Shown here: positions 1-64,000 of the stretch, piece by piece | Layout of the letters: every line of letters begins with the position of its first letter | How positions within the stretch are numbered: the stretch's first letter is position 1 | Source: Arthrobacter sp. YN | GTDB lineage: Bacteria; Actinomycetota; Actinomycetes; Actinomycetales; Micrococcaceae | Assembly: GCF_002224285.1 (NCBI RefSeq) | Contig: NZ_CP022436.1 | Span: 3,286,001-3,350,000, forward strand | DNA: 64,000 nt | Direction: 5' to 3' | Translations under genes and position numbers: made by a program | Notes under the pieces: generated by a model | What the model saw: only the letters and a program-made list of their open reading frames with translations | The model's database searches: none | What the model was told of the DNA's origin: nothing

Positions 1-35
1 CAATGCCGGCTTGATCACACCCCTGAGGGCACGGC

Positions 36-1334
36 TCATTGGGACAGCTCCCAGCGGTCGGCAAGGAAACCCAAGGCTCCAGGCATTCCCCGGACAACAG
101 CGTCCCAAGAGTGTCCTGCGTGCTGAATGGAGTGTTCTTCTGTTGCGAAGCCCGCAGTCCTGGCAGCATCAGCGAGCTCATGCATATAGTCGGTGAACTC
201 GTGGTCAGTTTCGCCGGCCGTGAGGTACACAGCGCTTCCCGCATAATTGCGTTGCTGCATCAACGCCAAAGGCGTCTTCGACTCGAAAGCCGCTGCATCG
301 CCGTCGAACGAGTCCTGAATGGTCTTGTTTCGATCCTTGGCCAACGCAGGTTCCCGTTCGGCCGAGAACGCGAGCACCGATGAGAAGAGCTCCGGATGGA
401 CTGTACCCATCTGCGTGGCACATGTACCTCCAAACGAGAAACCGCCCACGGCCCACAGTCGGGGGTCATCGGAGACGTCCAGTGTAGAGGTGATCCAGGC
501 CGGTACATCCTTGGAGAGATATGTGTCCGCAGGGGCAATCAGGCTATCCATGCACATGGTGTTGGCGCTGCTTGACCCGTTCGGATCCACCACCACCGTC
601 ACCGGAGCCACTCCGTGGTGGGCTTCAGCGAAACGGTCCAGTTGGGTGCGGAGTTGGCCGCCCGTCAACCAGTCGGCCGGACCACCGGGCTGCCCTGAGA
701 AGAGCACCAGCACAGGCAGCACGGGGCGGGGTTCAGTCTGATACGCGGGGGGAAGGTAGATGTACGCTTCCCGCGCGATGAAACCGGAAGTGGTCCCGGG
801 GATCTCGGCCTTGCGCAGAATTCCGTTTCCTGGCATGGACTCCGGCGCTTTCCACCCCTTGAGGGCGGGACCGGGCTTAAGGTCCGGGCTCCGCTGAAGG
901 CCGGCCTCCAGTGGCTGAATGCGGGCCACTGCAGTACCCAGCAAATCCCCTACCGAGTTGTTCAGCCCGAAGTAGAGATTTACTTGCACCGCACTCAAAA
1001 GGACGACTCCCAGCATCGCCAGGACGCTGAGGGAGCGGCCTTTACCGGAGTTGCGTGGAAGGCGGGCCGCGCAGAGGAGAACAGCCGCGACGGCCGGCAC
1101 AGACCAGGCCAGCGTCTCAAAGGGAAGGTTCTCTGAAAAAGTGGCCATGAGATCCACCAGTATCCAGTGGACCAACGCCACGATTCCGACAGAAATCGCG
1201 AGGGAGCCCACCACGACCAGTGGCCAGGAACGTCGTCGTCGCCAGAGCAGGTACACTCCACCGGCAGCACCGCAAGCAATGCTGAACCAAAGGAACGGAC
1301 CACCAACCAGGCTGACGTCGGAAAGAAAATCCAT
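36..1334 (-). CDS. Membrane-anchored alpha/beta-hydrolase-fold esterase
   Basis: A 432-residue protein of the putative-esterase (antigen 85/EstD-like) type. Residues about 12-30, 37-60, 74-90 and 103-122 are hydrophobic and should form four membrane helices. The remaining 300 residues form an alpha/beta hydrolase domain, probably outside the cell. The nucleophile elbow GGFSFGG places the catalytic serine near residue 300; Asp377 (GETDHEF) and His408 (HAGHSW) fit the acid and base. It starts 5 bp after the DUF2550 gene and so ends the atp transcription block. Substrate is unknown; a cell-envelope ester is an inference from topology. No mycolic acid role can be claimed. Confidence 0.8.
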   Translation of the reverse strand: MDFLSDVSLVGGPFLWFSIACGAAGGVYLLWRRRRSWPLVVVGSLAISVGIVALVHWILVDLMATFSENLPFETLAWSVPAVAAVLLCAARLPRNSGKGRSLSVLAMLGVVLLSAVQVNLYFGLNNSVGDLLGTAVARIQPLEAGLQRSPDLKPGPALKGWKAPESMPGNGILRKAEIPGTTSGFIAREAYIYLPPAYQTEPRPVLPVLVLFSGQPGGPADWLTGGQLRTQLDRFAEAHHGVAPVTVVVDPNGSSSANTMCMDSLIAPADTYLSKDVPAWITSTLDVSDDPRLWAVGGFSFGGTCATQMGTVHPELFSSVLAFSAEREPALAKDRNKTIQDSFDGDAAAFESKTPLALMQQRNYAGSAVYLTAGETDHEFTDYMHELADAARTAGFATEEHSIQHAGHSWDAVVRGMPGALGFLADRWELSQ

Positions 1335-1339
1335 AACGC

Positions 1340-1771
1340 CTATCGCCAGGTACCGACGCCGATGACCGGGCCGGCCTCCAGCCAGGAGGACAGCCCTGCA
1401 TAGGCGTCGAAGTTCATGGCGAGCATGAACTTTTTGCCTTCGTACTGCAATTCAACAACCACCACGCCGGGCTGCACCCTGACCAGTTCATCTTCGGTGG
1501 GTTGGCGGCGGCCCAGCAGTTCGAGCGAACTGCGCGTAAATCTGTGCTTGGGGATCACGCTCAAGGACATCAAGCGGAACCACTCCAGCTCATTGTCCTG
1601 ATAACGACAAACCCCCATCTGCCAGCTGTTTCCAGCCGTGCAAATGGAGGCGTCTACCGTGCCCAGGGCACGCCGCAGGTTGAAGCGGCGCACCCCGAAC
1701 AGGCACAGTGAAATGATCAGCAACGTAAACGCCGTTGCCAAGGCGATGAACGGAATAAGGGAATCGTCCAT
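1340..1771 (-). CDS. DUF2550 family membrane-anchored protein
   Basis: A 143-residue protein with one N-terminal hydrophobic segment (residues about 5-24) followed by a basic stretch and a compact soluble domain. It matches the DUF2550 family, which in actinobacteria regularly sits directly after atpC. I chose the ATG at 1771 (MDDSLIPF) because a longer reading to 1855 would run 28 codons into the end of atpC. It lies 10 bp from atpC and 5 bp before the esterase gene, so it is probably co-transcribed with ATP synthase. Function is unknown; the position hints at an envelope role rather than a catalytic ATP synthase subunit. Confidence 0.82.
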   Translation of the reverse strand: MDDSLIPFIALATAFTLLIISLCLFGVRRFNLRRALGTVDASICTAGNSWQMGVCRYQDNELEWFRLMSLSVIPKHRFTRSSLELLGRRQPTEDELVRVQPGVVVVELQYEGKKFMLAMNFDAYAGLSSWLEAGPVIGVGTWR

Positions 1772-1781
1772 CAAGGTCGTG

Positions 1782-2066
1782 CTATCGGGTCCCCGCTGTA
1801 GCCGCTTCGCCCAATTTGGCGTTGTCAGCAACAATGACCACGCGATCGTTGTCAACGGAGAAGAATCCGCCGTCGACCACTACCGCGATACGGTCACCGG
1901 AAACCGGCTGGATTGCCAGCTCGCCCTCGGCCAGGATGGCCAGAAGGGGCGAGTGGCCCGGCAGGATTCCGATTTCACCATCGCTGGTGCGGGCCTTCAC
2001 CATCTTGGCCGCGCCGGACCACACGAAGTGGTCCGCTGCGACAATCTCAACCTCAAGCTCAGCCAT
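1782..2066 (-). CDS. atpC: ATP synthase F1 epsilon subunit (short form)
   Basis: Epsilon subunit of the F1 central stalk, linking gamma to the c-ring. The 94 residues cover the N-terminal beta-sandwich (ELEVEIVAADHFVWSG, then the GEIGILPGHSPLLA signature). The protein stops where the C-terminal two-helix domain of longer homologues would begin (E. coli about 138 residues, mycobacteria about 121). The ATG at 2066 lies one base after the atpD stop, indicating translational coupling; upstream in-frame ATGs fall inside atpD and are rejected. Loss of the helical domain suggests that epsilon cannot make the usual inhibitory contact, which is an inference. Confidence 0.95.
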   Translation of the reverse strand: MAELEVEIVAADHFVWSGAAKMVKARTSDGEIGILPGHSPLLAILAEGELAIQPVSGDRIAVVVDGGFFSVDNDRVVIVADNAKLGEAATAGTR

Positions 2067-2067
2067 A

Positions 2068-3603
<1,536 letters not shown>

Positions 3604-4494
3604 CTAGGACGCGAGGGCGTCGGCGCCGGCAACGATTTCGGAAAGCTCCTGCGTAATCTCGGCCTGGCGGGCCGTGTTGCGAAGGCGCGTGTACTTCTTG
3701 ATCAAATCCGTAGCGTTGTCACCGGCCGACTTCATGGCACGCTGGCGGGCTGCGAGCTCGGAAGCAGCGGCCTGCAGCATAGCTGCGAAGATGCGGGACT
3801 CGATGTAACGCGGAAGCAGTGCGTCAAGCACCTGCTCTGTTTCCGGTTCAAACTCGTACAACGGCAACAGCTCGGACTCCGAGGCTGCTTCCTCTTCGAC
3901 GACCTCCAGCGGGAGCAAACGGATAACCGTGGGCTCCTGCGTCACCATCGACTTGAAGCGGGTGTAGACGACGTGGATCTCGTCCACGCCACCCTCTTCG
4001 AAATCAGTGGAGAAGTCTTCGAGAAGTGCAGCTCCGACTTCCTGTGCGGTTTCGAATTCCGGTGCGTCCGTGCCTCCGGTCCATACGCGGGTGTACGACC
4101 GGTTGCGGAAATCGAAGTACGCCTGCGCCTTGCGGCCAACCAGGTACGCCTTGACTTCCTTGCCTTCTGCGTGAAGAAGCTCGGTGAGACCTTCAGCCTG
4201 CTTGAGCACGCTCGCGGAGTACGATCCTGCAAGGCCACGGTCCGATGTAATGATCAGGACTGCGGCGCGGCGGATCTGCTCCGGCTCGGTGGTCAGCGGG
4301 TGGTCGATTTCGCTCTGAGTTGCGACAGCAGAAACGGCGCGGGTAATCGCGTTCGCGTAGGGCAGTGAAGCTGCTACGCGGGCGCGGGCCTTACCGATGC
4401 GCGAGGTAGCGATCAGTTCCATCGCCTTGAAGATCTTGCGCATCGACGTCGTCGAGCTGATCTTCTGACGGTAGACCCGAATCTGGGCTCCCAT
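3604..4494 (-). CDS. atpG: ATP synthase F1 gamma subunit
   Basis: Central-stalk gamma subunit, 296 residues. The N-terminal helix is recognisable ([14 protein letters not shown], then [16 protein letters not shown]), as is the C-terminal helix ([34 protein letters not shown] region), which together form the rotor coiled coil. The [10 protein letters not shown] motif of the globular domain is present. A purine-rich AGGAAAGG lies just upstream of the ATG. An unusually strong GC-rich hairpin (4523-4560) separates it from atpA, which could tune the yield of gamma (one per F1) relative to alpha (three per F1). Confidence 0.97.
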
Positions 4495-4522
4495 ACTTAT
4501 CCTTTCCTAAGTTCCCGATGTG

Positions 4523-4560
4523 CTGCCCTGCCGGGGCCCTTTCGGACCCCGGCAGGGCAG
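4523..4560 (-). repeat. Perfect 14-bp inverted repeat between atpA and atpG
   Basis: CTGCCCTGCCGGGG (4523-4536) is exactly complementary to 4547-4560, with a 10-base interval that can add two further G-C pairs. It occupies most of the 76-bp gap between two coupled genes and has no following T-run. It may act as an attenuator, an RNA-stabilising or processing element, or a partial rho-independent pause site. The effect is inferred; the pairing is seen directly. Confidence 0.7.
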
Positions 4561-4570
4561 GTGATCGGAA

Positions 4571-6208
<1,638 letters not shown>

Positions 6209-6292
6209 CTGCAGTCCCTGCTCTCCTGTTTTCGTGATCATCGTTGCTCACGATGACCGGGTTTTATATCAGTTAAGTTGTGCTTAGTCTGG

Positions 6293-7119
6293 CTAGCCAG
6301 CGAGCTGACGGCGGAGTTCGGACAGGCGGGCGATAACCGAAGCGTCGAGCACTTCGTCACCAACCTGGACACGGATTCCACCGATCAGTGCAGGGTCAAC
6401 GTTGAGGTTGACCTTCAGTTCGCGGCCGTACAGGGCATCAAGCCCGGCCTGCAGACGGCTGGCCTGCGTTTCCGTCAACGGACGGGTAACGCTGACAGTT
6501 GCAATCCAGCGCTGCTGACGCTTGGCTGCAAGCTTGGCGAAAGACTCGACGAGCTTGCTCGGCTTGACACCGCGCGGCTGCGTAACTGCCTGGCTGATGA
6601 GAACCTTTGCTTCCTCGCTGCTGCCAGGAACAAGCTTCTCAGCCAGTGCAATCTTTGCCGCAGGGGAACCCTGCGGCTCAGACAGGGCACGTTGTACTTC
6701 GTGGCTGGAGGCGACAATCTGGTTGAAGGCAAACAGATCGTTTTCCAGCTCTTCCAGCCCCGTGATACCGGAGGCAGAAACCGCCGACTTGTTTTCAGCT
6801 ACGGCAATGACAACCGTGGCGGCAAGCGTCTCGAGTGCATCGCCGATATCGCGTGCCGATGCCCAGCGTGAGCTGGCCAGTCCGCCCGCAATTTCAGCAG
6901 CATCAGCGGAGACTTTTCCGCCAACCAGCTGCTTGACCAGCGCCGACTTTTCGTCTCCAGTGCGGGACGGGTCAGTCAGGGCGCGGCGCAAGCCAGCCGA
7001 GCTGTCCACCGTTCCCAGGATTCCGAAGAGGTCCTTAGCCAACTGCAGCGAGGCGAAGGGAAGCTTGGCTTCCAACTGCGCCAGTGCTGTGGTCAGCGAT
7101 TCGCTCGATATACCTGCCA

Positions 7120-7120
<1 letters not shown>
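6293..7120 (-). CDS. atpH: ATP synthase F1 delta subunit
   Basis: Delta subunit of the peripheral stalk, 275 residues, holding the alpha/beta hexamer to the b subunits. The C-terminal part has the OSCP/delta signature (VNLNVDPALIGGIRVQVGDEVLD). It is long compared with the approx. 177-residue E. coli protein, matching the actinobacterial form that has a longer N-terminal half. Its ATG shares one base with the stop of atpF (TAATG), so translation of the two stalk subunits is coupled. Confidence 0.95.
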
Positions 7121-7680
<560 letters not shown>

Positions 7681-7729
7681 TCACCCGTCCTATCTACTCG
7701 TGCGTCGAATTCGCTTGGGTTCTTATTTA

Positions 7730-7948
7730 TTAGGAAAGAACGAAAGCGAAAACGAGGCCGAGGATGGCAAGAGCTTCAGTCAGTGCCAGACCAAGGAACG
7801 CGATCGGCTGCAGCACACGCTGAGCTTCCGGCTGACGTGCAACACCGTTGATGTACGCGGCGAACACGAGACCCACACCGATACCACCGCCGATGGCCGA
7901 GAGACCGTAGCCGATGAGGTTGAGGGAGCCGTTGATGGTGCCTTCCAT
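7730..7948 (-). CDS. atpE: ATP synthase F0 c subunit
   Basis: Proteolipid c subunit of the rotor ring, 72 residues forming two membrane helices. The first contains the glycine-rich packing motif ([16 protein letters not shown]). The polar loop ARQPEAQ follows, and the second helix carries the proton-binding glutamate at residue 58 (ALTEALAI). There is no extra sodium-ligand pattern around the glutamate (no Q/S/T set as in Na+ types), so proton coupling is most likely. AAGGAAGAAA precedes the ATG. Confidence 0.97.
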
Positions 7949-8026
7949 TTTTTCTTCCTTTCAAGATGCCGCCCGTGCGGCAGGTTGTTTGGGTTGCTTC
8001 ATCCCCGTGAGGGGAAGTTTGTGAGC

Positions 8027-8827
8027 CTAGTGGCTGTCGGCGTGCAGGGCGCCTTCAATGTAGATCGCGGTCAGCAGCGTGAACACGTAAGCCTGCAGCG
8101 CCATGATCAGTGCCTCAAGCATGTACATCGCCACGGCACCAACGAGGACCAGGACCGATGCGCCCTTGAGCAGCACGTTCTCCTGCATGACCAGGAATTC
8201 AATGCCGGAGCCAGCGAGCATGACGATCAAGTGACCGGCCAGCATCGTCGCGAACAGACGGAGGCTGTGCGTAACGGGACGGACCAGGAAGTTGGAAATG
8301 ATTTCGATCGGTACCACGATCGGGAGGATGTACCACGGCACGCCGGACGGAACCGTCGCGAGCTTGAAGTACTTGAGGCCGTTCTTCTTGATGCCAATGG
8401 CGATCCAGGTGACATATACGATGCCGGCCATGACGTAGGCGCCGCCTACGTGCGAGAAGCTCGGGAGCTGGATCACCGGGATGGCGCCGTAGATGTTGTT
8501 CACCAAAATGAAGAAGAACAAGCTGAACAGCAGCGGGACGTACTTGATGAAGTCCTTGCCACCGATGATGTCCTTGGCGATGCTGTTACGGACGAAGCCA
8601 TAGGCCATCTCACCTGCGAACTGCAGCTTGCCGGGTACCAGCTGCTGCTTACGTGCGGCGAGGATGAAGAATGTAGCGATAATGACGACCGAAAGGATTA
8701 CCAGCAGCATCTGCTTGGAGAATCCGTCGTGCGCACCCCAAGGCAGGATTGCCGGCAGGTGCATTTCGTCGATTCCGGGTGGGGTGAAGGACCCCGAATC
8801 CTGGGCGGGGAGCGCAAGCGCGATCAA
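8027..8827 (-). CDS. atpB: ATP synthase F0 a subunit
   Basis: Membrane a subunit, 266 residues with five to six hydrophobic helices, forming the proton half-channels beside the c-ring. The conserved helix with the essential arginine is seen in VTHSLRLFATMLAGHLIVML. The C-terminal LEALIMALQAYVFTLLTAIYI segment is also characteristic. It is the first structural atp gene, 81 bp after the atpZ-like gene and 78 bp before atpE. Confidence 0.96.
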   Translation of the reverse strand: MIALALPAQDSGSFTPPGIDEMHLPAILPWGAHDGFSKQMLLVILSVVIIATFFILAARKQQLVPGKLQFAGEMAYGFVRNSIAKDIIGGKDFIKYVPLLFSLFFFILVNNIYGAIPVIQLPSFSHVGGAYVMAGIVYVTWIAIGIKKNGLKYFKLATVPSGVPWYILPIVVPIEIISNFLVRPVTHSLRLFATMLAGHLIVMLAGSGIEFLVMQENVLLKGASVLVLVGAVAMYMLEALIMALQAYVFTLLTAIYIEGALHADSH

Positions 8828-8908
8828 CGCGTTTCCTCTCTGCTGTGTCCATCATTGGGCATTGGTTGGAATCCGGAAGCGTTGGACGCATCCATAATCC
8901 ATGTGAAA

Positions 8909-9244
8909 TTATTTGGCATTACTGTCCCCGTCCGTGGACGGACCGCTGTCTGCGTTGCTCTCGCCAGAAGAGGAGCTTTGCCTGGTGAGGCCATGCATAT
9001 GGGAAAGATAGAACCCTCCTGCGGCTCCCAGCAGAGCGCCAAGGAGCACAATCCAGCGGGTCCCCCACAGATTATCCAGACCCCAGCCTATCAAACTCCA
9101 GACAATGATCCCGCCAATGATGTAGCTGAAGACGGCGATGCCGGCGTTGTATCCGCCGTCGTTTCCGGCTTCCGCGGTTCCATTGGCTTTTCCGGGTTGC
9201 TGGGCTGATGCGGCCGGGCGTGAATATCGCTTACGCGGAGACAT
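8909..9244 (-). CDS. AtpZ/AtpI-like small membrane protein
   Basis: A 111-residue protein with a basic, Ala/Pro-rich N-terminus, two hydrophobic helices (about residues 37-55 and 62-80, containing the WSLIGWGLDNLWGT loop), and a Ser/Asp-rich tail. The two-helix layout and the position directly before atpB match the AtpZ/AtpI family, which helps c-ring assembly or Mg2+ supply in other bacteria. I chose ATG 9244 because AGAAGGGTGG sits in front of it. The start overlaps the end of the upstream gene by 14 bp. The exact role here is inferred. Confidence 0.75.
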   Translation of the reverse strand: MSPRKRYSRPAASAQQPGKANGTAEAGNDGGYNAGIAVFSYIIGGIIVWSLIGWGLDNLWGTRWIVLLGALLGAAGGFYLSHMHGLTRQSSSSGESNADSGPSTDGDSNAK

Positions 9245-9722
9245 CCGGGCCACCCTTCTTCTCTTCAGGATCGTTGTAGATCTGGAGGCGGGCCTTGCTG
9301 AAACCATAGATTTCTGCTGCCTGCCAGAAGACAACGGTGACCACGGCGCCAATCAGGAACCAGCGGTGGTGGAGCCAATCCGGCGCACCGAGCACAAACA
9401 GTACTACGGCAAAACCGACCACTTTGATGAAATACGTAGCAACAAAGAGGCCAACAGCACCTGAAGGGTTGTTGCGGCCTACGTAGTGGCCTATCAAAAG
9501 GCTGATGCCAAAGAAGAGCATGACCAGTGCGGCGCCGAACGCCGCTGAAAGCGCGCCCTGACCGCCGTTCATCACTGCCGCGATCACGCAGGTGACTGCG
9601 GTGGCCGCGACAGCGGCCGAGGCGCTCAGAAGAAGCAACCGGAGCCACAACGAAGATGCCTCGCCCATGGATCCAACACCACGTTTACCGGACGGGCGTC
9701 CGGTTTCGGCGTTGGATGTCAT
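9231..9722 (-). CDS. Four-helix membrane protein at the atpI position
   Basis: A 163-residue protein with four hydrophobic segments (about residues 26-48, 55-78, 85-108, 118-138) and a charged C-terminus. It lies between wecA and the atpZ-like gene, exactly where actinobacterial operons carry an AtpI-type or Rv1303-like gene. The sequence itself has no catalytic motif I recognise. It may be a chaperone for assembly of the c-ring, by position only. Confidence 0.7.
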   Translation of the reverse strand: MTSNAETGRPSGKRGVGSMGEASSLWLRLLLLSASAAVAATAVTCVIAAVMNGGQGALSAAFGAALVMLFFGISLLIGHYVGRNNPSGAVGLFVATYFIKVVGFAVVLFVLGAPDWLHHRWFLIGAVVTVVFWQAAEIYGFSKARLQIYNDPEEKKGGPDVSA

Positions 9723-9841
9723 GGGGATACCAATCCTCGTGGCACAGGTGCCATATTCTCAAAGTGGGGTTACGGGCGAGTGACTGTCCGCAGAAAGAAT
9801 TCTACATGAGATAGAACTGTGACGATAACCAGCCGTCACAA

Positions 9842-10954
9842 CTACTCCCCCGGCCGCGTCGAGTTCCGGGTGAAGTACGGCCACGCAGTCACGGCGGCCA
9901 TGACAAGAGCCGCGACGACAACCACGATGAGCACAATCTGCCACGGGAAGACGGCGAAAGCGACACCGCCGAAAGCCAGGATGCACGTCCAGACATACAG
10001 CATGACGACGGCGGCTCGGTGTGAGTATCCGAGGTCCACCAGCTTGTGGTGGAGGTGCCCACGGTCGGCCGACCACGGCGACTGACCCCTCGCAGTCCTG
10101 CGGACTACGGCCATCCCCAGATCCAGGAGCGGCAGGGAAAGAACCGCAAAGGGCAGCAAAATCGGAACAATCGTGGGGATGCCGTTGGCACGGTCATAAA
10201 GGCCCGAGCCGATCTGCCCCGTGGCCACGACGCCGGCTGACGCCATGAGCAGGCCGATGAGCATGGCCCCCGAGTCACCCATGAAGATTTTTGCGGGGAA
10301 CCAGTTGTGTGGCAGGAAGCCGATGCAACTTCCGACCAGGATGGCCATCAGGAGGGTCGCAAGGTCTGAATTGTCGGTAGACGGATTGTTCCTGTGGACC
10401 CAATAAGCCGTGAGGAAGAAGGCTCCGCCACCAATGATGGCCACTCCGGCTGCCAAACCGTCCAGTCCGTCAATGAAGTTGACGGCGTTCATGGTGGTGA
10501 CAATGAGTCCCGCAGTAAGCACAATCTGAAGGATCTCGGACTCGAGGAAGATCGGCTCCGGGATGAATGGCACCACCGACATCCGGACGCCCCACAGTGC
10601 CACGATTAAAGCGGCAGCGCCTTGGCCCAGCAGCTTGATCCACCATCGGATGTCCAGGATGTCATCTGCCACCCCCACTGCGACGATCACCACAGCACCG
10701 GCCAGGATCCCCCAGGGCGCATCGTTATGCCTGAAAATGTCCTTCACGAAGAATGAGTTGCTGGCAACGACCAAGGCGACGAAGAAACCCGCAAAGATGC
10801 CCAATCCCCCGAGCTTGGAAATCAGGGCGGAGTGCATGTCGCGGCTGCGGATGGGACGGTACAGGCGCAGTTTGTTTCCGGCCACGCGGGCACCCCACGT
10901 TCCCGCATAGGACACCACGGCAGCCGTGAGTGCCATCAGCAGATACATGATCAT
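9842..10954 (-). CDS. wecA: WecA/TagO-type undecaprenyl-phosphate sugar-1-phosphate transferase
   Basis: A 370-residue polytopic membrane enzyme of the MraY/WecA family. It transfers GlcNAc-1-phosphate (probable substrate) from UDP-GlcNAc to the lipid carrier, the first step of a cell-wall glycopolymer. Visible motifs are SKLGGLGIFAGF, VGVADDILDIRWW (DD motif), NAVNFIDGLDGLAAG (Mg2+/catalytic region) and GHLHHKLVDLGYSHR (the HIHH-type loop of WecA rather than MraY). The ATG at 10954 has GGGAG seven bases upstream. The same gene precedes atp operons in mycobacteria. With the two glycosyltransferases upstream it suggests a linkage-unit pathway. Confidence 0.9.
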   Translation of the reverse strand: MIMYLLMALTAAVVSYAGTWGARVAGNKLRLYRPIRSRDMHSALISKLGGLGIFAGFFVALVVASNSFFVKDIFRHNDAPWGILAGAVVIVAVGVADDILDIRWWIKLLGQGAAALIVALWGVRMSVVPFIPEPIFLESEILQIVLTAGLIVTTMNAVNFIDGLDGLAAGVAIIGGGAFFLTAYWVHRNNPSTDNSDLATLLMAILVGSCIGFLPHNWFPAKIFMGDSGAMLIGLLMASAGVVATGQIGSGLYDRANGIPTIVPILLPFAVLSLPLLDLGMAVVRRTARGQSPWSADRGHLHHKLVDLGYSHRAAVVMLYVWTCILAFGGVAFAVFPWQIVLIVVVVAALVMAAVTAWPYFTRNSTRPGE

Positions 10955-11235
10955 GATGCGGCTCCCGGGAGCAGCCCGCCCACTGTTCCGGAAATGGCAA
11001 TGTGCTGACGCTGCCGACGCGTCGCGTGAAAGCCGGTGGTTTCCGGGCACCTTGAGGTGTGGAATTCTGTGTGTGGATAAATGGAACTACTCCGTCGCCA
11101 TGCCTGCACCGGCTGTGCCGAATGTTGCGGGATTTCTGTGGACTCTAGTCACGATACTAATGCCAATGGCCGTGACCACCCTGTGACGCAGCCGCAAGAC
11201 CCCGCCTGTTTGACCGGGTTTGAGCTGCGCCGCTG

Positions 11236-12192
11236 TCAGCTGGCAGGCTCTTGGACGTTCCGCAACGCGTAGATTCCCTCAAGCACCTGCGCGTTGGAAC
11301 GCGGTGCTTTGAGGCTGTGGCGCAGGCCCTTGAGAAGCCCGCCGAGCAGCACTTTGCGGTTGGGTGAGGCGGCAATGGTGCGGGTCCAGTTACGCAACGA
11401 CGCGCCGGTGAAGAGTACCTTTTCCCACGGCGCCAAGGCGCTGGAACGGGTGTAGACCCACAGCTTGTTCCGAACCTCGTAGTAGAAACGTGGTCCGGGA
11501 TCAGCGCCAGCGTCGCCGAAGACCTTGGTGTGGTGATTGGCCACCGAAGCTTCCGTGGTCAGTGCTGTGCCCCTGCGCGAGACCCTGGCAGTGTACTCAA
11601 GGTCGTCGTTCCAGATGAAGTAGTCCGCGATGGGCAGGCCGTACTTCCTGATCTCTTCGGCGCGGATCAGGACTGACACGAAGGAAGCGCTGCGAATCTG
11701 CGTGGCACCGACGCGTGCAGCAGCGTTACGCGCTTCTTCGCTGGCACCCATCCGGGGACGCATACGGTTCATGGGGTGGTCCCGGCCATCGGTCCAGACC
11801 ACGCGGCTGGCGATGAAGGCCGGCGTATCTCCTGTTTCCTGCTGATAAGCAGTGGAAACATCCAGTGCTTCGGCGAGGGCAGTTGGTTGGGGTTCTGTGT
11901 CATCGTCCATGATCCAGACGTGGTCCGCCCCGTGATCCAGCAGGGCGCGTTCCATACCGACCACAAATCCACCAGCGCCTCCCACATTGGCGTTGAGCGT
12001 GACGACGTCGGTAGCCAGCGGCCCTTGATAGTCCCGCAGGAACTCTGCGGTTCCGTCGGTGGAGGCGTTGTCCACCACGACGACGGCGTCCGGAACCCGG
12101 GAGCCGGACGCGATGCCCGAAAGGGTGGTCTGGAGGAGTTCACGCCGGTTATAGGTCACCACGACGGCGACCACAACAGCTTGGGACGTCAT
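11236..12192 (-). CDS. Family 2 glycosyltransferase
   Basis: A 318-residue GT-A fold enzyme. The nucleotide-sugar site is marked by VAVVVTYNRRELL at the N-terminus, VVVDNASTDGT, and the metal-binding DDD in VWIMDDDTEPQP. FIWNDDLEYTARV contributes the later ED-type acceptor or catalytic region. The N-terminal part resembles rhamnosyl- and galactofuranosyl-transferases. The start codon abuts the wecG-like stop with no gap, so the two are co-translated. The sugar donor cannot be told from sequence alone. Confidence 0.87.
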   Translation of the reverse strand: MTSQAVVVAVVVTYNRRELLQTTLSGIASGSRVPDAVVVVDNASTDGTAEFLRDYQGPLATDVVTLNANVGGAGGFVVGMERALLDHGADHVWIMDDDTEPQPTALAEALDVSTAYQQETGDTPAFIASRVVWTDGRDHPMNRMRPRMGASEEARNAAARVGATQIRSASFVSVLIRAEEIRKYGLPIADYFIWNDDLEYTARVSRRGTALTTEASVANHHTKVFGDAGADPGPRFYYEVRNKLWVYTRSSALAPWEKVLFTGASLRNWTRTIAASPNRKVLLGGLLKGLRHSLKAPRSNAQVLEGIYALRNVQEPAS

Positions 12193-12978
12193 TTACTTGC
12201 CTTTGGTCTTAGGTGATTGAAAACGGCGCCGAACCAACAGGCCGGCAAGCTTCCACGGCTCAATGAAAACCCTGTAGGCAACCCGGCCCGGGTGGAGGAC
12301 CAGACGCCAGGCCCATTCGAGCCCCAGACGCCCCAGCCAGCGCGGCGCCAGTTTCTGGATGCCGGCAACCTGCTCGATCGCGCCTCCAACGGCGCAATAG
12401 GTAGCCGGCGGCAATTCGCCCAGCCTGCGATGCAGGACATGCTCCTGGAGCGGCATGCCCAGACCCAACAGCACCAGTTGCGGCCGGAACGTGTTCAGCC
12501 AGCCCACTACGGCGTCTTCAAGGGCGTCATCCCAACCTTCGCCGGGCATGCCGTCCACCGTGGCGCCAGGAATGATGGACCGCAGGCGGGCCACCGCTTC
12601 GGTGTTGGCCTCCCTGCCGGCGCCGACCACAGCAACCCGCTGCACTCCGGGAACCTTGCCGAGTTCAGGGATCCAGTCCATGGAGCCCAAACGGTACGCC
12701 ATGGCCCCTTCGCCCAAGGGCAGACCCTGCCGCTTCCGGGAAACCGCCCACAGCAACGTGGCGGGAGCTCCATCCAGAAGGACTATGGAGCTTGCCTCGT
12801 ACAGGGCGCGGACATCCGGACAGGAATGGAACAGCGTGATGCTGTGCAGGTTGTGGCCGAGCACAGTGCTTGTGGTCCCCGCAGCAATCAGCCCGCCCAT
12901 GGCGTCAATAAGTTCCTTGACGCGCAACGGAGTGGCGTCGACGTCTAGGACGGGGACGCGCTGGCGGTCCGGAATCAT
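12193..12978 (-). CDS. WecG/TagA/CpsF-family glycosyltransferase
   Basis: A 261-residue enzyme of the GT26 family, which adds ManNAc or ManNAcA to undecaprenyl-PP-GlcNAc in enterobacterial common antigen and in teichoic-acid linkage units. Family marks include LGHNLHSITLFH, the LLDGAPATLLWA site (Asp catalytic in TagA), VVGAGREAN, LVLLGLGMPLQE and AVGGAIEQVAGI. The C-terminal basic amphipathic part (LEWAWRLVLHPGRVAYR) should bind the membrane. It overlaps sua5 by 4 bp (ATGA) and is followed at once by a GT2 gene and then by wecA. Confidence 0.88.
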   Translation of the reverse strand: MIPDRQRVPVLDVDATPLRVKELIDAMGGLIAAGTTSTVLGHNLHSITLFHSCPDVRALYEASSIVLLDGAPATLLWAVSRKRQGLPLGEGAMAYRLGSMDWIPELGKVPGVQRVAVVGAGREANTEAVARLRSIIPGATVDGMPGEGWDDALEDAVVGWLNTFRPQLVLLGLGMPLQEHVLHRRLGELPPATYCAVGGAIEQVAGIQKLAPRWLGRLGLEWAWRLVLHPGRVAYRVFIEPWKLAGLLVRRRFQSPKTKGK

Positions 12979-13820
12979 TCCGACTTGGCTTCTCGTGGGG
13001 CCGACGGCTCCACATGGTGGTCGGGCACCGAATCCTCATCAGGCGTGGTGTCGACGTCAACGACGGCGGCTTCGGTCACCTCGACCGGCGCGTCATCCGC
13101 AGTGGGGGTCTCCGCGACAGCTACAGCCTCTGCAGGTTCCTCAACCTCGGCAGGCACAGTCTCGCCAAAGCCGAGAAGGGTCGGAACTATCGCACGGAGG
13201 CTTTCCAAGGAGATGGCTCCTTGGCGCACTACACGGAACGGGGTGGCAGTTGCGTCCACAATCGTGGACGGCAGCGCGGCAGTACCTTCAACGGGCCGGA
13301 ATCCGCCCTCAAGGTACACCTCTACGGAGTCGGCCAGTTGCATGCGGGCTTCCGCAGCGGTCTGGGCTGCTTCCTGGCCGGTGCGGTTGGCCGATGATAC
13401 GGCCAGCGGGCCTGTGAGTCCAAGGAGTTCCAAGGCAATCTGGTCGTCGGGCATACGCAGGGCAACGGTGCCCTTGGTCTCGCCCAAATCCCAGTCCAAC
13501 GACGGCTGGGCATGGAGGATCAGGGTCAGCCCACCGGGCCAAAATGCCTGCGCCAGCGCGCGGGCGTCGGCTGGTACGTCCGTGGCCAGGCCATCAAGGG
13601 CGTTGATCCGGGGAATCAGCACAGGAGGCGGCATCTGCCGGCTGCGTCCTTTGGAAGCCAGCAACATGGTCACAGCCAGGGGCGAAAAGGCATCCGCGGC
13701 AATGCCGTACACAGTGTCCGTCGGCAGCACGATGCACTTCTTTTCGCTGATGGCACGCTGGGCGTGCTGAAGTCCCTCGGCACGCTGGTCATCGGAAGTG
13801 CAGTTGTAGGTTGTGGTCAC
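12975..13820 (-). CDS. tsaC: L-threonylcarbamoyladenylate synthase with acidic tail
   Basis: Sua5/YrdC/TsaC enzyme making threonylcarbamoyl-AMP for the t6A37 modification of ANN-decoding tRNAs. The core (about residues 15-205) shows IVLPTDTVYGIAADA, the KGRSRQMPPPVLI nucleotide and carbamoyl site (K-R-S-x-x-K/M region), LAVSSANRTGQ and PSTIVDAT. Instead of the Sua5 domain, residues about 210-281 form a low-complexity Ala/Val/Glu/Pro/Thr/Asp tail that is strongly acidic. Such a tail is disordered and not needed for catalysis in TsaC. The gene follows prmC by 12 bp. Confidence 0.93.
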   Translation of the reverse strand: MTTTYNCTSDDQRAEGLQHAQRAISEKKCIVLPTDTVYGIAADAFSPLAVTMLLASKGRSRQMPPPVLIPRINALDGLATDVPADARALAQAFWPGGLTLILHAQPSLDWDLGETKGTVALRMPDDQIALELLGLTGPLAVSSANRTGQEAAQTAAEARMQLADSVEVYLEGGFRPVEGTAALPSTIVDATATPFRVVRQGAISLESLRAIVPTLLGFGETVPAEVEEPAEAVAVAETPTADDAPVEVTEAAVVDVDTTPDEDSVPDHHVEPSAPREAKSE

Positions 13821-13832
13821 AGCGCTATTCTT

Positions 13833-14705
13833 TCACTCATCAGGGGCAGTGCTTGCCAGCACCGCGCTGGTGGCACGTTCCTTGCCGTTCAGGTCGAAAT
13901 GCGTGGTGACGTTGTTCCAACGTCCCGTGCGTCGCAGCATCCCGGCGATCCAGCCGGCTTGGACTTCTGCGTGTTCCATCACGAAGTAGCCGCCGGGCTT
14001 AAGGAGCCGGGCCGCGGAGGCCGCTGCCGCCGTCGGAAGTTCCATGCCGTCCGCTCCCCCACCGTACAGTGCCTCGGGAGGATCGTGGAGCGCAACTTCG
14101 GGTTCTGTGGGTATCGCCTCTGCCGGGATATACGGCGGGTTGGAGACGACGACGTCGAAGGTTCCGTTATGTTCGGGAAGCGCGTTCCTGAGGTCGCCCT
14201 GTATGAGGGTGACGCCCAGCGGCTCAAGGTTCTTCAAAGCCCAGGCATGCGCGAAAGTACTGTATTCCACGGCGTGGACGTCAGCGCCCGGTACCTCGTG
14301 GGCGATCGAGCCGGCGATCGCACCGGATCCGGTGCCAAGATCCACCACTTTGGGGTTCGGGATTCCTGCCACGTGGTCAATGACCAGCTGGACCACCGAT
14401 TCCGTTTCCGGCCGGGGAATGAAGACACCCGGACCCACACGCAACTCCAGGTACCGGAAATAGGCGACGCCGGTGATGTGCTGCAGGGGAACGCGGCCCG
14501 CCCGCTCCTGCACCAGTTCTCCATAACCATCAGGTGCGGGAGCATCGCCCAATAGCATGGCCCGCAAGCGTCCCAGCCCCACACCCAGAAGGTGTTCGGC
14601 CAGCAACTCCGCGTCCACGCGTGGAGTGGGGACACCGGCGTCGGTGAGAACGGCAGTAGCCTCGCGAACTGCGTCCGCGAGGCTCTGGCCTTGATAAAAC
14701 GTCAT
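13833..14705 (-). CDS. prmC: Release-factor glutamine methyltransferase
   Basis: PrmC/HemK methylates the glutamine of the GGQ motif in release factors RF1 and RF2. The 290-residue protein has an N-terminal helical domain, SAM-binding motif I (VVDLGTGSGAIAGSIA, near residue 125) and the substrate-binding NPPYIP motif near residue 190. It lies 33 bp downstream of prfA, its own substrate gene, an arrangement common in bacteria. Nothing unusual is seen. Confidence 0.95.
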   Translation of the reverse strand: MTFYQGQSLADAVREATAVLTDAGVPTPRVDAELLAEHLLGVGLGRLRAMLLGDAPAPDGYGELVQERAGRVPLQHITGVAYFRYLELRVGPGVFIPRPETESVVQLVIDHVAGIPNPKVVDLGTGSGAIAGSIAHEVPGADVHAVEYSTFAHAWALKNLEPLGVTLIQGDLRNALPEHNGTFDVVVSNPPYIPAEAIPTEPEVALHDPPEALYGGGADGMELPTAAAASAARLLKPGGYFVMEHAEVQAGWIAGMLRRTGRWNNVTTHFDLNGKERATSAVLASTAPDE

Positions 14706-14738
14706 GGATCTACTCTGCTGTTGATATTCGGCAGGGTG

Positions 14739-15818
14739 CTATTCGCCGATGGCGTCCAGGCGTGCTTGCTCGTCCGCCTCAATGGCCGACTGGATCACAG
14801 GCTCCAGGTCGCCGTTCATGACGGCGTCAAGGTTGTACGCCTTGTACCCGGTGCGGTGGTCCGCAATGCGGTTTTCCGGGAAGTTGTACGTGCGGATGCG
14901 CTCCGAACGGTCCATGGTGCGGATCTGCGACTTGCGCTGCTCCGAGTTGGCGGCGTCGATCTGTTCCTGCTGGTGGGCCAGGAGGCGGGCACGGAGAACC
15001 CGCATGCCGGCTTCGCGGTTCTGCAGCTGGGACTTCTCGTTCTGCATGGCCACCACGATGCCCGTGGGCAAGTGGGTGATGCGGACAGCGGAGTCGGTGG
15101 TGTTCACGGACTGTCCACCCGGACCCGAGGAACGGTAAACATCGATCTTGAGGTCGTTCTGGTTGATCTCAAGCTCTTCGGGCTCGTCCACTTCAGGGAG
15201 TACCAGCACGCCGGCAGCCGAGGTGTGGATGCGGCCCTGGGATTCGGTCACGGGCACGCGCTGCACACGGTGCACGCCGCCTTCGAACTTCAACCGTGCG
15301 AAGACGCCCTGCGCGGGATCGTTCGAGTTGCCCTTGATGGCCACGGCAACATCCTTGTACCCACCGAGATCGGATTCGGTGGCTGAAATCATTTCGGTCT
15401 TCCAGCCCCGCGACTCAGCGTAGCGCATGTACATACGCAGAAGGTCACCGGCGAACAAAGCAGCTTCGTCGCCACCTTCGCCACCCTTGACTTCAAGGAT
15501 GACGTTGCGGGCATCGTCAGGATCACGAGGGATCAGCAGACGGCGCAGACGCTCCTGCGCAACGGGAAGCTGCTCCTCCAACTGCACAACTTCTGCAGCG
15601 AATTCGGGATCCTCATCAGCCATCTCCTTGGCCGCTTCCAGATCATCATTGAGCCCGCGCCACTTGTTGTACGCCTCCACGATGCCCTGAAGCTGAGCAG
15701 ACCGCCGCCCCAACTTCCGGGCCGCAGACTGATCGGCATAAACAGCAGGATCACTCAACTGCGCCTGGATAGCAGCATGCTCATCAAGCAATCCCTGTAC
15801 GGACTCAAACATTTTCAA
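14739..15818 (-). CDS. prfA: Peptide chain release factor 1
   Basis: RF1, 359 residues, reads UAA and UAG. The stop-codon recognition tripeptide is PVT ([13 protein letters not shown]), the RF1 type. The peptidyl-tRNA hydrolysis motif GGQ is in [17 protein letters not shown]. Length and domain order are standard. It is preceded by a 246-bp gap with a large palindrome, and not by rpmE as in several related genomes. Confidence 0.97.
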
Positions 15819-15939
15819 ACCTCTTTCGACTTCTACAAGTCTAATAACTGCATCGTGGGGTCACGCACAGCCCATCTGGGGCCCACTGGGCCGTTTCTGA
15901 CCTCACGTGGTGTCGGGCCAAGGATTCCTTAAACAAAGA

Positions 15940-16053
15940 CCGCTCAAAATATGCCGGCCAGGGAGTGGCTTCGGGCCTGCCGGAGCCGGGTAGCTTCCGA
16001 TCGTAGATCGGAAGCTACCCGGCGTAGGGGCGGGGCCGGCATATTTTGAGCGG
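15940..16053. repeat. Nested perfect palindrome between rho and prfA
   Basis: Two perfect inverted repeats, one inside the other. Outer arms of 20 bp: CCGCTCAAAATATGCCGGCC at 15940-15959 pairs with 16034-16053. Inner arms of 18 bp: GCCGGGTAGCTTCCGATC at 15985-16002 pairs with 16006-16023 around a 3-base loop. The asymmetric spacers (25 and 10 bases) are unpaired. There is no T-run for a classical terminator in the rho-to-prfA direction. It could be the rho 3' end, a REP/MITE-like mobile or structural element, or a protein-binding site. Confidence 0.85.
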
Positions 16054-16064
16054 TTAGAGCACAG

Positions 16065-18212
<2,148 letters not shown>

Positions 18213-18513
18213 GAAGGATCCTTCCCCTCGACGGCGTCCAGAGCGAGAGCTGGACGCGATGATATGTTCTGGGCTGCAGTTCAGATCTGCAGCCGGTGAT
18301 TTGGGCCGTGCCTGATGGATTGTGGCCAACAGGGCCGGATACTGATCGTCATCACTGGATCCGGTTGCCCGGACTGCCGGCTGTAGGTTCAGGGAACAGA
18401 GAGATCTCGGCACCTGAGACTGGCCGGAAAGAGACGACACCACCAACGTTGGCACAGTTGACGAAAGGTACGGCGAAACACCGAGATCCAAAATCAGGGA
18501 ACTGCCCGCGGCT
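18213..18513 (-). promoter_or_regulatory. rho 5' leader region with two hairpins
   Basis: This 301-bp gap between thrB and rho holds no convincing gene, although one frame stays open. Two perfect inverted repeats are seen: 7-bp arms at 18235-18241 and 18250-18256, just upstream of the rho ribosome-binding site, and 8-bp arms (GGCTGCAG) at 18272-18279 and 18287-18294. Since Rho often controls its own leader, these may be part of an autoregulatory leader; that is an inference. Confidence 0.45.
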
Positions 18514-19488
18514 TTACCGGCGGTGCACTTCCACTCTAGCACCTTGAACGTCCACAGCCAGCGTCATCACGCGCCAGCCAATGTCCGGTGTGTTGGACGC
18601 CGTGTAGGACTCAACGAAATCAGCAACAGTGGCGGCTTCGTGTTCCCCGTTGGCCAGCACCATCACAGTGGGGCCGGCACCGGAAACAACGGCCGCGTGG
18701 CCTGCGGACCGAAGCGCCGCGATGAGGTCGGCGCTGGGGCGCATGGCCTGTGCACGGTAGCTCTGGTGGAGGTAGTCCTCGGTAGCAGGCAACAGGTAGG
18801 CCGGCTGCGCCGTGAGGGCGTGGATCAGCAGGGCGGCGCGTCCGGAATTCATGGCCGCCGCATGATGGCCCACGGATGCAGGGAGCAAACCGCGTGCGGT
18901 CTCCGTGGACAACTCGAAGTCCGGGACTGCGACTACCGGAATGACCGACGGCGCGACGTCTGCTTTGGTACTGCTGTACTGCTCGCTGTCCTGCCAGGAC
19001 AGCGCCAGTCCGCCGAAAATGGCGGGTGCGACGTTGTCCGGGTGGCCCTCCATCTCGCTGGTCAGCTGCAAGATCCAGTCGCGATCCTTCCGCGATTCCT
19101 CCGGCACCAAGGCGTTGGCGGCGGTTACCGCTGCCACCACGGCAGACGCAGACGATCCGAGGCCACGTCCGTGCGGATTGACGTTGTCCGCAGTGATTTT
19201 CAGCCCGGAGTGCTGGTAGCCGAGGCGCTCCAGTGCAAGATCAATGGCGCGCACCACGAGGTGGCTGGAATCCCGGGGAAGGGTTTCGGCCCCTTCACCG
19301 GAGAGCTCAAACTCGAGCTCTCCGGTGCTGAGGGTTTCCACCGTCAAGGTGTCGTAAATGGACAAGGCCAAGCCGAGGCTGTCGTAGCCGGGGCCCAGGT
19401 TGGCGCTTGTACCGGGGACCTTGACGGTCAGCCGCTGGCCTGCCGCGACGAGCGCACGATCAGTCGCGGTGGGCTGCGTTGATTCCAC
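18514..19488 (-). CDS. thrB: Homoserine kinase
   Basis: GHMP-family kinase phosphorylating homoserine for threonine synthesis, 324 residues. The N-terminal PGTSANLGPGYDSLGLAL motif, the ATP-binding GRGLGSSASAVVAAV motif (near residue 100) and the C-terminal AAVVSGAGPTVMVLA motif are all present. It starts 2 bp after thrC ends, forming hom-thrC-thrB. Nothing unusual. Confidence 0.96.
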   Translation of the reverse strand: MESTQPTATDRALVAAGQRLTVKVPGTSANLGPGYDSLGLALSIYDTLTVETLSTGELEFELSGEGAETLPRDSSHLVVRAIDLALERLGYQHSGLKITADNVNPHGRGLGSSASAVVAAVTAANALVPEESRKDRDWILQLTSEMEGHPDNVAPAIFGGLALSWQDSEQYSSTKADVAPSVIPVVAVPDFELSTETARGLLPASVGHHAAAMNSGRAALLIHALTAQPAYLLPATEDYLHQSYRAQAMRPSADLIAALRSAGHAAVVSGAGPTVMVLANGEHEAATVADFVESYTASNTPDIGWRVMTLAVDVQGARVEVHRR

Positions 19489-19490
19489 TC

Positions 19491-20594
19491 TTACTTTTCT
19501 TCCAGTCCCAGTTCCGCGGCAACGGTGACGACGTCGTTCGGCACCTTGACAGGTTGAACATCACTGCCATCGTCAGTGCGGAGGGCCCACTGCGGGTCCT
19601 TGAGTCCGTGACCGGTAACCGTGATGACGATGGTCTTCCCGGAGGGAACCTCGCCTGCAGCGTGCTTCTTGATGAGGCCTGCGACGCCGGCAGCAGAGCC
19701 GGGTTCAACGAAGACGCCTTCCTTGGCGGACAGCCAGCGGTGGGCTGCCAGGATCTCATCATCCGTGACGGCCTCAATCAGGCCACCGGATTCGTCGCGG
19801 GCGGCAACGGCGGTGTCCCAGGACGCCGGGTTGCCGATGCGGATGGCAGTGGCGATGGTGTCCGGCTCTGTAATCGGGTGTCCGGCCACGAACGGCGCCG
19901 CCCCTGCAGCCTGGAAGCCCCACATGATGGGCGTCTTGGTGGAGACAGCCGGCAAGGTTCCGTTGGCGGTCTCGAAGGGCGCGGAATATTCCTTGTAACC
20001 CTTCCAGTAGGCACTGATATTGCCGGCATTACCGACAGGCAGCACATGGATGTCAGGAGCATCGCCGAGTGAATCGACGATTTCGAACGCACCGGTCTTC
20101 TGGCCCTGGATACGGGCGGGGTTGACGGAGTTCACCAGGAACACCGGGTAGGACTCACCCAGTTTGCGGGCAATGTCCAGGCAGTTGTCGAAGTTGCCGT
20201 CAACCTGCAGCAAAGTGGCACCGTGCGCGATAGCCTGGCTCAATTTGCCCATGGAGATCTTGCCTTCGGGAACCAAAACGGCACACTTCAGGCCGGCCGC
20301 AGTGGCGTAGGCAGCCGCCGAGGCGGAGGTGTTGCCGGTGGACGCACAGACCACGGCCTTGGCCCCGGCTTCAACTGCCGCCGTCATGGCCATGGTCATG
20401 CCACGGTCCTTGAAGGAACCCGTGGGGTTCATGCCTTCAACCTTGAGGTACACCTCTGATCCGGTGAGCTCGGAGAGCTGCCGTGCATGGACCAGGGGCG
20501 TGCCGCCCTCGCCGAGGGTAATGACCTTGGTGGCTTCCGTTACGGGCAAACGATCAGCGTATTCGCGGATTACTCCGCGCCATTGGTGAGCCAC
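19491..20594 (-). CDS. thrC: Threonine synthase
   Basis: PLP enzyme converting O-phosphohomoserine to threonine, 367 residues. The PLP lysine is Lys62 in [26 protein letters not shown] and [16 protein letters not shown] supply substrate and phosphate binding. It is the short bacterial class without the long N-terminal yeast-type domain. Directly adjacent to hom (zero gap) and thrB. Confidence 0.96.
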
Positions 20595-21911
20595 TTAGAC
20601 TCCTTCTACCCGCAGTACGGATGTCACAGAATTGATGACGTCAAGGCCCTTGACGGCCTCGACGGTTGCTGCGAGTGCAGCCTCGGATGCACGGTGCGTC
20701 ACAATCTTCAGCTCAGCCGATTCAACGTTCGACTCAGAGTCGCGGTGGATCGTCTGACGCATGATCTCGATGGAGACACCGTTTTCCGCAAAGATATGCG
20801 CAATCCGCGCCAGAACGCCTGCTTGGTCAGCTACGTCCAAGCCGATGTAGTAGCTGGTGTTGGAGGCGTCGATGGCCAGCGCCGGGACGTGCCCCGTGGT
20901 GGTTTCCGTACGGCCCGGGCCACCCAAGACCAGGCGCCGCGCTGCGGAGACGAGGTCACCAAGTACGGCGGAGGCGGTGGGGGTTCCACCTGCACCCTGG
21001 CCGTAGAACATCAGTTCACCGGCGTTCTCCGCCTCGATGAAGACGGCGTTGAAGGCACCACGGACGGCGGCCAACGGGTGTTCCCGCGGCAGCAGTGTGG
21101 GGTGGACGCGCACTGAAATACCGCTGCCGTTTTCTGCTGAGTCGATCTTCTCGGCAATCGCCAACAGCTTGATGACGAATCCGGCTTCCTTGGCGGAGGC
21201 GATGTCCGCCGCGCTGACTTTGGTAATGCCTTCGCAGTAGACATCGTCCAGGGAAAAGCGCGTGTGGAAGGACAGGGACGCGAGAATGGCGGCCTTCGCC
21301 GCGGCGTCGTGTCCTTCGACGTCGGCAGTGGGATCCGCTTCGGCATATCCGAGGCGCTGGGCCTCGGCCAGGGCGTCAGAGAACTGGGCGCCGGTGGTGT
21401 CCATCTGGTCAAGGATGAAGTTGGTGGTTCCGTTGACGATGCCCAGGACCCTGGTGATGCGATCGCCGGACAGGCTGTCGCGGATAGGGCGCAGGATGGG
21501 GATGGCGCCTGCTACCGCGGCTTCGTAGGACAACTGGACGCCGGCTTTATCAGCCTCTTCGTAAAGTGTGGGGCCGTCCTGCGCGAGCAGGGCCTTGTTG
21601 CCGGTGACAACACATGCACCGTTCTGGATGGCCGTCAGGATCAAGGAACGTGCAGGCTCAATGCCTCCCATGAGTTCGATGACCAGGTCTGCATCCTTGA
21701 CCAGGGTGTCGGCATCCGTGGTGAAAAGTTCACGCGGCAGTTCGACGTCACGCGGGGCATCGATGGTGCGTACGGCGATGCCGGAAAGTTCCAGGCGGGC
21801 GCCGCTGCGGGCAGCCAGGGCGTCGGCGTCGTCAATCAGAATCCGCGCGACCTGGGCCCCAACGTTGCCACAGCCCAGCAGGGCCACCTTCAAGGTTCGC
21901 ACTTCAGACAT
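20595..21911 (-). CDS. hom: Homoserine dehydrogenase
   Basis: NAD(P)-dependent reduction of aspartate semialdehyde to homoserine, 438 residues. The Rossmann motif LLGCGNVGAQVARIL is at the start and GIVNGTTNFIL is in the catalytic domain. The C-terminal ACT domain (about 360-438, DQAGVLARIAHIFAENGVSI) is the site of threonine feedback inhibition in related species. It is the monofunctional type, without aspartokinase. It overlaps lysA by 8 bp. Confidence 0.96.
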   Translation of the reverse strand: MSEVRTLKVALLGCGNVGAQVARILIDDADALAARSGARLELSGIAVRTIDAPRDVELPRELFTTDADTLVKDADLVIELMGGIEPARSLILTAIQNGACVVTGNKALLAQDGPTLYEEADKAGVQLSYEAAVAGAIPILRPIRDSLSGDRITRVLGIVNGTTNFILDQMDTTGAQFSDALAEAQRLGYAEADPTADVEGHDAAAKAAILASLSFHTRFSLDDVYCEGITKVSAADIASAKEAGFVIKLLAIAEKIDSAENGSGISVRVHPTLLPREHPLAAVRGAFNAVFIEAENAGELMFYGQGAGGTPTASAVLGDLVSAARRLVLGGPGRTETTTGHVPALAIDASNTSYYIGLDVADQAGVLARIAHIFAENGVSIEIMRQTIHRDSESNVESAELKIVTHRASEAALAATVEAVKGLDVINSVTSVLRVEGV

Positions 21912-23376
21912 TCGCCACTCCCATGTCGCGGTTCAAGAGATCTTCTTCGGTTTCCCCGCGGACAATCAGCCGGGCAGCTCCGTCGCGTACAGCGACAACG
22001 CCAGGCCGTGCCAGGTAGTTGTAGTTGCTGGAGAGGGCCCAGCAGTAAGCGCCGGTACCCGGTACTGCGAGCAAATCACCGGCTGCCACATCCGCGGGCA
22101 GATATACATCTCTAACAACTATGTCGCCGCTCTCGCAATGTTTGCCCACTACGCGGGACAGTTGGGGAGCTGCTGAGGAGTCACGGGAAGCCAGAATCGC
22201 CGAATAATCCGCGTCGTACAGCACCGGACGGGCGTTATCGCTCATCCCGCCGTCCACTGACACATAACGGCGCGGATACGTAACGTTCTTTTGACCGTCC
22301 TCACCCTCAGGGGCGTCAACCCGGACGGTCTTGAGGGTACCCACTTCATAAAGCGTGAACGTGGTGCTGCCTACGATGGCCCGTCCGGGCTCGATGGAGA
22401 TGCGCGGCGGCGTGATGTCCAACTCGGCGCAGGTGGAACGCACGACGGCGGCCATGGCCTCCGCGATCTCGGCCGGTGGGCGGGGTGTGTCCACCGGGGT
22501 GTAGGCGATGCCGTAGCCACCCCCGAGGTCCAGTTCCGGCAAGACAATGGAGTACTTGGCTTGCATGGCCGCGAGGAAGCCCAATAGCTTCTCCGCAGCG
22601 ACAGCAAAACCATCCGGTTCAAAGATCTGCGAGCCGATGTGGCAGTGCAGGCCGAGCAGTTCGACGCTTGAGTAGGAGGTCGCTGCTGCCACAGCTTCCT
22701 CGGCTGCCGAAAGACCAGCTTCCTCGGTGGAGTCTTCCGCCATGGACAGGCCAAACTTCTGGTCCTCGTGTGCTGTGGCGATGAACTCGTGGGTATGCGC
22801 GTGCACACCAGGTGTCAGGCGCAGCATCACCTTGGCAACCTCGCCGCGGCTGGAAGCTATTTTGGCGACCCGCTCGAGTTCATCGAGGCTGTCCACCACG
22901 ATCCTGCCCAGCTTCATGTCCAGGGCGCGGTTGATCTCCGCGTCCGACTTGTTGTTGCCGTGCAGCCCCAGGTTGGAGCCATCAATGCCGGCACGTGCAG
23001 CGACAGCGAGTTCGCCGCCGGAACATGTATCCAGGCGCAGGCCCTCTTCTGCTACCCAGCTGGCCACGGCGGTGCACAGGAAGGACTTCCCTGCGTAGTA
23101 GACGTCCACTCCCCCGCAGATGTCGGCGAAGGCGGCGTCGAAGGCATCCTTGAACGCCCTGGCGCGGGAGCGGAAGTCCGATTCGCTCATGACAAACAGT
23201 GGAGTTCCGAACTGTTCCTTGAGCTCACTGACGGACAAACCGTCAACGGTGACCTCACCGGCGTCGTTCTTTCCAACCCCGGCGGCCCACAGGGGTTCCT
23301 GCAGTGCGTTGAGGTCCCCGGGTACGGCCAACCATTCAGGAGCAAGTGGAGAAGCGTGATCAGCGGCTGTGTTCAT
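21904..23376 (-). CDS. lysA: Diaminopimelate decarboxylase
   Basis: Last step of lysine synthesis, 490 residues, PLP fold type III. The PLP lysine is in VYYAGKSFLC; LGLHCHIGSQ, the LGGGYGIAYT glycine loop and the EPGRAIVG motif follow; the CESGDI segment supplies the cross-subunit active-site cysteine. I chose ATG 23376 (MNTAADHASPL). The longer open frame up to 23694 lies inside argS and is not family-like. It starts 4 bp after the argS stop. Confidence 0.96.
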   Translation of the reverse strand: MNTAADHASPLAPEWLAVPGDLNALQEPLWAAGVGKNDAGEVTVDGLSVSELKEQFGTPLFVMSESDFRSRARAFKDAFDAAFADICGGVDVYYAGKSFLCTAVASWVAEEGLRLDTCSGGELAVAARAGIDGSNLGLHGNNKSDAEINRALDMKLGRIVVDSLDELERVAKIASSRGEVAKVMLRLTPGVHAHTHEFIATAHEDQKFGLSMAEDSTEEAGLSAAEEAVAAATSYSSVELLGLHCHIGSQIFEPDGFAVAAEKLLGFLAAMQAKYSIVLPELDLGGGYGIAYTPVDTPRPPAEIAEAMAAVVRSTCAELDITPPRISIEPGRAIVGSTTFTLYEVGTLKTVRVDAPEGEDGQKNVTYPRRYVSVDGGMSDNARPVLYDADYSAILASRDSSAAPQLSRVVGKHCESGDIVVRDVYLPADVAAGDLLAVPGTGAYCWALSSNYNYLARPGVVAVRDGAARLIVRGETEEDLLNRDMGVANV

Positions 23377-23380
23377 TGCC

Positions 23381-25045
23381 CTACATCCGTTCCGGCGCCG
23401 AGACGCCCAGCAGTTCGAGTCCGTTGGCAAGTACCTGGCTGGTGGCGTCATTGAGCCATAAGCGCGTGCGGTTGACGTCAAGGACGGGATCGTCACCCTG
23501 CGGCGACACGCGGCAGGCGTCGTACCAGCGGTGGTAGGCCCCGGCAATGACTTCAAGGTGGCGTGCCACGCGGTGTGGCTCGCGCAGCTCTGCAGCCTTG
23601 GCCACGATGGACGGGTAGCTGCCGAGGTAGGAAAGCAGCTCGTTTTCCGTGGCGTGGTCCAGGAGCGATGCGTCGAAGGCATCCACTCCATCAACCTGGC
23701 GCTCTACACCGGCTTCGGCAGCGTTGCGCGCCGTGCCCCGGGAACGGGCGTGGGCATACTGCACGTAAAACACCGGGTTCTCGTTGCTGTGCTTCTTCAG
23801 CAGTTCCGGGTCCAGTGTCAGGGGCGAGTCCGCCGGGAAGCGGGCCAGGGAGTAGCGGACGGCGTCCTTGCCGAGCCAGGAAATGAGGTCCTTGAGCTCG
23901 ATGATGTTGCCGGCACGCTTGGACAGCTTTGCGCCGTTTACCGACACCAGTTGGCCGATGAGGACCTCGATGTTGACCTCGGGATCATCGCCCGCGCAGG
24001 CCGCGATGGCCTTCAGGCGGTTGATGTATCCATGGTGGTCAGCACCAAGCAGGTAGATCTTCTCAGTAAACCCGCGGTCCTTCTTGGAAAGGTAGTAGGC
24101 AGCGTCCGCGGCGAAGTAGGTCGGTTCGCCATTGGCACGGATCATGACGCGGTCTTTGTCGTCACCGAAGTCGGTGGTGCGCAGCCAAACGGCACCGCCG
24201 TCGTCGAAGACGTGGCCCTGCTCGCGAAGACGGGCAACGGCGGACTCGATCGCACCGGCGTCGTGCAGTTCCTTCTCCGAGAAGAAGACGTCGAACTCTA
24301 CGCCGAAGTCCGCCAGGGTCGTCTTGATGTCCGCCATCTGTGCCTCATAGGCGGCGGAACGGATCACAGGGAGGGCGGCCTCGTCCGTCAGTTCCCGGAT
24401 GCCGGGGTGTGCGTTGAGGACTTCGTCGCCGAGTTCTCGGATGTACTCACCCGGGTAGCCACCCTCAGGGACGCCGCGGCCGTGCAGGCGGGAAAGGACA
24501 GAGTTGGCGAAGACATTCATCTGCGAGCCGGCGTCGTTGATGTAGTACTCAGCGGTGACGTTTGCACCGGAGGCGCGCAGGACCCGGGCAATCGCATCCC
24601 CCAGTGCTGCCCAACGGGTGTGCCCAATGTGCAACGGTCCGGTGGGGTTCGCGGACACGAATTCCATGTTAACCACGCGGCCCGCGAGCGCCTGGTTGGT
24701 TCCGTAGCTGGCGCCGGCCTCAACAATGGCCTTGGCGAGGGCACCGGCGGTGGCGGCATCCACGGTGATGTTCAGGAAGCCTGGACCAGCGATTTCGACC
24801 CCGGTAACACCGGGAATGCCCTGCAAGTGGTTGCTGAGGATGCCGGCGAATTCGCGCGGATTCATACCGGCCTGCTTGGAGAGTTGCAGGGCGATGTTGG
24901 TGGCCCAGTCTCCATGATCCCGGTTCTTGGGTCGCTCCACTCGCACGGAATCGGGCACGGCAGATTCCGTCAAGGTAATTTCGCCGGTAGAGACGGCGTC
25001 CTTAAGGCAGGCGGATATGGCAGCAGAGAGTTCTTCGGGAGTCAC
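23381..25045 (-). CDS. argS: Arginyl-tRNA synthetase
   Basis: Class I aminoacyl-tRNA synthetase, 554 residues. The ArgRS N-terminal tRNA D-loop domain is followed by the HIGH motif (NPTGPLHIGHTRWAALG), a KLSKRAGN variant of KMSKS, and a C-terminal anticodon-binding DALR domain containing VQYAHARSRG. It is the first gene of the minus-strand block and is divergent from the FMN lipoprotein operon. A tRNA-Arg lies 3 kb away. Confidence 0.97.
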   Translation of the reverse strand: MTPEELSAAISACLKDAVSTGEITLTESAVPDSVRVERPKNRDHGDWATNIALQLSKQAGMNPREFAGILSNHLQGIPGVTGVEIAGPGFLNITVDAATAGALAKAIVEAGASYGTNQALAGRVVNMEFVSANPTGPLHIGHTRWAALGDAIARVLRASGANVTAEYYINDAGSQMNVFANSVLSRLHGRGVPEGGYPGEYIRELGDEVLNAHPGIRELTDEAALPVIRSAAYEAQMADIKTTLADFGVEFDVFFSEKELHDAGAIESAVARLREQGHVFDDGGAVWLRTTDFGDDKDRVMIRANGEPTYFAADAAYYLSKKDRGFTEKIYLLGADHHGYINRLKAIAACAGDDPEVNIEVLIGQLVSVNGAKLSKRAGNIIELKDLISWLGKDAVRYSLARFPADSPLTLDPELLKKHSNENPVFYVQYAHARSRGTARNAAEAGVERQVDGVDAFDASLLDHATENELLSYLGSYPSIVAKAAELREPHRVARHLEVIAGAYHRWYDACRVSPQGDDPVLDVNRTRLWLNDATSQVLANGLELLGVSAPERM

Positions 25046-25262
25046 GCTTCTAGCCTACCGGGGGCCCGCAAAGTCGCGGAATTGGGGGTCGCTTATGTGG
25101 ACAATCCGGTCACAGCCTGCACACAGGAACGACTCGCGGGTGGCACAGGCTGAACCATTACGCTGAATTCAACGTTGTGAAGGCGTAGGAGGTGGCCTCG
25201 TCCGTCATCCCGCGAGTACCAGTCCCATGACCATTTCTTGTCCAGTTGAAACGAGCAGAACC

Positions 25263-25754
25263 ATGACTACGCCACTCCGCAAGAGCATTTACGCCGGAAT
25301 TGCCGGCCTTTCCCTCATAGGTGCCGTGGCGGGCTGCGCGCCATCTGCGCAGTCCCCGTCCGCTGAATCCACGCCGGCTGCCGAGAATGGCGGCCAGGCC
25401 AGCACGTCCAGCCCCACTTCTTCCTCTACCGCGTCCGGCTCCACTGCCGCGGGCACCTCGGCATACAAGGACGGCACCTACAGCGCCGACGGCACGTACA
25501 CCTCTCCCAACGGCCAGGAGACCGTGGGCGTGGAATTGACGCTTGCCGGTGACACGGTGTCTGCGGTCAACATCACCACGCACCCTTCGAACCCCAACAC
25601 CAAAAAGTTCCAGGGCGAGTTCGCCAGCGGCATTTCGGCGCAGATTGTTGGCAAGAAGATCGATGAACTCAATGTCTCCAAGGTGGCTGGTTCCTCCTTA
25701 ACGTCCGGCGGGTTCAACGAAGCCGTGAAACAGATCAAGTCCCAGGCCAGGTAG
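25263..25754 (+). CDS. FMN-binding lipoprotein (putative flavinylated electron carrier)
   Basis: A 163-residue exported protein. Residues 1-24 are a lipoprotein signal with lipobox VAGC (Cys25). Residues 26-66 are a Ser/Thr/Ala-rich linker. Residues 67-163 form an FMN_bind domain (YKDGTYSADGTY, then VGVELTLAGDTVSAVNI). GSSLTSGG puts Thr147 where NqrC/RnfG-type proteins carry the covalently flavinylated threonine of the SGAT motif. The next gene encodes ApbE, the enzyme that attaches FMN to such threonines. I prefer ATG 25263 over 25227 because it gives a normal signal peptide. It should sit on the outer face of the membrane. Confidence 0.85.
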   Translation: MTTPLRKSIYAGIAGLSLIGAVAGCAPSAQSPSAESTPAAENGGQASTSSPTSSSTASGSTAAGTSAYKDGTYSADGTYTSPNGQETVGVELTLAGDTVSAVNITTHPSNPNTKKFQGEFASGISAQIVGKKIDELNVSKVAGSSLTSGGFNEAVKQIKSQAR

Positions 25755-25758
25755 CACC

Positions 25759-26631
25759 ATGCCGCGCGCGGACTGGAGCTCCTTCAGTTTTGACGGCATC
25801 GGGACGCACTGGGAGATTTCGACGCCGGAGGCACTGGGACCCGCGGTGCGGCACCAACTGCTGGAAACAGTCAGTGACTACGACACGACGTATTCGCGGT
25901 TCAGGCCGGACTCCCTGGTGTCCGGCCTGTCCCGCGGACCGGGCAGGATCACTTTGCCCGGGCATGCCGCAGCCCTTCATGACGTCTACGCCGCCCTGTA
26001 TCGGCTCAGCGGGGGCGCCATGACCCCACTCATCGGCAGCAGCCTGGAACGGCTTGGCTACGATCCCGGTTACACGCTGGCCCCCTCCGGGAATCCCCAG
26101 GCCCCGCCACGCTGGGAAGACGTCCTTGAGTGGACGGACACGGCCCTGACTGCCACCGAACCCGTGGTCCTGGACATTGGGGCCGCGGGAAAGGGGCAGC
26201 TGGTGGACCTGCTGGGCGGGGTCCTGCAGTCAACCGGCCATTCTGAATTTTTGGTTGATGGGAGCGGCGACATGCTCCATGCGGGCACCCATCCTGTGAT
26301 GGTCGCCTTGGAACATCCCTATGATCCCGGCCAGGCCATTGGCACTGTTGAACTGAACAATTCAGCACTCTGTGCCTCGGCGTCCAACCGGCGGGCCTGG
26401 GGCGATGGCCTGCACCACGTCCTGGATGGGACCACAGGCAGGCCCATCCACACCACGGTGGCTACGTGGACCATGGCTGCGAGCGCATTGGTGGCGGATG
26501 CGTTGGCCACTGCCCTGTTCATGCTTGAACCGGCCCAATTGCAGGATGATTTCGATTTCTCCTGGATCAAGGTGTCCTCCAGTGGTGCCGCCACGTATTC
26601 GCACCGTTTCGAGGGGAGACTGTTCACATGA
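25759..26631 (+). CDS. apbE: FAD:protein FMN transferase
   Basis: ApbE transfers FMN from FAD to Ser/Thr of target proteins. The 290-residue protein has the core motifs: a DTTYSRFRPDS substrate region, a GGAMTPLIGSSLERLGY loop, DIGAAGKGQLVD (Asp139 to Asp150) and VDGSGDMLHAG, then HHVLDGTTGRPI with the metal-binding aspartate. No signal peptide is seen, so the enzyme may be cytoplasmic or exported another way. It starts 4 bp after the lipoprotein gene and overlaps the next gene by 4 bp (ATGA), so it most likely modifies the lipoprotein next door. Confidence 0.92.
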   Translation: MPRADWSSFSFDGIGTHWEISTPEALGPAVRHQLLETVSDYDTTYSRFRPDSLVSGLSRGPGRITLPGHAAALHDVYAALYRLSGGAMTPLIGSSLERLGYDPGYTLAPSGNPQAPPRWEDVLEWTDTALTATEPVVLDIGAAGKGQLVDLLGGVLQSTGHSEFLVDGSGDMLHAGTHPVMVALEHPYDPGQAIGTVELNNSALCASASNRRAWGDGLHHVLDGTTGRPIHTTVATWTMAASALVADALATALFMLEPAQLQDDFDFSWIKVSSSGAATYSHRFEGRLFT

Positions 26632-28130
26632 TTGCCGCTAAGTCCCGCGTAGACACCTGGTTGGGCCGCTTCACGATGTACCGCTTGATTCTGTGGGTGC
26701 TGGGCGCGCTGGTGGCCTACAGCATGCTCCTCAACATTCTGGGCTGGCTGACGTTCGGCCTCCCGGAGATGCTGGTGCATCTGGCGCTCTGCCTGGCGGT
26801 GACATACGTGTCCAACCGGCTCCTGGCGTTGATCTTCCGCGTCAAGCCACATACGGAATCCTCCCTCATTACGGGATTGCTGCTCTATTTCCTGTTCTGG
26901 CCTGCCTTCGGAGTCACTGACATGACAGGCGTGGCCCTCGCCTGCGTGGTGGCCAGCGTCTCCAAATATGCGCTGGCCTTCCGTGGGCGGCACATCTTCA
27001 ATCCGGCCGCGGCCGGGGCGTTCGTCACTGGCCTGACCGGGTTGAACATCGCCACGTGGTGGGCTGCGACCCCCGCAATGCTCTGGCTCCTGGTTCCGGG
27101 TGTGCTGGTTGTTCTGTACCGCACGCGAAAAATGTTGATGGCCACGGTCTTCCTGGTGGTGGCTGCCGGCATCATCACGGTGGAGCTCCTGAGCCGCAGC
27201 ATGACGTTCGGACAGGCACTGTGGCAGTCCTTGGCGCAGAGGCCTCTGCTGTTTTTCGTAGGCTTCATGCTCTCGGAGCCGCTCACCCTCCCTCCCCGCC
27301 GCTGGCAGCAGTTGGCGCTTGCCGGTGTGGTGGGTGTTGTGTTTGCGGTTCCCTATAACTTCGGCTTTGTTGCCAACTCCCCCGAACTCGCGCTGTTGCT
27401 GGGTAACCTCCTGGCCTTCTTCCTGGGCCAACGGGGCGGGGTGGAGCTGACGTTCAAGGGTTCGCGTGCCCTGACTCCGGGCAGCACGGAGTTCAGGTTT
27501 GAGCCGCAGCGCCCGGTGCGCTTTGCTGCCGGCCAGTTCATGGAGCTCAACCTGCCGCACCGGGCTTCCGACGGCAAGGGCCGCCGGAGGGTCTTCAGCA
27601 TCACCAGCGCCCCGGGCGCTCCGGAAGTGACCTTTGGAGTTGGCACGGCCGAGCCGCTGTCCGCGGCAAAGAAGGCGCTGCTGGCTTTGAAGCCCGGCGA
27701 CAAGCTCTCCGCCACGGCCGTAGGCGGGGACTTTGTTCTACCGCGCGACGCCGGCAAACCGGTCCTGCTGATCGCTGCGGGCATCGGTATTACGCCTTTC
27801 CTCTCGCACCTGTCCGCTGACGGCGCGCCTCGCGACACCGTGGTGATGTACCTCGCCAAAGGCCGCGATGAGTTGGCCGGCGTGGAGCAGCTGGAAGCCT
27901 CCGGGGCCAAGGTGATTGCCCGGCTGGCGGACGGTTCGGCGCCCCCGGCGTTCATGGTCGACGCCGGTGCTGCCAGAATCGACGCGGAGCGCCTTAGGGA
28001 GCTGGTCCCTGACGTTGCGGATCGCGAAGTTTTCGTTTCCGGCTCACCAGCGAGCGTCGATTCGCTGCGTGCCGCTGCCCGCTCTGCGGGGGCGCGCCGT
28101 ATCCACGTCGATTCGTTCGCCGGGTACTGA
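26628..28130 (+). CDS. NqrB/RnfD-like membrane domain fused to FAD/NAD(P) reductase domain
   Basis: A 500-residue fusion. Residues 15-270 hold about eight or more membrane helices, with HIFNPAAAGAF (122-132) and FMLSEPLTLPP (213-223) as in NqrB/RnfD proteins. Residues 272-500 are a ferredoxin-NADP-reductase-like module: FAD-binding RVFSITS (321-327), NAD(P)-binding AAGIGITPF (383-391), and the C-terminal FAGY ending. No 2Fe-2S cysteine cluster is present. The layout suggests hydride transfer from cytoplasmic NAD(P)H to FAD and then across the membrane to the flavinylated lipoprotein. Function is inferred from domains and operon. Confidence 0.85.
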   Translation: MIAAKSRVDTWLGRFTMYRLILWVLGALVAYSMLLNILGWLTFGLPEMLVHLALCLAVTYVSNRLLALIFRVKPHTESSLITGLLLYFLFWPAFGVTDMTGVALACVVASVSKYALAFRGRHIFNPAAAGAFVTGLTGLNIATWWAATPAMLWLLVPGVLVVLYRTRKMLMATVFLVVAAGIITVELLSRSMTFGQALWQSLAQRPLLFFVGFMLSEPLTLPPRRWQQLALAGVVGVVFAVPYNFGFVANSPELALLLGNLLAFFLGQRGGVELTFKGSRALTPGSTEFRFEPQRPVRFAAGQFMELNLPHRASDGKGRRRVFSITSAPGAPEVTFGVGTAEPLSAAKKALLALKPGDKLSATAVGGDFVLPRDAGKPVLLIAAGIGITPFLSHLSADGAPRDTVVMYLAKGRDELAGVEQLEASGAKVIARLADGSAPPAFMVDAGAARIDAERLRELVPDVADREVFVSGSPASVDSLRAAARSAGARRIHVDSFAGY

Positions 28131-28252
28131 TGCGAAGGGCCGGTCCGGATGGTCCAAGGCAGGGATTACCGCCGGGGCGTCGGGTTTTCATTTGCGGCGC
28201 TGTGACTGCTAAGCTCTAGGACGTCCCACCGGCAACGGAGGGAACCCTGGAT

Positions 28253-28325
28253 GCCCTCGTAGCTCAGGGGATAGAGCGTCTGCCTCCGGAGCAGAAGGCC
28301 GTAGGTTCGAATCCTATCGAGGGCA
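28253..28325 (+). tRNA. tRNA-Arg (anticodon CCG)
   Basis: Full cloverleaf: acceptor GCCCTCG/CGAGGGC, D-arm GCTC/GAGC, anticodon stem TCTGC/GCAGA with loop CTCCGGA (anticodon CCG, reading CGG), T-arm GTAGG/CCTAT with TTCGAAT, and discriminator A. CCA is not encoded. A strong intrinsic terminator follows 5 bases later. Confidence 0.96.
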
Positions 28326-28330
28326 CAACG

Positions 28331-28364
28331 AATACCCCGCCAGTGAACTGGCGGGGTATTTTTG
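28331..28364 (+). terminator. Intrinsic terminator of tRNA-Arg
   Basis: A 13-bp perfect stem, AATACCCCGCCAG (28331-28343) with its complement at 28348-28360, around a TGAA loop, followed by TTTTTG. This is a classic rho-independent terminator. Confidence 0.95.
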
Positions 28365-28479
28365 TGTGCCGGTGCCGGCTATCAGTTCGGGGCTTGCCGG
28401 TCGTACACCGCAATATTGTCGGCAGCTGCTTTTAGGCTGAATCCAGTTGGTCTTTCCGATAGCCAAGGGGTTTGCCGTG

Positions 28480-29520
28480 ATGTGCTCGATCGTTCCTCCG
28501 TACATGCTTCGCAAGATTGCCGCCCAGAGCGAGCCACGGCTGCGCGCCGTGGCCAGGGCAGCCAAGGAGTCGCTGCTGCACATCAAGGACCTGCAGGCCA
28601 TCCGCACAGCACCCATCCCGGCGGCGCCGCCCAGTGCCCGCCAGGCAAAGCCGGGCCCGCCCAATCGGACCGTTTTCGATGCCGAATCTGCAGAGACCCT
28701 GCCCGGCCGTGTTGTCCGTAAGGAAGGCGCCGGGCCCGTTGGGGACGTGGCGGCCGATGAGGCCTACGACGGCCTTGGCAGCACACACCGTCTGTATGGG
28801 GAAATCTTCGGCAGGGACTCCATCGATGATGCGGGCCTCGCCCTCGATGCAACTGTCCACTACGGAAAGCTCTACGACAACGCCTTTTGGGACGGATCGC
28901 AAATGGTCTTTGGCGATGGCGACGGCCAGATCTTCCAGCGCTTCACCAAGTCCGTCAGTGTCATCGGCCACGAACTCGCCCACGGGGTGACCCAATACAC
29001 GGCCAACCTGGCCTACCGGAACCAGGCCGGTGCACTCAACGAGTCCATGTCTGACGTCTTCGGTGTCCTCGTGGAACAGTACCTGAAGCAGGAGTCTGCG
29101 TCGAAGGCCAGCTGGCTCATCGGTGAGGGTCTTTTCACGGACCAGGTCCAAGGCACTGCCCTGCGCTCCATGAAGGCACCGGGCACCGCTTACGACGACG
29201 ACGTGCTCGGCAAGGATCCCCAGCCGGACTCCATGGACACCTACGTGCGCACCAGCGCGGATAACGGTGGGGTGCACATTAATTCCGGCATCCCCAACAA
29301 GGCTTTCTACGTAGTGGCCTCGGAACTCGGTGGCAATGCGTGGGAGGCGCCCGGCCAGATCTGGTACGGGACGTTGACCAGCGGCTCCCTCCCCGCGACC
29401 TGCACCTTTGGAAAGTTTGCGAAGACCACCGTGGCTACCGCCGAGGAACTCTTCGGCTCAGGTTCCGCGGAGCATGACGCCGTCCTCAAGGCGTGGGAGA
29501 CTGTGAAGGTCAAGGTTTAG
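28480..29520 (+). CDS. Protealysin-like M4 metalloprotease
   Basis: A 346-residue thermolysin-family protease without a signal peptide. It begins with MCSIVPPYMLRKIA, matching the PPYLL box of the short protealysin-type propeptide. Zinc ligands are His164 and His168 in HELAHGVTQ and Glu188 in NESMSD; the catalytic histidine is in NGGVHINSGIPN. I chose ATG 28480, with AAGGGG upstream, because it starts at the PPY propeptide. Such enzymes lacking a Sec signal are intracellular or released by other means. The next gene resembles the emfourin inhibitor, a pairing known for protealysins. Confidence 0.92.
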   Translation: MCSIVPPYMLRKIAAQSEPRLRAVARAAKESLLHIKDLQAIRTAPIPAAPPSARQAKPGPPNRTVFDAESAETLPGRVVRKEGAGPVGDVAADEAYDGLGSTHRLYGEIFGRDSIDDAGLALDATVHYGKLYDNAFWDGSQMVFGDGDGQIFQRFTKSVSVIGHELAHGVTQYTANLAYRNQAGALNESMSDVFGVLVEQYLKQESASKASWLIGEGLFTDQVQGTALRSMKAPGTAYDDDVLGKDPQPDSMDTYVRTSADNGGVHINSGIPNKAFYVVASELGGNAWEAPGQIWYGTLTSGSLPATCTFGKFAKTTVATAEELFGSGSAEHDAVLKAWETVKVKV

Positions 29521-29598
29521 TCGGTTGGCGGACCGGGCAGCTTGGTGCGGTCCCGCTGGCTGACTGACGAGGAAACGTCGAACGAGAAGCAGCCGGCC

Positions 29599-29901
29599 AT
29601 GAGGATCACCGTCCAACGCAGTGGGGGAATTGCAGCGATGACGCGCGTCTGGAGCGTGGACGCAGTCTCCCCCGATGACAAGGAACGATGGGTTCCGATG
29701 GTTGAGGCTTGCCCTTGGGAGGAAGCCAAGAGCCAGTCACGGGCGGCCAACCAACCGGACAGGTTCATGTACTCCATCAGGGCAGGCCAACGCCGGGCCA
29801 CCCTCCCGGACCGCGCCGTCACCGGGCCTTGGCAGGAACTGGTGGAATGCGCCAAGGCCGAGGGCTCTGAGTCCCGCGGCCGCTTGGGAAGCCGACGCTG
29901 A
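29599..29901 (+). CDS. Emfourin-like M4 protease inhibitor
   Basis: A 100-residue cytoplasmic protein. The start MRITVQRSGGIAAMTRVWSV, the central DRFMYSI and the late TLPDRAVTGPWQELV follow the emfourin pattern: RSGG near the N-terminus, D-x-F-x-Y-x-I, and a proline-led segment before a C-terminal helix. Emfourin of Serratia inhibits protealysin and is encoded beside it. Here the gene is 78 bp after the protease stop. ATG 29599 begins at the family-typical residue; a TTG at 29542 is the alternative. The last 15 residues (Ser/Arg-rich) look disordered. Confidence 0.8.
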   Translation: MRITVQRSGGIAAMTRVWSVDAVSPDDKERWVPMVEACPWEEAKSQSRAANQPDRFMYSIRAGQRRATLPDRAVTGPWQELVECAKAEGSESRGRLGSRR

Positions 29902-29932
29902 AAGCCCGGGGTGCAGTGAACCCGGCGCGCCC

Positions 29933-30901
29933 TTAAACAGCCTCCGCCAACTGCCCACGGAACGCACGACGATAACTCTGCGGGCTGGTATCCAGCACCT
30001 TGGTGAAATGGTGGCGGAGCAGGACGGAATGTCCGAACCCCGCTTCCCTGGCAATTTCGTCGATGTTCAGCTCTGTGGTCTCCAAGAGCTCCTGGGCCCT
30101 GAGCACCCGCTGCGAATTCAGCCAGGCAGCAGGAGTAGTTCCCGTCTCTGCCCTGAAGCGGCGGGCGAAGGTCCTCGGCGACATGTGGAGGCGGGCCGCC
30201 AGCTCGTTCACGCTGTGTTCCTCGTCGAGGTGCTCAACCATCCACCGGAGGAGTTCCTCCATGGGCGCCGATCCGCAGCGCGGCATGGGCCGGTCGATGA
30301 ACTGGGCCTGGCCGCCATCGCGGTGCGGCGGAACCACCATGTCCCGGGCAATGGCAGCAGCTACGTTGGCTCCCAATTCGACGCGGACCAAGTGGAGGCA
30401 GGCATCGATCCCGGCCGCTGTGCCTGCGCTGGTAATGATGGTTCCGTCCTGCACATAGAGGACGTTCTCGTCCACGATGGCCCCGGGGTACCGGCTGGAC
30501 AGATCCTGTGAATAGTGCCAATGCGTGGTGCACCGCCGCCCTTCCAGCAATCCAGCACGGGCCAGCGCGTAGGCCCCGGAGCAGATGGACATCACCCATG
30601 CGCCCCGTGCGTGGGCGGCCCTCAGAGCCTCCATGACCGACTCGGGGATTTCCTGGTCCCGGCCGAAAGGCGCCATGATGACGAGGTCCGCATCGGCGGC
30701 AGCTTCCAAGCCCAGGTTGACGTGGAGGGACAGTCCGGACTTCATGCGGATATCCCCCGGCTCCGGCGCACATACCCGGAAGTCGAAGGCCGGGACTCCG
30801 GCGCCCCGATCCGATCTGTCGATCCCGAAAACTTCGAAAGCCGTGCCGAATTCGAAGATCGAGAAGTCGGGAACAACTATCACTGCCACTGATTTCAACA
30901 T
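29933..30901 (-). CDS. GlxA-family AraC-type transcriptional regulator
   Basis: A 322-residue regulator with an N-terminal DJ-1/PfpI-like domain (VAVIVVPDFSIFEFG; nucleophile-elbow-like SICSGAYALARAGLL near residue 110) and a C-terminal AraC DNA-binding domain. The latter has two helix-turn-helix units (SVNELAARLHMSPRTFARRF and IDEIAREAGFGHS). The family senses amines, arginine, carnitine and similar compounds. The neighbours do not show the target. It is convergent with the emfourin gene and divergent from the small membrane protein. Confidence 0.9.
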   Translation of the reverse strand: MLKSVAVIVVPDFSIFEFGTAFEVFGIDRSDRGAGVPAFDFRVCAPEPGDIRMKSGLSLHVNLGLEAAADADLVIMAPFGRDQEIPESVMEALRAAHARGAWVMSICSGAYALARAGLLEGRRCTTHWHYSQDLSSRYPGAIVDENVLYVQDGTIITSAGTAAGIDACLHLVRVELGANVAAAIARDMVVPPHRDGGQAQFIDRPMPRCGSAPMEELLRWMVEHLDEEHSVNELAARLHMSPRTFARRFRAETGTTPAAWLNSQRVLRAQELLETTELNIDEIAREAGFGHSVLLRHHFTKVLDTSPQSYRRAFRGQLAEAV

Positions 30902-30982
30902 ATCTCCAGTGTGGCAGAAAATTATCTAAATGGGGCATTTCTGCCACTGTTTCTTGACGTTCCACAGGAGCAGGCTGGAGAC

Positions 30983-31153
30983 ATGGAAATCTTCGGAATC
31001 ATCCTCTTCATCGTCCTCATCACCGCCGTCGCAGCCACTGTTTCAGCCCTGCTGAAGGATGGCCGCGGCCATAACCCGCCCATCCAGTCCAAGGAACCCT
31101 GGAGCGCTTTCGACGCTCCCAGCACCCCGTATTGGAACCCGCGCATCTACTAG
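30983..31153 (+). CDS. Small single-helix membrane protein
   Basis: A 56-residue protein: one hydrophobic helix (residues 2-22, MEIFGIILFIVLITAVAATV) followed by a polar tail rich in Pro and aromatic residues ending in PSTPYWNPRIY. CTGGAGAC stands in front of ATG 30983. I recognise no family. It is divergent from the GlxA-type gene and 193 bp upstream of the WYL regulator. The tail is presumably cytoplasmic if the N-terminus is outside. Confidence 0.65.
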   Translation: MEIFGIILFIVLITAVAATVSALLKDGRGHNPPIQSKEPWSAFDAPSTPYWNPRIY

Positions 31154-31346
31154 GACATGCCGGGCCACTGCACACCTTCGGAAAAACCAAGCCTGCCAGC
31201 CAACACCGGCAACCCAGATTGTCCACCCGACGCCCGCCCGTTCACGGAATTCTGCGCAGATTCCCCGAACGGCGGGCGTCCCTATGCCGGCCACCTGTGG
31301 CGGAACGGGCATCCATGCCGATGCCACATGGACTAGATTCACTTGC

Positions 31347-32339
31347 ATGATCCAAACCTCTGCCCGCCTCCTCCAGCTGTTGTCACTGTTGCAGGTGCGC
31401 CGGGAATGGACGGGTCCAGCCCTCGCGGACCGCATGGGCGTCACCGAGCGGACCGTGCGCCGCGACGTCGACAAGCTCCGTAACCTGGGATATCCCATCC
31501 ACGCGTCCCCGGGGATCGCGGGCGGTTACCAATTGGGGGCCGGCGCACAGCTGCCGCCTCTGCTGCTGGACGACAACGAAGCTCTGGCGGTTGCCTTGGG
31601 CTTGAACTCTGTAGCCGCGGGGCCCGTCGCCGGTATTGGCGAGGCCTCCGTTCGCGCCCTGGCAAAGCTGGAACAAGTGTTGCCTTCCCGGCTGCGCCCG
31701 AAGTTCGCCATGCTGAAAGCAGCAGTCACCACCCTTCCCAGCAACGCGGCCACGGTTGATCCACAACAGCTGACGGTGGTTTCCGCCGCGATATCGGATA
31801 AGCGCCAGATCTCTTTTGACTACGTCAAGTCCGACGGCGAATCGGCACGTCGCCTCGTGGAACCCTACCGTTTGGTGGACACCGGCCGCCGTTGGTACCT
31901 GGTGGCCTGGGATGTGGAACGGGAAGACTGGCGGACCTTCCGGGCCGATCGTTTTGCTTCCCTGCCGTCCGAACGCAAAAAGTACCTGCCCCGCCCTTTG
32001 CCTGCCGAAGACCTCGCAGCCTACGTGCAGCAGTCCATCACCCGTTCCCCGTACAGGTTCGACGTCGTGGTGCGGCTCCGCGCGCCGCTCGCGGAGGTGG
32101 CCGCCGTCGTCAGTTCGCAGTACGCGACGCTGACCGCTGACGGTCCAGCAGCAACCATCCTCCGTTCCGGATGGGACAACCTTGCCGCACCGGCCGCTTA
32201 TCTTGCCGCGTTGGACATGGACTTCGAGATCCTGGAGCCGGAAGAATTCAGGTCCTTCGCCCGGCATCTGTCCCACCGGCTCACTGCGGCGGCGGGGACT
32301 GTGACGGACACAGCGGACGCGGAACCGCGGCCACAGTAG
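31347..32339 (+). CDS. WYL-domain transcriptional regulator
   Basis: A 330-residue regulator. Residues 1-60 hold a winged HTH (QVRREWTGPALADRMGVTERTVRRDVDKL), and residues about 140-215 hold a WYL domain (ISFDYVKSDGE, VEPYRLVDTGRRWYLVAWD, FRADRF). The C-terminal WCX-like region follows. WYL proteins bind small ligands or nucleic acids and often govern DNA-damage or defence genes; here only hrpA lies downstream (13 bp gap), so the two may be co-transcribed. ATG 31347 is the start of the HTH; upstream sequence is not family-like. Confidence 0.9.
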   Translation: MIQTSARLLQLLSLLQVRREWTGPALADRMGVTERTVRRDVDKLRNLGYPIHASPGIAGGYQLGAGAQLPPLLLDDNEALAVALGLNSVAAGPVAGIGEASVRALAKLEQVLPSRLRPKFAMLKAAVTTLPSNAATVDPQQLTVVSAAISDKRQISFDYVKSDGESARRLVEPYRLVDTGRRWYLVAWDVEREDWRTFRADRFASLPSERKKYLPRPLPAEDLAAYVQQSITRSPYRFDVVVRLRAPLAEVAAVVSSQYATLTADGPAATILRSGWDNLAAPAAYLAALDMDFEILEPEEFRSFARHLSHRLTAAAGTVTDTADAEPRPQ

Positions 32340-32352
32340 ACTGGCAGCAGCC

Positions 32353-35300
32353 ATGACACTTCATATTTCCTACCCCGCTGAGCTGCCCGTATCCGAGCGC
32401 CGCGAGGATCTGATGGCGGCCATTGCCGCAAACCAGGTGACCATCATCGCCGGCGAGACCGGTTCCGGTAAGACCACCCAGATCCCCAAGATGTGCCTCG
32501 AACTTGGCCTTGGAGACAAGGGCCTGATCGGGCACACCCAGCCACGCCGCCTGGCAGCCCGTACTGTCGCAGAACGCATCGCCTCGGAACTGGACGTCGA
32601 AATCGGCCAGGAGGTGGGCTTCCAGGTCCGCTTCACCGGAGAGGTCAGTGCGTCCACCAAGATCAAGCTGATGACCGACGGCATCCTCCTGGCGGAGATC
32701 CAACGGGACAAGCTGCTGCGCAAGTACAGCACCATCATCATCGATGAAGCCCATGAGCGCAGCCTCAACATCGACTTCATCCTGGGCTACATCAAGCGCA
32801 TCCTCCCCCAGCGCCCGGACCTCAAGATCATCATCACCTCGGCCACCATCGATCCCCAGCGCTTTGCCAAGCACTTTGGGAACGAGGAAGACCCGGCGCC
32901 CATCATTGAAGTTTCCGGCCGGACGTATCCGGTGGAGATCCGCTACCGGCCGTTGTCCCAACCTGCCGGCGGGGATGAGGACACCTCGGACGATGAACTC
33001 GAAGAAGACCGGGATCCCCTGGATGCGGTGTGCGACGCGGTGGACGAGCTCGCCAAGGAGGCTCCCGGCGATATCCTCATCTTCTTCTCCGGTGAACGCG
33101 AAATCCGCGACGCCGCCGAGGCCATCAACGGCCGCATCCAGAGCAACCGTCGCCTCGCCGGGACAGAAGTTCTGCCACTTTTTGCACGGCTGAGCCTGCA
33201 GGAGCAGCACCGGGTCTTCAATCCGGGGGGCAAACGGCGCATCATCCTGGCCACCAACGTTGCTGAGACGTCGCTGACCGTCCCGGGCATCAAGTACGTG
33301 ATCGACACCGGCACCGCACGTATTTCGCGCTACTCCCACAGGACCAAGGTCCAGCGCCTCCCGATCGAGCGCGTCTCCCAGGCGTCGGCCAACCAACGCT
33401 CAGGGCGTTGCGGGCGTGTTTCCGAAGGCATCGCCATCCGTTTGTACTCGGAGGAGGACTTTGATTCGCGTCCACTGTTCACGGACCCGGAAATCCTTCG
33501 AACCAACCTCGCCGCGGTCATCCTCCAGATGACCGCCATGGGCGTTGCCCGCAGTCCCAAGGACGTGGAGAACTTCCCCTTTGTGGAGCCGCCGGATTCC
33601 AGGGCAATCAACGACGGCGTGACGCTCCTGCGCGAACTCGGTGCCTTGAGTTCGCCCAAGTCCGGAGACGCAGGAGCGGGTGGCCGCAGCGGCAGCGGCC
33701 TCACCGCCGTCGGACAGAAACTGGCCCAGCTGCCCGTTGATCCCCGGCTTGGCCGCATGATCGTGGAGGCAGGCAAGCGTGGCTGCGTCCGCGAAGTCAT
33801 GATCCTGGCCGCTGCGCTCACCATCCAGGACCCCCGCGAAAGACCGACGGACAAGCAGCAGCTGGCCTCGGAAAAGCACGCACGCTTCCGCGATGAGATC
33901 TCGGATTTCACGGGCTTCCTCAACCTGTGGAACTACATCCAGGAAAAGCAACGCGAGCTGTCCTCCACCCAGTTCCGCAAGCTCTGCCGCAACGAGTTCA
34001 TCAATTATCTGCGCGTCCGCGAGTGGCAGGACCTCTTCACCCAGCTCCGGCAGCTGGCAAAGCCACTGGGCATCGCGCTGGACAACAAGCGTGAAGCCGA
34101 TCCTGTGGGCAACTATGAGGGCATCCACATCAGCCTGCTCTCGGGGTTGCTGAGCCACATTGGGCTCCTTGATGAGCGCAAGCGCGAATACGCCGGTGCG
34201 CGTGGCAGCCGCTTCGCCATCTTCCCCGGCTCGGCCTTGTTCAAGAAGTCTCCGGCTTTTGTCATGGCAGCGGAACTGGTGGAAACCAGCCGCTTGTGGG
34301 CCAGGGTCGCCGCCAAGTTCGATCCCCTGTGGGCTGAACAGGTAGCCCCCGACCTCGTGAAGCGGTCCTACAGCGAACCTCACTGGTCCTCGCGGCAAGG
34401 CGCAGTCATGGCGCACGAGAAGGTCACCCTTTACGGTGTCCCGATCATTCCCAACCGCCGGGTCAACTACGGACGGGTTGATCCCGAGCTCTCCCGCGAA
34501 CTGTTCATCCGCCACGCACTGGTGGAGGGCGAATGGAAGACCCATCACAAGTTCTTCCACCGCAACCGCGCCCTGCTCCAGGAAATCGAAGAGCTCGAGA
34601 CCCGCATGCGGCGCCGCGACATCCTGGTGGACGACCAAACGCTCTTCGAGTTCTACGACGCACGCGTGGGCAAGGAAGTAGTCTCCGAGAGGCACTTTGA
34701 TAAATGGTGGAAGGACGCCCGGCAGGCCGATCCCACGCTGTTGGACTTCGACCAATCCCTGCTGATGAGCGAAGACGCAGATGCCTTGGACGACTCCGCC
34801 TATCCGAAGACCTGGCTGCACAAGGGCTTCGAGCTCCCCTTGAGCTACGAGTTCCATCCCGTGGCACCGGGGTCTGCGCCCAACCCGTCGGACGGCGTCA
34901 CTGCCGAAGTTCCTGTGCTGTTCCTCAACCAGCTGGACGACGCCCCGTTCCGTTGGCAGATTCCGGGCCAGCGGGTAGAGCTGGTCACTGCCCTGATCAA
35001 GTCGCTGCCCAAACAGGTACGAAAGAACTTCGTCCCGGCTCCTGATGTGGCCCGGCAGGCAACCGCGGCACTGGAAACGGACTTTGACCCCGCAACCGAT
35101 GAGCTGGAGCCTTCCTTGGAACTGGTGCTCCGCCGGCTCCGCGGACACGTCATTCCGCCCGGTTCCTGGAACTGGGATGCCGTACCGCCGCACCTCCGCG
35201 TAAGTTTCAAGGTGGTGGACAGCAAGGGCAAAGTCCTGGACGAAGGCAAGGACCTCGCTGAACTCCAGGAAAAGCTTGCCCCCGCCACTCGCCGCGCCAT

Positions 35301-36306
35301 CGCCGAGTCGCTCGGCGCCACCCCGGCCACCACGGCACCGGCCAAGGCCGGTAAGGGACCGGGAGCATCCGCCCTGGCGAACGGTCAAGGGGCTGCTGCC
35401 ACGGCTTCGTCTACCGGCAATCCCGATGGCGTAGTAGCTGAACGCAGCGGAATCACTGAGTGGGACTTCGGGACGGTGGAACGGCAGGTAACGCGCACCG
35501 TCAAGGGCCACGCCGTCACCGGCTTCCCTGCGGTGGTTGATGAAGGCAAGTCCGTGGCCCTGCGGGTCTTCCAGACCAAGGCCGAACAGGAAGCCGCCAT
35601 GCGTGGCGGCGTCATCAGGCTTCTGGCCCTGCGGATTCCGCCTCCTGACCGCTACGTGCTGGAGCATCTCAGCAATATGGAGAAGCTGACGTTCAGCCAG
35701 AATCCGCACGGATCTGTCAGTGCCCTGATCGCGGACTGCGCTCTGGCCGCCATCGACAAACTGACGCCCCAGGAGCTGCCTTGGGACAGGAAGTCCTTCG
35801 ACGCGTTGTATGAAGTAGTCCGTGCGGAACTGATCGATACCGTGTTTACAGTGACTGCCGTCGTCGAACGCGTTCTGGCGAGTATGCGGCGCATCCAGAA
35901 GGCGCTGAAGTCCAACGCCAGCCTGCCGCTGATCAGCGCTCTCAACGACATGAAGTCCCAGCTGGAGCAGTTGGTCTTTCCCGGCTTTGTGGCACGGACG
36001 GGCTACGCGCAGCTCAGCCAGTTGCCGCGATACTTGCAGGCGATCGAGAAGCGGCTGGAGAAGCTTCCCGGCAACGTACAGCGGGACGGCTTGAACATGG
36101 CGATCGTGCAGGCGCTGGAGGATGACTATGACGACGCCGTGTCCGCCCTTCTCCCCGGTCGCCGCGCGGGCACTGAGTTAACACGGGTGCGCTGGATGAT
36201 CGAAGAACTGCGGGTCAGCCTTTTTGCCGTAGAACTCGGAACCGCCTACTCCGTCTCGGACAAACGCATCCGTACGGTGCTGAACCAGGCGCTCGCCCCG
36301 GCCTAG
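32353..36306 (+). CDS. hrpA: ATP-dependent RNA helicase HrpA
   Basis: DEAH-box RNA helicase, 1317 residues, the full HrpA length. Motifs: I GETGSGKTT (residues 34-42), Ia TQPRRLAA, II DEAH in IIIDEAHERS, III SATID, V TNVAETSLTVPG, VI QRSGRCGR. They are followed by the HA2/winged-helix, OB-fold and DUF3418 C-terminal domains. HrpA rescues stalled ribosomes in E. coli. It begins 13 bp after the WYL regulator. Confidence 0.95.
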   Translation: MTLHISYPAELPVSERREDLMAAIAANQVTIIAGETGSGKTTQIPKMCLELGLGDKGLIGHTQPRRLAARTVAERIASELDVEIGQEVGFQVRFTGEVSASTKIKLMTDGILLAEIQRDKLLRKYSTIIIDEAHERSLNIDFILGYIKRILPQRPDLKIIITSATIDPQRFAKHFGNEEDPAPIIEVSGRTYPVEIRYRPLSQPAGGDEDTSDDELEEDRDPLDAVCDAVDELAKEAPGDILIFFSGEREIRDAAEAINGRIQSNRRLAGTEVLPLFARLSLQEQHRVFNPGGKRRIILATNVAETSLTVPGIKYVIDTGTARISRYSHRTKVQRLPIERVSQASANQRSGRCGRVSEGIAIRLYSEEDFDSRPLFTDPEILRTNLAAVILQMTAMGVARSPKDVENFPFVEPPDSRAINDGVTLLRELGALSSPKSGDAGAGGRSGSGLTAVGQKLAQLPVDPRLGRMIVEAGKRGCVREVMILAAALTIQDPRERPTDKQQLASEKHARFRDEISDFTGFLNLWNYIQEKQRELSSTQFRKLCRNEFINYLRVREWQDLFTQLRQLAKPLGIALDNKREADPVGNYEGIHISLLSGLLSHIGLLDERKREYAGARGSRFAIFPGSALFKKSPAFVMAAELVETSRLWARVAAKFDPLWAEQVAPDLVKRSYSEPHWSSRQGAVMAHEKVTLYGVPIIPNRRVNYGRVDPELSRELFIRHALVEGEWKTHHKFFHRNRALLQEIEELETRMRRRDILVDDQTLFEFYDARVGKEVVSERHFDKWWKDARQADPTLLDFDQSLLMSEDADALDDSAYPKTWLHKGFELPLSYEFHPVAPGSAPNPSDGVTAEVPVLFLNQLDDAPFRWQIPGQRVELVTALIKSLPKQVRKNFVPAPDVARQATAALETDFDPATDELEPSLELVLRRLRGHVIPPGSWNWDAVPPHLRVSFKVVDSKGKVLDEGKDLAELQEKLAPATRRAIAESLGATPATTAPAKAGKGPGASALANGQGAAATASSTGNPDGVVAERSGITEWDFGTVERQVTRTVKGHAVTGFPAVVDEGKSVALRVFQTKAEQEAAMRGGVIRLLALRIPPPDRYVLEHLSNMEKLTFSQNPHGSVSALIADCALAAIDKLTPQELPWDRKSFDALYEVVRAELIDTVFTVTAVVERVLASMRRIQKALKSNASLPLISALNDMKSQLEQLVFPGFVARTGYAQLSQLPRYLQAIEKRLEKLPGNVQRDGLNMAIVQALEDDYDDAVSALLPGRRAGTELTRVRWMIEELRVSLFAVELGTAYSVSDKRIRTVLNQALAPA

Positions 36307-36312
36307 CATCGA

Positions 36313-36358
36313 TCAAAAAACCCGGCGGCGCTGATTCAGCACCGCCGGGTTAACTTTG
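36313..36358. terminator. Bidirectional terminator between hrpA and the HIT gene
   Basis: AACCCGGCGG (36319-36328) pairs with CCGCCGGGTT (36342-36351) with a short loop. A-rich sequence on the left and TTTGTT on the right suit termination in both directions between convergent genes. Confidence 0.85.
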
Positions 36359-36367
36359 TTGAAGGTC

Positions 36368-36796
36368 TCAATCCTGCGGGACAACATCCCCATGCCCGGC
36401 CGAACGCAAGGCAGCACGAAGCTTCACGGCAGTGGCATCCATGACGGCGGGATCCGGATTGTGGTCCACGTTGTGGATCTCGAAGTCTGCAGTGGAGTAG
36501 GCCGGCCACACGTGGACATGCAAGTGGTCCACCTCAAAGCCTTCCATCAGGACGCCTACCCTCTTGGCGTCAAACAGGTCCTCCTGGACCTTGCCGATGC
36601 TTTGCGCAACATCCATCACCTTGGCCAGCAGTTCGGGACGCGCGTGGGTCCATGAATCTACTTCTTCACGCGGTACCACCAGCGTGTGCCCTTGAGTCAG
36701 CGGTGCAATAGTCAGGAAAGCCACCACTTCCTCGTCCTTCCAGACGAAGCGGCCCGGAATCTCCCCGTTGATGATTTTGGTGAACAGTGTGCTCAT
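36368..36796 (-). CDS. HIT-family nucleotide hydrolase
   Basis: A 142-residue histidine-triad protein, with the catalytic HxHxHxx motif in DHLHVHVWP near residue 95 and the N-terminal TLFTKIINGEIPGRFVW typical of the Hint/HIT group. These enzymes cleave AMP or other groups from nucleoside phosphoramidates. The start overlaps the alcohol dehydrogenase stop by 4 bp (ATGA), making it the last gene of a three-gene unit. Confidence 0.93.
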   Translation of the reverse strand: MSTLFTKIINGEIPGRFVWKDEEVVAFLTIAPLTQGHTLVVPREEVDSWTHARPELLAKVMDVAQSIGKVQEDLFDAKRVGVLMEGFEVDHLHVHVWPAYSTADFEIHNVDHNPDPAVMDATAVKLRAALRSAGHGDVVPQD

Positions 36797-37941
36797 GCGT
36801 CTGCCCTTTCGGATGGGTCCTGGAGTGTTGAGGTGTCCAGCACGAAACGGTACTTCACGTCACCGGCCACCATGCGGTCGTACGCCTCGTTCAGCTGGTC
36901 GGCCCGCACAATTTCGATGTCGCTGACAACACCGTGTTCCGCACAGAAGTCCAGCATTTCCTGAGTTTCCTCGATGCCGCCAATCAACGATCCTGCATAG
37001 GCGAGCCGGCGGCGGATGAGCAGTCCGGGACTAACGGGCGGCATCTCATCCGCGGGAAGGCCCAGCTGGAAGAGCGCCCCGTCCAGGCGAAGCGTGCGGA
37101 AGTAGGGGTTGAGATCGTGCGGTGCAGCAACAGTGTCAATAATGACGTCGATGCTCCTGTTGGCGGCTTCCATGGCCTCGGCATCCTTGGACAGGACCAC
37201 GTGGTCGGCGCCCAGCTCCCGGGCAGCGTCAAACTTGGATTCAGAGGTGGTGAAAACTGTGACCTCCGCCCCCATGGCCTTGGCAATCTTCACTGCCATA
37301 TGTCCCAGGCCACCCAAGCCCACCACGCCCACGGCGTCGCCTTCTTCCACTTCGAAATACCGCAGCGGAGAGTAGGTGGTAATCCCGGCACACAGCAAAG
37401 GGGCTGCCGCTGCCGCGTCCAGGGCCTCGGGAACACGCAACACGAAGCGCCGGTCCACCACTACCGACGTCGAATAGCCGCCTTGGGTGATGGCGTCACC
37501 GTGACGGGGGTCTGCGGCCCCATACGTGCCGATGTTGCCCCGCTCGCAGTATTGCTCCAGGCCTTCAAGGCAGCTCTCGCATTCGCGGCAGGAGTCCACC
37601 AAGCAGCCGACGCCGACGTGGTCGCCCGGCATGAATTCCTTCACGGCGGAGCCCACGCGGGTTACCCGGCCAACAATTTCATGGCCCGGAACCAGCGGGT
37701 ACGGAGGAACCCGCCATTCGCCGCGCGTCGCATGAACGTCGGAGTGGCACAGCCCGCAATACTCAATCGCGATCTCTACGTCATCTGCGGTGGGTGCCCG
37801 CCTCGCAAGGGTCAGGGGCACCAGGCCGCTGTCCGGGGACGTGGCACCGTACGCTGCAGCCAGGGTGGTGCTTCCGGTTTCACCGGTGTCCATGGTGATG
37901 GGTTTGGCAAGGGGCGGGGGCACGGGGCGTCCTGGAGTCAT
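36793..37941 (-). CDS. Zinc-dependent NAD(P) alcohol dehydrogenase (YahK/CAD type)
   Basis: A 382-residue medium-chain dehydrogenase. The catalytic zinc site is CGLCHSD with the GHE motif, and the structural zinc comes from the C-x2-C-x2-C-x7-C cluster (CRECESCLEGLEQYC). The coenzyme site is VGVVGLGGLGHMAVKIAK. It resembles cinnamyl-alcohol or aldehyde reductases. It overlaps the genes on both sides by 4 bp. A GTG-free ATG at 37941 is used, though a start at residue 17 (MDTGETG) would fit the family core equally well. Confidence 0.9.
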   Translation of the reverse strand: MTPGRPVPPPLAKPITMDTGETGSTTLAAAYGATSPDSGLVPLTLARRAPTADDVEIAIEYCGLCHSDVHATRGEWRVPPYPLVPGHEIVGRVTRVGSAVKEFMPGDHVGVGCLVDSCRECESCLEGLEQYCERGNIGTYGAADPRHGDAITQGGYSTSVVVDRRFVLRVPEALDAAAAAPLLCAGITTYSPLRYFEVEEGDAVGVVGLGGLGHMAVKIAKAMGAEVTVFTTSESKFDAARELGADHVVLSKDAEAMEAANRSIDVIIDTVAAPHDLNPYFRTLRLDGALFQLGLPADEMPPVSPGLLIRRRLAYAGSLIGGIEETQEMLDFCAEHGVVSDIEIVRADQLNEAYDRMVAGDVKYRFVLDTSTLQDPSERADA

Positions 37942-38846
37942 GATCCGACGCTACTCCCGGCAGCGGCGCTTCTGCCACTCGGTCCCACGTCGTCCCCAGA
38001 GCTTTCCTCCAACGGCGCACTGCCCACTGCCACCGGGTTGCCGGAGTTGTTGGACCACTGCGAGAAGGATCCCGGGTACAGGGCGGCCTTGTATCCGGCG
38101 ATGTGCAGCGCCACTATTTCATGGCTCGCTGTGACTCCGGAACCGCAATAGACCGCCACAGTGGACGAGCCATCCACGCCCAACGCCTCGAAACGGCGGC
38201 GGAGCTCTTGGGCAGGCAGGAATGTTCCGTCGGGTGCGAGGTTCTCCGTGGTAGGGGCGCTCACGGCGCCGGGGATGTGCCCTGCCCGCGGATCAATCGG
38301 CTCCACTTCACCCCGGTAGCGCTCCCCCGCCCGGGCATCGAGCAGCACTCCGCTCTGGTGCCACTGCGCGGCTTCGGCTTCGTCGATGGCCGGCAGGCCT
38401 CCCTCGCCCAGGGAAACACTTCCGACGACGGGCCTTACTTCACCTGCCTCCACCGGGTGACCGCCGGCGCGCCAGGCGGCGAGGCCGCCGTCGAGCAGGT
38501 AGACAGATTCCAAGCCCGCATTTCGCAGCATCCACCAAACGCGGGCCGCTGCCATGCCCCCGCTGTTGTCGTACGCAACCACGGTATCGCCGTCGTTGAT
38601 ACCCCATTGGCGCGCCGCGCCCTGGAACCGTTCGGTGGAGGGCAGCGGATGCCGGCCCTGGCCAGGCCTCGCATGGTCGGCAAGCTCTGTGGGGAGGTCC
38701 ACGAACACAGCGCCGGGCAGGTGACCCGCCAGGTACTCGCTATGCCCGTCCGTCCTGCCGAGCACCCAGCGGACATCCAGAAGCACGGTCCGCTCCCCTG
38801 AATCGAGGCGATTGCGCAGTTCGGGGGCACTTATCAGCGTGGACAT
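37938..38846 (-). CDS. 3-mercaptopyruvate-type sulfurtransferase
   Basis: Two rhodanese domains (about 1-130 and 150-270), 302 residues. The active-site cysteine is Cys234 in YCGSGVTAS. CGSGVT is the SseA/mercaptopyruvate loop, not the CRKGVT of thiosulfate sulfurtransferases. ATG 38846 has GAAGGAGAAAAG upstream. The C-terminal 30 residues are Ser/Gly-rich and unrelated to the fold. It is divergent from the cysteine desulfhydrase gene across 72 bp, so the two sulfur enzymes may share control. Confidence 0.92.
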   Translation of the reverse strand: MSTLISAPELRNRLDSGERTVLLDVRWVLGRTDGHSEYLAGHLPGAVFVDLPTELADHARPGQGRHPLPSTERFQGAARQWGINDGDTVVAYDNSGGMAAARVWWMLRNAGLESVYLLDGGLAAWRAGGHPVEAGEVRPVVGSVSLGEGGLPAIDEAEAAQWHQSGVLLDARAGERYRGEVEPIDPRAGHIPGAVSAPTTENLAPDGTFLPAQELRRRFEALGVDGSSTVAVYCGSGVTASHEIVALHIAGYKAALYPGSFSQWSNNSGNPVAVGSAPLEESSGDDVGPSGRSAAAGSSVGS

Positions 38847-38918
38847 CTTTTCTCCTTCAATTCCTGCGGCCTGGGCTCCGTTGCTGCCGGCACCCGGTTT
38901 CCAGCCTAGGCTTATCCG

Positions 38919-40001
38919 GTGAGCAATTCGTGCATTCAGGACAGGGCATGGGCCAGCGAGGCCATCCGCAAAATCGAGGCCGAGAACAACCGTTCGGCGG
39001 ACACGCACCTTTATGCGGTCCCCCTCCCGGACCATTGGGGCGTCCAGCTGTACCTGAAGGACGAATCGACCCACCGCTCCGGCAGCCTCAAGCACCGCCT
39101 GGCGCGGTCCTTGTTCCTCTACGGACTGGTCAACGGCTGGATCACCGAGGGCACCACCATCGTTGAGGCCTCGAGCGGCAGCACGGCAGTCTCCGAGGCG
39201 TATTTTGCCCAGCTCATCGGGCTGCCTTTCATCGCGGTGATGACAAAAACCACCAGCCCGGAAAAGATCGCCCTGATCGAGGAATTCGGCGGTGCCTGCC
39301 TGCTGGTGGACCACGCCTCCGAAGTGTACGCAGTGGCCGAAGAGACCGCGAAAACCTCCGGCGGCTACTACATGGACCAATTCACGCACGCAGAACGCGC
39401 TACGGACTGGCGGGGCAACAACAACATCGCCGAGTCGATTTTCGACCAACTCGCGCTTGAGGAACACCCCGTCCCGGAGTGGATCGTCGTAGGAGCGGGC
39501 ACCGGGGGTACCAGCGCCACCATTGGCCGCTATCTTCGGTACAACCGCTACTCCACCCGTCTTGCCGTGGTGGACCCGGAAAACTCGGCCTTCTACCCCG
39601 CCTGGCGCGACGGAGACGCCGCCGCGGCAACGGGCCAGCCATCCAGGATTGAAGGCATCGGCCGGCCACGATCCGAGCCGAGTTTCGTGCCCGCGGTCAT
39701 CGACCACATGATCCAGGTGCCGGATGCCGCCTCGGTGGCTGCCATGCGCCACCTTCGGAAACTCACGGGCCTGCATGCCGGTCCCTCCACGGGGACCAAC
39801 CTGTGGGGCGTGTGGCAGCTGGTGGCCGGGATGGTCGCCGAGGGGCGACGGGGCAGCATCGTGTCGCTGATGTGCGACGGCGGCGACCGCTATGCGGGCA
39901 GCTACTACGACGCCGGGTGGCTTGCGGCGAAGGGGCTGGACCCCGCACCTCACGAGGCAGTCCTGGAGCAGTTCCACCGCACAGGGGTGTGGACCGGCTA
40001 G
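38919..40001 (+). CDS. Cds1-like PLP-dependent L-cysteine desulfhydrase
   Basis: A 360-residue PLP enzyme of the cysteine synthase fold. PLP lysine is Lys58 ([11 protein letters not shown]), the asparagine-loop equivalent is [14 protein letters not shown], and the phosphate loop is [25 protein letters not shown] lies late. These features and the length match mycobacterial Cds1, which releases H2S and pyruvate from cysteine, better than cysteine synthase. A cysteine-synthase-like lyase of another kind is the alternative. Its TAG stop overlaps the convergent metallo-hydrolase stop in a shared CTAG. Confidence 0.85.
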
Positions 40002-40651
40002 ACCTCTACCGATTCGCGTGGGGCAAGACGCTGATAACTGGTCCCATAACGGGCGCCGATACGGGTCACATGGCCTTCAACAATGCCACGTCCCAGTTCA
40101 TTAAGCAGGGCGTCGTGGACCGGGAACGCCCTGGGAGCGCGGACCGAGATGACGAAATCGACAACCTCCCCCACCTTGGACCACGGAGCATGGATGGGCA
40201 CCAGGAGAGTCTTGACGTCAATGCCGTCCGGGACCACGAACGAGTCCCCGGGGTGAAACACGTTGGCATCGATCAGGTACCCGATGTTGGCCACCACCGG
40301 GATCTGCGCATGAATCACCGCGTGCTGGCCGCCGAAGGTGCGTACGCTGAACCCTGCGGCATCGAAACCGGAGCCCGGCTCAGCCGTGTGGACGCGGGCT
40401 GCGACGTCGGCTTCCTCTCGCAGGGCTGCGGCAACCCCGGCGGGGGCATGGACCTCAAGCCCGGCGTTGCTCCGGAGCGCGGACACCAAAGCGGGCCGGT
40501 CAATGTGGTCATTGTGCTCGTGCGTAATGAGGACGGCGTGGGCGCCGGTTAACGCTTCCCCCGACTCGGAGAAGGTCCCGGGATCGATGACCAGAACGTT
40601 CCCGTCTTTCTCCAACCGGACACAAGCGTGGGTGTATTTGGTGAGCAACAT
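39998..40651 (-). CDS. MBL-fold metallo-hydrolase (UlaG-like)
   Basis: A 217-residue beta-lactamase-fold hydrolase. The metal-binding HxHxDH motif is THEHNDH near residue 45, and the pattern [24 protein letters not shown] at the start resembles UlaG-type lactonases and RNase-like hydrolases of small size. Later ligands are GGQHAVIH and FHPGDSF. ATG 40651 is preferred over a TTG two codons upstream. The substrate is unknown. Confidence 0.85.
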
Positions 40652-40745
40652 GACCAAAGCCTAGGACCACCGGCTGACAGTTTCCAAGCCTGCCCTGCTG
40701 GTAAAATTGGGGTTTGCCAGCATCCCCAGGGAAGTGAGTCCTTCA

Positions 40746-41213
40746 ATGCCACACGGCACCAATTCCGCCACGACCGGCCCCTCGGCGCCGGCCACCAGCG
40801 GCGTCAAGGAGCAGCGCGTTACCAAGCAGCGCTTGGCCGTCAGCGCCGCACTGGACGAATTGGATGACTTCGTCAGCACCCAGGAGCTGTACCGCCTGCT
40901 GCAGAACAAGGGCATTTCAGTGTCCCTGGCCACCGCGTACCGCATCCTCCAGTCATTGGCCGACGATGGACTCATTGATGTCCTCCGCAACGGTGAAGGC
41001 GAAGCGGTCTACCGCCGCTGCAACGTCACCGGGCACCACCACCACCTGCTGTGCCGCAACTGCGGCAAGGCAGTTGAAGTGGAGGCACCCGCCGTCGAGA
41101 CCTGGGCAGCACGAACGGCTTCGGAACATGGCTTCACTGAGGTGGCCCACACAGTGGAAATTTTCGGGCTGTGCCCCGAGTGCACTGCGAAGAAGGCGGC
41201 CGGGACTCTCTAG
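40746..41213 (+). CDS. zur: Zinc uptake regulator (Fur family)
   Basis: A 155-residue Fur-family repressor. The N-terminal winged helix includes STQELYRLLQ and SLATAYRILQSLADDGL. The metal site has a histidine run (GHHHHLLC, 97-103), and a structural zinc is held by C103xxC106 and C143xxC146. The convergent znuB/znuC genes and znuA nearby support zinc as the effector. ATG 40746 follows GGGAAGTGAG. The first 20 residues are a disordered extension. Confidence 0.9.
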   Translation: MPHGTNSATTGPSAPATSGVKEQRVTKQRLAVSAALDELDDFVSTQELYRLLQNKGISVSLATAYRILQSLADDGLIDVLRNGEGEAVYRRCNVTGHHHHLLCRNCGKAVEVEAPAVETWAARTASEHGFTEVAHTVEIFGLCPECTAKKAAGTL

Positions 41214-42100
41214 AGGGCGCCTGCCGGCTGATCCCGCGACACCCTGCCGTTGAGGCCCCTGTTGGCCCTGACCCGTCCAATCACCCTGCACACCACATAG
41301 ATCAGGAATGACAGCGTGGTGACGTACGGGCTGATGGGAATCCGGCTGCCGAGGGCCAGCAGGATTCCGCCGACGGTAGCCGTCATCGCGAAAACCACGC
41401 TCAGCACTACCACCAACCGGGGTGATGTGGTAACCCGAAGCGCAGCTGCCGCCGGCGTAATCAGCAACGCGAGGACCAGCAGGGCGCCGACGATCTGGAT
41501 GGACAGCGCCACACTGACGCCCAGCAGCACCATGAATCCAATGGCCAGGCCACGAACCGGAACACCTCTGGCTTCCGCCATTTCGGGGTCTACGCTGGCA
41601 AAGCTCAGCGGCCGCCAGATTGCTGCCAAGGCGATCATCACCACCACTGCAGTTCCTGCAAGAACCTGCAGCTGCACGGTGTCCACGGAGACAATCTGAC
41701 CGGTCAGCAGTCCGAACTTGTTGGCCGCGCGGCCCTCATAGAGCGCCAGGAAAAGGATGCCCAGCCCCAGGCCGAACGGCATGATGACACCGATGATCGA
41801 GTTCTTGTCCCGCGCCCGGACGCCCATGAAGCCCAGCAATACAGCAGCCGCCACTGAGCCGACCAAGGAGCCAAAGATGATGTCGGCGCCGATCAGCAAG
41901 GCAAACGCAGCGCCGGCGAAGGACAGTTCCGAAATGCCGTGGACAGCGAAAGCCAGGTCCCGTTTCATGACGAACGTGCCCACCAACCCGCCCAGCAGCC
42001 CCAGCACGGCTCCAGCCCAAATGGAGTTCTGAACGAGGACCAGCAACTCACCGTAGTTCTCGAAGTTGAAAATGGTCTGCAGAATGGTGTCGAGGTCCAT
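41210..42100 (-). CDS. znuB: Zinc ABC transporter permease
   Basis: A 296-residue ABC-3 family membrane subunit with about eight hydrophobic helices (for example 22-42, 48-78, 83-100, 118-155, 170-200, 205-255). VSVALSIQIVGALLVLALLITPAAAALRVT is the conserved cluster. It abuts znuC with no gap and shares its stop-codon bases with zur on the other strand (CTAG at 41210-41213). Confidence 0.92.
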   Translation of the reverse strand: MDLDTILQTIFNFENYGELLVLVQNSIWAGAVLGLLGGLVGTFVMKRDLAFAVHGISELSFAGAAFALLIGADIIFGSLVGSVAAAVLLGFMGVRARDKNSIIGVIMPFGLGLGILFLALYEGRAANKFGLLTGQIVSVDTVQLQVLAGTAVVVMIALAAIWRPLSFASVDPEMAEARGVPVRGLAIGFMVLLGVSVALSIQIVGALLVLALLITPAAAALRVTTSPRLVVVLSVVFAMTATVGGILLALGSRIPISPYVTTLSFLIYVVCRVIGRVRANRGLNGRVSRDQPAGAL

Positions 42101-42934
42101 CTAGAACTCCTCCCCGGCGGTTGCATGGGCATCGTCATGGAAGTGCGTCGTTGCGTCAGGGAGGCCGACGACGACGATCCTTCCGTTGGCATGGATGACC
42201 TCCACATGGCTGTTGTACAGCTCCGAAAGGACTTCCGTAGTCATGACTTCCTGGGGCGTGCCCACACGGAATTGGCCGCCGGCAAGGTAGAGGACCCGGT
42301 CAACATAGTCGATCACCGGGTTGATCTCGTGGGTCACGAAAACCACTGCGCTGTTCCGCTCATGGCATTGTTTGTTGATCAGCGAGCTGACGCCCTGTTG
42401 GTGGTGCAGGTCCAGGGAGAGGAGCGGTTCGTCGCACAGCAGGACCTGCGGCTCTGTGGCCAGTGCTTGTGCCACCCTGAGCCGTTGCTGCTCGCCTCCG
42501 GACAGTTGCCCCACTGGCACCTTCGCGTAGTCGGAAGCTCCCACCAGCTCGAGTAATTGGTCAATTTTCGGGTTGACCTTCCCGGCCGAGAGCCGCATGC
42601 CCCACCGGTGTCCGTCGATCCCCAAGCCCACCAGGTCCCGTGCACGCAAGGGCGTGTCTGGCGCAAACGACTTTTGCTGCGGGATGTAGCCAATCCGCTT
42701 GCTGCCTCGCTCCACCGGGTGGCCACCCAGGGAAACAGTTCCTGAATGCAGTTCCTGAAGCCCAAGGAGAACCTTCAGGAAGCTGGTCTTGCCGCTGCCG
42801 TTGGGTCCCAGCACAGCGAAGAACTCGCCGGGATTGATGTCGAGGTCGAGATCCCGCCAGAGCGCCCTCTTGCCGAACTGTAGGCTCGCTCCACGGAGGC
42901 TCACTACCGGTGTCAAAAGTTGTCCTCGATTCAT
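42101..42934 (-). CDS. znuC: Zinc ABC transporter ATP-binding protein
   Basis: A 277-residue ABC ATPase: Walker A GPNGSGKTS, signature LSGGEQQRLRVAQAL, Walker B VLLCDEPLLSLDLHHQ, and H-loop VTHE. The C-terminal HFHDDAHATAGEEF is histidine-rich, fitting a zinc transporter. It is 136 bp downstream of znuA and probably in the same zinc-controlled unit. Confidence 0.92.
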   Translation of the reverse strand: MNRGQLLTPVVSLRGASLQFGKRALWRDLDLDINPGEFFAVLGPNGSGKTSFLKVLLGLQELHSGTVSLGGHPVERGSKRIGYIPQQKSFAPDTPLRARDLVGLGIDGHRWGMRLSAGKVNPKIDQLLELVGASDYAKVPVGQLSGGEQQRLRVAQALATEPQVLLCDEPLLSLDLHHQQGVSSLINKQCHERNSAVVFVTHEINPVIDYVDRVLYLAGGQFRVGTPQEVMTTEVLSELYNSHVEVIHANGRIVVVGLPDATTHFHDDAHATAGEEF

Positions 42935-43070
42935 GCGTTGCTGGGAACGCAGTCAGTGGTGCCGCTGGTATACGCGGCCGTGCTGGTGGCAGGCAAAAGG
43001 CCCCGCAGCCATCCTGAATATCTTAGGACGTTGGCAGGGCCCTTCACCGCATACCGGGTGTCAGGAAATG

Positions 43071-44039
43071 CTACTTCTTGAGCGCGGAGGAAACCGACTC
43101 CACGTTGTCGGACATCCACTGGACGTAGTCCTTGCCATCAGGCAGCGTCTCGGTGAAGTTCACCACCGGCACGCCGGCAGCTTCCGCGGCCCGCTTGACG
43201 GCTTCAGTCTGGGGCCCTTCGGTCTGCTCGTTGTACGCCAGGAACCGCACGGATTTGGCAGTGACCAGGTCCGTGGTTTCCTTCAACACGGCGGCCGGGA
43301 CATCTGTTTCCTCTTCAATGGCAGCGCTGTAAGCCTCCGGAGTTTTGTTTTCCAGGCCGGCAGCTTCCAGGAGGTACAAGGGCACGGGCTCGGTGACAGC
43401 TACCGGCGCATGGTCGTTTGCGGCCTTGACGGCGTCGAGCTTTCCGGTGAGGTCGGCGAGTTTGGTTTTGAAGGCTTCGGCATTGGCTGTGAAGGTCGTC
43501 GCCGATCCCGCATCCAGGCTGCCGAGCTTGGCAGCGACTGCATCGGCGAGCTTGCCCATGGTGTCCAAGCTGTACCAGACGTGCTCATTGAACTCGCCGT
43601 GGTTGTGGGTGTGGCCTTCTTCGCTGTGGGATTCCTCGCTGTGGGCTTCTTCTTCCGGGGCGAGCCCGGAGATTTCCACGGCGCTGATCATGTTCTCGTG
43701 GCCGACCTTGGTCTCATCAGCAATTTTGTGGAGGAACTCGTCATAGCCTCCGCCGTTCTCCACCACGAGCTTGGCCTTGGAGATCACCAGCTTGTCCTGG
43801 GCACTTGCCTCATAGGAGTGCGGGTCCTGGCTTGTCTTGGTGATGATGGCGTTCACGTTGACTTTGTCCCCGCCAATTGCCTTCACAACATCCCCGTAGA
43901 CATTCGTGGAGGTGACTACTTCAATGGCACCGGACGACGACGGATCGCTTGCCCCTGCTGTCCCCGCGCAGGAAGAAAGAAACAGGGCGGCAAGGGCTGC
44001 GGAAGCGGCCATGGACAGGCGGGCGGCGGAACGACGCAC
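43071..44039 (-). CDS. znuA: Zinc ABC transporter substrate-binding lipoprotein
   Basis: Cluster A-I metal-binding lipoprotein, 322 residues. The lipoprotein signal has lipobox LSSC (Cys24). Residues about 140-165 form a His/Glu loop (HSEESHSEEGHTHNHGEFNEHVW) characteristic of zinc ZnuA; the other metal ligands are in NGGGYDEF, EHVWYSLD and the late AYNEQTEG. I chose GTG 44039, which has GAGG in front; the longer start at 44078 lies in the operator region. Two Zur-like sites lie upstream. Confidence 0.92.
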   Translation of the reverse strand: MRRSAARLSMAASAALAALFLSSCAGTAGASDPSSSGAIEVVTSTNVYGDVVKAIGGDKVNVNAIITKTSQDPHSYEASAQDKLVISKAKLVVENGGGYDEFLHKIADETKVGHENMISAVEISGLAPEEEAHSEESHSEEGHTHNHGEFNEHVWYSLDTMGKLADAVAAKLGSLDAGSATTFTANAEAFKTKLADLTGKLDAVKAANDHAPVAVTEPVPLYLLEAAGLENKTPEAYSAAIEEETDVPAAVLKETTDLVTAKSVRFLAYNEQTEGPQTEAVKRAAEAAGVPVVNFTETLPDGKDYVQWMSDNVESVSSALKK

Positions 44040-44058
44040 GGGAACCTCGGATCTACTC

Positions 44059-44073
44059 AAAATGAGAATCAAA
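44059..44073 (-). promoter_or_regulatory. Possible second Zur box
   Basis: AAAATGAGAATCAAA resembles the AATGATAATCATT core of actinobacterial Zur operators at most positions of the left half but is not a clean palindrome. It lies 20 bp before the znuA start. Weaker than the site at 44104-44126. Confidence 0.4.
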
Positions 44074-44103
44074 CACAATTACTGGCAGATTCAAGTGTAG
44101 CCC

Positions 44104-44126
44104 TAAATGGGAATGATTCCTATTTA
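44104..44126 (-). promoter_or_regulatory. Zur operator upstream of znuA
   Basis: A 23-bp near-perfect palindrome centred on G44115, with core GGAATGATTCC flanked by TAAATG and TATTTA (five of six positions pair). AT-rich inverted repeats with AATGATT cores are typical Zur boxes. It lies 65 bp upstream of the znuA GTG, and a zur gene is nearby. Zur binding is inferred. Confidence 0.7.
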
Positions 44127-44176
44127 GACAAACCGGCGCCGATCGGGTGCGATCGGCGCCGGCCTTTTCCTTGGTG

Positions 44177-45247
44177 TTACTTGACCTGTTGGTCTCCGTA
44201 CCGGCGGATGCCCGTCGCCTGCGTTGCGTCGCGGATCTCACCCACCAATTGTTCAATGACGTCCTCCAGGAAGAGGACACCCTGGGTCTCTCCGTCGGCG
44301 CCGATGACACGGGCCAGGTGCGATCCCGTCCGTTGCATGACAGACATGGCCTGCTCGATTTCGTCGTCCGGCGCAAGGTTGGCAAAGGAACGGATGCGCC
44401 CCTCGGCGATGGGATGCCTTCGGCCCTCGTCCGGGATGGACAGGATGTCCTTCACGTGCAGGTAGCCGGCGAGTTCGCCGTCGTCGTCCACCATGGGGAA
44501 ACGGGAGAATCCCGTCCGGCTGACCGCCTTTTCCAGGTCCACGGGAGTAGAGGCAGTCTTGAGCACCACCAATTTGTCCAAGGGAACCATGATGTGCGAA
44601 GCCGTGTGTTCCGAGAACTCCAGTGCACCGCTCAACAAGCCAGTTTCGTCGTCCACCAAACCATGGCGCGTGGACTCCTGGACAATCGACTGCACTTCCT
44701 CCAGCGTGAACGAGGAAGACACCTCGTCCTTCGGCTCGATCTTCATCAGCCGCAGGATGTGGTTGGCCAGCCAGTTCAGGGTCCAGATGATCGGGTTCAC
44801 CAGGCGGGCAATGAACATCAACGGCGGGGCCAACAACAGTGCGGCCTTGTCGGCTACGGAAACGGAGATGTTCTTGGGAACCATCTCGCCAAAAGTGACA
44901 TGCAGGAACGTGACGAACAGCAAGGCGATGGCAAAGGCGATGATGTCCGCCAGTTCAACCGGAACGCCCACCAGCTCAAGGGGCTCGGCCAACAAGTGAT
45001 GGATGGCCGGTTCGGCAACCTGAAGGATCAACAGGGAACAGACGGTGATGCCCAGCTGTGCACAGGCAAGCATCAACGAAACGTTTTCCATGGCACGCAG
45101 TGTTGTCTGCGCGCGCTTTGATCCGGCTTCGGCCAAGGGCTCGATCTGGCTGCGGCGTGCAGACATGACGGCAAACTCGGCACCGACGAAGAAGGCGTTG
45201 CCGATCAGGAGAACGACGAGCCAGACAATTCCTACCCAGTCGCTCAT
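44177..45247 (-). CDS. CNNM/CorC-type hemolysin-family membrane protein (short)
   Basis: A 356-residue protein with a DUF21/CNNM membrane domain (about 1-190; NAFFVGAEFAVMSARRS, LFVTFLHVTFGEMVPKNI) and two cytoplasmic CBS domains (about 205-340, ending in LFLEDVIEQLVGEI). It lacks the C-terminal CorC_HlyC domain seen in its neighbour. The family transports or senses divalent metals, mainly Mg2+ or Co2+. It overlaps the upstream paralogue by 4 bp. Confidence 0.9.
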   Translation of the reverse strand: MSDWVGIVWLVVLLIGNAFFVGAEFAVMSARRSQIEPLAEAGSKRAQTTLRAMENVSLMLACAQLGITVCSLLILQVAEPAIHHLLAEPLELVGVPVELADIIAFAIALLFVTFLHVTFGEMVPKNISVSVADKAALLLAPPLMFIARLVNPIIWTLNWLANHILRLMKIEPKDEVSSSFTLEEVQSIVQESTRHGLVDDETGLLSGALEFSEHTASHIMVPLDKLVVLKTASTPVDLEKAVSRTGFSRFPMVDDDGELAGYLHVKDILSIPDEGRRHPIAEGRIRSFANLAPDDEIEQAMSVMQRTGSHLARVIGADGETQGVLFLEDVIEQLVGEIRDATQATGIRRYGDQQVK

Positions 45248-46596
45248 ACGGCCCCCGCTTCATGACGCGGATTCTCTGCATTCTCTGGAGCGGAATCATC
45301 CGACTCCACATGATGGAAACAGATCCGGTCGATCCTTCGGCCATCCATCCTGGTCACCGTGAGCGTCCCGCCTACCGTGTCTACGACGTCTCCCGTCCTG
45401 GCGATACGACCAAGCTGGCTCATGACGTAGCCACCCACAGTCTCATAGGCCGACTCGTCAGGCACTGTGAGATTGGGTATCTGCTCGGAAACCTCATCCG
45501 GCCGCAGGAGCCCAGGGAAGTACCAGTCGCCGGACGCGCTCTGCAGCACTCCCGGGCGGACTTTGTCATGCTCGTCAGCGACCTCACCGACGATCTCTTC
45601 CACCAAGTCCTCAAGGGTGGTGATTCCTGCGGTTCCGCCGTACTCGTCCAGCACGACGGCCAACTGCAGGTTACCCTCGCGCAACTCGGAGAGCAGCGCA
45701 TCCAGGTGAATGGTTTCGGGAACCTGCAGGACATCGGTCATGATCGCACCGGCCTCGAGCTTGGCCCGGCGCTCTGCCGGGACAGCCACGGCTTTCTTGA
45801 CGTGCACCACGCCGCGGATGTCATCCGTGGAATCACCAATAACGGGGAACCGCGAATATCCGGTGCGCCGCGCGGCGTCGAGGATGTCGGCCACAGGCTG
45901 GTCGGCATCGATCGTTTCCATGCGGATACGCGGTGTCATGACGTCTGCTGCCGTGCGCCCGGAAAAGTTCAGGGTGCGGGCAACGAAGTTGGCGGTCCCT
46001 GCGTCCAAAGTCCCCAGCTCAGCGGAGCGCCTCACCAAGGAGGCCAGCTCCGCGGGGGTCCTTGCCCCGGAGATCTCTTCCTTGGCTTCAAGGCCGAACA
46101 GGTTCAGCACCTTGTTGGAGAACCCGTTAAGAACCACGATGGCCGGCTTGAAAACGGCCGTGAACATCAGCTGGGGGCGGGCAAGGCGTTTGCCCAAAGG
46201 GAATGCAAGGGCGATGGCCATGTTCTTGGGAACCAGTTCGCCGATCAGCATCGACAAGAGGGTGGCGACAGCCATCGCCAGGATTAAGGCCACTGAATGC
46301 GCTGCATCCGGGCTGAACCCCAGGGACGCAAGCGGACCCCCAAGAAGTTGCCCCAAGGAGGGTTCCATGACGAAGCCGGTCAGCAGCGTGGTCAGGGTGA
46401 TCCCGAGCTGGCAACTGGAAAGCTGCGTGGACAGCGACTTGAGGCACTTCAGCAGCGGGGCGGCAGCATGATCGCCGTTATTAACCGCACGCTGAACGCT
46501 GGCTTGGTCCAACGCAACCAGGGAAAACTCAACTGCTACAAAGAAGCCGGTACCCAGGATCAGGGCAAATCCGGCGAGGAGAAGAATCCATTCCAC
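45244..46596 (-). CDS. CNNM/CorC-type hemolysin-family membrane protein (long)
   Basis: A 450-residue paralogue of the following gene: DUF21 domain (VEFSLVALDQASVQR, GELVPKNMAIAL), two CBS domains (about 215-340), and a CorC_HlyC domain at about 350-430 (WYFPGLLRPDEVSEQI, YETVGGYVMSQLGRI). The pair probably works as a heteromer or as two isoforms in divalent-cation efflux. It is the first gene of the pair; its promoter would lie in the gap before kgd. Confidence 0.9.
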   Translation of the reverse strand: MEWILLLAGFALILGTGFFVAVEFSLVALDQASVQRAVNNGDHAAAPLLKCLKSLSTQLSSCQLGITLTTLLTGFVMEPSLGQLLGGPLASLGFSPDAAHSVALILAMAVATLLSMLIGELVPKNMAIALAFPLGKRLARPQLMFTAVFKPAIVVLNGFSNKVLNLFGLEAKEEISGARTPAELASLVRRSAELGTLDAGTANFVARTLNFSGRTAADVMTPRIRMETIDADQPVADILDAARRTGYSRFPVIGDSTDDIRGVVHVKKAVAVPAERRAKLEAGAIMTDVLQVPETIHLDALLSELREGNLQLAVVLDEYGGTAGITTLEDLVEEIVGEVADEHDKVRPGVLQSASGDWYFPGLLRPDEVSEQIPNLTVPDESAYETVGGYVMSQLGRIARTGDVVDTVGGTLTVTRMDGRRIDRICFHHVESDDSAPENAENPRHEAGAV

Positions 46597-47085
46597 TTAG
46601 CGCATCACTCCATGAGTGGGCGCGAGCAATGCGGAGGGCGCCGTCAGCGGGGAAATTCGCCCCGGCGGAGGCTGGTCGGGTCCCGCGGACGCATGGTCCG
46701 AGGAACCACCGGCTGTGAGCGCCGGCGCGTGATGGGCATGTGAACGGGTATTGCCGGCTCGACGGGCACGCTGTGCGGAGTTGCCAGATTGACTCCCCCG
46801 ACAGTTCCCAGGCCGGCACCTAGATTTACTGTCCATAAGAGTTTCAGTCTACAGTCCAGCCCCCGGGCACCTCCAACAGCAGGCCTGACTCTGCGACAAA
46901 AAAGAAGTGTCACGCCACTAAGTCAGCCGCAACATGATTTAGGTCACCACTATTGGCAGTTAACCAACGATCCTAACTAGACTGTCAGGGGTCTGAGTTC
47001 GCGGGACCCGGACCCTGTCCCATCGTTGCGGAAAAGCAACTTTGGCCAGCGGGAAAACAACACTCATGGAAGAGGCGTATTTCAA
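46597..47085. other. Intergenic region between the CNNM pair and kgd
   Basis: A 489-bp gap between divergent genes. Short open frames exist on both strands but have no family resemblance, no ribosome-binding site and no motif. The left half (46597-46850) is GC-rich and the right half (46890-46985) is AT-richer, where promoters for kgd and for the minus-strand pair should lie. Confidence 0.6.
46953..46983 (+). promoter_or_regulatory. Possible kgd promoter
   Basis: TTGGCA (46953-46958) and TAGACT (46978-46983) are separated by 19 bp, about 100 bp before the kgd start. Spacing is a little long, so this is tentative. Confidence 0.3.
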
Positions 47086-50000
47086 GTGCCAGAGCAGCCC
47101 AGCCACCGTCTACCAGAGGAATTTGGCGGAAACGAGTGGCTCGTTGACGAACTGTACGAGCGGTACCAACAGGACAAGAATTCGGTCGACACCAAGTGGT
47201 GGCCGCTCTTTGAATCCTTTGCTTCTGCTGACGGCACTTCTTCCAACGGAACCTCCGCAGCTCCTTCAGCTGCCAATCCACCCACCCAAGTACTTCCCGT
47301 GGTAGCCCCGGCTGCAGCGGCTCCGGCACCGGCGCCGGCCGCTCCTGCCGCTGCCGCGGAACCGGCTGCACCGGCGGCACCCGCCCCGGCGAAGAAAGCA
47401 CCGGCCACCGTTGCCCGGGACGGAGCAAAGAAGCCCGCAGCCGGAACCACGGCACAACCCATTCCTGCCCAGCTGCCCAAGAGCACCAAGGCGCCCACGG
47501 CACCTGAGGAAGATGTAGTTTCAGTCCTCCGGGGTCCGGCCAAGGCCATCGCCACCAACATGGTGACAAGCCTTGAAGTACCTACCGCCACGAGTGTCCG
47601 CGCAGTTCCCGCCAAGCTGCTCATCGACAACCGGGTGGTCATCAACTCCAACCTTGCCCGTGCCCGCGGTGGCAAGGTTTCCTTTACGCACCTCATCGGC
47701 TACGCCGTTGTCCGTGCGTTGTCCCAGTTCCCGTCGATGAACGTCTACTACGACGAAATCGATGGCAAGCCCAGTGCTGTGCAGCCCGCACACGTCAACT
47801 TCGGCATCGCCATTGACATGCCCAAGCCCGATGGCACCCGCCTCCTGATGGTTCCCAACATCAAGAAGGCCGAGACCATGGACTTCGCTGAGTTCTGGCA
47901 CACCTATGAGGACCTCATCAAGCGCGCCCGTAACGGCAAGCTGACGGCAGACGACCACGCCGGCACCACGGTTTCCTTGACCAACCCCGGTGGCATCGGC
48001 ACCGTGCACTCCGTGCCCCGCCTCTCCAAGGGCCAGGCCGCCATCATCGGCGTCGGCGCCCTTGACTACCCCGCCGAGTTCCAGGGTGCCAGCGAGAAAA
48101 TCATCGCCCAGAACGCCATCAGCAAGATCCTCACGCTGACGTCCACCTATGACCACCGTGTCATCCAGGGCGCCGGCAGCGGCGAGTTCCTCAAGCTTGT
48201 CCACCAGCTCCTGCTCGGTGCGCAGAACTTCTATGACGAGATCTTTGAAGCCCTGCGTATCCCCTACGAGCCCGTCCGCTGGAGCCCGGACCTCCAGGTG
48301 GATCCTGCCGACGAGATCAACAAGGTTGCCCGCATCCAGCAGCTGATCCACTCCTACCGCGTCCGCGGTCACCTGATGGCGGACACCGATCCCCTGGAGT
48401 ACGTCCAGCGCAAGCACCCGGACCTTGACGTCCTCACCTACGGACTGACCCTGTGGGACCTGGACCGCGAATGGCCCACCGGCGGCTTCGGCGGCAAGCC
48501 GCAGCTCAAGTTCCGCGACATCCTCGGGGTCCTGCGTGATGCGTACTGCCGCACCACGGGCATCGAGTACATGCACATCCAGGAACCTGCAGAACGCAAG
48601 TGGTTCCAGGACCAGCTGGAGCACCCGTACTCCAAGCCGAGCCGTGAAGAGCAGCTGCGCATCGTTTCCAAGCTCAACGCAGCCGAAGCGTTCGAAACGT
48701 TCCTGCAGACCAAGTTCGTTGGTCAGAAGCGCTTCTCCCTGGAGGGTGGCGAGTCGCTGATTCCGTTGCTCGACGCCGTGATCTCGGACGCTGCCGACGA
48801 CGGTCTGGACGAAGTTGCCATCGGCATGGCCCACCGCGGCCGCCTCAACGTGCTGACCAACATCGCCGGCAAGACCTACGCACAGGTCTTCCGCGAATTC
48901 GAAGGCACCCAGGACCCGCGCTCCGTGCAGGGCTCCGGTGACGTCAAGTACCACCTCGGTACGGAAGGCACCTTCACCTCGGACAACGGCAAGCAGACCA
49001 AGGTCTACCTCGCCGCCAACCCGTCCCACCTTGAAGCTGTGGACTCCGTCCTTGAGGGCATTGTCCGCGCCAAGCAGGACAGGCTGGACCAGGGCGAGTC
49101 GTTCCCCGTCCTGCCCATTATGGTCCACGGTGACGCCGCGTTCGCCGGCCAGGGTGTTGTGGCTGAAACCCTCAACCTCTCGCAGCTGCGTGGCTACCGC
49201 ACCGGCGGCACCATCCACGTGATCGTCAACAACCAGGTTGGCTTCACCACGGCGCCGTCGTCATCGCGTTCGTCCACGTACTCCACGGACGTTGCCAAAA
49301 TGATCCAGGCACCGGTGTTCCACGTGAACGGCGACGACCCCGAGGCCGTGGTGCGTGTTGCACAACTCGCCTACGAGTTCCGTCAGCGTTTCCACAAGGA
49401 CGTTGTCATCGACATGGTCTGCTACCGCCGTCGCGGCCACAACGAGGGCGACGACCCCTCGATGACGCAGCCGCTCATGTACAACCTGATCGAAGCCAAG
49501 CGCTCCGTCCGCAAGCTGTACACCGAGTCGCTCATCGGCCGTGGAGATATCACCGAGGAAGAAGCAGAGCAGTTGCTCCGCGACTACCAGGAGCGCCTCG
49601 AGCGTGTCTTCGCTGAGACGCACGCAGCGCAGACCTCACCGATCCCGATCATCACAGCGGATTCCGCAGCTGTCTCGGACATCGAGCGTCCCATCGCCCA
49701 GCAGGCCGACTTCGGGACCAACTCCCCGGCGTCCACTGCCATTTCGGCTGAGACCCTCGCCCGCATCGGCAAGGCGCACCTGGAAATTCCGGATGGCTTC
49801 ACGGTCCACTCCAAGCTGAAGCAGCTTCTGGAGAAGCGCGAGCAGATGTCCCGTGAAGGCGGCATCGACTGGGGCTTCGGCGAGATCGCAGCTTTTGGCT
49901 CGCTGATCATGGAGGGCGTGCCGGTCCGGTTGGCCGGACAGGACTCCCGCCGCGGCACGTTCGTGCAGCGTCACGCTGTCTTCCACGACCGCGCCAACGG

Positions 50001-50883
50001 CAACGAGTGGCTGCCGCTGGGCAACCTGTCCGATGACCAGGCCAAGCTGTGGATCTACGACTCCCTGCTGTCCGAATACGCAGCCATGGGCTTCGAATAC
50101 GGCTACTCGGTGGAGCGCCCCGACGCCTTGGTCCTGTGGGAAGCGCAGTTCGGTGACTTCGTCAACGGCGCCCAGACCATCATTGACGAGTTCATTTCCT
50201 CGGCTGAACAGAAGTGGGGCCAGCGCTCCTCGCTGGTGCTCATGCTTCCGCATGGATATGAAGGCCAAGGACCGGACCACTCCTCTGCACGCATTGAGCG
50301 CTTCCTGCAGATGTGCGCCGAGGACAACATGATCGTGGCCAACCCCACCACCGCTGCCTCGCACTTCCACCTGTTGCGCCGCCAGGCCTACAGCCGTCCG
50401 CGCAAGCCGTTGATCATCTTCACGCCGAAGCAGCTGCTCCGCCTCAAGGGCGCCGCATCCGCCGTCGAAGACTTCACCACGGGTGGCTTCCGGCCGGTCA
50501 TTGCCGATCCTGAGGTTCAGCCTGCCAACGTGGACCGCGTCATCCTGGTCTCGGGCCGGTTGTACTACGACCTCCTGTCCAACCGACAGAAGTCCGGCGA
50601 TACCTCCACTGCCATCATCCGCGTTGAGCAGCTGTACCCGCTGCCCAAGGCTGAGATTGACGCAGAATTGGCCAAGTACCCGAACGCGGACATCGTTTGG
50701 GCGCAGGACGAACCTGCCAACCAGGGTCCGTGGCCGTTCATGGGCCTGAACCTGGCACCCGAGCTTGACCGCAAGCTCCGCTTGGTGTCGCGTCCGGCCT
50801 CGGCCTCCACGGCGGCCGGTTCCATGAAGCGCCACGCCGCTGAGCAGGATGCCCTGATCAAGCAGGCGTTCGAACGCAAGTAA
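47086..50883 (+). CDS. kgd: Multifunctional 2-oxoglutarate dehydrogenase/decarboxylase (Kgd)
   Basis: TCA-cycle enzyme, 1265 residues, the actinobacterial fusion of E1o with an E2 catalytic domain. Order: N-terminal helix (HRLPEEFGGNEWLVDELYERY), an Ala/Pro linker (about 55-115), an E2-type acyltransferase domain (SFTHLIGYAVVRAL to DHRVIQGAGSGEF), then E1 with substrate loop HRGRLNVL and TPP site GDAAFAGQGVVAETLNLS. The GTG at 47086 has AGAGG ten bases upstream; a TTG at 47026 is less likely. There is no lipoyl domain, which is supplied by another protein. Regulation by the FHA protein OdhI/GarA is expected in this family. Confidence 0.96.
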   Translation: MPEQPSHRLPEEFGGNEWLVDELYERYQQDKNSVDTKWWPLFESFASADGTSSNGTSAAPSAANPPTQVLPVVAPAAAAPAPAPAAPAAAAEPAAPAAPAPAKKAPATVARDGAKKPAAGTTAQPIPAQLPKSTKAPTAPEEDVVSVLRGPAKAIATNMVTSLEVPTATSVRAVPAKLLIDNRVVINSNLARARGGKVSFTHLIGYAVVRALSQFPSMNVYYDEIDGKPSAVQPAHVNFGIAIDMPKPDGTRLLMVPNIKKAETMDFAEFWHTYEDLIKRARNGKLTADDHAGTTVSLTNPGGIGTVHSVPRLSKGQAAIIGVGALDYPAEFQGASEKIIAQNAISKILTLTSTYDHRVIQGAGSGEFLKLVHQLLLGAQNFYDEIFEALRIPYEPVRWSPDLQVDPADEINKVARIQQLIHSYRVRGHLMADTDPLEYVQRKHPDLDVLTYGLTLWDLDREWPTGGFGGKPQLKFRDILGVLRDAYCRTTGIEYMHIQEPAERKWFQDQLEHPYSKPSREEQLRIVSKLNAAEAFETFLQTKFVGQKRFSLEGGESLIPLLDAVISDAADDGLDEVAIGMAHRGRLNVLTNIAGKTYAQVFREFEGTQDPRSVQGSGDVKYHLGTEGTFTSDNGKQTKVYLAANPSHLEAVDSVLEGIVRAKQDRLDQGESFPVLPIMVHGDAAFAGQGVVAETLNLSQLRGYRTGGTIHVIVNNQVGFTTAPSSSRSSTYSTDVAKMIQAPVFHVNGDDPEAVVRVAQLAYEFRQRFHKDVVIDMVCYRRRGHNEGDDPSMTQPLMYNLIEAKRSVRKLYTESLIGRGDITEEEAEQLLRDYQERLERVFAETHAAQTSPIPIITADSAAVSDIERPIAQQADFGTNSPASTAISAETLARIGKAHLEIPDGFTVHSKLKQLLEKREQMSREGGIDWGFGEIAAFGSLIMEGVPVRLAGQDSRRGTFVQRHAVFHDRANGNEWLPLGNLSDDQAKLWIYDSLLSEYAAMGFEYGYSVERPDALVLWEAQFGDFVNGAQTIIDEFISSAEQKWGQRSSLVLMLPHGYEGQGPDHSSARIERFLQMCAEDNMIVANPTTAASHFHLLRRQAYSRPRKPLIIFTPKQLLRLKGAASAVEDFTTGGFRPVIADPEVQPANVDRVILVSGRLYYDLLSNRQKSGDTSTAIIRVEQLYPLPKAEIDAELAKYPNADIVWAQDEPANQGPWPFMGLNLAPELDRKLRLVSRPASASTAAGSMKRHAAEQDALIKQAFERK

Positions 50884-50888
50884 AGCGA

Positions 50889-50940
50889 AACTGCCCGGTC
50901 TGAGGAGTGAATGCGCCCCTCAGGCCGGGCAGTTCTGTTT
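50889..50940 (+). terminator. Terminator after kgd
   Basis: AACTGCCCGG with CTGAGG (50889-50905) pairs with CCTCAGGCCGGGCAGTT near 50918-50934, allowing one mismatch or bulge, followed by CTGTTT. It lies 5 bp after the kgd stop. Confidence 0.8.
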
Positions 50941-51022
50941 AATGGGACAGGTATCCGGTTCCAGAACCGGCCGATGATCCGGCAAACCGTGCAAGGACCG
51001 TAACGAGTGTGAAGAGGTAACC

Positions 51023-51622
51023 GTGGAAGACAGGAAGCTGCGTATCGCAGCTGTTGGAGATGAACTGCTCGCGGGCCTGGGGGATCCCCGCGCCTTGGGT
51101 TGGCTCGGACGAGTGCTGGCCCGAACGCCCCAGGACGCCGTCGTAGTGGAGAGTTTCCCGCTCCCCTGCCCCATGGAAGGCACGGAGGGCCTGGCCGCCC
51201 GGTGGCAGGACGAAGCAGGCAGGCGCTTCAGCGACTCCCATGAGAACCGCCTGGTCATCGGGCTTTCAGGCCGCGACCTCGAGTTCGGACTGTCGACGGC
51301 CCGCAGCCGCTTGAACCTGGCCAACATCCTCGACGGTGCCTCGCACAGCAGCGTGGAGGTCTTTGTGGTGGGGCCTCCGCCCACACTGGACCCGGCACGG
51401 AACAAACGGCTCGCAGAACTCAACACAGCCTTTGCCGATGTCACCACGCGGCGCAACCACCACTACGTAGACACGTTCTCTCCCTTGCTCAATCATGAGC
51501 AGTGGAGGACAGACCTCGCAGCCAATGGGGGAACACCGGGCCAGGCCGGCTACGGATTGATTGCGTGGCTCGTCCTGCACCGTGGCTGGTTCCAATGGCT
51601 TAATATCGCTCAACCGGAGTAG
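51023..51622 (+). CDS. GDSL/SGNH-like protein without the catalytic serine
   Basis: A 199-residue protein with the overall SGNH-hydrolase block order, but key residues differ. Block I reads VGDELLAGLGDPRALGW, so the nucleophile serine of GDS is Glu14. Block III reads GLSGRDLEFG instead of GxND. Block V reads NGGTPGQAGYGLIAW, where the usual D-x-x-H is missing. It may bind a ligand without hydrolysis or use other residues. The start is GTG with AGAGG upstream. It follows kgd and precedes a pseudogene. Confidence 0.75.
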   Translation: MEDRKLRIAAVGDELLAGLGDPRALGWLGRVLARTPQDAVVVESFPLPCPMEGTEGLAARWQDEAGRRFSDSHENRLVIGLSGRDLEFGLSTARSRLNLANILDGASHSSVEVFVVGPPPTLDPARNKRLAELNTAFADVTTRRNHHYVDTFSPLLNHEQWRTDLAANGGTPGQAGYGLIAWLVLHRGWFQWLNIAQPE

Positions 51623-51624
51623 CC

Positions 51625-52723
51625 ATGACGCGGCCCTGGCAGCCACAGTCTCCTGCAGTTCCGGCCCGCCGGCTCCGTCAAGGTCGTCATCAACAGAGTC
51701 AGCGGCGGCAGCGGCGTCATCGCCCGCCGCGACGCCATCATCCATGTCATCTCCGGCGTCTGCAGCGCTGCAGCCTTTCGATGCTGCGACACTGCGTGCG
51801 GAATTCGAACGCACAGCAAAAGAACTACTGGTGCCAGGTGCCATGGTGCTGCTGGAGACTCCCGGTGGATCACTGACCGCGTCCTACGGAACCGGGACCC
51901 GCGGCGCTGACCGTACGGTTTCCGCCGAGGACCACATCCGGGTGGGTTCGGTCACCAAGACCTTGGACCACCACCGTGGTCCTGCAACTGGTGCAGGAAG
52001 GCAAGCTCTCACTGGATGATCCCGTGTCCAAGTACCGTCCCGACGTCCCCAATGGAGGCGCGATCACCCTTGAACAGATCCTGACCATGCGCAGCGGCCT
52101 GTTCAACTACACCGAAACACTCGAGCTCAACACAGCCATGGACCAGGACCTGCAAAAGTCTGGCAGCCGGAACTCCTTGCCTTGGCCTTCGCGCACCCAC
52201 CGTATTTTGCACGGGGCAGGCCATTCCGGCGCCTCATCCCCGCGGCTGTTTCTATGGGGACAACGTCTTAACCATGACCAATCCGGCCCTTCCCGAGGAT
52301 ATGCAGAAGGAAGCAACTGCCGGCGCCCTGGCGCCGAACGATGTCACTGACGGTAATCCGTCCTGGGCATGGGCTGCAGGCCCGGGCATCTCCACAGCAG
52401 CAGATTTGAAGATTTTGGGCGAGGCCCTCGTCAACGGAAAGCTCCTGAAGCCGGAACTCCAGCAGAAGAGGCTAGACAGCGTCACCCCCACCAATCCGGA
52501 CAATCCCGGCGGCGCTTCGTATGGTTTGGGCATTGCCAAGTTCGGCAATGCCTACGGGCACACCGGCGAGTTGCCGGGCTTCAATACGTTCATGGGAAAC
52601 GACCCCATCAACTCCGTCACCTTGGTGGTATGGACCAACCTGGCCCCCGCTGCCGACGGGCGGGACCCCGCCACCACCATCGCGCGCACGTTGATCGGCA
52701 AGCTGTACCGACCGGCTGCCTGA
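51625..52723 (+). pseudogene. Frameshifted serine hydrolase (beta-lactamase/D-Ala carboxypeptidase family)
   Basis: Pieces of one lipoprotein-like serine hydrolase lie in different frames. The first piece has ALAATVSCSSG (remnant lipobox), then FDAATLRAEFERTAKELL and the SxxK box in VGSVTKT. A one-base insertion near 51964 (CCTTGG for CCTGG) moves the frame to VVLQLVQEGKLSLDDPVSKY. A second shift near 52155 leads to VWQPELLALAFAHPPYF. The YSN-containing segment is absent. A last piece (from about 52244) holds NPSWAWAAGPGISTAADL and the late YGHTGELPGF (HTG) box. There are at least three disruptions, so it is probably inactive. Confidence 0.85.
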
Positions 52724-52750
52724 TTCCCAGCACACCATTGCTTCCAGACT

Positions 52751-52770
52751 ACTCACGATATATCGTGAGT
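52751..52770. promoter_or_regulatory. Palindromic operator 1 before DUF4097/PadR
   Basis: ACTCACGATATATCGTGAGT is a perfect 20-bp palindrome centred on GATATATC. It lies 36-55 bp upstream of the DUF4097 start. A PadR-family repressor is encoded two genes on, so this is its likely binding site. Confidence 0.8.
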
Positions 52771-52779
52771 TTATCAAAC

Positions 52780-52791
52780 GCGATATATCGC
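52780..52791. promoter_or_regulatory. Palindromic operator 2 before DUF4097/PadR
   Basis: GCGATATATCGC, a perfect 12-bp palindrome sharing the GATATATC core, centred 25 bp from operator 1. It is 15 bp before the DUF4097 start codon. Confidence 0.75.
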
Positions 52792-52805
52792 AATCTGGAG
52801 GGATC

Positions 52806-53654
52806 ATGTCTGAGGAACTATGGACCGTCACCGGTCCGCAAACCATTGATGTGGACGATGTCCGCTCTCTCAAGCTGGGAATCGTCAAGGGCCGCTTTGA
52901 CGTCATGACCCACGACCAGCCTTCTGTCCGCATTGAAATCAGTGAAATCACGGGCGACCCCCTCACGGTGACGCTCGTGGACGGCCGCTTGGAAGTGCGC
53001 CACCAGCTGCAAGGGCCGCAAGGGTGGTTTCGCAACCTGATGGGCACCGTCAACAACACCAGTACCAACTCAGTGGTTGTCGGGATCGCCCTACCGCCCG
53101 GAGTGGATGTCGAGGCGGGAACGGTCAGCGGCGACGGCCTGGTCTCCGGGATCAGCGGCCGGACGCGCCTGAACACCGTCTCAGGCTCCGTGATGGCAGA
53201 TGGAACCAGCGGCGAACTGCACGTGAACACCGTCAGCGGCGAGGTCATCGCCAGGAACCACGACGGCGTCCTGACCGCCAAGAGCGTCTCGGGCGAGGTG
53301 ACCGCTTCGGGCAAGTTCAAGAACGTCCGGGCCAGCACTGTCAGCGGTGACCTCAGTTTCGATCTCCAGGACTATACCAACGACCTTGGGGCGAACTCCG
53401 TCTCCGGCGACCTGACCATCAGGCTTCCCCACGACGTCGGCCTGGACATTGTGGCCAAGTCAGCCAGCGGAACCGTAGTGATCGACGACCAGATGTATGC
53501 CCAGCCCGGCAGCAACGTGCACACGATTGTAGGCCCGGACGAAAAGCTCATGCTGTTGCGCACCAACACGGTCTCCGGCAAGACCTACATCATGCACGGG
53601 TCAGCACCGGCAACGGACAACAACCACCAGGTCCCCGGGGAAGCTGGCCTCTGA
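52806..53654 (+). CDS. DUF4097 beta-repeat protein
   Basis: A 282-residue protein of the DUF4097 (adhesin-like beta-helix) family. From residue 95 on it has short repeats of the type NTVSGxxxA and VSGDLxxx, for example TVSGDGLVSGISGRTRLNTV and NTVSGEVIARN, that should stack as beta strands. No signal peptide or membrane helix is seen, so it is cytoplasmic, perhaps a sensor-like partner. ATG 52806 has CTGGAGGG before it. Its stop overlaps the PadR start by one base (TGATG). Confidence 0.9.
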   Translation: MSEELWTVTGPQTIDVDDVRSLKLGIVKGRFDVMTHDQPSVRIEISEITGDPLTVTLVDGRLEVRHQLQGPQGWFRNLMGTVNNTSTNSVVVGIALPPGVDVEAGTVSGDGLVSGISGRTRLNTVSGSVMADGTSGELHVNTVSGEVIARNHDGVLTAKSVSGEVTASGKFKNVRASTVSGDLSFDLQDYTNDLGANSVSGDLTIRLPHDVGLDIVAKSASGTVVIDDQMYAQPGSNVHTIVGPDEKLMLLRTNTVSGKTYIMHGSAPATDNNHQVPGEAGL

Positions 53655-54268
53655 TGCCTCCCGTCTTTGCACACGGAGCCCTGCGCCTGTACCTGCTGGC
53701 GTTGCTCGAAGCGGGCCCCAAGCACGGCTATGAACTGATCAAGGCCTTGGGCGACCGGTTTGGCGGGACGTACTCCCCCAGCGCAGGAACCATCTATCCG
53801 CGCCTGGGCAAGCTGGAGGAAGAGGGCCTGGTAGCCACCGAAACCGAGGGCCGTCGCACCAAATACTTCATCACCGACGCGGGCCTCGCCGAACTGGATG
53901 GCCGCAGGGACGAGTTGGCCGACGTCGAGAACACCATTTCTGCCTCCGTCAGGCGCCTCGCCGATAACCTGCGCGAAGATATCCGGACCAATATGCGGGG
54001 CCTGCGGGCAGACCTCGCCGCCACTGCTGAAGCGGCCCGCACCACCGCCACCTCAGCGCCTTTCCGGAGCCGGTCCGGCGGCTACACCCCTGAGGGCCAA
54101 CGCCTGGTGAAGGAAGCCGAGCTGATGGTCCAGTCATTCAGGGACGATATCCGGGTGGAGCTGCGCCTGCACGGCGCCTCACAACCGCTGACGCCTTTGG
54201 CACTGGAAACAGTGCGTACGGTACTGGACCAGGCGCGCATCTCGATCAGGAATTCGCTGCGGAACTGA
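53654..54268 (+). CDS. PadR-family transcriptional regulator
   Basis: A 204-residue PadR repressor. The winged HTH is in residues 1-80 (HGALRLYLLALLEAGPKHGYEL, GTIYPRLGKLEEEGLV, GRRTKYFITDAG), and the C-terminal helical region (90-204) should dimerise. It is coupled to the DUF4097 gene and probably represses both through the GATATATC palindromes; genes of this pair are commonly autoregulated. The inducing signal is unknown. Confidence 0.92.
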   Translation: MPPVFAHGALRLYLLALLEAGPKHGYELIKALGDRFGGTYSPSAGTIYPRLGKLEEEGLVATETEGRRTKYFITDAGLAELDGRRDELADVENTISASVRRLADNLREDIRTNMRGLRADLAATAEAARTTATSAPFRSRSGGYTPEGQRLVKEAELMVQSFRDDIRVELRLHGASQPLTPLALETVRTVLDQARISIRNSLRN

Positions 54269-54381
54269 CGCGGAGTTGGCTTTAGCCGGCGCAACACCGT
54301 TCCCGGTTCGCGACCCGGCACCCGGATGTGCGAAACTGGAGGGCAGCTCTATTGAGTATCAATCATTGAAGGAGGCCAGCT

Positions 54382-54456
54382 ATGAGCAAGCGTGCACGTA
54401 AGCGTCGTGACCGTAAGCGCGGCGGCGCGAACCACGGCAAGCGTCCCAACACCTAA
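54382..54456 (+). CDS. Ribosomal protein bL37
   Basis: A 24-residue gene, MSKRARKRRDRKRGGANHGK followed by RPNT, with a perfect AAGGAGG seven bases before the ATG. It matches the tiny bL37 subunit found on mycobacterial 50S ribosomes (KRxRKKRDRKxxxANHGKRPN pattern). It stands alone, 113 bp after the PadR gene and followed by a strong hairpin. It is easily missed because of its length. Confidence 0.92.
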   Translation: MSKRARKRRDRKRGGANHGKRPNT

Positions 54457-54489
54457 GCCAGCGGCTTAGTGTCACAGGCTTAAGAGCGA

Positions 54490-54521
54490 GGGCCCCGGAA
54501 ACCATGAGGTTTCCGGGGCCC
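54490..54521. terminator. Hairpin between bL37 and rsrA
   Basis: GGGCCCCGGAAACC (54490-54503) pairs perfectly with 54508-54521 around an ATGA loop. It serves convergent genes on both sides; there is only a weak T-run (TTGGCGTTT) on the right. Confidence 0.85.
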
Positions 54522-54543
54522 TTGGCGTTTGTGTCCGTTGGGA

Positions 54544-54804
54544 TCAGGCCTCTACCGGCTTGATGGAGTGAATCCTGTCCAGAATCGAGTTCTTAAGGTT
54601 CTCCGGTGCTGACTCGGTGCACGACCGCTTGACCATGGTACGGATGAGGCACTCGAGGTCATATTGCTCGGAGCACTCCTCGCAGGTGTCCAGGTGCTGC
54701 TTGATCTCGCTGAGGTCCTCGCGGGTCAACGCGCCGTCGAGGTACTCGTAGATCCGCTGCATTCGCGTATCGTCGCAATCGCCCAATCCCTGGCAGTCGC
54801 TCAT
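54544..54804 (-). CDS. rsrA: Mycothiol-system anti-sigma factor RsrA
   Basis: An 86-residue zinc-binding anti-sigma factor with the ZAS motif H37-x3-C41-x2-C44 (HLDTCEEC), plus Cys4 and Cys10 near the N-terminus and Cys53 and Cys62. Under thiol oxidation it forms disulfides and frees SigR. It overlaps sigR by 4 bp (ATGA), which should give near-equal amounts of both. Confidence 0.95.
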
Positions 54805-55505
54805 TTCTCTTTCTCCTGATTGTTGCTTCCGGCCGCGGCCTGGTCTTCGGTGTGGGCCCTGAAGCCCCGTTCGGTGGCGTAGTCCGCCAGCATGTCCCGC
54901 AGCATCTTCCTGCCGCGGTGCAACCGTGACATGACCGTGCCGATGGGAGTGTTCATGATTTCAGATATCTGCTTGTACGCGTAGCCCTCGACGTCCGCGA
55001 AGTAGACAGCCAGCCGGAATTCCTCCGGGATGGATTGCAATGCGTTTTTGACGTCGGAGTCCGGCAAGTGGTCCAGCGCCTCAGTTTCCGCGGACCTCAA
55101 CCCCGCAGAAGTGTGCGACTCTGCCTTGGCCAACTGCCAGTCCTCGATCGTGTCCGAGTTGGACTGCAGCGGCTCGCGCTGCCGCTTCCGGTAGAGGTTG
55201 ATATAGGTGTTGGTCAGGATGCGGTACAGCCACGCTTTGAGGTTGGTCCCCGGCTTGTACTGGTGGAAAGCCGAAAATGCCTTGGTATAGGCCTCCTGAA
55301 CCAGGTCCTCCGCATCCGAAGGGTTTCGTGCCATCCTCATGGCTGCCGAATACAACTGGTCCACATATTGCATGGCGTCGCGCTCGAACCGCGCACGCCG
55401 CTGCTCGGGAGTCTCCGAAGCGACATCGACGTCGGGTGCGGCCACTGCGTCTTCCGCGCCGGCCGCCTGGTACATGGCCGCTGCGGCCGGTTCCGTGGTG
55501 CTCAT
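54801..55505 (-). CDS. sigR: RNA polymerase sigma factor SigR (SigH-type ECF)
   Basis: An ECF-type sigma factor, 234 residues from ATG 55505. Region 2 ([22 protein letters not shown]) and region 4 ([32 protein letters not shown]) are clear. It controls thioredoxin, mycothiol and protease genes in related species. The frame stays open upstream to a GTG at 55649, and a perfect SigR-type promoter lies at 55666-55691. The longer 282-residue form may therefore be made under stress, as the unstable SigR-prime of Streptomyces is. The short form fits the sigma-factor core and is preferred. Confidence 0.95.
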
Positions 55506-55665
55506 CGTTGCCAAGTCTACTGTCAGCTGCGGGGAATCCGGCTGTGTGCCGTACCCGCGCTCCGGTAGAACCACACGGTCCTTAACCAAAGTCAAAAAAT
55601 CAACTCCGTTCACCAAGGCGGCAACACCGTGCCGCAGTCCGGTCTCCACCGCACCACTAGTTCAC

Positions 55666-55691
55666 AACGGCCGCCGCTGGGTAATTATTCC
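55666..55691 (-). promoter_or_regulatory. SigR-dependent promoter of sigR (GGAAT-N18-GTT)
   Basis: On the minus strand GGAAT (55691-55687) is followed by 18 bases and GTTG (GTT at 55668-55666), the exact SigR/SigH consensus. Transcription would begin near 55659, about 10 bases before the alternative GTG at 55649, giving an almost leaderless long form. It indicates positive autoregulation. Confidence 0.85.
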
Positions 55692-55724
55692 GCAAAGGTG
55701 CAAGACTAGAGCAGACTGCACCCC

Positions 55725-55752
55725 TTGAACACAACACCCATTGACATAGTGT
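55725..55752 (+). promoter_or_regulatory. Possible promoter of the DoxX-like gene
   Basis: TTGAAC (55725-55730), 16 bp, then TAGTGT (55747-55752). The predicted transcript would start about 18 bases before the DoxX-like ATG, with CCAGGAGG in between. Confidence 0.45.
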
Positions 55753-55776
55753 GGCAAGCCATCCAGGAGGCAAGAC

Positions 55777-56292
55777 ATGTCTGTTATCCGTTTTCTCGCG
55801 CGGCCCATGCTCGCATCCAGCTTCGTCGTCGCAGGTCTTGACAAGCTCAGGAACGCAGACGATACCGCCAAGCAGCTCTCGCCCGTCCTTCGACGGGCCT
55901 CGGAGTCCCTGCCATTCAAAGCCGATGAGAAGACCCTTGCGCGCGTCATTGGAGGCGCCCAGTTGGGGGCCGGCGCATTGCTCGGGCTTGGGAAGCTCAC
56001 CCGTTTTGCCGCAACGGTGCTGGCTGTGACGTCGGCGTTGAACTCCTACGTCGAATGGCGATCAGCGGATATCAGCACCAAGGAAGGGCGGAGCGCACGC
56101 AAGGCCCAGTTGCTGAAGAACATTTCCCTGACAGGCGGGGTACTTCTTGCCTCGGTTGATACCGAGGGACGCCCGAGCATTGCCTGGCGCGCGGAGCACT
56201 TGGCTGCCGACGCCAAAAAGGTGACGGGCAAGCAAATCAAGCGGGCAGACAAAGCAGTACGCAAGGCCGTAGACAACGCAGTTGGAGCATAA
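55777..56292 (+). CDS. DoxX-family membrane protein
   Basis: A 171-residue protein resembling DoxX: RPMLASSFVVAGLDKLRNAD at the N-terminus, then hydrophobic segments around residues 57-78 (VIGGAQLGAGALLGLGKL) and 80-95. The C-terminal third is basic and Ala-rich. In mycobacteria a DoxX protein works with SodA and SseA in thiol/oxidative-stress resistance; here the divergent sigR supports a redox role, as an inference. AGGAGG is 7 bases before the ATG. Confidence 0.85.
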   Translation: MSVIRFLARPMLASSFVVAGLDKLRNADDTAKQLSPVLRRASESLPFKADEKTLARVIGGAQLGAGALLGLGKLTRFAATVLAVTSALNSYVEWRSADISTKEGRSARKAQLLKNISLTGGVLLASVDTEGRPSIAWRAEHLAADAKKVTGKQIKRADKAVRKAVDNAVGA

Positions 56293-56298
56293 GGAAGC

Positions 56299-57669
56299 AT
56301 GACGGGTACCACCGCCGCAAACACCGGATCAACCAAAGCCGCTGCGCTGCCTCTCTGGCCGGCGCCCTACGCCAAGGGGCCCGTGGACGCCACGGTGACG
56401 GTACCTGGTTCAAAGTCGCTGACCAACCGGTTCCTGGTGTTGGCGGCCTTGGCGGATGGTCCCTCACGGCTGCGGGCTCCGCTGCATTCCCGTGATTCCG
56501 CACTCATGATCCAGGCTTTGCGGCAGTTGGGTGCCACGGTCACGGAGGTTCCTGGCGACGGCGACTACGGCCCTGACCTTGAGATCACCCCGATGGATCC
56601 CGCTGCCCCAAGCGCAGGAACAGCCATTGACTGCGGCCTCGCCGGCACCGTCATGCGGTTCGTGCCTCCACTGGCGGCCTTGCGCAAGGGAACTACAGTC
56701 TTCGACGGCGATCCGCACGCCCGCAACAGGCCCATGGGAACCATCATCGAGGCGTTGACCGCCCTCGGCGTCCCCGTGGCAGCCGAAGGCGGCAGGACGC
56801 CGTCGGCTCTTCCCTTCACGGTGGACGGCACGGGCGAAGTCCGGGGTGGCCACTTAGTGATCGATGCCAGCGCGTCATCGCAGTTTGTGTCCGCCCTGCT
56901 GCTGGTCGGTGCCCGTTTCACCGAAGGTCTCCACTTGGAGCACGTCGGCAAGCCCGTACCCAGCTTGGACCACATCACCATGACCGTGGAGGTCCTCCGC
57001 AGCGTGGGCGTCACCGTGGACGACTCCGTACCCAACCACTGGCGGGTCTCTCCCGGACCCATCCGCGCCTTTGACCAGAGGATCGAGCAGGACCTTTCCA
57101 ACGCAGGCCCTTTCCTGGCCGCGGCACTGGCAACGCAGGGCACTGTACGGATCACCAATTGGCCGGCGGGCACCACCCAGGTCGGCGATATGTGGCGGAC
57201 CATCCTCGCCACCATGGGAGCCAGCGTCACCGTGGAAAACGGGACCCTCACTGTGACCGGCGGACCGGTCATCAAGGGCGCCGACTTCGACGAAACCAGC
57301 GAACTCGCACCCACCGTTGCCGCCTTGTGCGCCCTGGCTGCCGGCCCCTCGCGGCTGACGGGGATTGCCCATCTCCGAGGCCACGAAACGGACCGTCTCG
57401 CGGCGCTCGTTGCCGAGATCAACTCCCTGGGCGGTGACGCCGAAGAGACCGTCGATGGCCTCATCATCCGCCCCACGGCACTGCACGCCGGCGTGGTCCA
57501 CAGCTACGCCGACCACCGCATGGCCACTGCCGGCGCCATCCTGGGCCTCGCCGTGGAAGGCGTCCAGGTGGAAGACATCGCCACCACATCCAAGACCATG
57601 CCGGAGTTCCCGGAAATGTGGGCCCGAATGGTGGGAACCATCTCCAGCACGGATGGGACCAGCAACTGA
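56299..57669 (+). CDS. aroA: 3-phosphoshikimate 1-carboxyvinyltransferase (EPSP synthase)
   Basis: Sixth step of the shikimate pathway, 456 residues. PGSKSLTNRFLVLAALA carries the conserved lysine for PEP binding, LHSRDSALMIQALRQLG the shikimate phosphate site, DCGLAGTVMRF the NAGTAxR-like loop with Leu in place of Asn, and RGHETDRLAAL the late motif. The first 20 residues are a non-conserved extension. It starts 7 bp after the DoxX-like gene and is followed 2 bp later by rsgA. Confidence 0.95.
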   Translation: MTGTTAANTGSTKAAALPLWPAPYAKGPVDATVTVPGSKSLTNRFLVLAALADGPSRLRAPLHSRDSALMIQALRQLGATVTEVPGDGDYGPDLEITPMDPAAPSAGTAIDCGLAGTVMRFVPPLAALRKGTTVFDGDPHARNRPMGTIIEALTALGVPVAAEGGRTPSALPFTVDGTGEVRGGHLVIDASASSQFVSALLLVGARFTEGLHLEHVGKPVPSLDHITMTVEVLRSVGVTVDDSVPNHWRVSPGPIRAFDQRIEQDLSNAGPFLAAALATQGTVRITNWPAGTTQVGDMWRTILATMGASVTVENGTLTVTGGPVIKGADFDETSELAPTVAALCALAAGPSRLTGIAHLRGHETDRLAALVAEINSLGGDAEETVDGLIIRPTALHAGVVHSYADHRMATAGAILGLAVEGVQVEDIATTSKTMPEFPEMWARMVGTISSTDGTSN

Positions 57670-57671
57670 CC

Positions 57672-58787
57672 ATGGGCCGCGACGCACGCTCCTGGGACGA
57701 ATCCGACGTCCGGATCCGACCCAACAAAAAAGGGTCCAGGCCACGGACCAAGGACAGGCCCAGCCATGACGACGCCGTTATCGGCCGGATCATCACCGTT
57801 GACCGCGGACGGTACAGGGCAATTGTGGACGAGGATTCCGCGAACGCACGCGTCGTCATCGCTGCGCGCGCCCGCGAACTGCGGCGTAACCCGGTAGTAC
57901 CCGGGGACTTCGTCGCTTTGGTGGGGGACGTCTCCGGTTCGCCGGACACGCTTGCGCGGCTGGTCCGGGTGGAAGAACGACGAACCCTCCTGCGACGCAG
58001 CGCGGACGACACCGACCCCATAGAACGCGTGGTGGTGGCCAACGCACATCAGTTGGTCATTGTTGTTGCAGCCGCCAACCCTGAACCGCGCACCGGATTC
58101 ATCGACCGCGCCTTGGTGGCAGCCTACGACGCCGGCATTGAGCCGTTGCTGCTCATCACCAAGGCGGACGTCAAGGATCCGGCGGAATTGCTTGCCAACT
58201 ACCTCAGCCTTGACTTCCCCGTGATCATCAGCCGCACAGCGGACTCCGAAGCAGGTGGCATCGACGCCCGCTCTGATGACGGCCTGTCCGCACGGTTGGA
58301 CCGGGACGCCGTAGCCCAGTTGCGCTCCCACCTGGGCGGCAAGGTCACCGTGATGCTCGGCCACTCGGGCGTGGGCAAGTCCACCATGGTCAACGCGCTG
58401 ACAGGGGCGGAGAGGGCCACCGGCGGTGTTAACGCTGTGACAGGCCGTGGCCGGCATACGTCCTCCTCCGCTCTGGCCCTGAAACTCGCCGACGCCCCGG
58501 CCGGCAGCTGGATCATCGATACCCCGGGCATCCGGTCCTTTGGCCTGGCCCACGTGGACCCGGACAGGATCCTACATTCCTTCCCGGATCTTGAACCCGG
58601 AACGGAAGCCTGTGAGCGGGGCTGCAAACACGACGCCACAGCCATCAACTGCGGACTGGATCCGTGGGTGAACGACGGCCATGCAGGACCTTCGGGAGTG
58701 GCGCGGTTGGCCTCGTTGCGCCGGTTGCTCGGTGCCGACCCCCGGATGGAAGCAAAAGAGACCAAGGAACTGGGCACCGTCAACTGA
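57672..58787 (+). CDS. rsgA: Ribosome small subunit-dependent GTPase A
   Basis: A 371-residue circularly permuted GTPase that helps mature the 30S subunit. Order: basic N-terminus and OB-fold (about 35-110), then G4 TKAD (163-166), G1 GHSGVGKS (230-237), G3 DTPG, and the C-terminal zinc motif CERGCKHDATAINC. I chose ATG 57672, 2 bp after aroA; an upstream in-frame ATG (57618) lies inside aroA. Confidence 0.94.
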   Translation: MGRDARSWDESDVRIRPNKKGSRPRTKDRPSHDDAVIGRIITVDRGRYRAIVDEDSANARVVIAARARELRRNPVVPGDFVALVGDVSGSPDTLARLVRVEERRTLLRRSADDTDPIERVVVANAHQLVIVVAAANPEPRTGFIDRALVAAYDAGIEPLLLITKADVKDPAELLANYLSLDFPVIISRTADSEAGGIDARSDDGLSARLDRDAVAQLRSHLGGKVTVMLGHSGVGKSTMVNALTGAERATGGVNAVTGRGRHTSSSALALKLADAPAGSWIIDTPGIRSFGLAHVDPDRILHSFPDLEPGTEACERGCKHDATAINCGLDPWVNDGHAGPSGVARLASLRRLLGADPRMEAKETKELGTVN

Positions 58788-58841
58788 TCGTTGCGGCTTC
58801 ACGTCCCCGCTGCAGCGAACGTTTCAGGATAGTTTGGTGGC

Positions 58842-59654
58842 ATGACCCATCCCGTTTCCACCTACAACGATGACCTGCGCCTTGCCCACGTCCTCGCTGA
58901 TTCAGTCGATGCCCAGACCATGGACCGCTTCAAAGCTCTGGACCTGAAGATCGAAACCAAGCCAGACCTCACACCTGTCACCGACGCCGACAAAGCAGCG
59001 GAGGAAGCCATCCGGGGTCAGCTCTCCCGGTCCCGCCCCCGGGATGCTGTCCTTGGCGAGGAGTTTGGCAGCAGCGGGCACGGCTCACGCCGTTGGATCA
59101 TTGATCCCATCGACGGGACCAAGAACTTCGTCCGGGGCGTACCGGTTTGGGCAACATTGATCGCCTTGGTTGATGAGGGTGAACCCGTGGTAGGCGTCGT
59201 CAGTGCACCTGCCTTGGGAAAACGCTGGTGGGCTGCCAAGGACATGGGTGCCTACATGGGCCGGTCCCTTGCCGCGGCCACCCGATTGAAGGTCTCCAAC
59301 GTTTCCCGTTTGTCCGATGCCTCCTTGTCCTACTCGAGCCTGTCCGGGTGGAAGGAACGCGGGAACCTGGACGAGTTCCTGGGGCTCACCGAGGATGTGT
59401 GGCGCACCCGGGCCTACGGCGACTTTTGGTCGTACTGCCTGGTGGCCGAGGGCGCAGTGGACATCGCGTGCGAGCCTGAGCTGAACCTGTACGACATGGC
59501 AGCTCTCGTCCCGATCGTTACGGAGGCCGGTGGACGCTTCACTTCCCTGGAAGGCGACGACGGTCCGTTCGGCGGCAACGCGCTGGCCACCAACTCCATC
59601 CTTCACTCGGAAGTCCTTAAACGGCTCAACCCAGGCCTGGACGACCTGCTCTAG
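58842..59654 (+). CDS. hisN: Histidinol-phosphatase, inositol monophosphatase type
   Basis: A 270-residue lithium-sensitive-type Mg2+ phosphatase. The metal-binding motif is [15 protein letters not shown], preceded by GEEFG and followed by the late [17 protein letters not shown] motif. In actinobacteria this subfamily, located beside aroA/rsgA, makes histidinol from histidinol phosphate. A general inositol-phosphate role is the alternative. ATG at 58842 with CAGGATAGTTTGG upstream is weak but unambiguous. Confidence 0.9.
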
Positions 59655-59701
59655 TACAGGTTTCCTTCAGGGTTCACTAGCTGCTTTTCAGCGAATATTC
59701 G

Positions 59702-59741
59702 ACGGCGGAGGCCTCCTTTTGGGGGGCCTCCGCCGTTTTTT
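59702..59741 (+). terminator. Intrinsic terminator after hisN
   Basis: ACGGCGGAGGCC (59702-59713) pairs with GGCCTCCGCCGT (59725-59736) and is followed by TTTTTATT. Confidence 0.95.
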
Positions 59742-59802
59742 ATTCGCCAAACCGGTGATTTACAACCCGGCGTAACAAAGTGCTTAACAAAGGGAAGTGA
59801 CT

Positions 59803-59832
59803 TTGGAGGGGCCGATGGAGGTGCCCTAACCT
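59803..59832 (+). promoter_or_regulatory. Promoter of the riboswitch transcript
   Basis: TTGGAG (59803-59808), 18 bp, TAACCT (59827-59832). A start 8-9 bases later falls at the first bases of the riboswitch, which supports both calls. Confidence 0.6.
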
Positions 59833-59840
59833 TTTTTACA

Positions 59841-59955
59841 GGTCACGAGTGCCAGCGCTAAACCCCGGTTTGCTGGCCGGCAACCCTCCTTTCGCGGCGG
59901 GGTGCCCCGGGTGACGACCCGGCCGGTCCGGAACGGATGCGGCAAGCGCGGATCC
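59841..59955 (+). ncRNA. SAM-IV riboswitch
   Basis: S-adenosylmethionine aptamer of the SAM-I/IV superfamily. P1 is GGTCAC (59841-59846) with GTGACGACC (59911-59919). The core reads GAGTGCCAGCG, CCGGTTTGCTGGCCGGCAAC, CCTCC and GGGGTGCCCCGG, and the 3' pseudoknot segment GGCAAGCGCGGATCC ends at 59955; this is the SAM-IV rather than SAM-I layout. A hairpin (GGA-CCCCC/GGGGG-TCC) at 59950-59969 follows. Its last bases overlap CCCTC, which can pair with the GAGG ribosome-binding site of the next gene, so control is probably at translation. Confidence 0.9.
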
Positions 59956-59986
59956 CCCTATGGGGGTCCCTCTTGAGTGAGGTCCC

Positions 59987-61396
59987 ATGAGCACAGTCAC
60001 GTTCGACTCAAACATCATTCCGTCCTTTGCCGGTGAAACCCCGTCACAGTCAGCTGCAGCAGCACGGCCGCTCGCCGCCGTCACCGGGGCTGAGCTGCAG
60101 GCACCGCTGATCCAGGGCGGCCACGTCCGCTATGCCAACCTGGACTACGGTGCATCGGCTCCGGCCCTGACCGTTGTCTCGGCCTACCTCAACGAGGTCC
60201 TGCCTTACTACGCCAGCGTTCACCGCGGCGCGGGCTTTGCCTCCCAGATCAGCACGTCGGTCTACGAGAACTCGCGGAACATCGTTCGTGAGTTCGTCGG
60301 CGGCCGTCCTGACGATTCCGTGATTTTCACGCGAAACACCACGGACTCCCTGAACCTTCTGGCCGGCTGCCTTCCGCAGACCGACGGCCGTTTCTCCGGC
60401 GAAGTCCTGTACCTGGACATCGAACACCACGCCAATCTTCTTCCCTGGCAGGGTGTCCCGCACCGCAGCGTCGTGGCGGCCTCCACGTTGACCGCCACGG
60501 TGGACAAGCTTCGCAACGAATTGGCCCAAGGCGGGGTCAGCCTGCTCGCCGTCACGGGTGCCTCCAACGTGACAGGTGAAATCCTGCCGATCGCCGAACT
60601 CGCTGCACTGGCGCATGAATACGGTGCCAGGATCGTTGTGGACGCCGCCCAGCTGGCACCCCACCGCCGGATCAACATCACGGAGGCCGATGTTGACTAC
60701 GTCGTGTTCTCCGGCCACAAGCTGTATGCCCCCTTCGGCGCAGGCGTCGTAGTGGGCCGCCCGGACTGGCTCGACGCCGGGACGCCGCACCTGGCTGGTG
60801 GCGGCGCCGTCCGTGAGGCCCGTCTGGACTCGGTGAGCTGGGCAACGGGCCCTGCCCGCCATGAAGGCGGGTCCCCCAATGTCCTGGGTGCCGCGACCCT
60901 CGCCCGCGCCACACAGGTCCTCGCCGGGCTGGACCAGGACGCGTGGCACGCCCACGAAGCCGCCATCCGCACGTACCTGGTGGACGGCCTGGAGGCCATC
61001 GACGGCGTGACAGTGCACCAGATCTTCACTGACTCCGACGACACCATTGGAGTGGTCAACTTCTCCGTGGAAGGATTCGACGCCGGATTGGTGGCCGCTT
61101 ATCTGGCCGCCGAGCACGGAGTTGGCCTCCGGGATGGACGCTTCTGCGCCCACCCACTGCTCAAGCGACTCGGACTTCCCTCCGGCTCCTTGCGTGCCAG
61201 CTTTGGCGTCGGCTCCCGGTTGGAGGACGCCACCAGGCTGCTCGCAGGCATCGAAGGGCTGAAGCGCAACGGGTTGGGTTGGGACTACGTAGTGGACGAG
61301 GGCCGCTGGGTACCTGCCAACGACCACCGGACCTACCCGGAATGGGCTCCCAACACACCCGGTACGGCAGGCGCAGCTCCCTGCACTGTTGACTAA
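59987..61396 (+). CDS. SufS-like class V aminotransferase / cysteine desulfurase family
   Basis: A 469-residue PLP enzyme. The PLP lysine is in FSGHKLYAPFGAG, the TxSN-like elements include TGASNVTGEILP and DAAQLAPHR, and the SufS-type active cysteine is retained in GRFCAHP near residue 385. The N-terminal 40 residues and the C-terminal tail are extra. It is preceded by a SAM-IV riboswitch, so its product feeds or drains the methionine/SAM/cysteine pools. A desulfurase acting on cysteine or homocysteine, or a related lyase, is the best guess. Confidence 0.85.
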   Translation: MSTVTFDSNIIPSFAGETPSQSAAAARPLAAVTGAELQAPLIQGGHVRYANLDYGASAPALTVVSAYLNEVLPYYASVHRGAGFASQISTSVYENSRNIVREFVGGRPDDSVIFTRNTTDSLNLLAGCLPQTDGRFSGEVLYLDIEHHANLLPWQGVPHRSVVAASTLTATVDKLRNELAQGGVSLLAVTGASNVTGEILPIAELAALAHEYGARIVVDAAQLAPHRRINITEADVDYVVFSGHKLYAPFGAGVVVGRPDWLDAGTPHLAGGGAVREARLDSVSWATGPARHEGGSPNVLGAATLARATQVLAGLDQDAWHAHEAAIRTYLVDGLEAIDGVTVHQIFTDSDDTIGVVNFSVEGFDAGLVAAYLAAEHGVGLRDGRFCAHPLLKRLGLPSGSLRASFGVGSRLEDATRLLAGIEGLKRNGLGWDYVVDEGRWVPANDHRTYPEWAPNTPGTAGAAPCTVD

Positions 61397-61402
61397 GCGC
61401 TC

Positions 61403-61440
61403 TTTACCGCGGCTGCGGTAAATTCGTAGGGTATCTTTTT
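61403..61440 (+). terminator. Hairpin after the SufS-like gene
   Basis: TTTACCGC (61403-61410) pairs perfectly with GCGGTAAA (61415-61422) around GGCT; a T-run (TTTTT) follows at 61436-61440. It may be a weak terminator or an operator for the next gene. Confidence 0.5.
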
Positions 61441-61464
61441 GGCAACCCTGTGAAGGAGTTTTTG

Positions 61465-62295
61465 GTGGCATTGCCTTCTCCGGCCGCCTCCAGTGGACAG
61501 CCCGGCGTTCCCCGACCTGCCGGACCACGTGGTCCCAAGCTCCACGCTGACCGTCGGAACGAGTTCGGCCAGAGCTTCCAGGACGGCGGTGAGCACTACG
61601 ATCGCGTTCGGCCCGGTTATCCCCTGGACTCCGTGGAGTGGCTTGTTCCCCCGGGGGCCACGGCGGCTGCGGATCTCGGAGCGGGAACAGGCAAGTTCAC
61701 GGCCCTCCTCGTGGAGCGCGGACTGGAGGTTGCCGCCGTCGACCCTTCCACCGACATGCTGGAGCAACTGCGCAAGTCCCACCCGCACGTCACCGCGCTG
61801 GAGGGAACGGCTGAAGCAACTGGACTGACGGACTCAGCATTCGACGTCGTCAGTGTTGCCCAGGCCTGGCATTGGTGCGATCCCCTGGCTGCGAGCACCG
61901 AGACAGCCCGTATCCTGCGGCCGCACGGAACCTTGGGACTGGTCTGGAACCAATTGGATACCGACGTGCCCTGGGTTCATCGGCTCTCGCGCATCATGCA
62001 TGCCGGAGACGTCCACAAGCCAGGGTTCCGTCCACTGATCGGCCCGGAATTTTCCGGCTTGGAAAGCCACTTCACCCGGTGGTCGGACGCCGTGACTCCC
62101 CAAGACATCATGGAGCTGACCAAGTCGCGGAGCTACTATCTCCGAGCCAACGACGCCACCAGGGCGAAGGTCATGGCCAACCTGGAGTGGTACCTCTACG
62201 AGCACCTGCGGCACGCACCGGGAGACACCATTCCACTGCCCTACGTGACGCAGACCTGGCGGGCGTTCAAATTGCGCCCCGCGCGGCCACGGTAG
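61465..62295 (+). CDS. Class I SAM-dependent methyltransferase
   Basis: A 276-residue methyltransferase_11-type enzyme. SAM motif I is ADLGAGTGKFTALL, followed by AAVDPSTDMLEQL and the AWHWCDPLAA motif that many small-molecule methyltransferases carry. I chose GTG 61465 because AAGGAG ends six bases before it; an earlier GTG at 61450 overlaps this site. The substrate is unknown. It follows the SAM-controlled gene and may belong to the same pathway. Confidence 0.85.
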   Translation: MALPSPAASSGQPGVPRPAGPRGPKLHADRRNEFGQSFQDGGEHYDRVRPGYPLDSVEWLVPPGATAAADLGAGTGKFTALLVERGLEVAAVDPSTDMLEQLRKSHPHVTALEGTAEATGLTDSAFDVVSVAQAWHWCDPLAASTETARILRPHGTLGLVWNQLDTDVPWVHRLSRIMHAGDVHKPGFRPLIGPEFSGLESHFTRWSDAVTPQDIMELTKSRSYYLRANDATRAKVMANLEWYLYEHLRHAPGDTIPLPYVTQTWRAFKLRPARPR

Positions 62296-62304
62296 GCTTG
62301 GAGT

Positions 62305-63018
62305 GTGAAGACCAGTACGCCCTCCTCCTCGATTGAGGACTACGTCAAGGTCATCTACTCGTACACAGAGTGGCAAGACAAGCCGATAACGTCCTCCCAG
62401 CTTGCCCAGCGCCTGGGTGTGGCTAATTCCTCCGTGTCTGAAATGGTCCGCAAGCTCAAGGACCAGGGACTGGTGGACCACCAACCCTACAGCGCCATTC
62501 GCCTGACACCCGCGGGCATGCGCCTGGCATTGGCCATGGTGCGCCGGCATCGCCTCATTGAGACCTATCTGGTGGAAGAACTCGGGTACAGCTGGGATGA
62601 GGTCCATGATGAAGCTGAGATGTTGGAGCATGCGGTGTCAGACACCTTCATCGAGCGAATGTCCGACAAACTTGGTCACCCTGTCAGGGACCCGCACGGC
62701 GATCCGATTCCTTCGGCGGATGGCTCCGTTGAACTGCCGCACGCCTACCGCATGATCGAACTGGACCAGGGACACTCCGGCCGTATCACCAGGATCAGCG
62801 ACGAGAACCCCGATCTCCTCAGGTACTTGGCAGCGGAAGAGATCACCCTTGACGCCCCGGTTGAAGTGGTCGGACGCAAACCGTTCGGCGGAGCTCTGGT
62901 GGTGCGGATTGGAAGCGGCGCCACAGGCCGCGAGTTCGATCTCGCCGACGAAGTCACGTCCGCACTCTGGGTTCAGAGCGCTGAAACCCACGAAGGCTGC
63001 GTCCTCCCCACCCGCTGA
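62305..63018 (+). CDS. DtxR/MntR-family metal-dependent regulator
   Basis: A 237-residue regulator: N-terminal winged HTH (ITSSQLAQRLGVANSSVSEMVRKLKDQGL), a dimerisation and metal domain (about 75-150, with the metal-binding HRLIETYLVEELGYSWDEVHDEAEMLEHAVS), and an FeoA/SH3-like C-terminal domain (about 160-237). The metal ligands read as in MntR or IdeR; which of Mn2+ or Fe2+ is sensed cannot be said. The start is GTG at 62305, 9 bp after the methyltransferase. Confidence 0.9.
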   Translation: MKTSTPSSSIEDYVKVIYSYTEWQDKPITSSQLAQRLGVANSSVSEMVRKLKDQGLVDHQPYSAIRLTPAGMRLALAMVRRHRLIETYLVEELGYSWDEVHDEAEMLEHAVSDTFIERMSDKLGHPVRDPHGDPIPSADGSVELPHAYRMIELDQGHSGRITRISDENPDLLRYLAAEEITLDAPVEVVGRKPFGGALVVRIGSGATGREFDLADEVTSALWVQSAETHEGCVLPTR

Positions 63019-63034
63019 CCCAACCCCCGCGAGA

Positions 63035-63059
63035 GGTCAGCCGGGCAGCCCGGCTGACC
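63035..63059. terminator. Palindrome between DtxR-family and MFS genes
   Basis: GGTCAGCCGGGC (63035-63046) and its exact complement (63048-63059) flank a single A. It overlaps the final codons of the MFS gene and can terminate both converging transcripts. Confidence 0.8.
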
Positions 63060-64000
63060 CGCCGTCGTCGGACGCTGCATCCCGATCGCTGTCAGCGGCA
63101 ATCGCCGCCCCCTTGGGCGGATTTCTTATCCCGACGGCGGAAGCTGCTGCCCCGGCCAGGAACAGTGCCGCCGTGACCAACAGGGCGTTGTACAAACCTT
63201 CACGGCTGAAGACCGGTCCCACAATCAGCCCCGCGAAGGCAATGGTGATCAGGCCGGCGATGCGGGCAACGGCGTTGTTCACCGCCGAACCGATCCCCGC
63301 CTCCTCGGGCGGGACAGCACCAAGAATGGCGGCCGTCAAGGGCGCTACAAGAGTAGCCAATCCCAGACCGAAAACAATCTGGCCCGGCAGGACCTGTGTC
63401 CAATAATCCAACGGCTCCTGGACCGACAACGACATCAGGAAGCCCGCACCGCACAGCAACGGGCCCACGGTCATGAACCATCGGGGCCCGTACTTTCCTG
63501 CAAGGCCACCAAAATACGAGGCACACAGCATGAGGATGACGGTGCCAGGCAGCAGGGCGATGCCCGCCACGGTGGCCGCCATGCCCCCAACTTGCTGAAG
63601 ATAGATTCCCAAAACGAAGAACCCCAGGGAAATTCCCCCGTAGATGGCCAGCGTTGCCAGGTTCCCCCACGCAAAGTTGCGGATCGCGAAGAGCCTGAGT
63701 GGCAGCATGGGCTCGGCTGTCCGGGCCTCATGGATCAGGAAAAGAGCCATGGCTGCGATGCCGGCCACCAGAGGCAACCACACCTGCACGCTCCCCCATC
63801 CCATGCGGCCCTGTTCGATGAACGCAAACACGGGACCACCGAGGCCCACCATGGCCAGGACGGCTCCGAGGTAGTCGATGCGCTTGCTCTTGTCCCTCGC
63901 GGCATCGGAGGCCCGCAGGCCTGCCAGCATGGGCCAAATGGCAACGGCGGGAATGACATTGATGAAGAAGATGACACGCCAGGAGAGCAGGTCCACAGCT
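63037..64000 (-). CDS. MFS transporter, DHA2-type (5' end outside the window)
   Basis: About 320 residues of the C-terminal portion of a multidrug-type major facilitator. The segment begins in the LSWRVIFFINVIPAVAIW region, which lies after helix 6 in 14-helix DHA2 proteins, so roughly 150-200 residues are missing beyond base 64000. Eight hydrophobic helices are visible, and the C-terminus is Asp/Gly/Ser-rich. Substrate unknown. Confidence 0.85.
   Translation of the reverse strand, partial: AVDLLSWRVIFFINVIPAVAIWPMLAGLRASDAARDKSKRIDYLGAVLAMVGLGGPVFAFIEQGRMGWGSVQVWLPLVAGIAAMALFLIHEARTAEPMLPLRLFAIRNFAWGNLATLAIYGGISLGFFVLGIYLQQVGGMAATVAGIALLPGTVILMLCASYFGGLAGKYGPRWFMTVGPLLCGAGFLMSLSVQEPLDYWTQVLPGQIVFGLGLATLVAPLTAAILGAVPPEEAGIGSAVNNAVARIAGLITIAFAGLIVGPVFSREGLYNALLVTAALFLAGAAASAVGIRNPPKGAAIAADSDRDAASDDGGSAGLPG

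Follow-up and report, generated by a model that had tools for sequence, protein, structure and literature searches.

How would a protein on the outer face of an actinobacterial membrane acquire a covalent flavin if the enzyme expected to attach it has no detectable export signal? The question is raised by a compact group of three genes in Arthrobacter sp. YN, within the 64,000 nucleotides of contig NZ_CP022436.1 analysed here (positions 3,286,001 to 3,350,000, hereafter the window, whose own coordinates are used throughout). The features of this trio are as follows.

25263..25754, + strand: FMN_bind lipoprotein, the presumed flavinylation substrate, 163 aa (ORF, Pfam, homologues)
25263..25337, + strand: signal peptide with lipobox VAGC, Cys25 (sequence)
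25695..25697, + strand: codon of Ser145, aligned with the Thr that is flavinylated in SGAT proteins (alignments)
25701..25703, + strand: codon of Thr147, the +2 position, taken as the acceptor site in the first-pass annotation (alignment)
25759..26631, + strand: ApbE-family FMN transferase, 290 aa, with no signal peptide (PF02424)
26628..27440, + strand: NqrB/RnfD-like membrane domain, fusion residues 1-271, with no RnfD covalent-FMN stretch (PF03116 matches of homologues; motif absence)
27441..28130, + strand: FAD/NAD(P)H reductase domain, fusion residues 272-500, plus the stop codon (relatives; PF00175)
26628..28130, + strand: membrane-reductase fusion, 500 aa, whole gene (ORF)

The three genes are real at these coordinates and spacing, as the first-pass annotation had proposed, and are supported by open reading frames, Pfam and homologues; a 4 bp gap separates the lipoprotein gene from apbE, and apbE overlaps the fusion gene by 4 bp (ATGA). 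On the opposite strand there are Pfam-predicted genes for arginyl-tRNA synthetase and a diaminopimelate-decarboxylase-type enzyme, which we label argS and lysA from their domains, and a thermolysin-type protease (Pfam) is encoded downstream of the trio. A tRNA-Arg(CCG) gene is also located downstream (window 28253-28326), with the arginyl-tRNA synthetase gene divergent and upstream. The closest organism-named proteins, among the best 120 of 3312, are from Arthrobacter or Paenarthrobacter. A non-systematic look at the flanks revealed neither an iron transporter nor any other evident acceptor partner beside the trio.

The N-terminal half of the fusion protein is hydrophobic, and the relatives of its C-terminal half are BenC, flavohaemoprotein and ferredoxin reductases. 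Taken alone, the fusion has only a weak Pfam match to NAD_binding_6 and none to PF03116 or PF00175 at E up to 1, and its assignment is made through homologues. In an alignment of 30 fusions (the window protein and 29 of 40 fetched), 8 match PF03116 NQR2_RnfD_RnfE (E up to 0.1; best 2.6e-7) and 26 match PF00175 NAD_binding_1 (E up to 0.1). A solved-structure search with the fusion profile places the best 60 of 185 matches in the reductase half, with a few starting slightly before it. The motif [ST]GA[ST] is absent from the membrane half of all 30 aligned fusions, and the stretch of E. coli RsxD bearing DGISQAT is about 75 residues shorter in the fusion (39 residues from NPA to the next landmark versus 114 in RsxD, with landmarks picked by eye). 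The membrane half thus lacks the stretch in which RnfD bears its covalent FMN.

These properties place the trio in the published NQR/RNF-like flavinylation systems, which are described as an NqrB/RnfD-like domain fused to an NAD-binding domain in flavinylation gene clusters, with 127 clusters mainly from Actinobacteria and CPR and a proposed one-way flow from NAD(P)H (Meheust 2021, PMC8238504). Their membrane domain is reported to have no NqrB/RnfD flavinylation site, and to have a site for non-covalent flavin that the exofacial one may reach (Huang 2024, PMC11334425). The trio shares with them the FMN_bind subunit, the fused NqrB/RnfD-like and NAD-binding domains and the flavinylation gene cluster. 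The PF03116 membrane domain is recognized in homologues (8/30) and not in the window protein alone; PF00175 lies C-terminal in the same protein in 26/30 homologues, and the window protein has reductase relatives; the lipobox lipoprotein adjoins apbE; and the membrane domain carries no flavinylation site. The first-pass description of a complete chain in three genes is thus a fair one, but the architecture has already been published and neither it nor the electron-transfer inference is new. Two features stand apart, namely a Ser in GSSLT and an ApbE with no signal, on both of which the accessible portions of the published descriptions are silent. The window fusion would itself escape the published definition, having no PF03116 or PF00175 match at E up to 1. 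The Rnf/Rsx and Nqr complexes (RnfD/RnfG, NqrB/NqrC) share the homologous membrane subunit and the FMN_bind subunit. In contrast to them, the trio has argS, lysA and the thermolysin-type protease as neighbours and no further Rnf/Nqr subunits, and its membrane domain is shorter, lacks a DxxSxAT-type site and is fused to the reductase.

We looked for the same trio in related genomes, as the first-pass annotation had suggested. It is complete in 39 of 40 family loci taken from eight genera, which argues against a chance assembly; sampling here and in the counts below is uncorrected for kinship. The argS gene adjoins in all 40, usually with lysA too. The membrane half was found in 155/395 family genomes and 9/32 genera, and in the window's genus in at least 70 of 77 genomes among the matches listed (hand count). 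Fourteen of 16 chosen family genomes have no membrane half, and 13 of these 14 have no GSSLT lipoprotein either. In one locus (L087 of genome G085, positions 4566-7494) the fusion stands alone beside argS and a divergent MFS gene replaces the lipoprotein and apbE; a search of that genome did not find the GSSLT lipoprotein, and another ApbE is present. The apbE frame of locus L069 is interrupted, possibly through decay or assembly error. More widely, ApbE was found in 168/296 class genomes, and 60 class ApbE loci were taken. A GSSLT lipoprotein is encoded in 13 of these, and in 13/13 the membrane and reductase domains and ApbE lie beside it, in one case (L139) with the two domains as separate frames; 12 of the 13 are outside the window's genus and have no argS or lysA match in the fetched stretch.

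Several loci have unusual structures. Genome G009, the fourteenth of those without the membrane half, contains at C5:113328-113662 a remnant of lipoprotein residues 5-33 (29 residues) beside a piece of the reductase (query 420-500), which looks like a loss of the central part of the trio. In G030 (C1:2319021-2320534) the fusion is split into two frames, which could reflect decay or an assembly error. As for insertions, locus L150 has a MOSC-domain gene, and in L143 other genes, one with no Pfam match, lie between those for the lipoprotein and ApbE.

The window ApbE is a strong match to PF02424 (119.7 bits; cut-off 25.6) and is the single ApbE found in a scan of the genome. It carries the catalytic Ser-His-Asp: Ser207, His220 and Asp247, which we mapped onto the reported triad by alignment with a solved ApbE, are invariant in 27 aligned copies. 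Export signals were sought with a home-made test that requires three things ahead of the domain (a start codon, a positive charge and 10 hydrophobic residues in a row) and was run at a narrow and a wider setting; the signal of E. coli ApbE is detected at the narrow one. The first-pass annotation had overlooked that the signal or lipobox of an extracytosolic ApbE is missing here: neither was detected in the window ApbE at either setting, and no export signal was found in any of 38 readable family copies (the broken L069 frame omitted) or 60 class copies (0/48, and 0/12 with a divergent N-terminal half), again at both settings. At the wider setting the test scores a signal and lipobox in 37/39 family lipoproteins and a signal in 19/24 FMN_bind partners in class loci. 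In other classes of the phylum an ApbE signal was detected in 16/40 loci at the narrow setting (15/20 in a high-scoring batch and 1/20 in a lower-scoring one). The 24 negatives, of which 19 belong to the lower-scoring batch, show that signal-less ApbE also occur beyond this system and class, and they weaken the contrast with other classes.

Most ApbE proteins seem to be secreted, and cytosolic ones are cited for intracellular substrates (PMC12052999). In Listeria, FAD is described as exported for an external ApbE (PMC9973259), and the secretion signal of a Streptomyces multi-FMN protein was taken to fit external transferases (PMC10339131). In searches of the flavinylation literature, none of the titles and abstract openings listed mentions actinomycete ApbE lacking signals. 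Because published ApbE are external where substrates are exported and those described here are signal-less, the flavin may be attached before export in this class. The reading that we favour, and consider rather probable, is a one-way Nqr/Rnf-like conduit in which the lipoprotein receives its FMN from a cytoplasmic ApbE before Sec export. The same conduit could operate with ApbE exported non-classically, flavinylating the exported lipoprotein outside, in keeping with published systems whose exported substrates are described as modified there. We think this unlikely, as a permissive test that detects E. coli ApbE finds nothing in the window, family or class copies, stop codons just 5' of the apbE start exclude longer forms in several loci, and FAD would have to be exported as well.

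The putative substrate combines lipobox Cys25 with a linker rich in Ser and Thr and a weakly matching FMN_bind domain. The window protein scores 20.9 bits over residues 87-157, just below the Pfam cut-off of 22, and the genome scan gives 22.9 bits for what is the sole FMN_bind gene found in the genome; FMN_bind is matched by 28 of 30 aligned homologues (E up to 0.1; the window protein and 29 of 39 fetched). Searches of solved structures with the lipoprotein gave no meaningful match. Substrates are reported to carry D-x-x-[S/T]-G-A-[S/T], whose final residue bears the FMN, Thr being preferred and Ser accepted less well (PMC12052999). The window lipoprotein departs from this motif and reads S-K-V-A-G-S-S; the Asp (-6) is present in only 7/30 aligned lipoproteins, and position -1 of the acceptor column, where the canonical motif has Ala, is Ser in 30/30. 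Conservation within the family is strict, with Ser-Ser-Leu-Thr kept in 39/39 fetched lipoproteins and both Ser145 and Thr147 invariant in the 30 aligned. In an hhalign comparison with E. coli RsxG, Ser145 falls on the Thr of TGAT without a gap, at low probability (0.5 percent with RsxG; hhalign to RsxD likewise gives a low value, 7.6 percent). SGATYTS homologues found with the lipoprotein-family profile also align gaplessly at the motif, with Ser145 on their acceptor and Thr147 on a +2 Thr that they carry too. The GSSLT sequence and its Thr at position 147 are as the first-pass annotation described them, but its choice of Thr147 as acceptor is probably wrong, and these alignments point to Ser145 as the most likely site of a covalent FMN.

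The departures from the motif, in the missing Ala and mostly missing Asp, could also mean that the GSSLT lipoprotein holds FMN only loosely, if at all, and that ApbE has a different, cytosolic target or acts as an FAD hydrolase; cytosolic ApbE in a recent review act on intracellular proteins (PMC12052999). This we judge improbable, to about the same degree as external flavinylation, given that ApbE adjoins the lipoprotein in 39/40 family loci, that Ser-Ser-Leu-Thr is present in 39/39 lipoproteins, that scans of the genome found a single ApbE and a single FMN_bind gene, and that Ser is an accepted acceptor (PMC12052999). A two-residue shift that put covalent FMN on Thr147, which is invariant in 30/30 and of the preferred acceptor type (PMC12052999), is less likely still, since Ser145 takes the acceptor column gaplessly and Thr147 matches the +2 Thr of the SGATYTS proteins.

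In the conduit with cytoplasmic loading, NAD(P)H would reduce the FAD of the cytosolic reductase domain, electrons would cross the NqrB/RnfD-like domain through a non-covalent flavin, as published models suggest, and the covalent FMN on the outer-face lipoprotein, most likely at Ser145, would receive them and reduce an acceptor in the envelope. The path from NAD(P)H through FAD and the membrane to external FMN that the first-pass annotation drew is thereby partly supported: the anatomy fits, and the scheme is published for the class of systems (Meheust 2021, Huang 2024). The conserved neighbour argS, usually with lysA, is uninformative as to the electron acceptor that the first-pass annotation asked about. 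The partner ApbE would attach the FMN, most likely in the cytoplasm, as its missing export signal suggests, and on a precursor still unfolded and awaiting export by Sec; Ser145, 18 residues from the C-terminus, would be among the last parts exported. That ApbE could act on an unfolded precursor is made plausible by its in vitro failure with one designed substrate that was folded (PMC10722498). An opening of about 22 A is reported for SecYEG, and the statement from the same source that the Sec channel takes only unfolded chains counts against the explanation (PMC5963308). Tat was considered as a general export route for the trio and rejected, an RR before the hydrophobic region being present in only 7/39 lipoproteins. 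The motif departure, the weak FMN_bind score and the low hhalign probabilities also speak against the conduit, as does genome G085, in which the membrane-reductase gene persists and no such lipoprotein was found.

A second type of system is present in these bacteria. Actinobacterial MsrQ-like systems share with the trio an ApbE (with no signal, 0/12), an exported FMN_bind protein and a membrane domain with an NAD-binding reductase, but their membrane domain is Ferric_reduct in 5/5 checked and the acceptor motif is SGA[T/S] in 8/11. The 11 further class loci concerned encode another FMN_bind protein, each with a different reductase nearby. In a sample of the window's genus, ApbE is present in 50/51 genomes (the exception being 68% complete), and with ApbE typed as trio or MsrQ by Pfam match range and counts tallied by hand, 12 of the 50 have the trio type only, 31 both, 7 the MsrQ type only, and none neither. 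An outward flavin conduit thus looks general in the genus, with every ApbE-bearing genome having one type or both. We make no claim that the two types interchange (Fisher p 0.17, kinship ignored).

Thirty-five actinomycete ApbE loci from outside the window genome (L103-L137) have no detected FMN_bind neighbour and mostly contain a small ORF just upstream of apbE, whose product has a hydrophobic segment and a tail of low complexity. The picked ORFs end exactly in GS in 23/35 cases, versus 7/458 control ORFs of the same loci, a control that is not composition-matched against ORFs picked for low complexity, two of which (in L127 and L132) are misfits. Those of L103, L105, L110 and L112 have TGAS at or near the end, and the three loci that were checked contain NuoF-like genes, one also Ferric_reduct. 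The product of the small ORF is possibly a substrate lacking the FMN_bind fold, its FMN held by a disordered tether.

We propose, tentatively and at somewhat less than even confidence, that actinomycetes load FMN in the cytoplasm onto unfolded precursors of exported flavoproteins, which then pass through Sec, and that the acceptor in the Nqr/Rnf-like branch is a Ser near the C-terminus. If this is right, Pfam-based surveys that rely on the membrane domain would find too few of these systems, given that 22/30 homologues miss PF03116 (E up to 0.1). Cytoplasmic loading could be tested cleanly in this genome, where single ApbE and FMN_bind genes were found. If true, the accepted order, in which export is followed by external flavinylation with exported FAD, would be reversed in actinomycetes, and a bacterial class would supply flavin to its surface electron-transfer proteins with no export of either FAD or the transferase.
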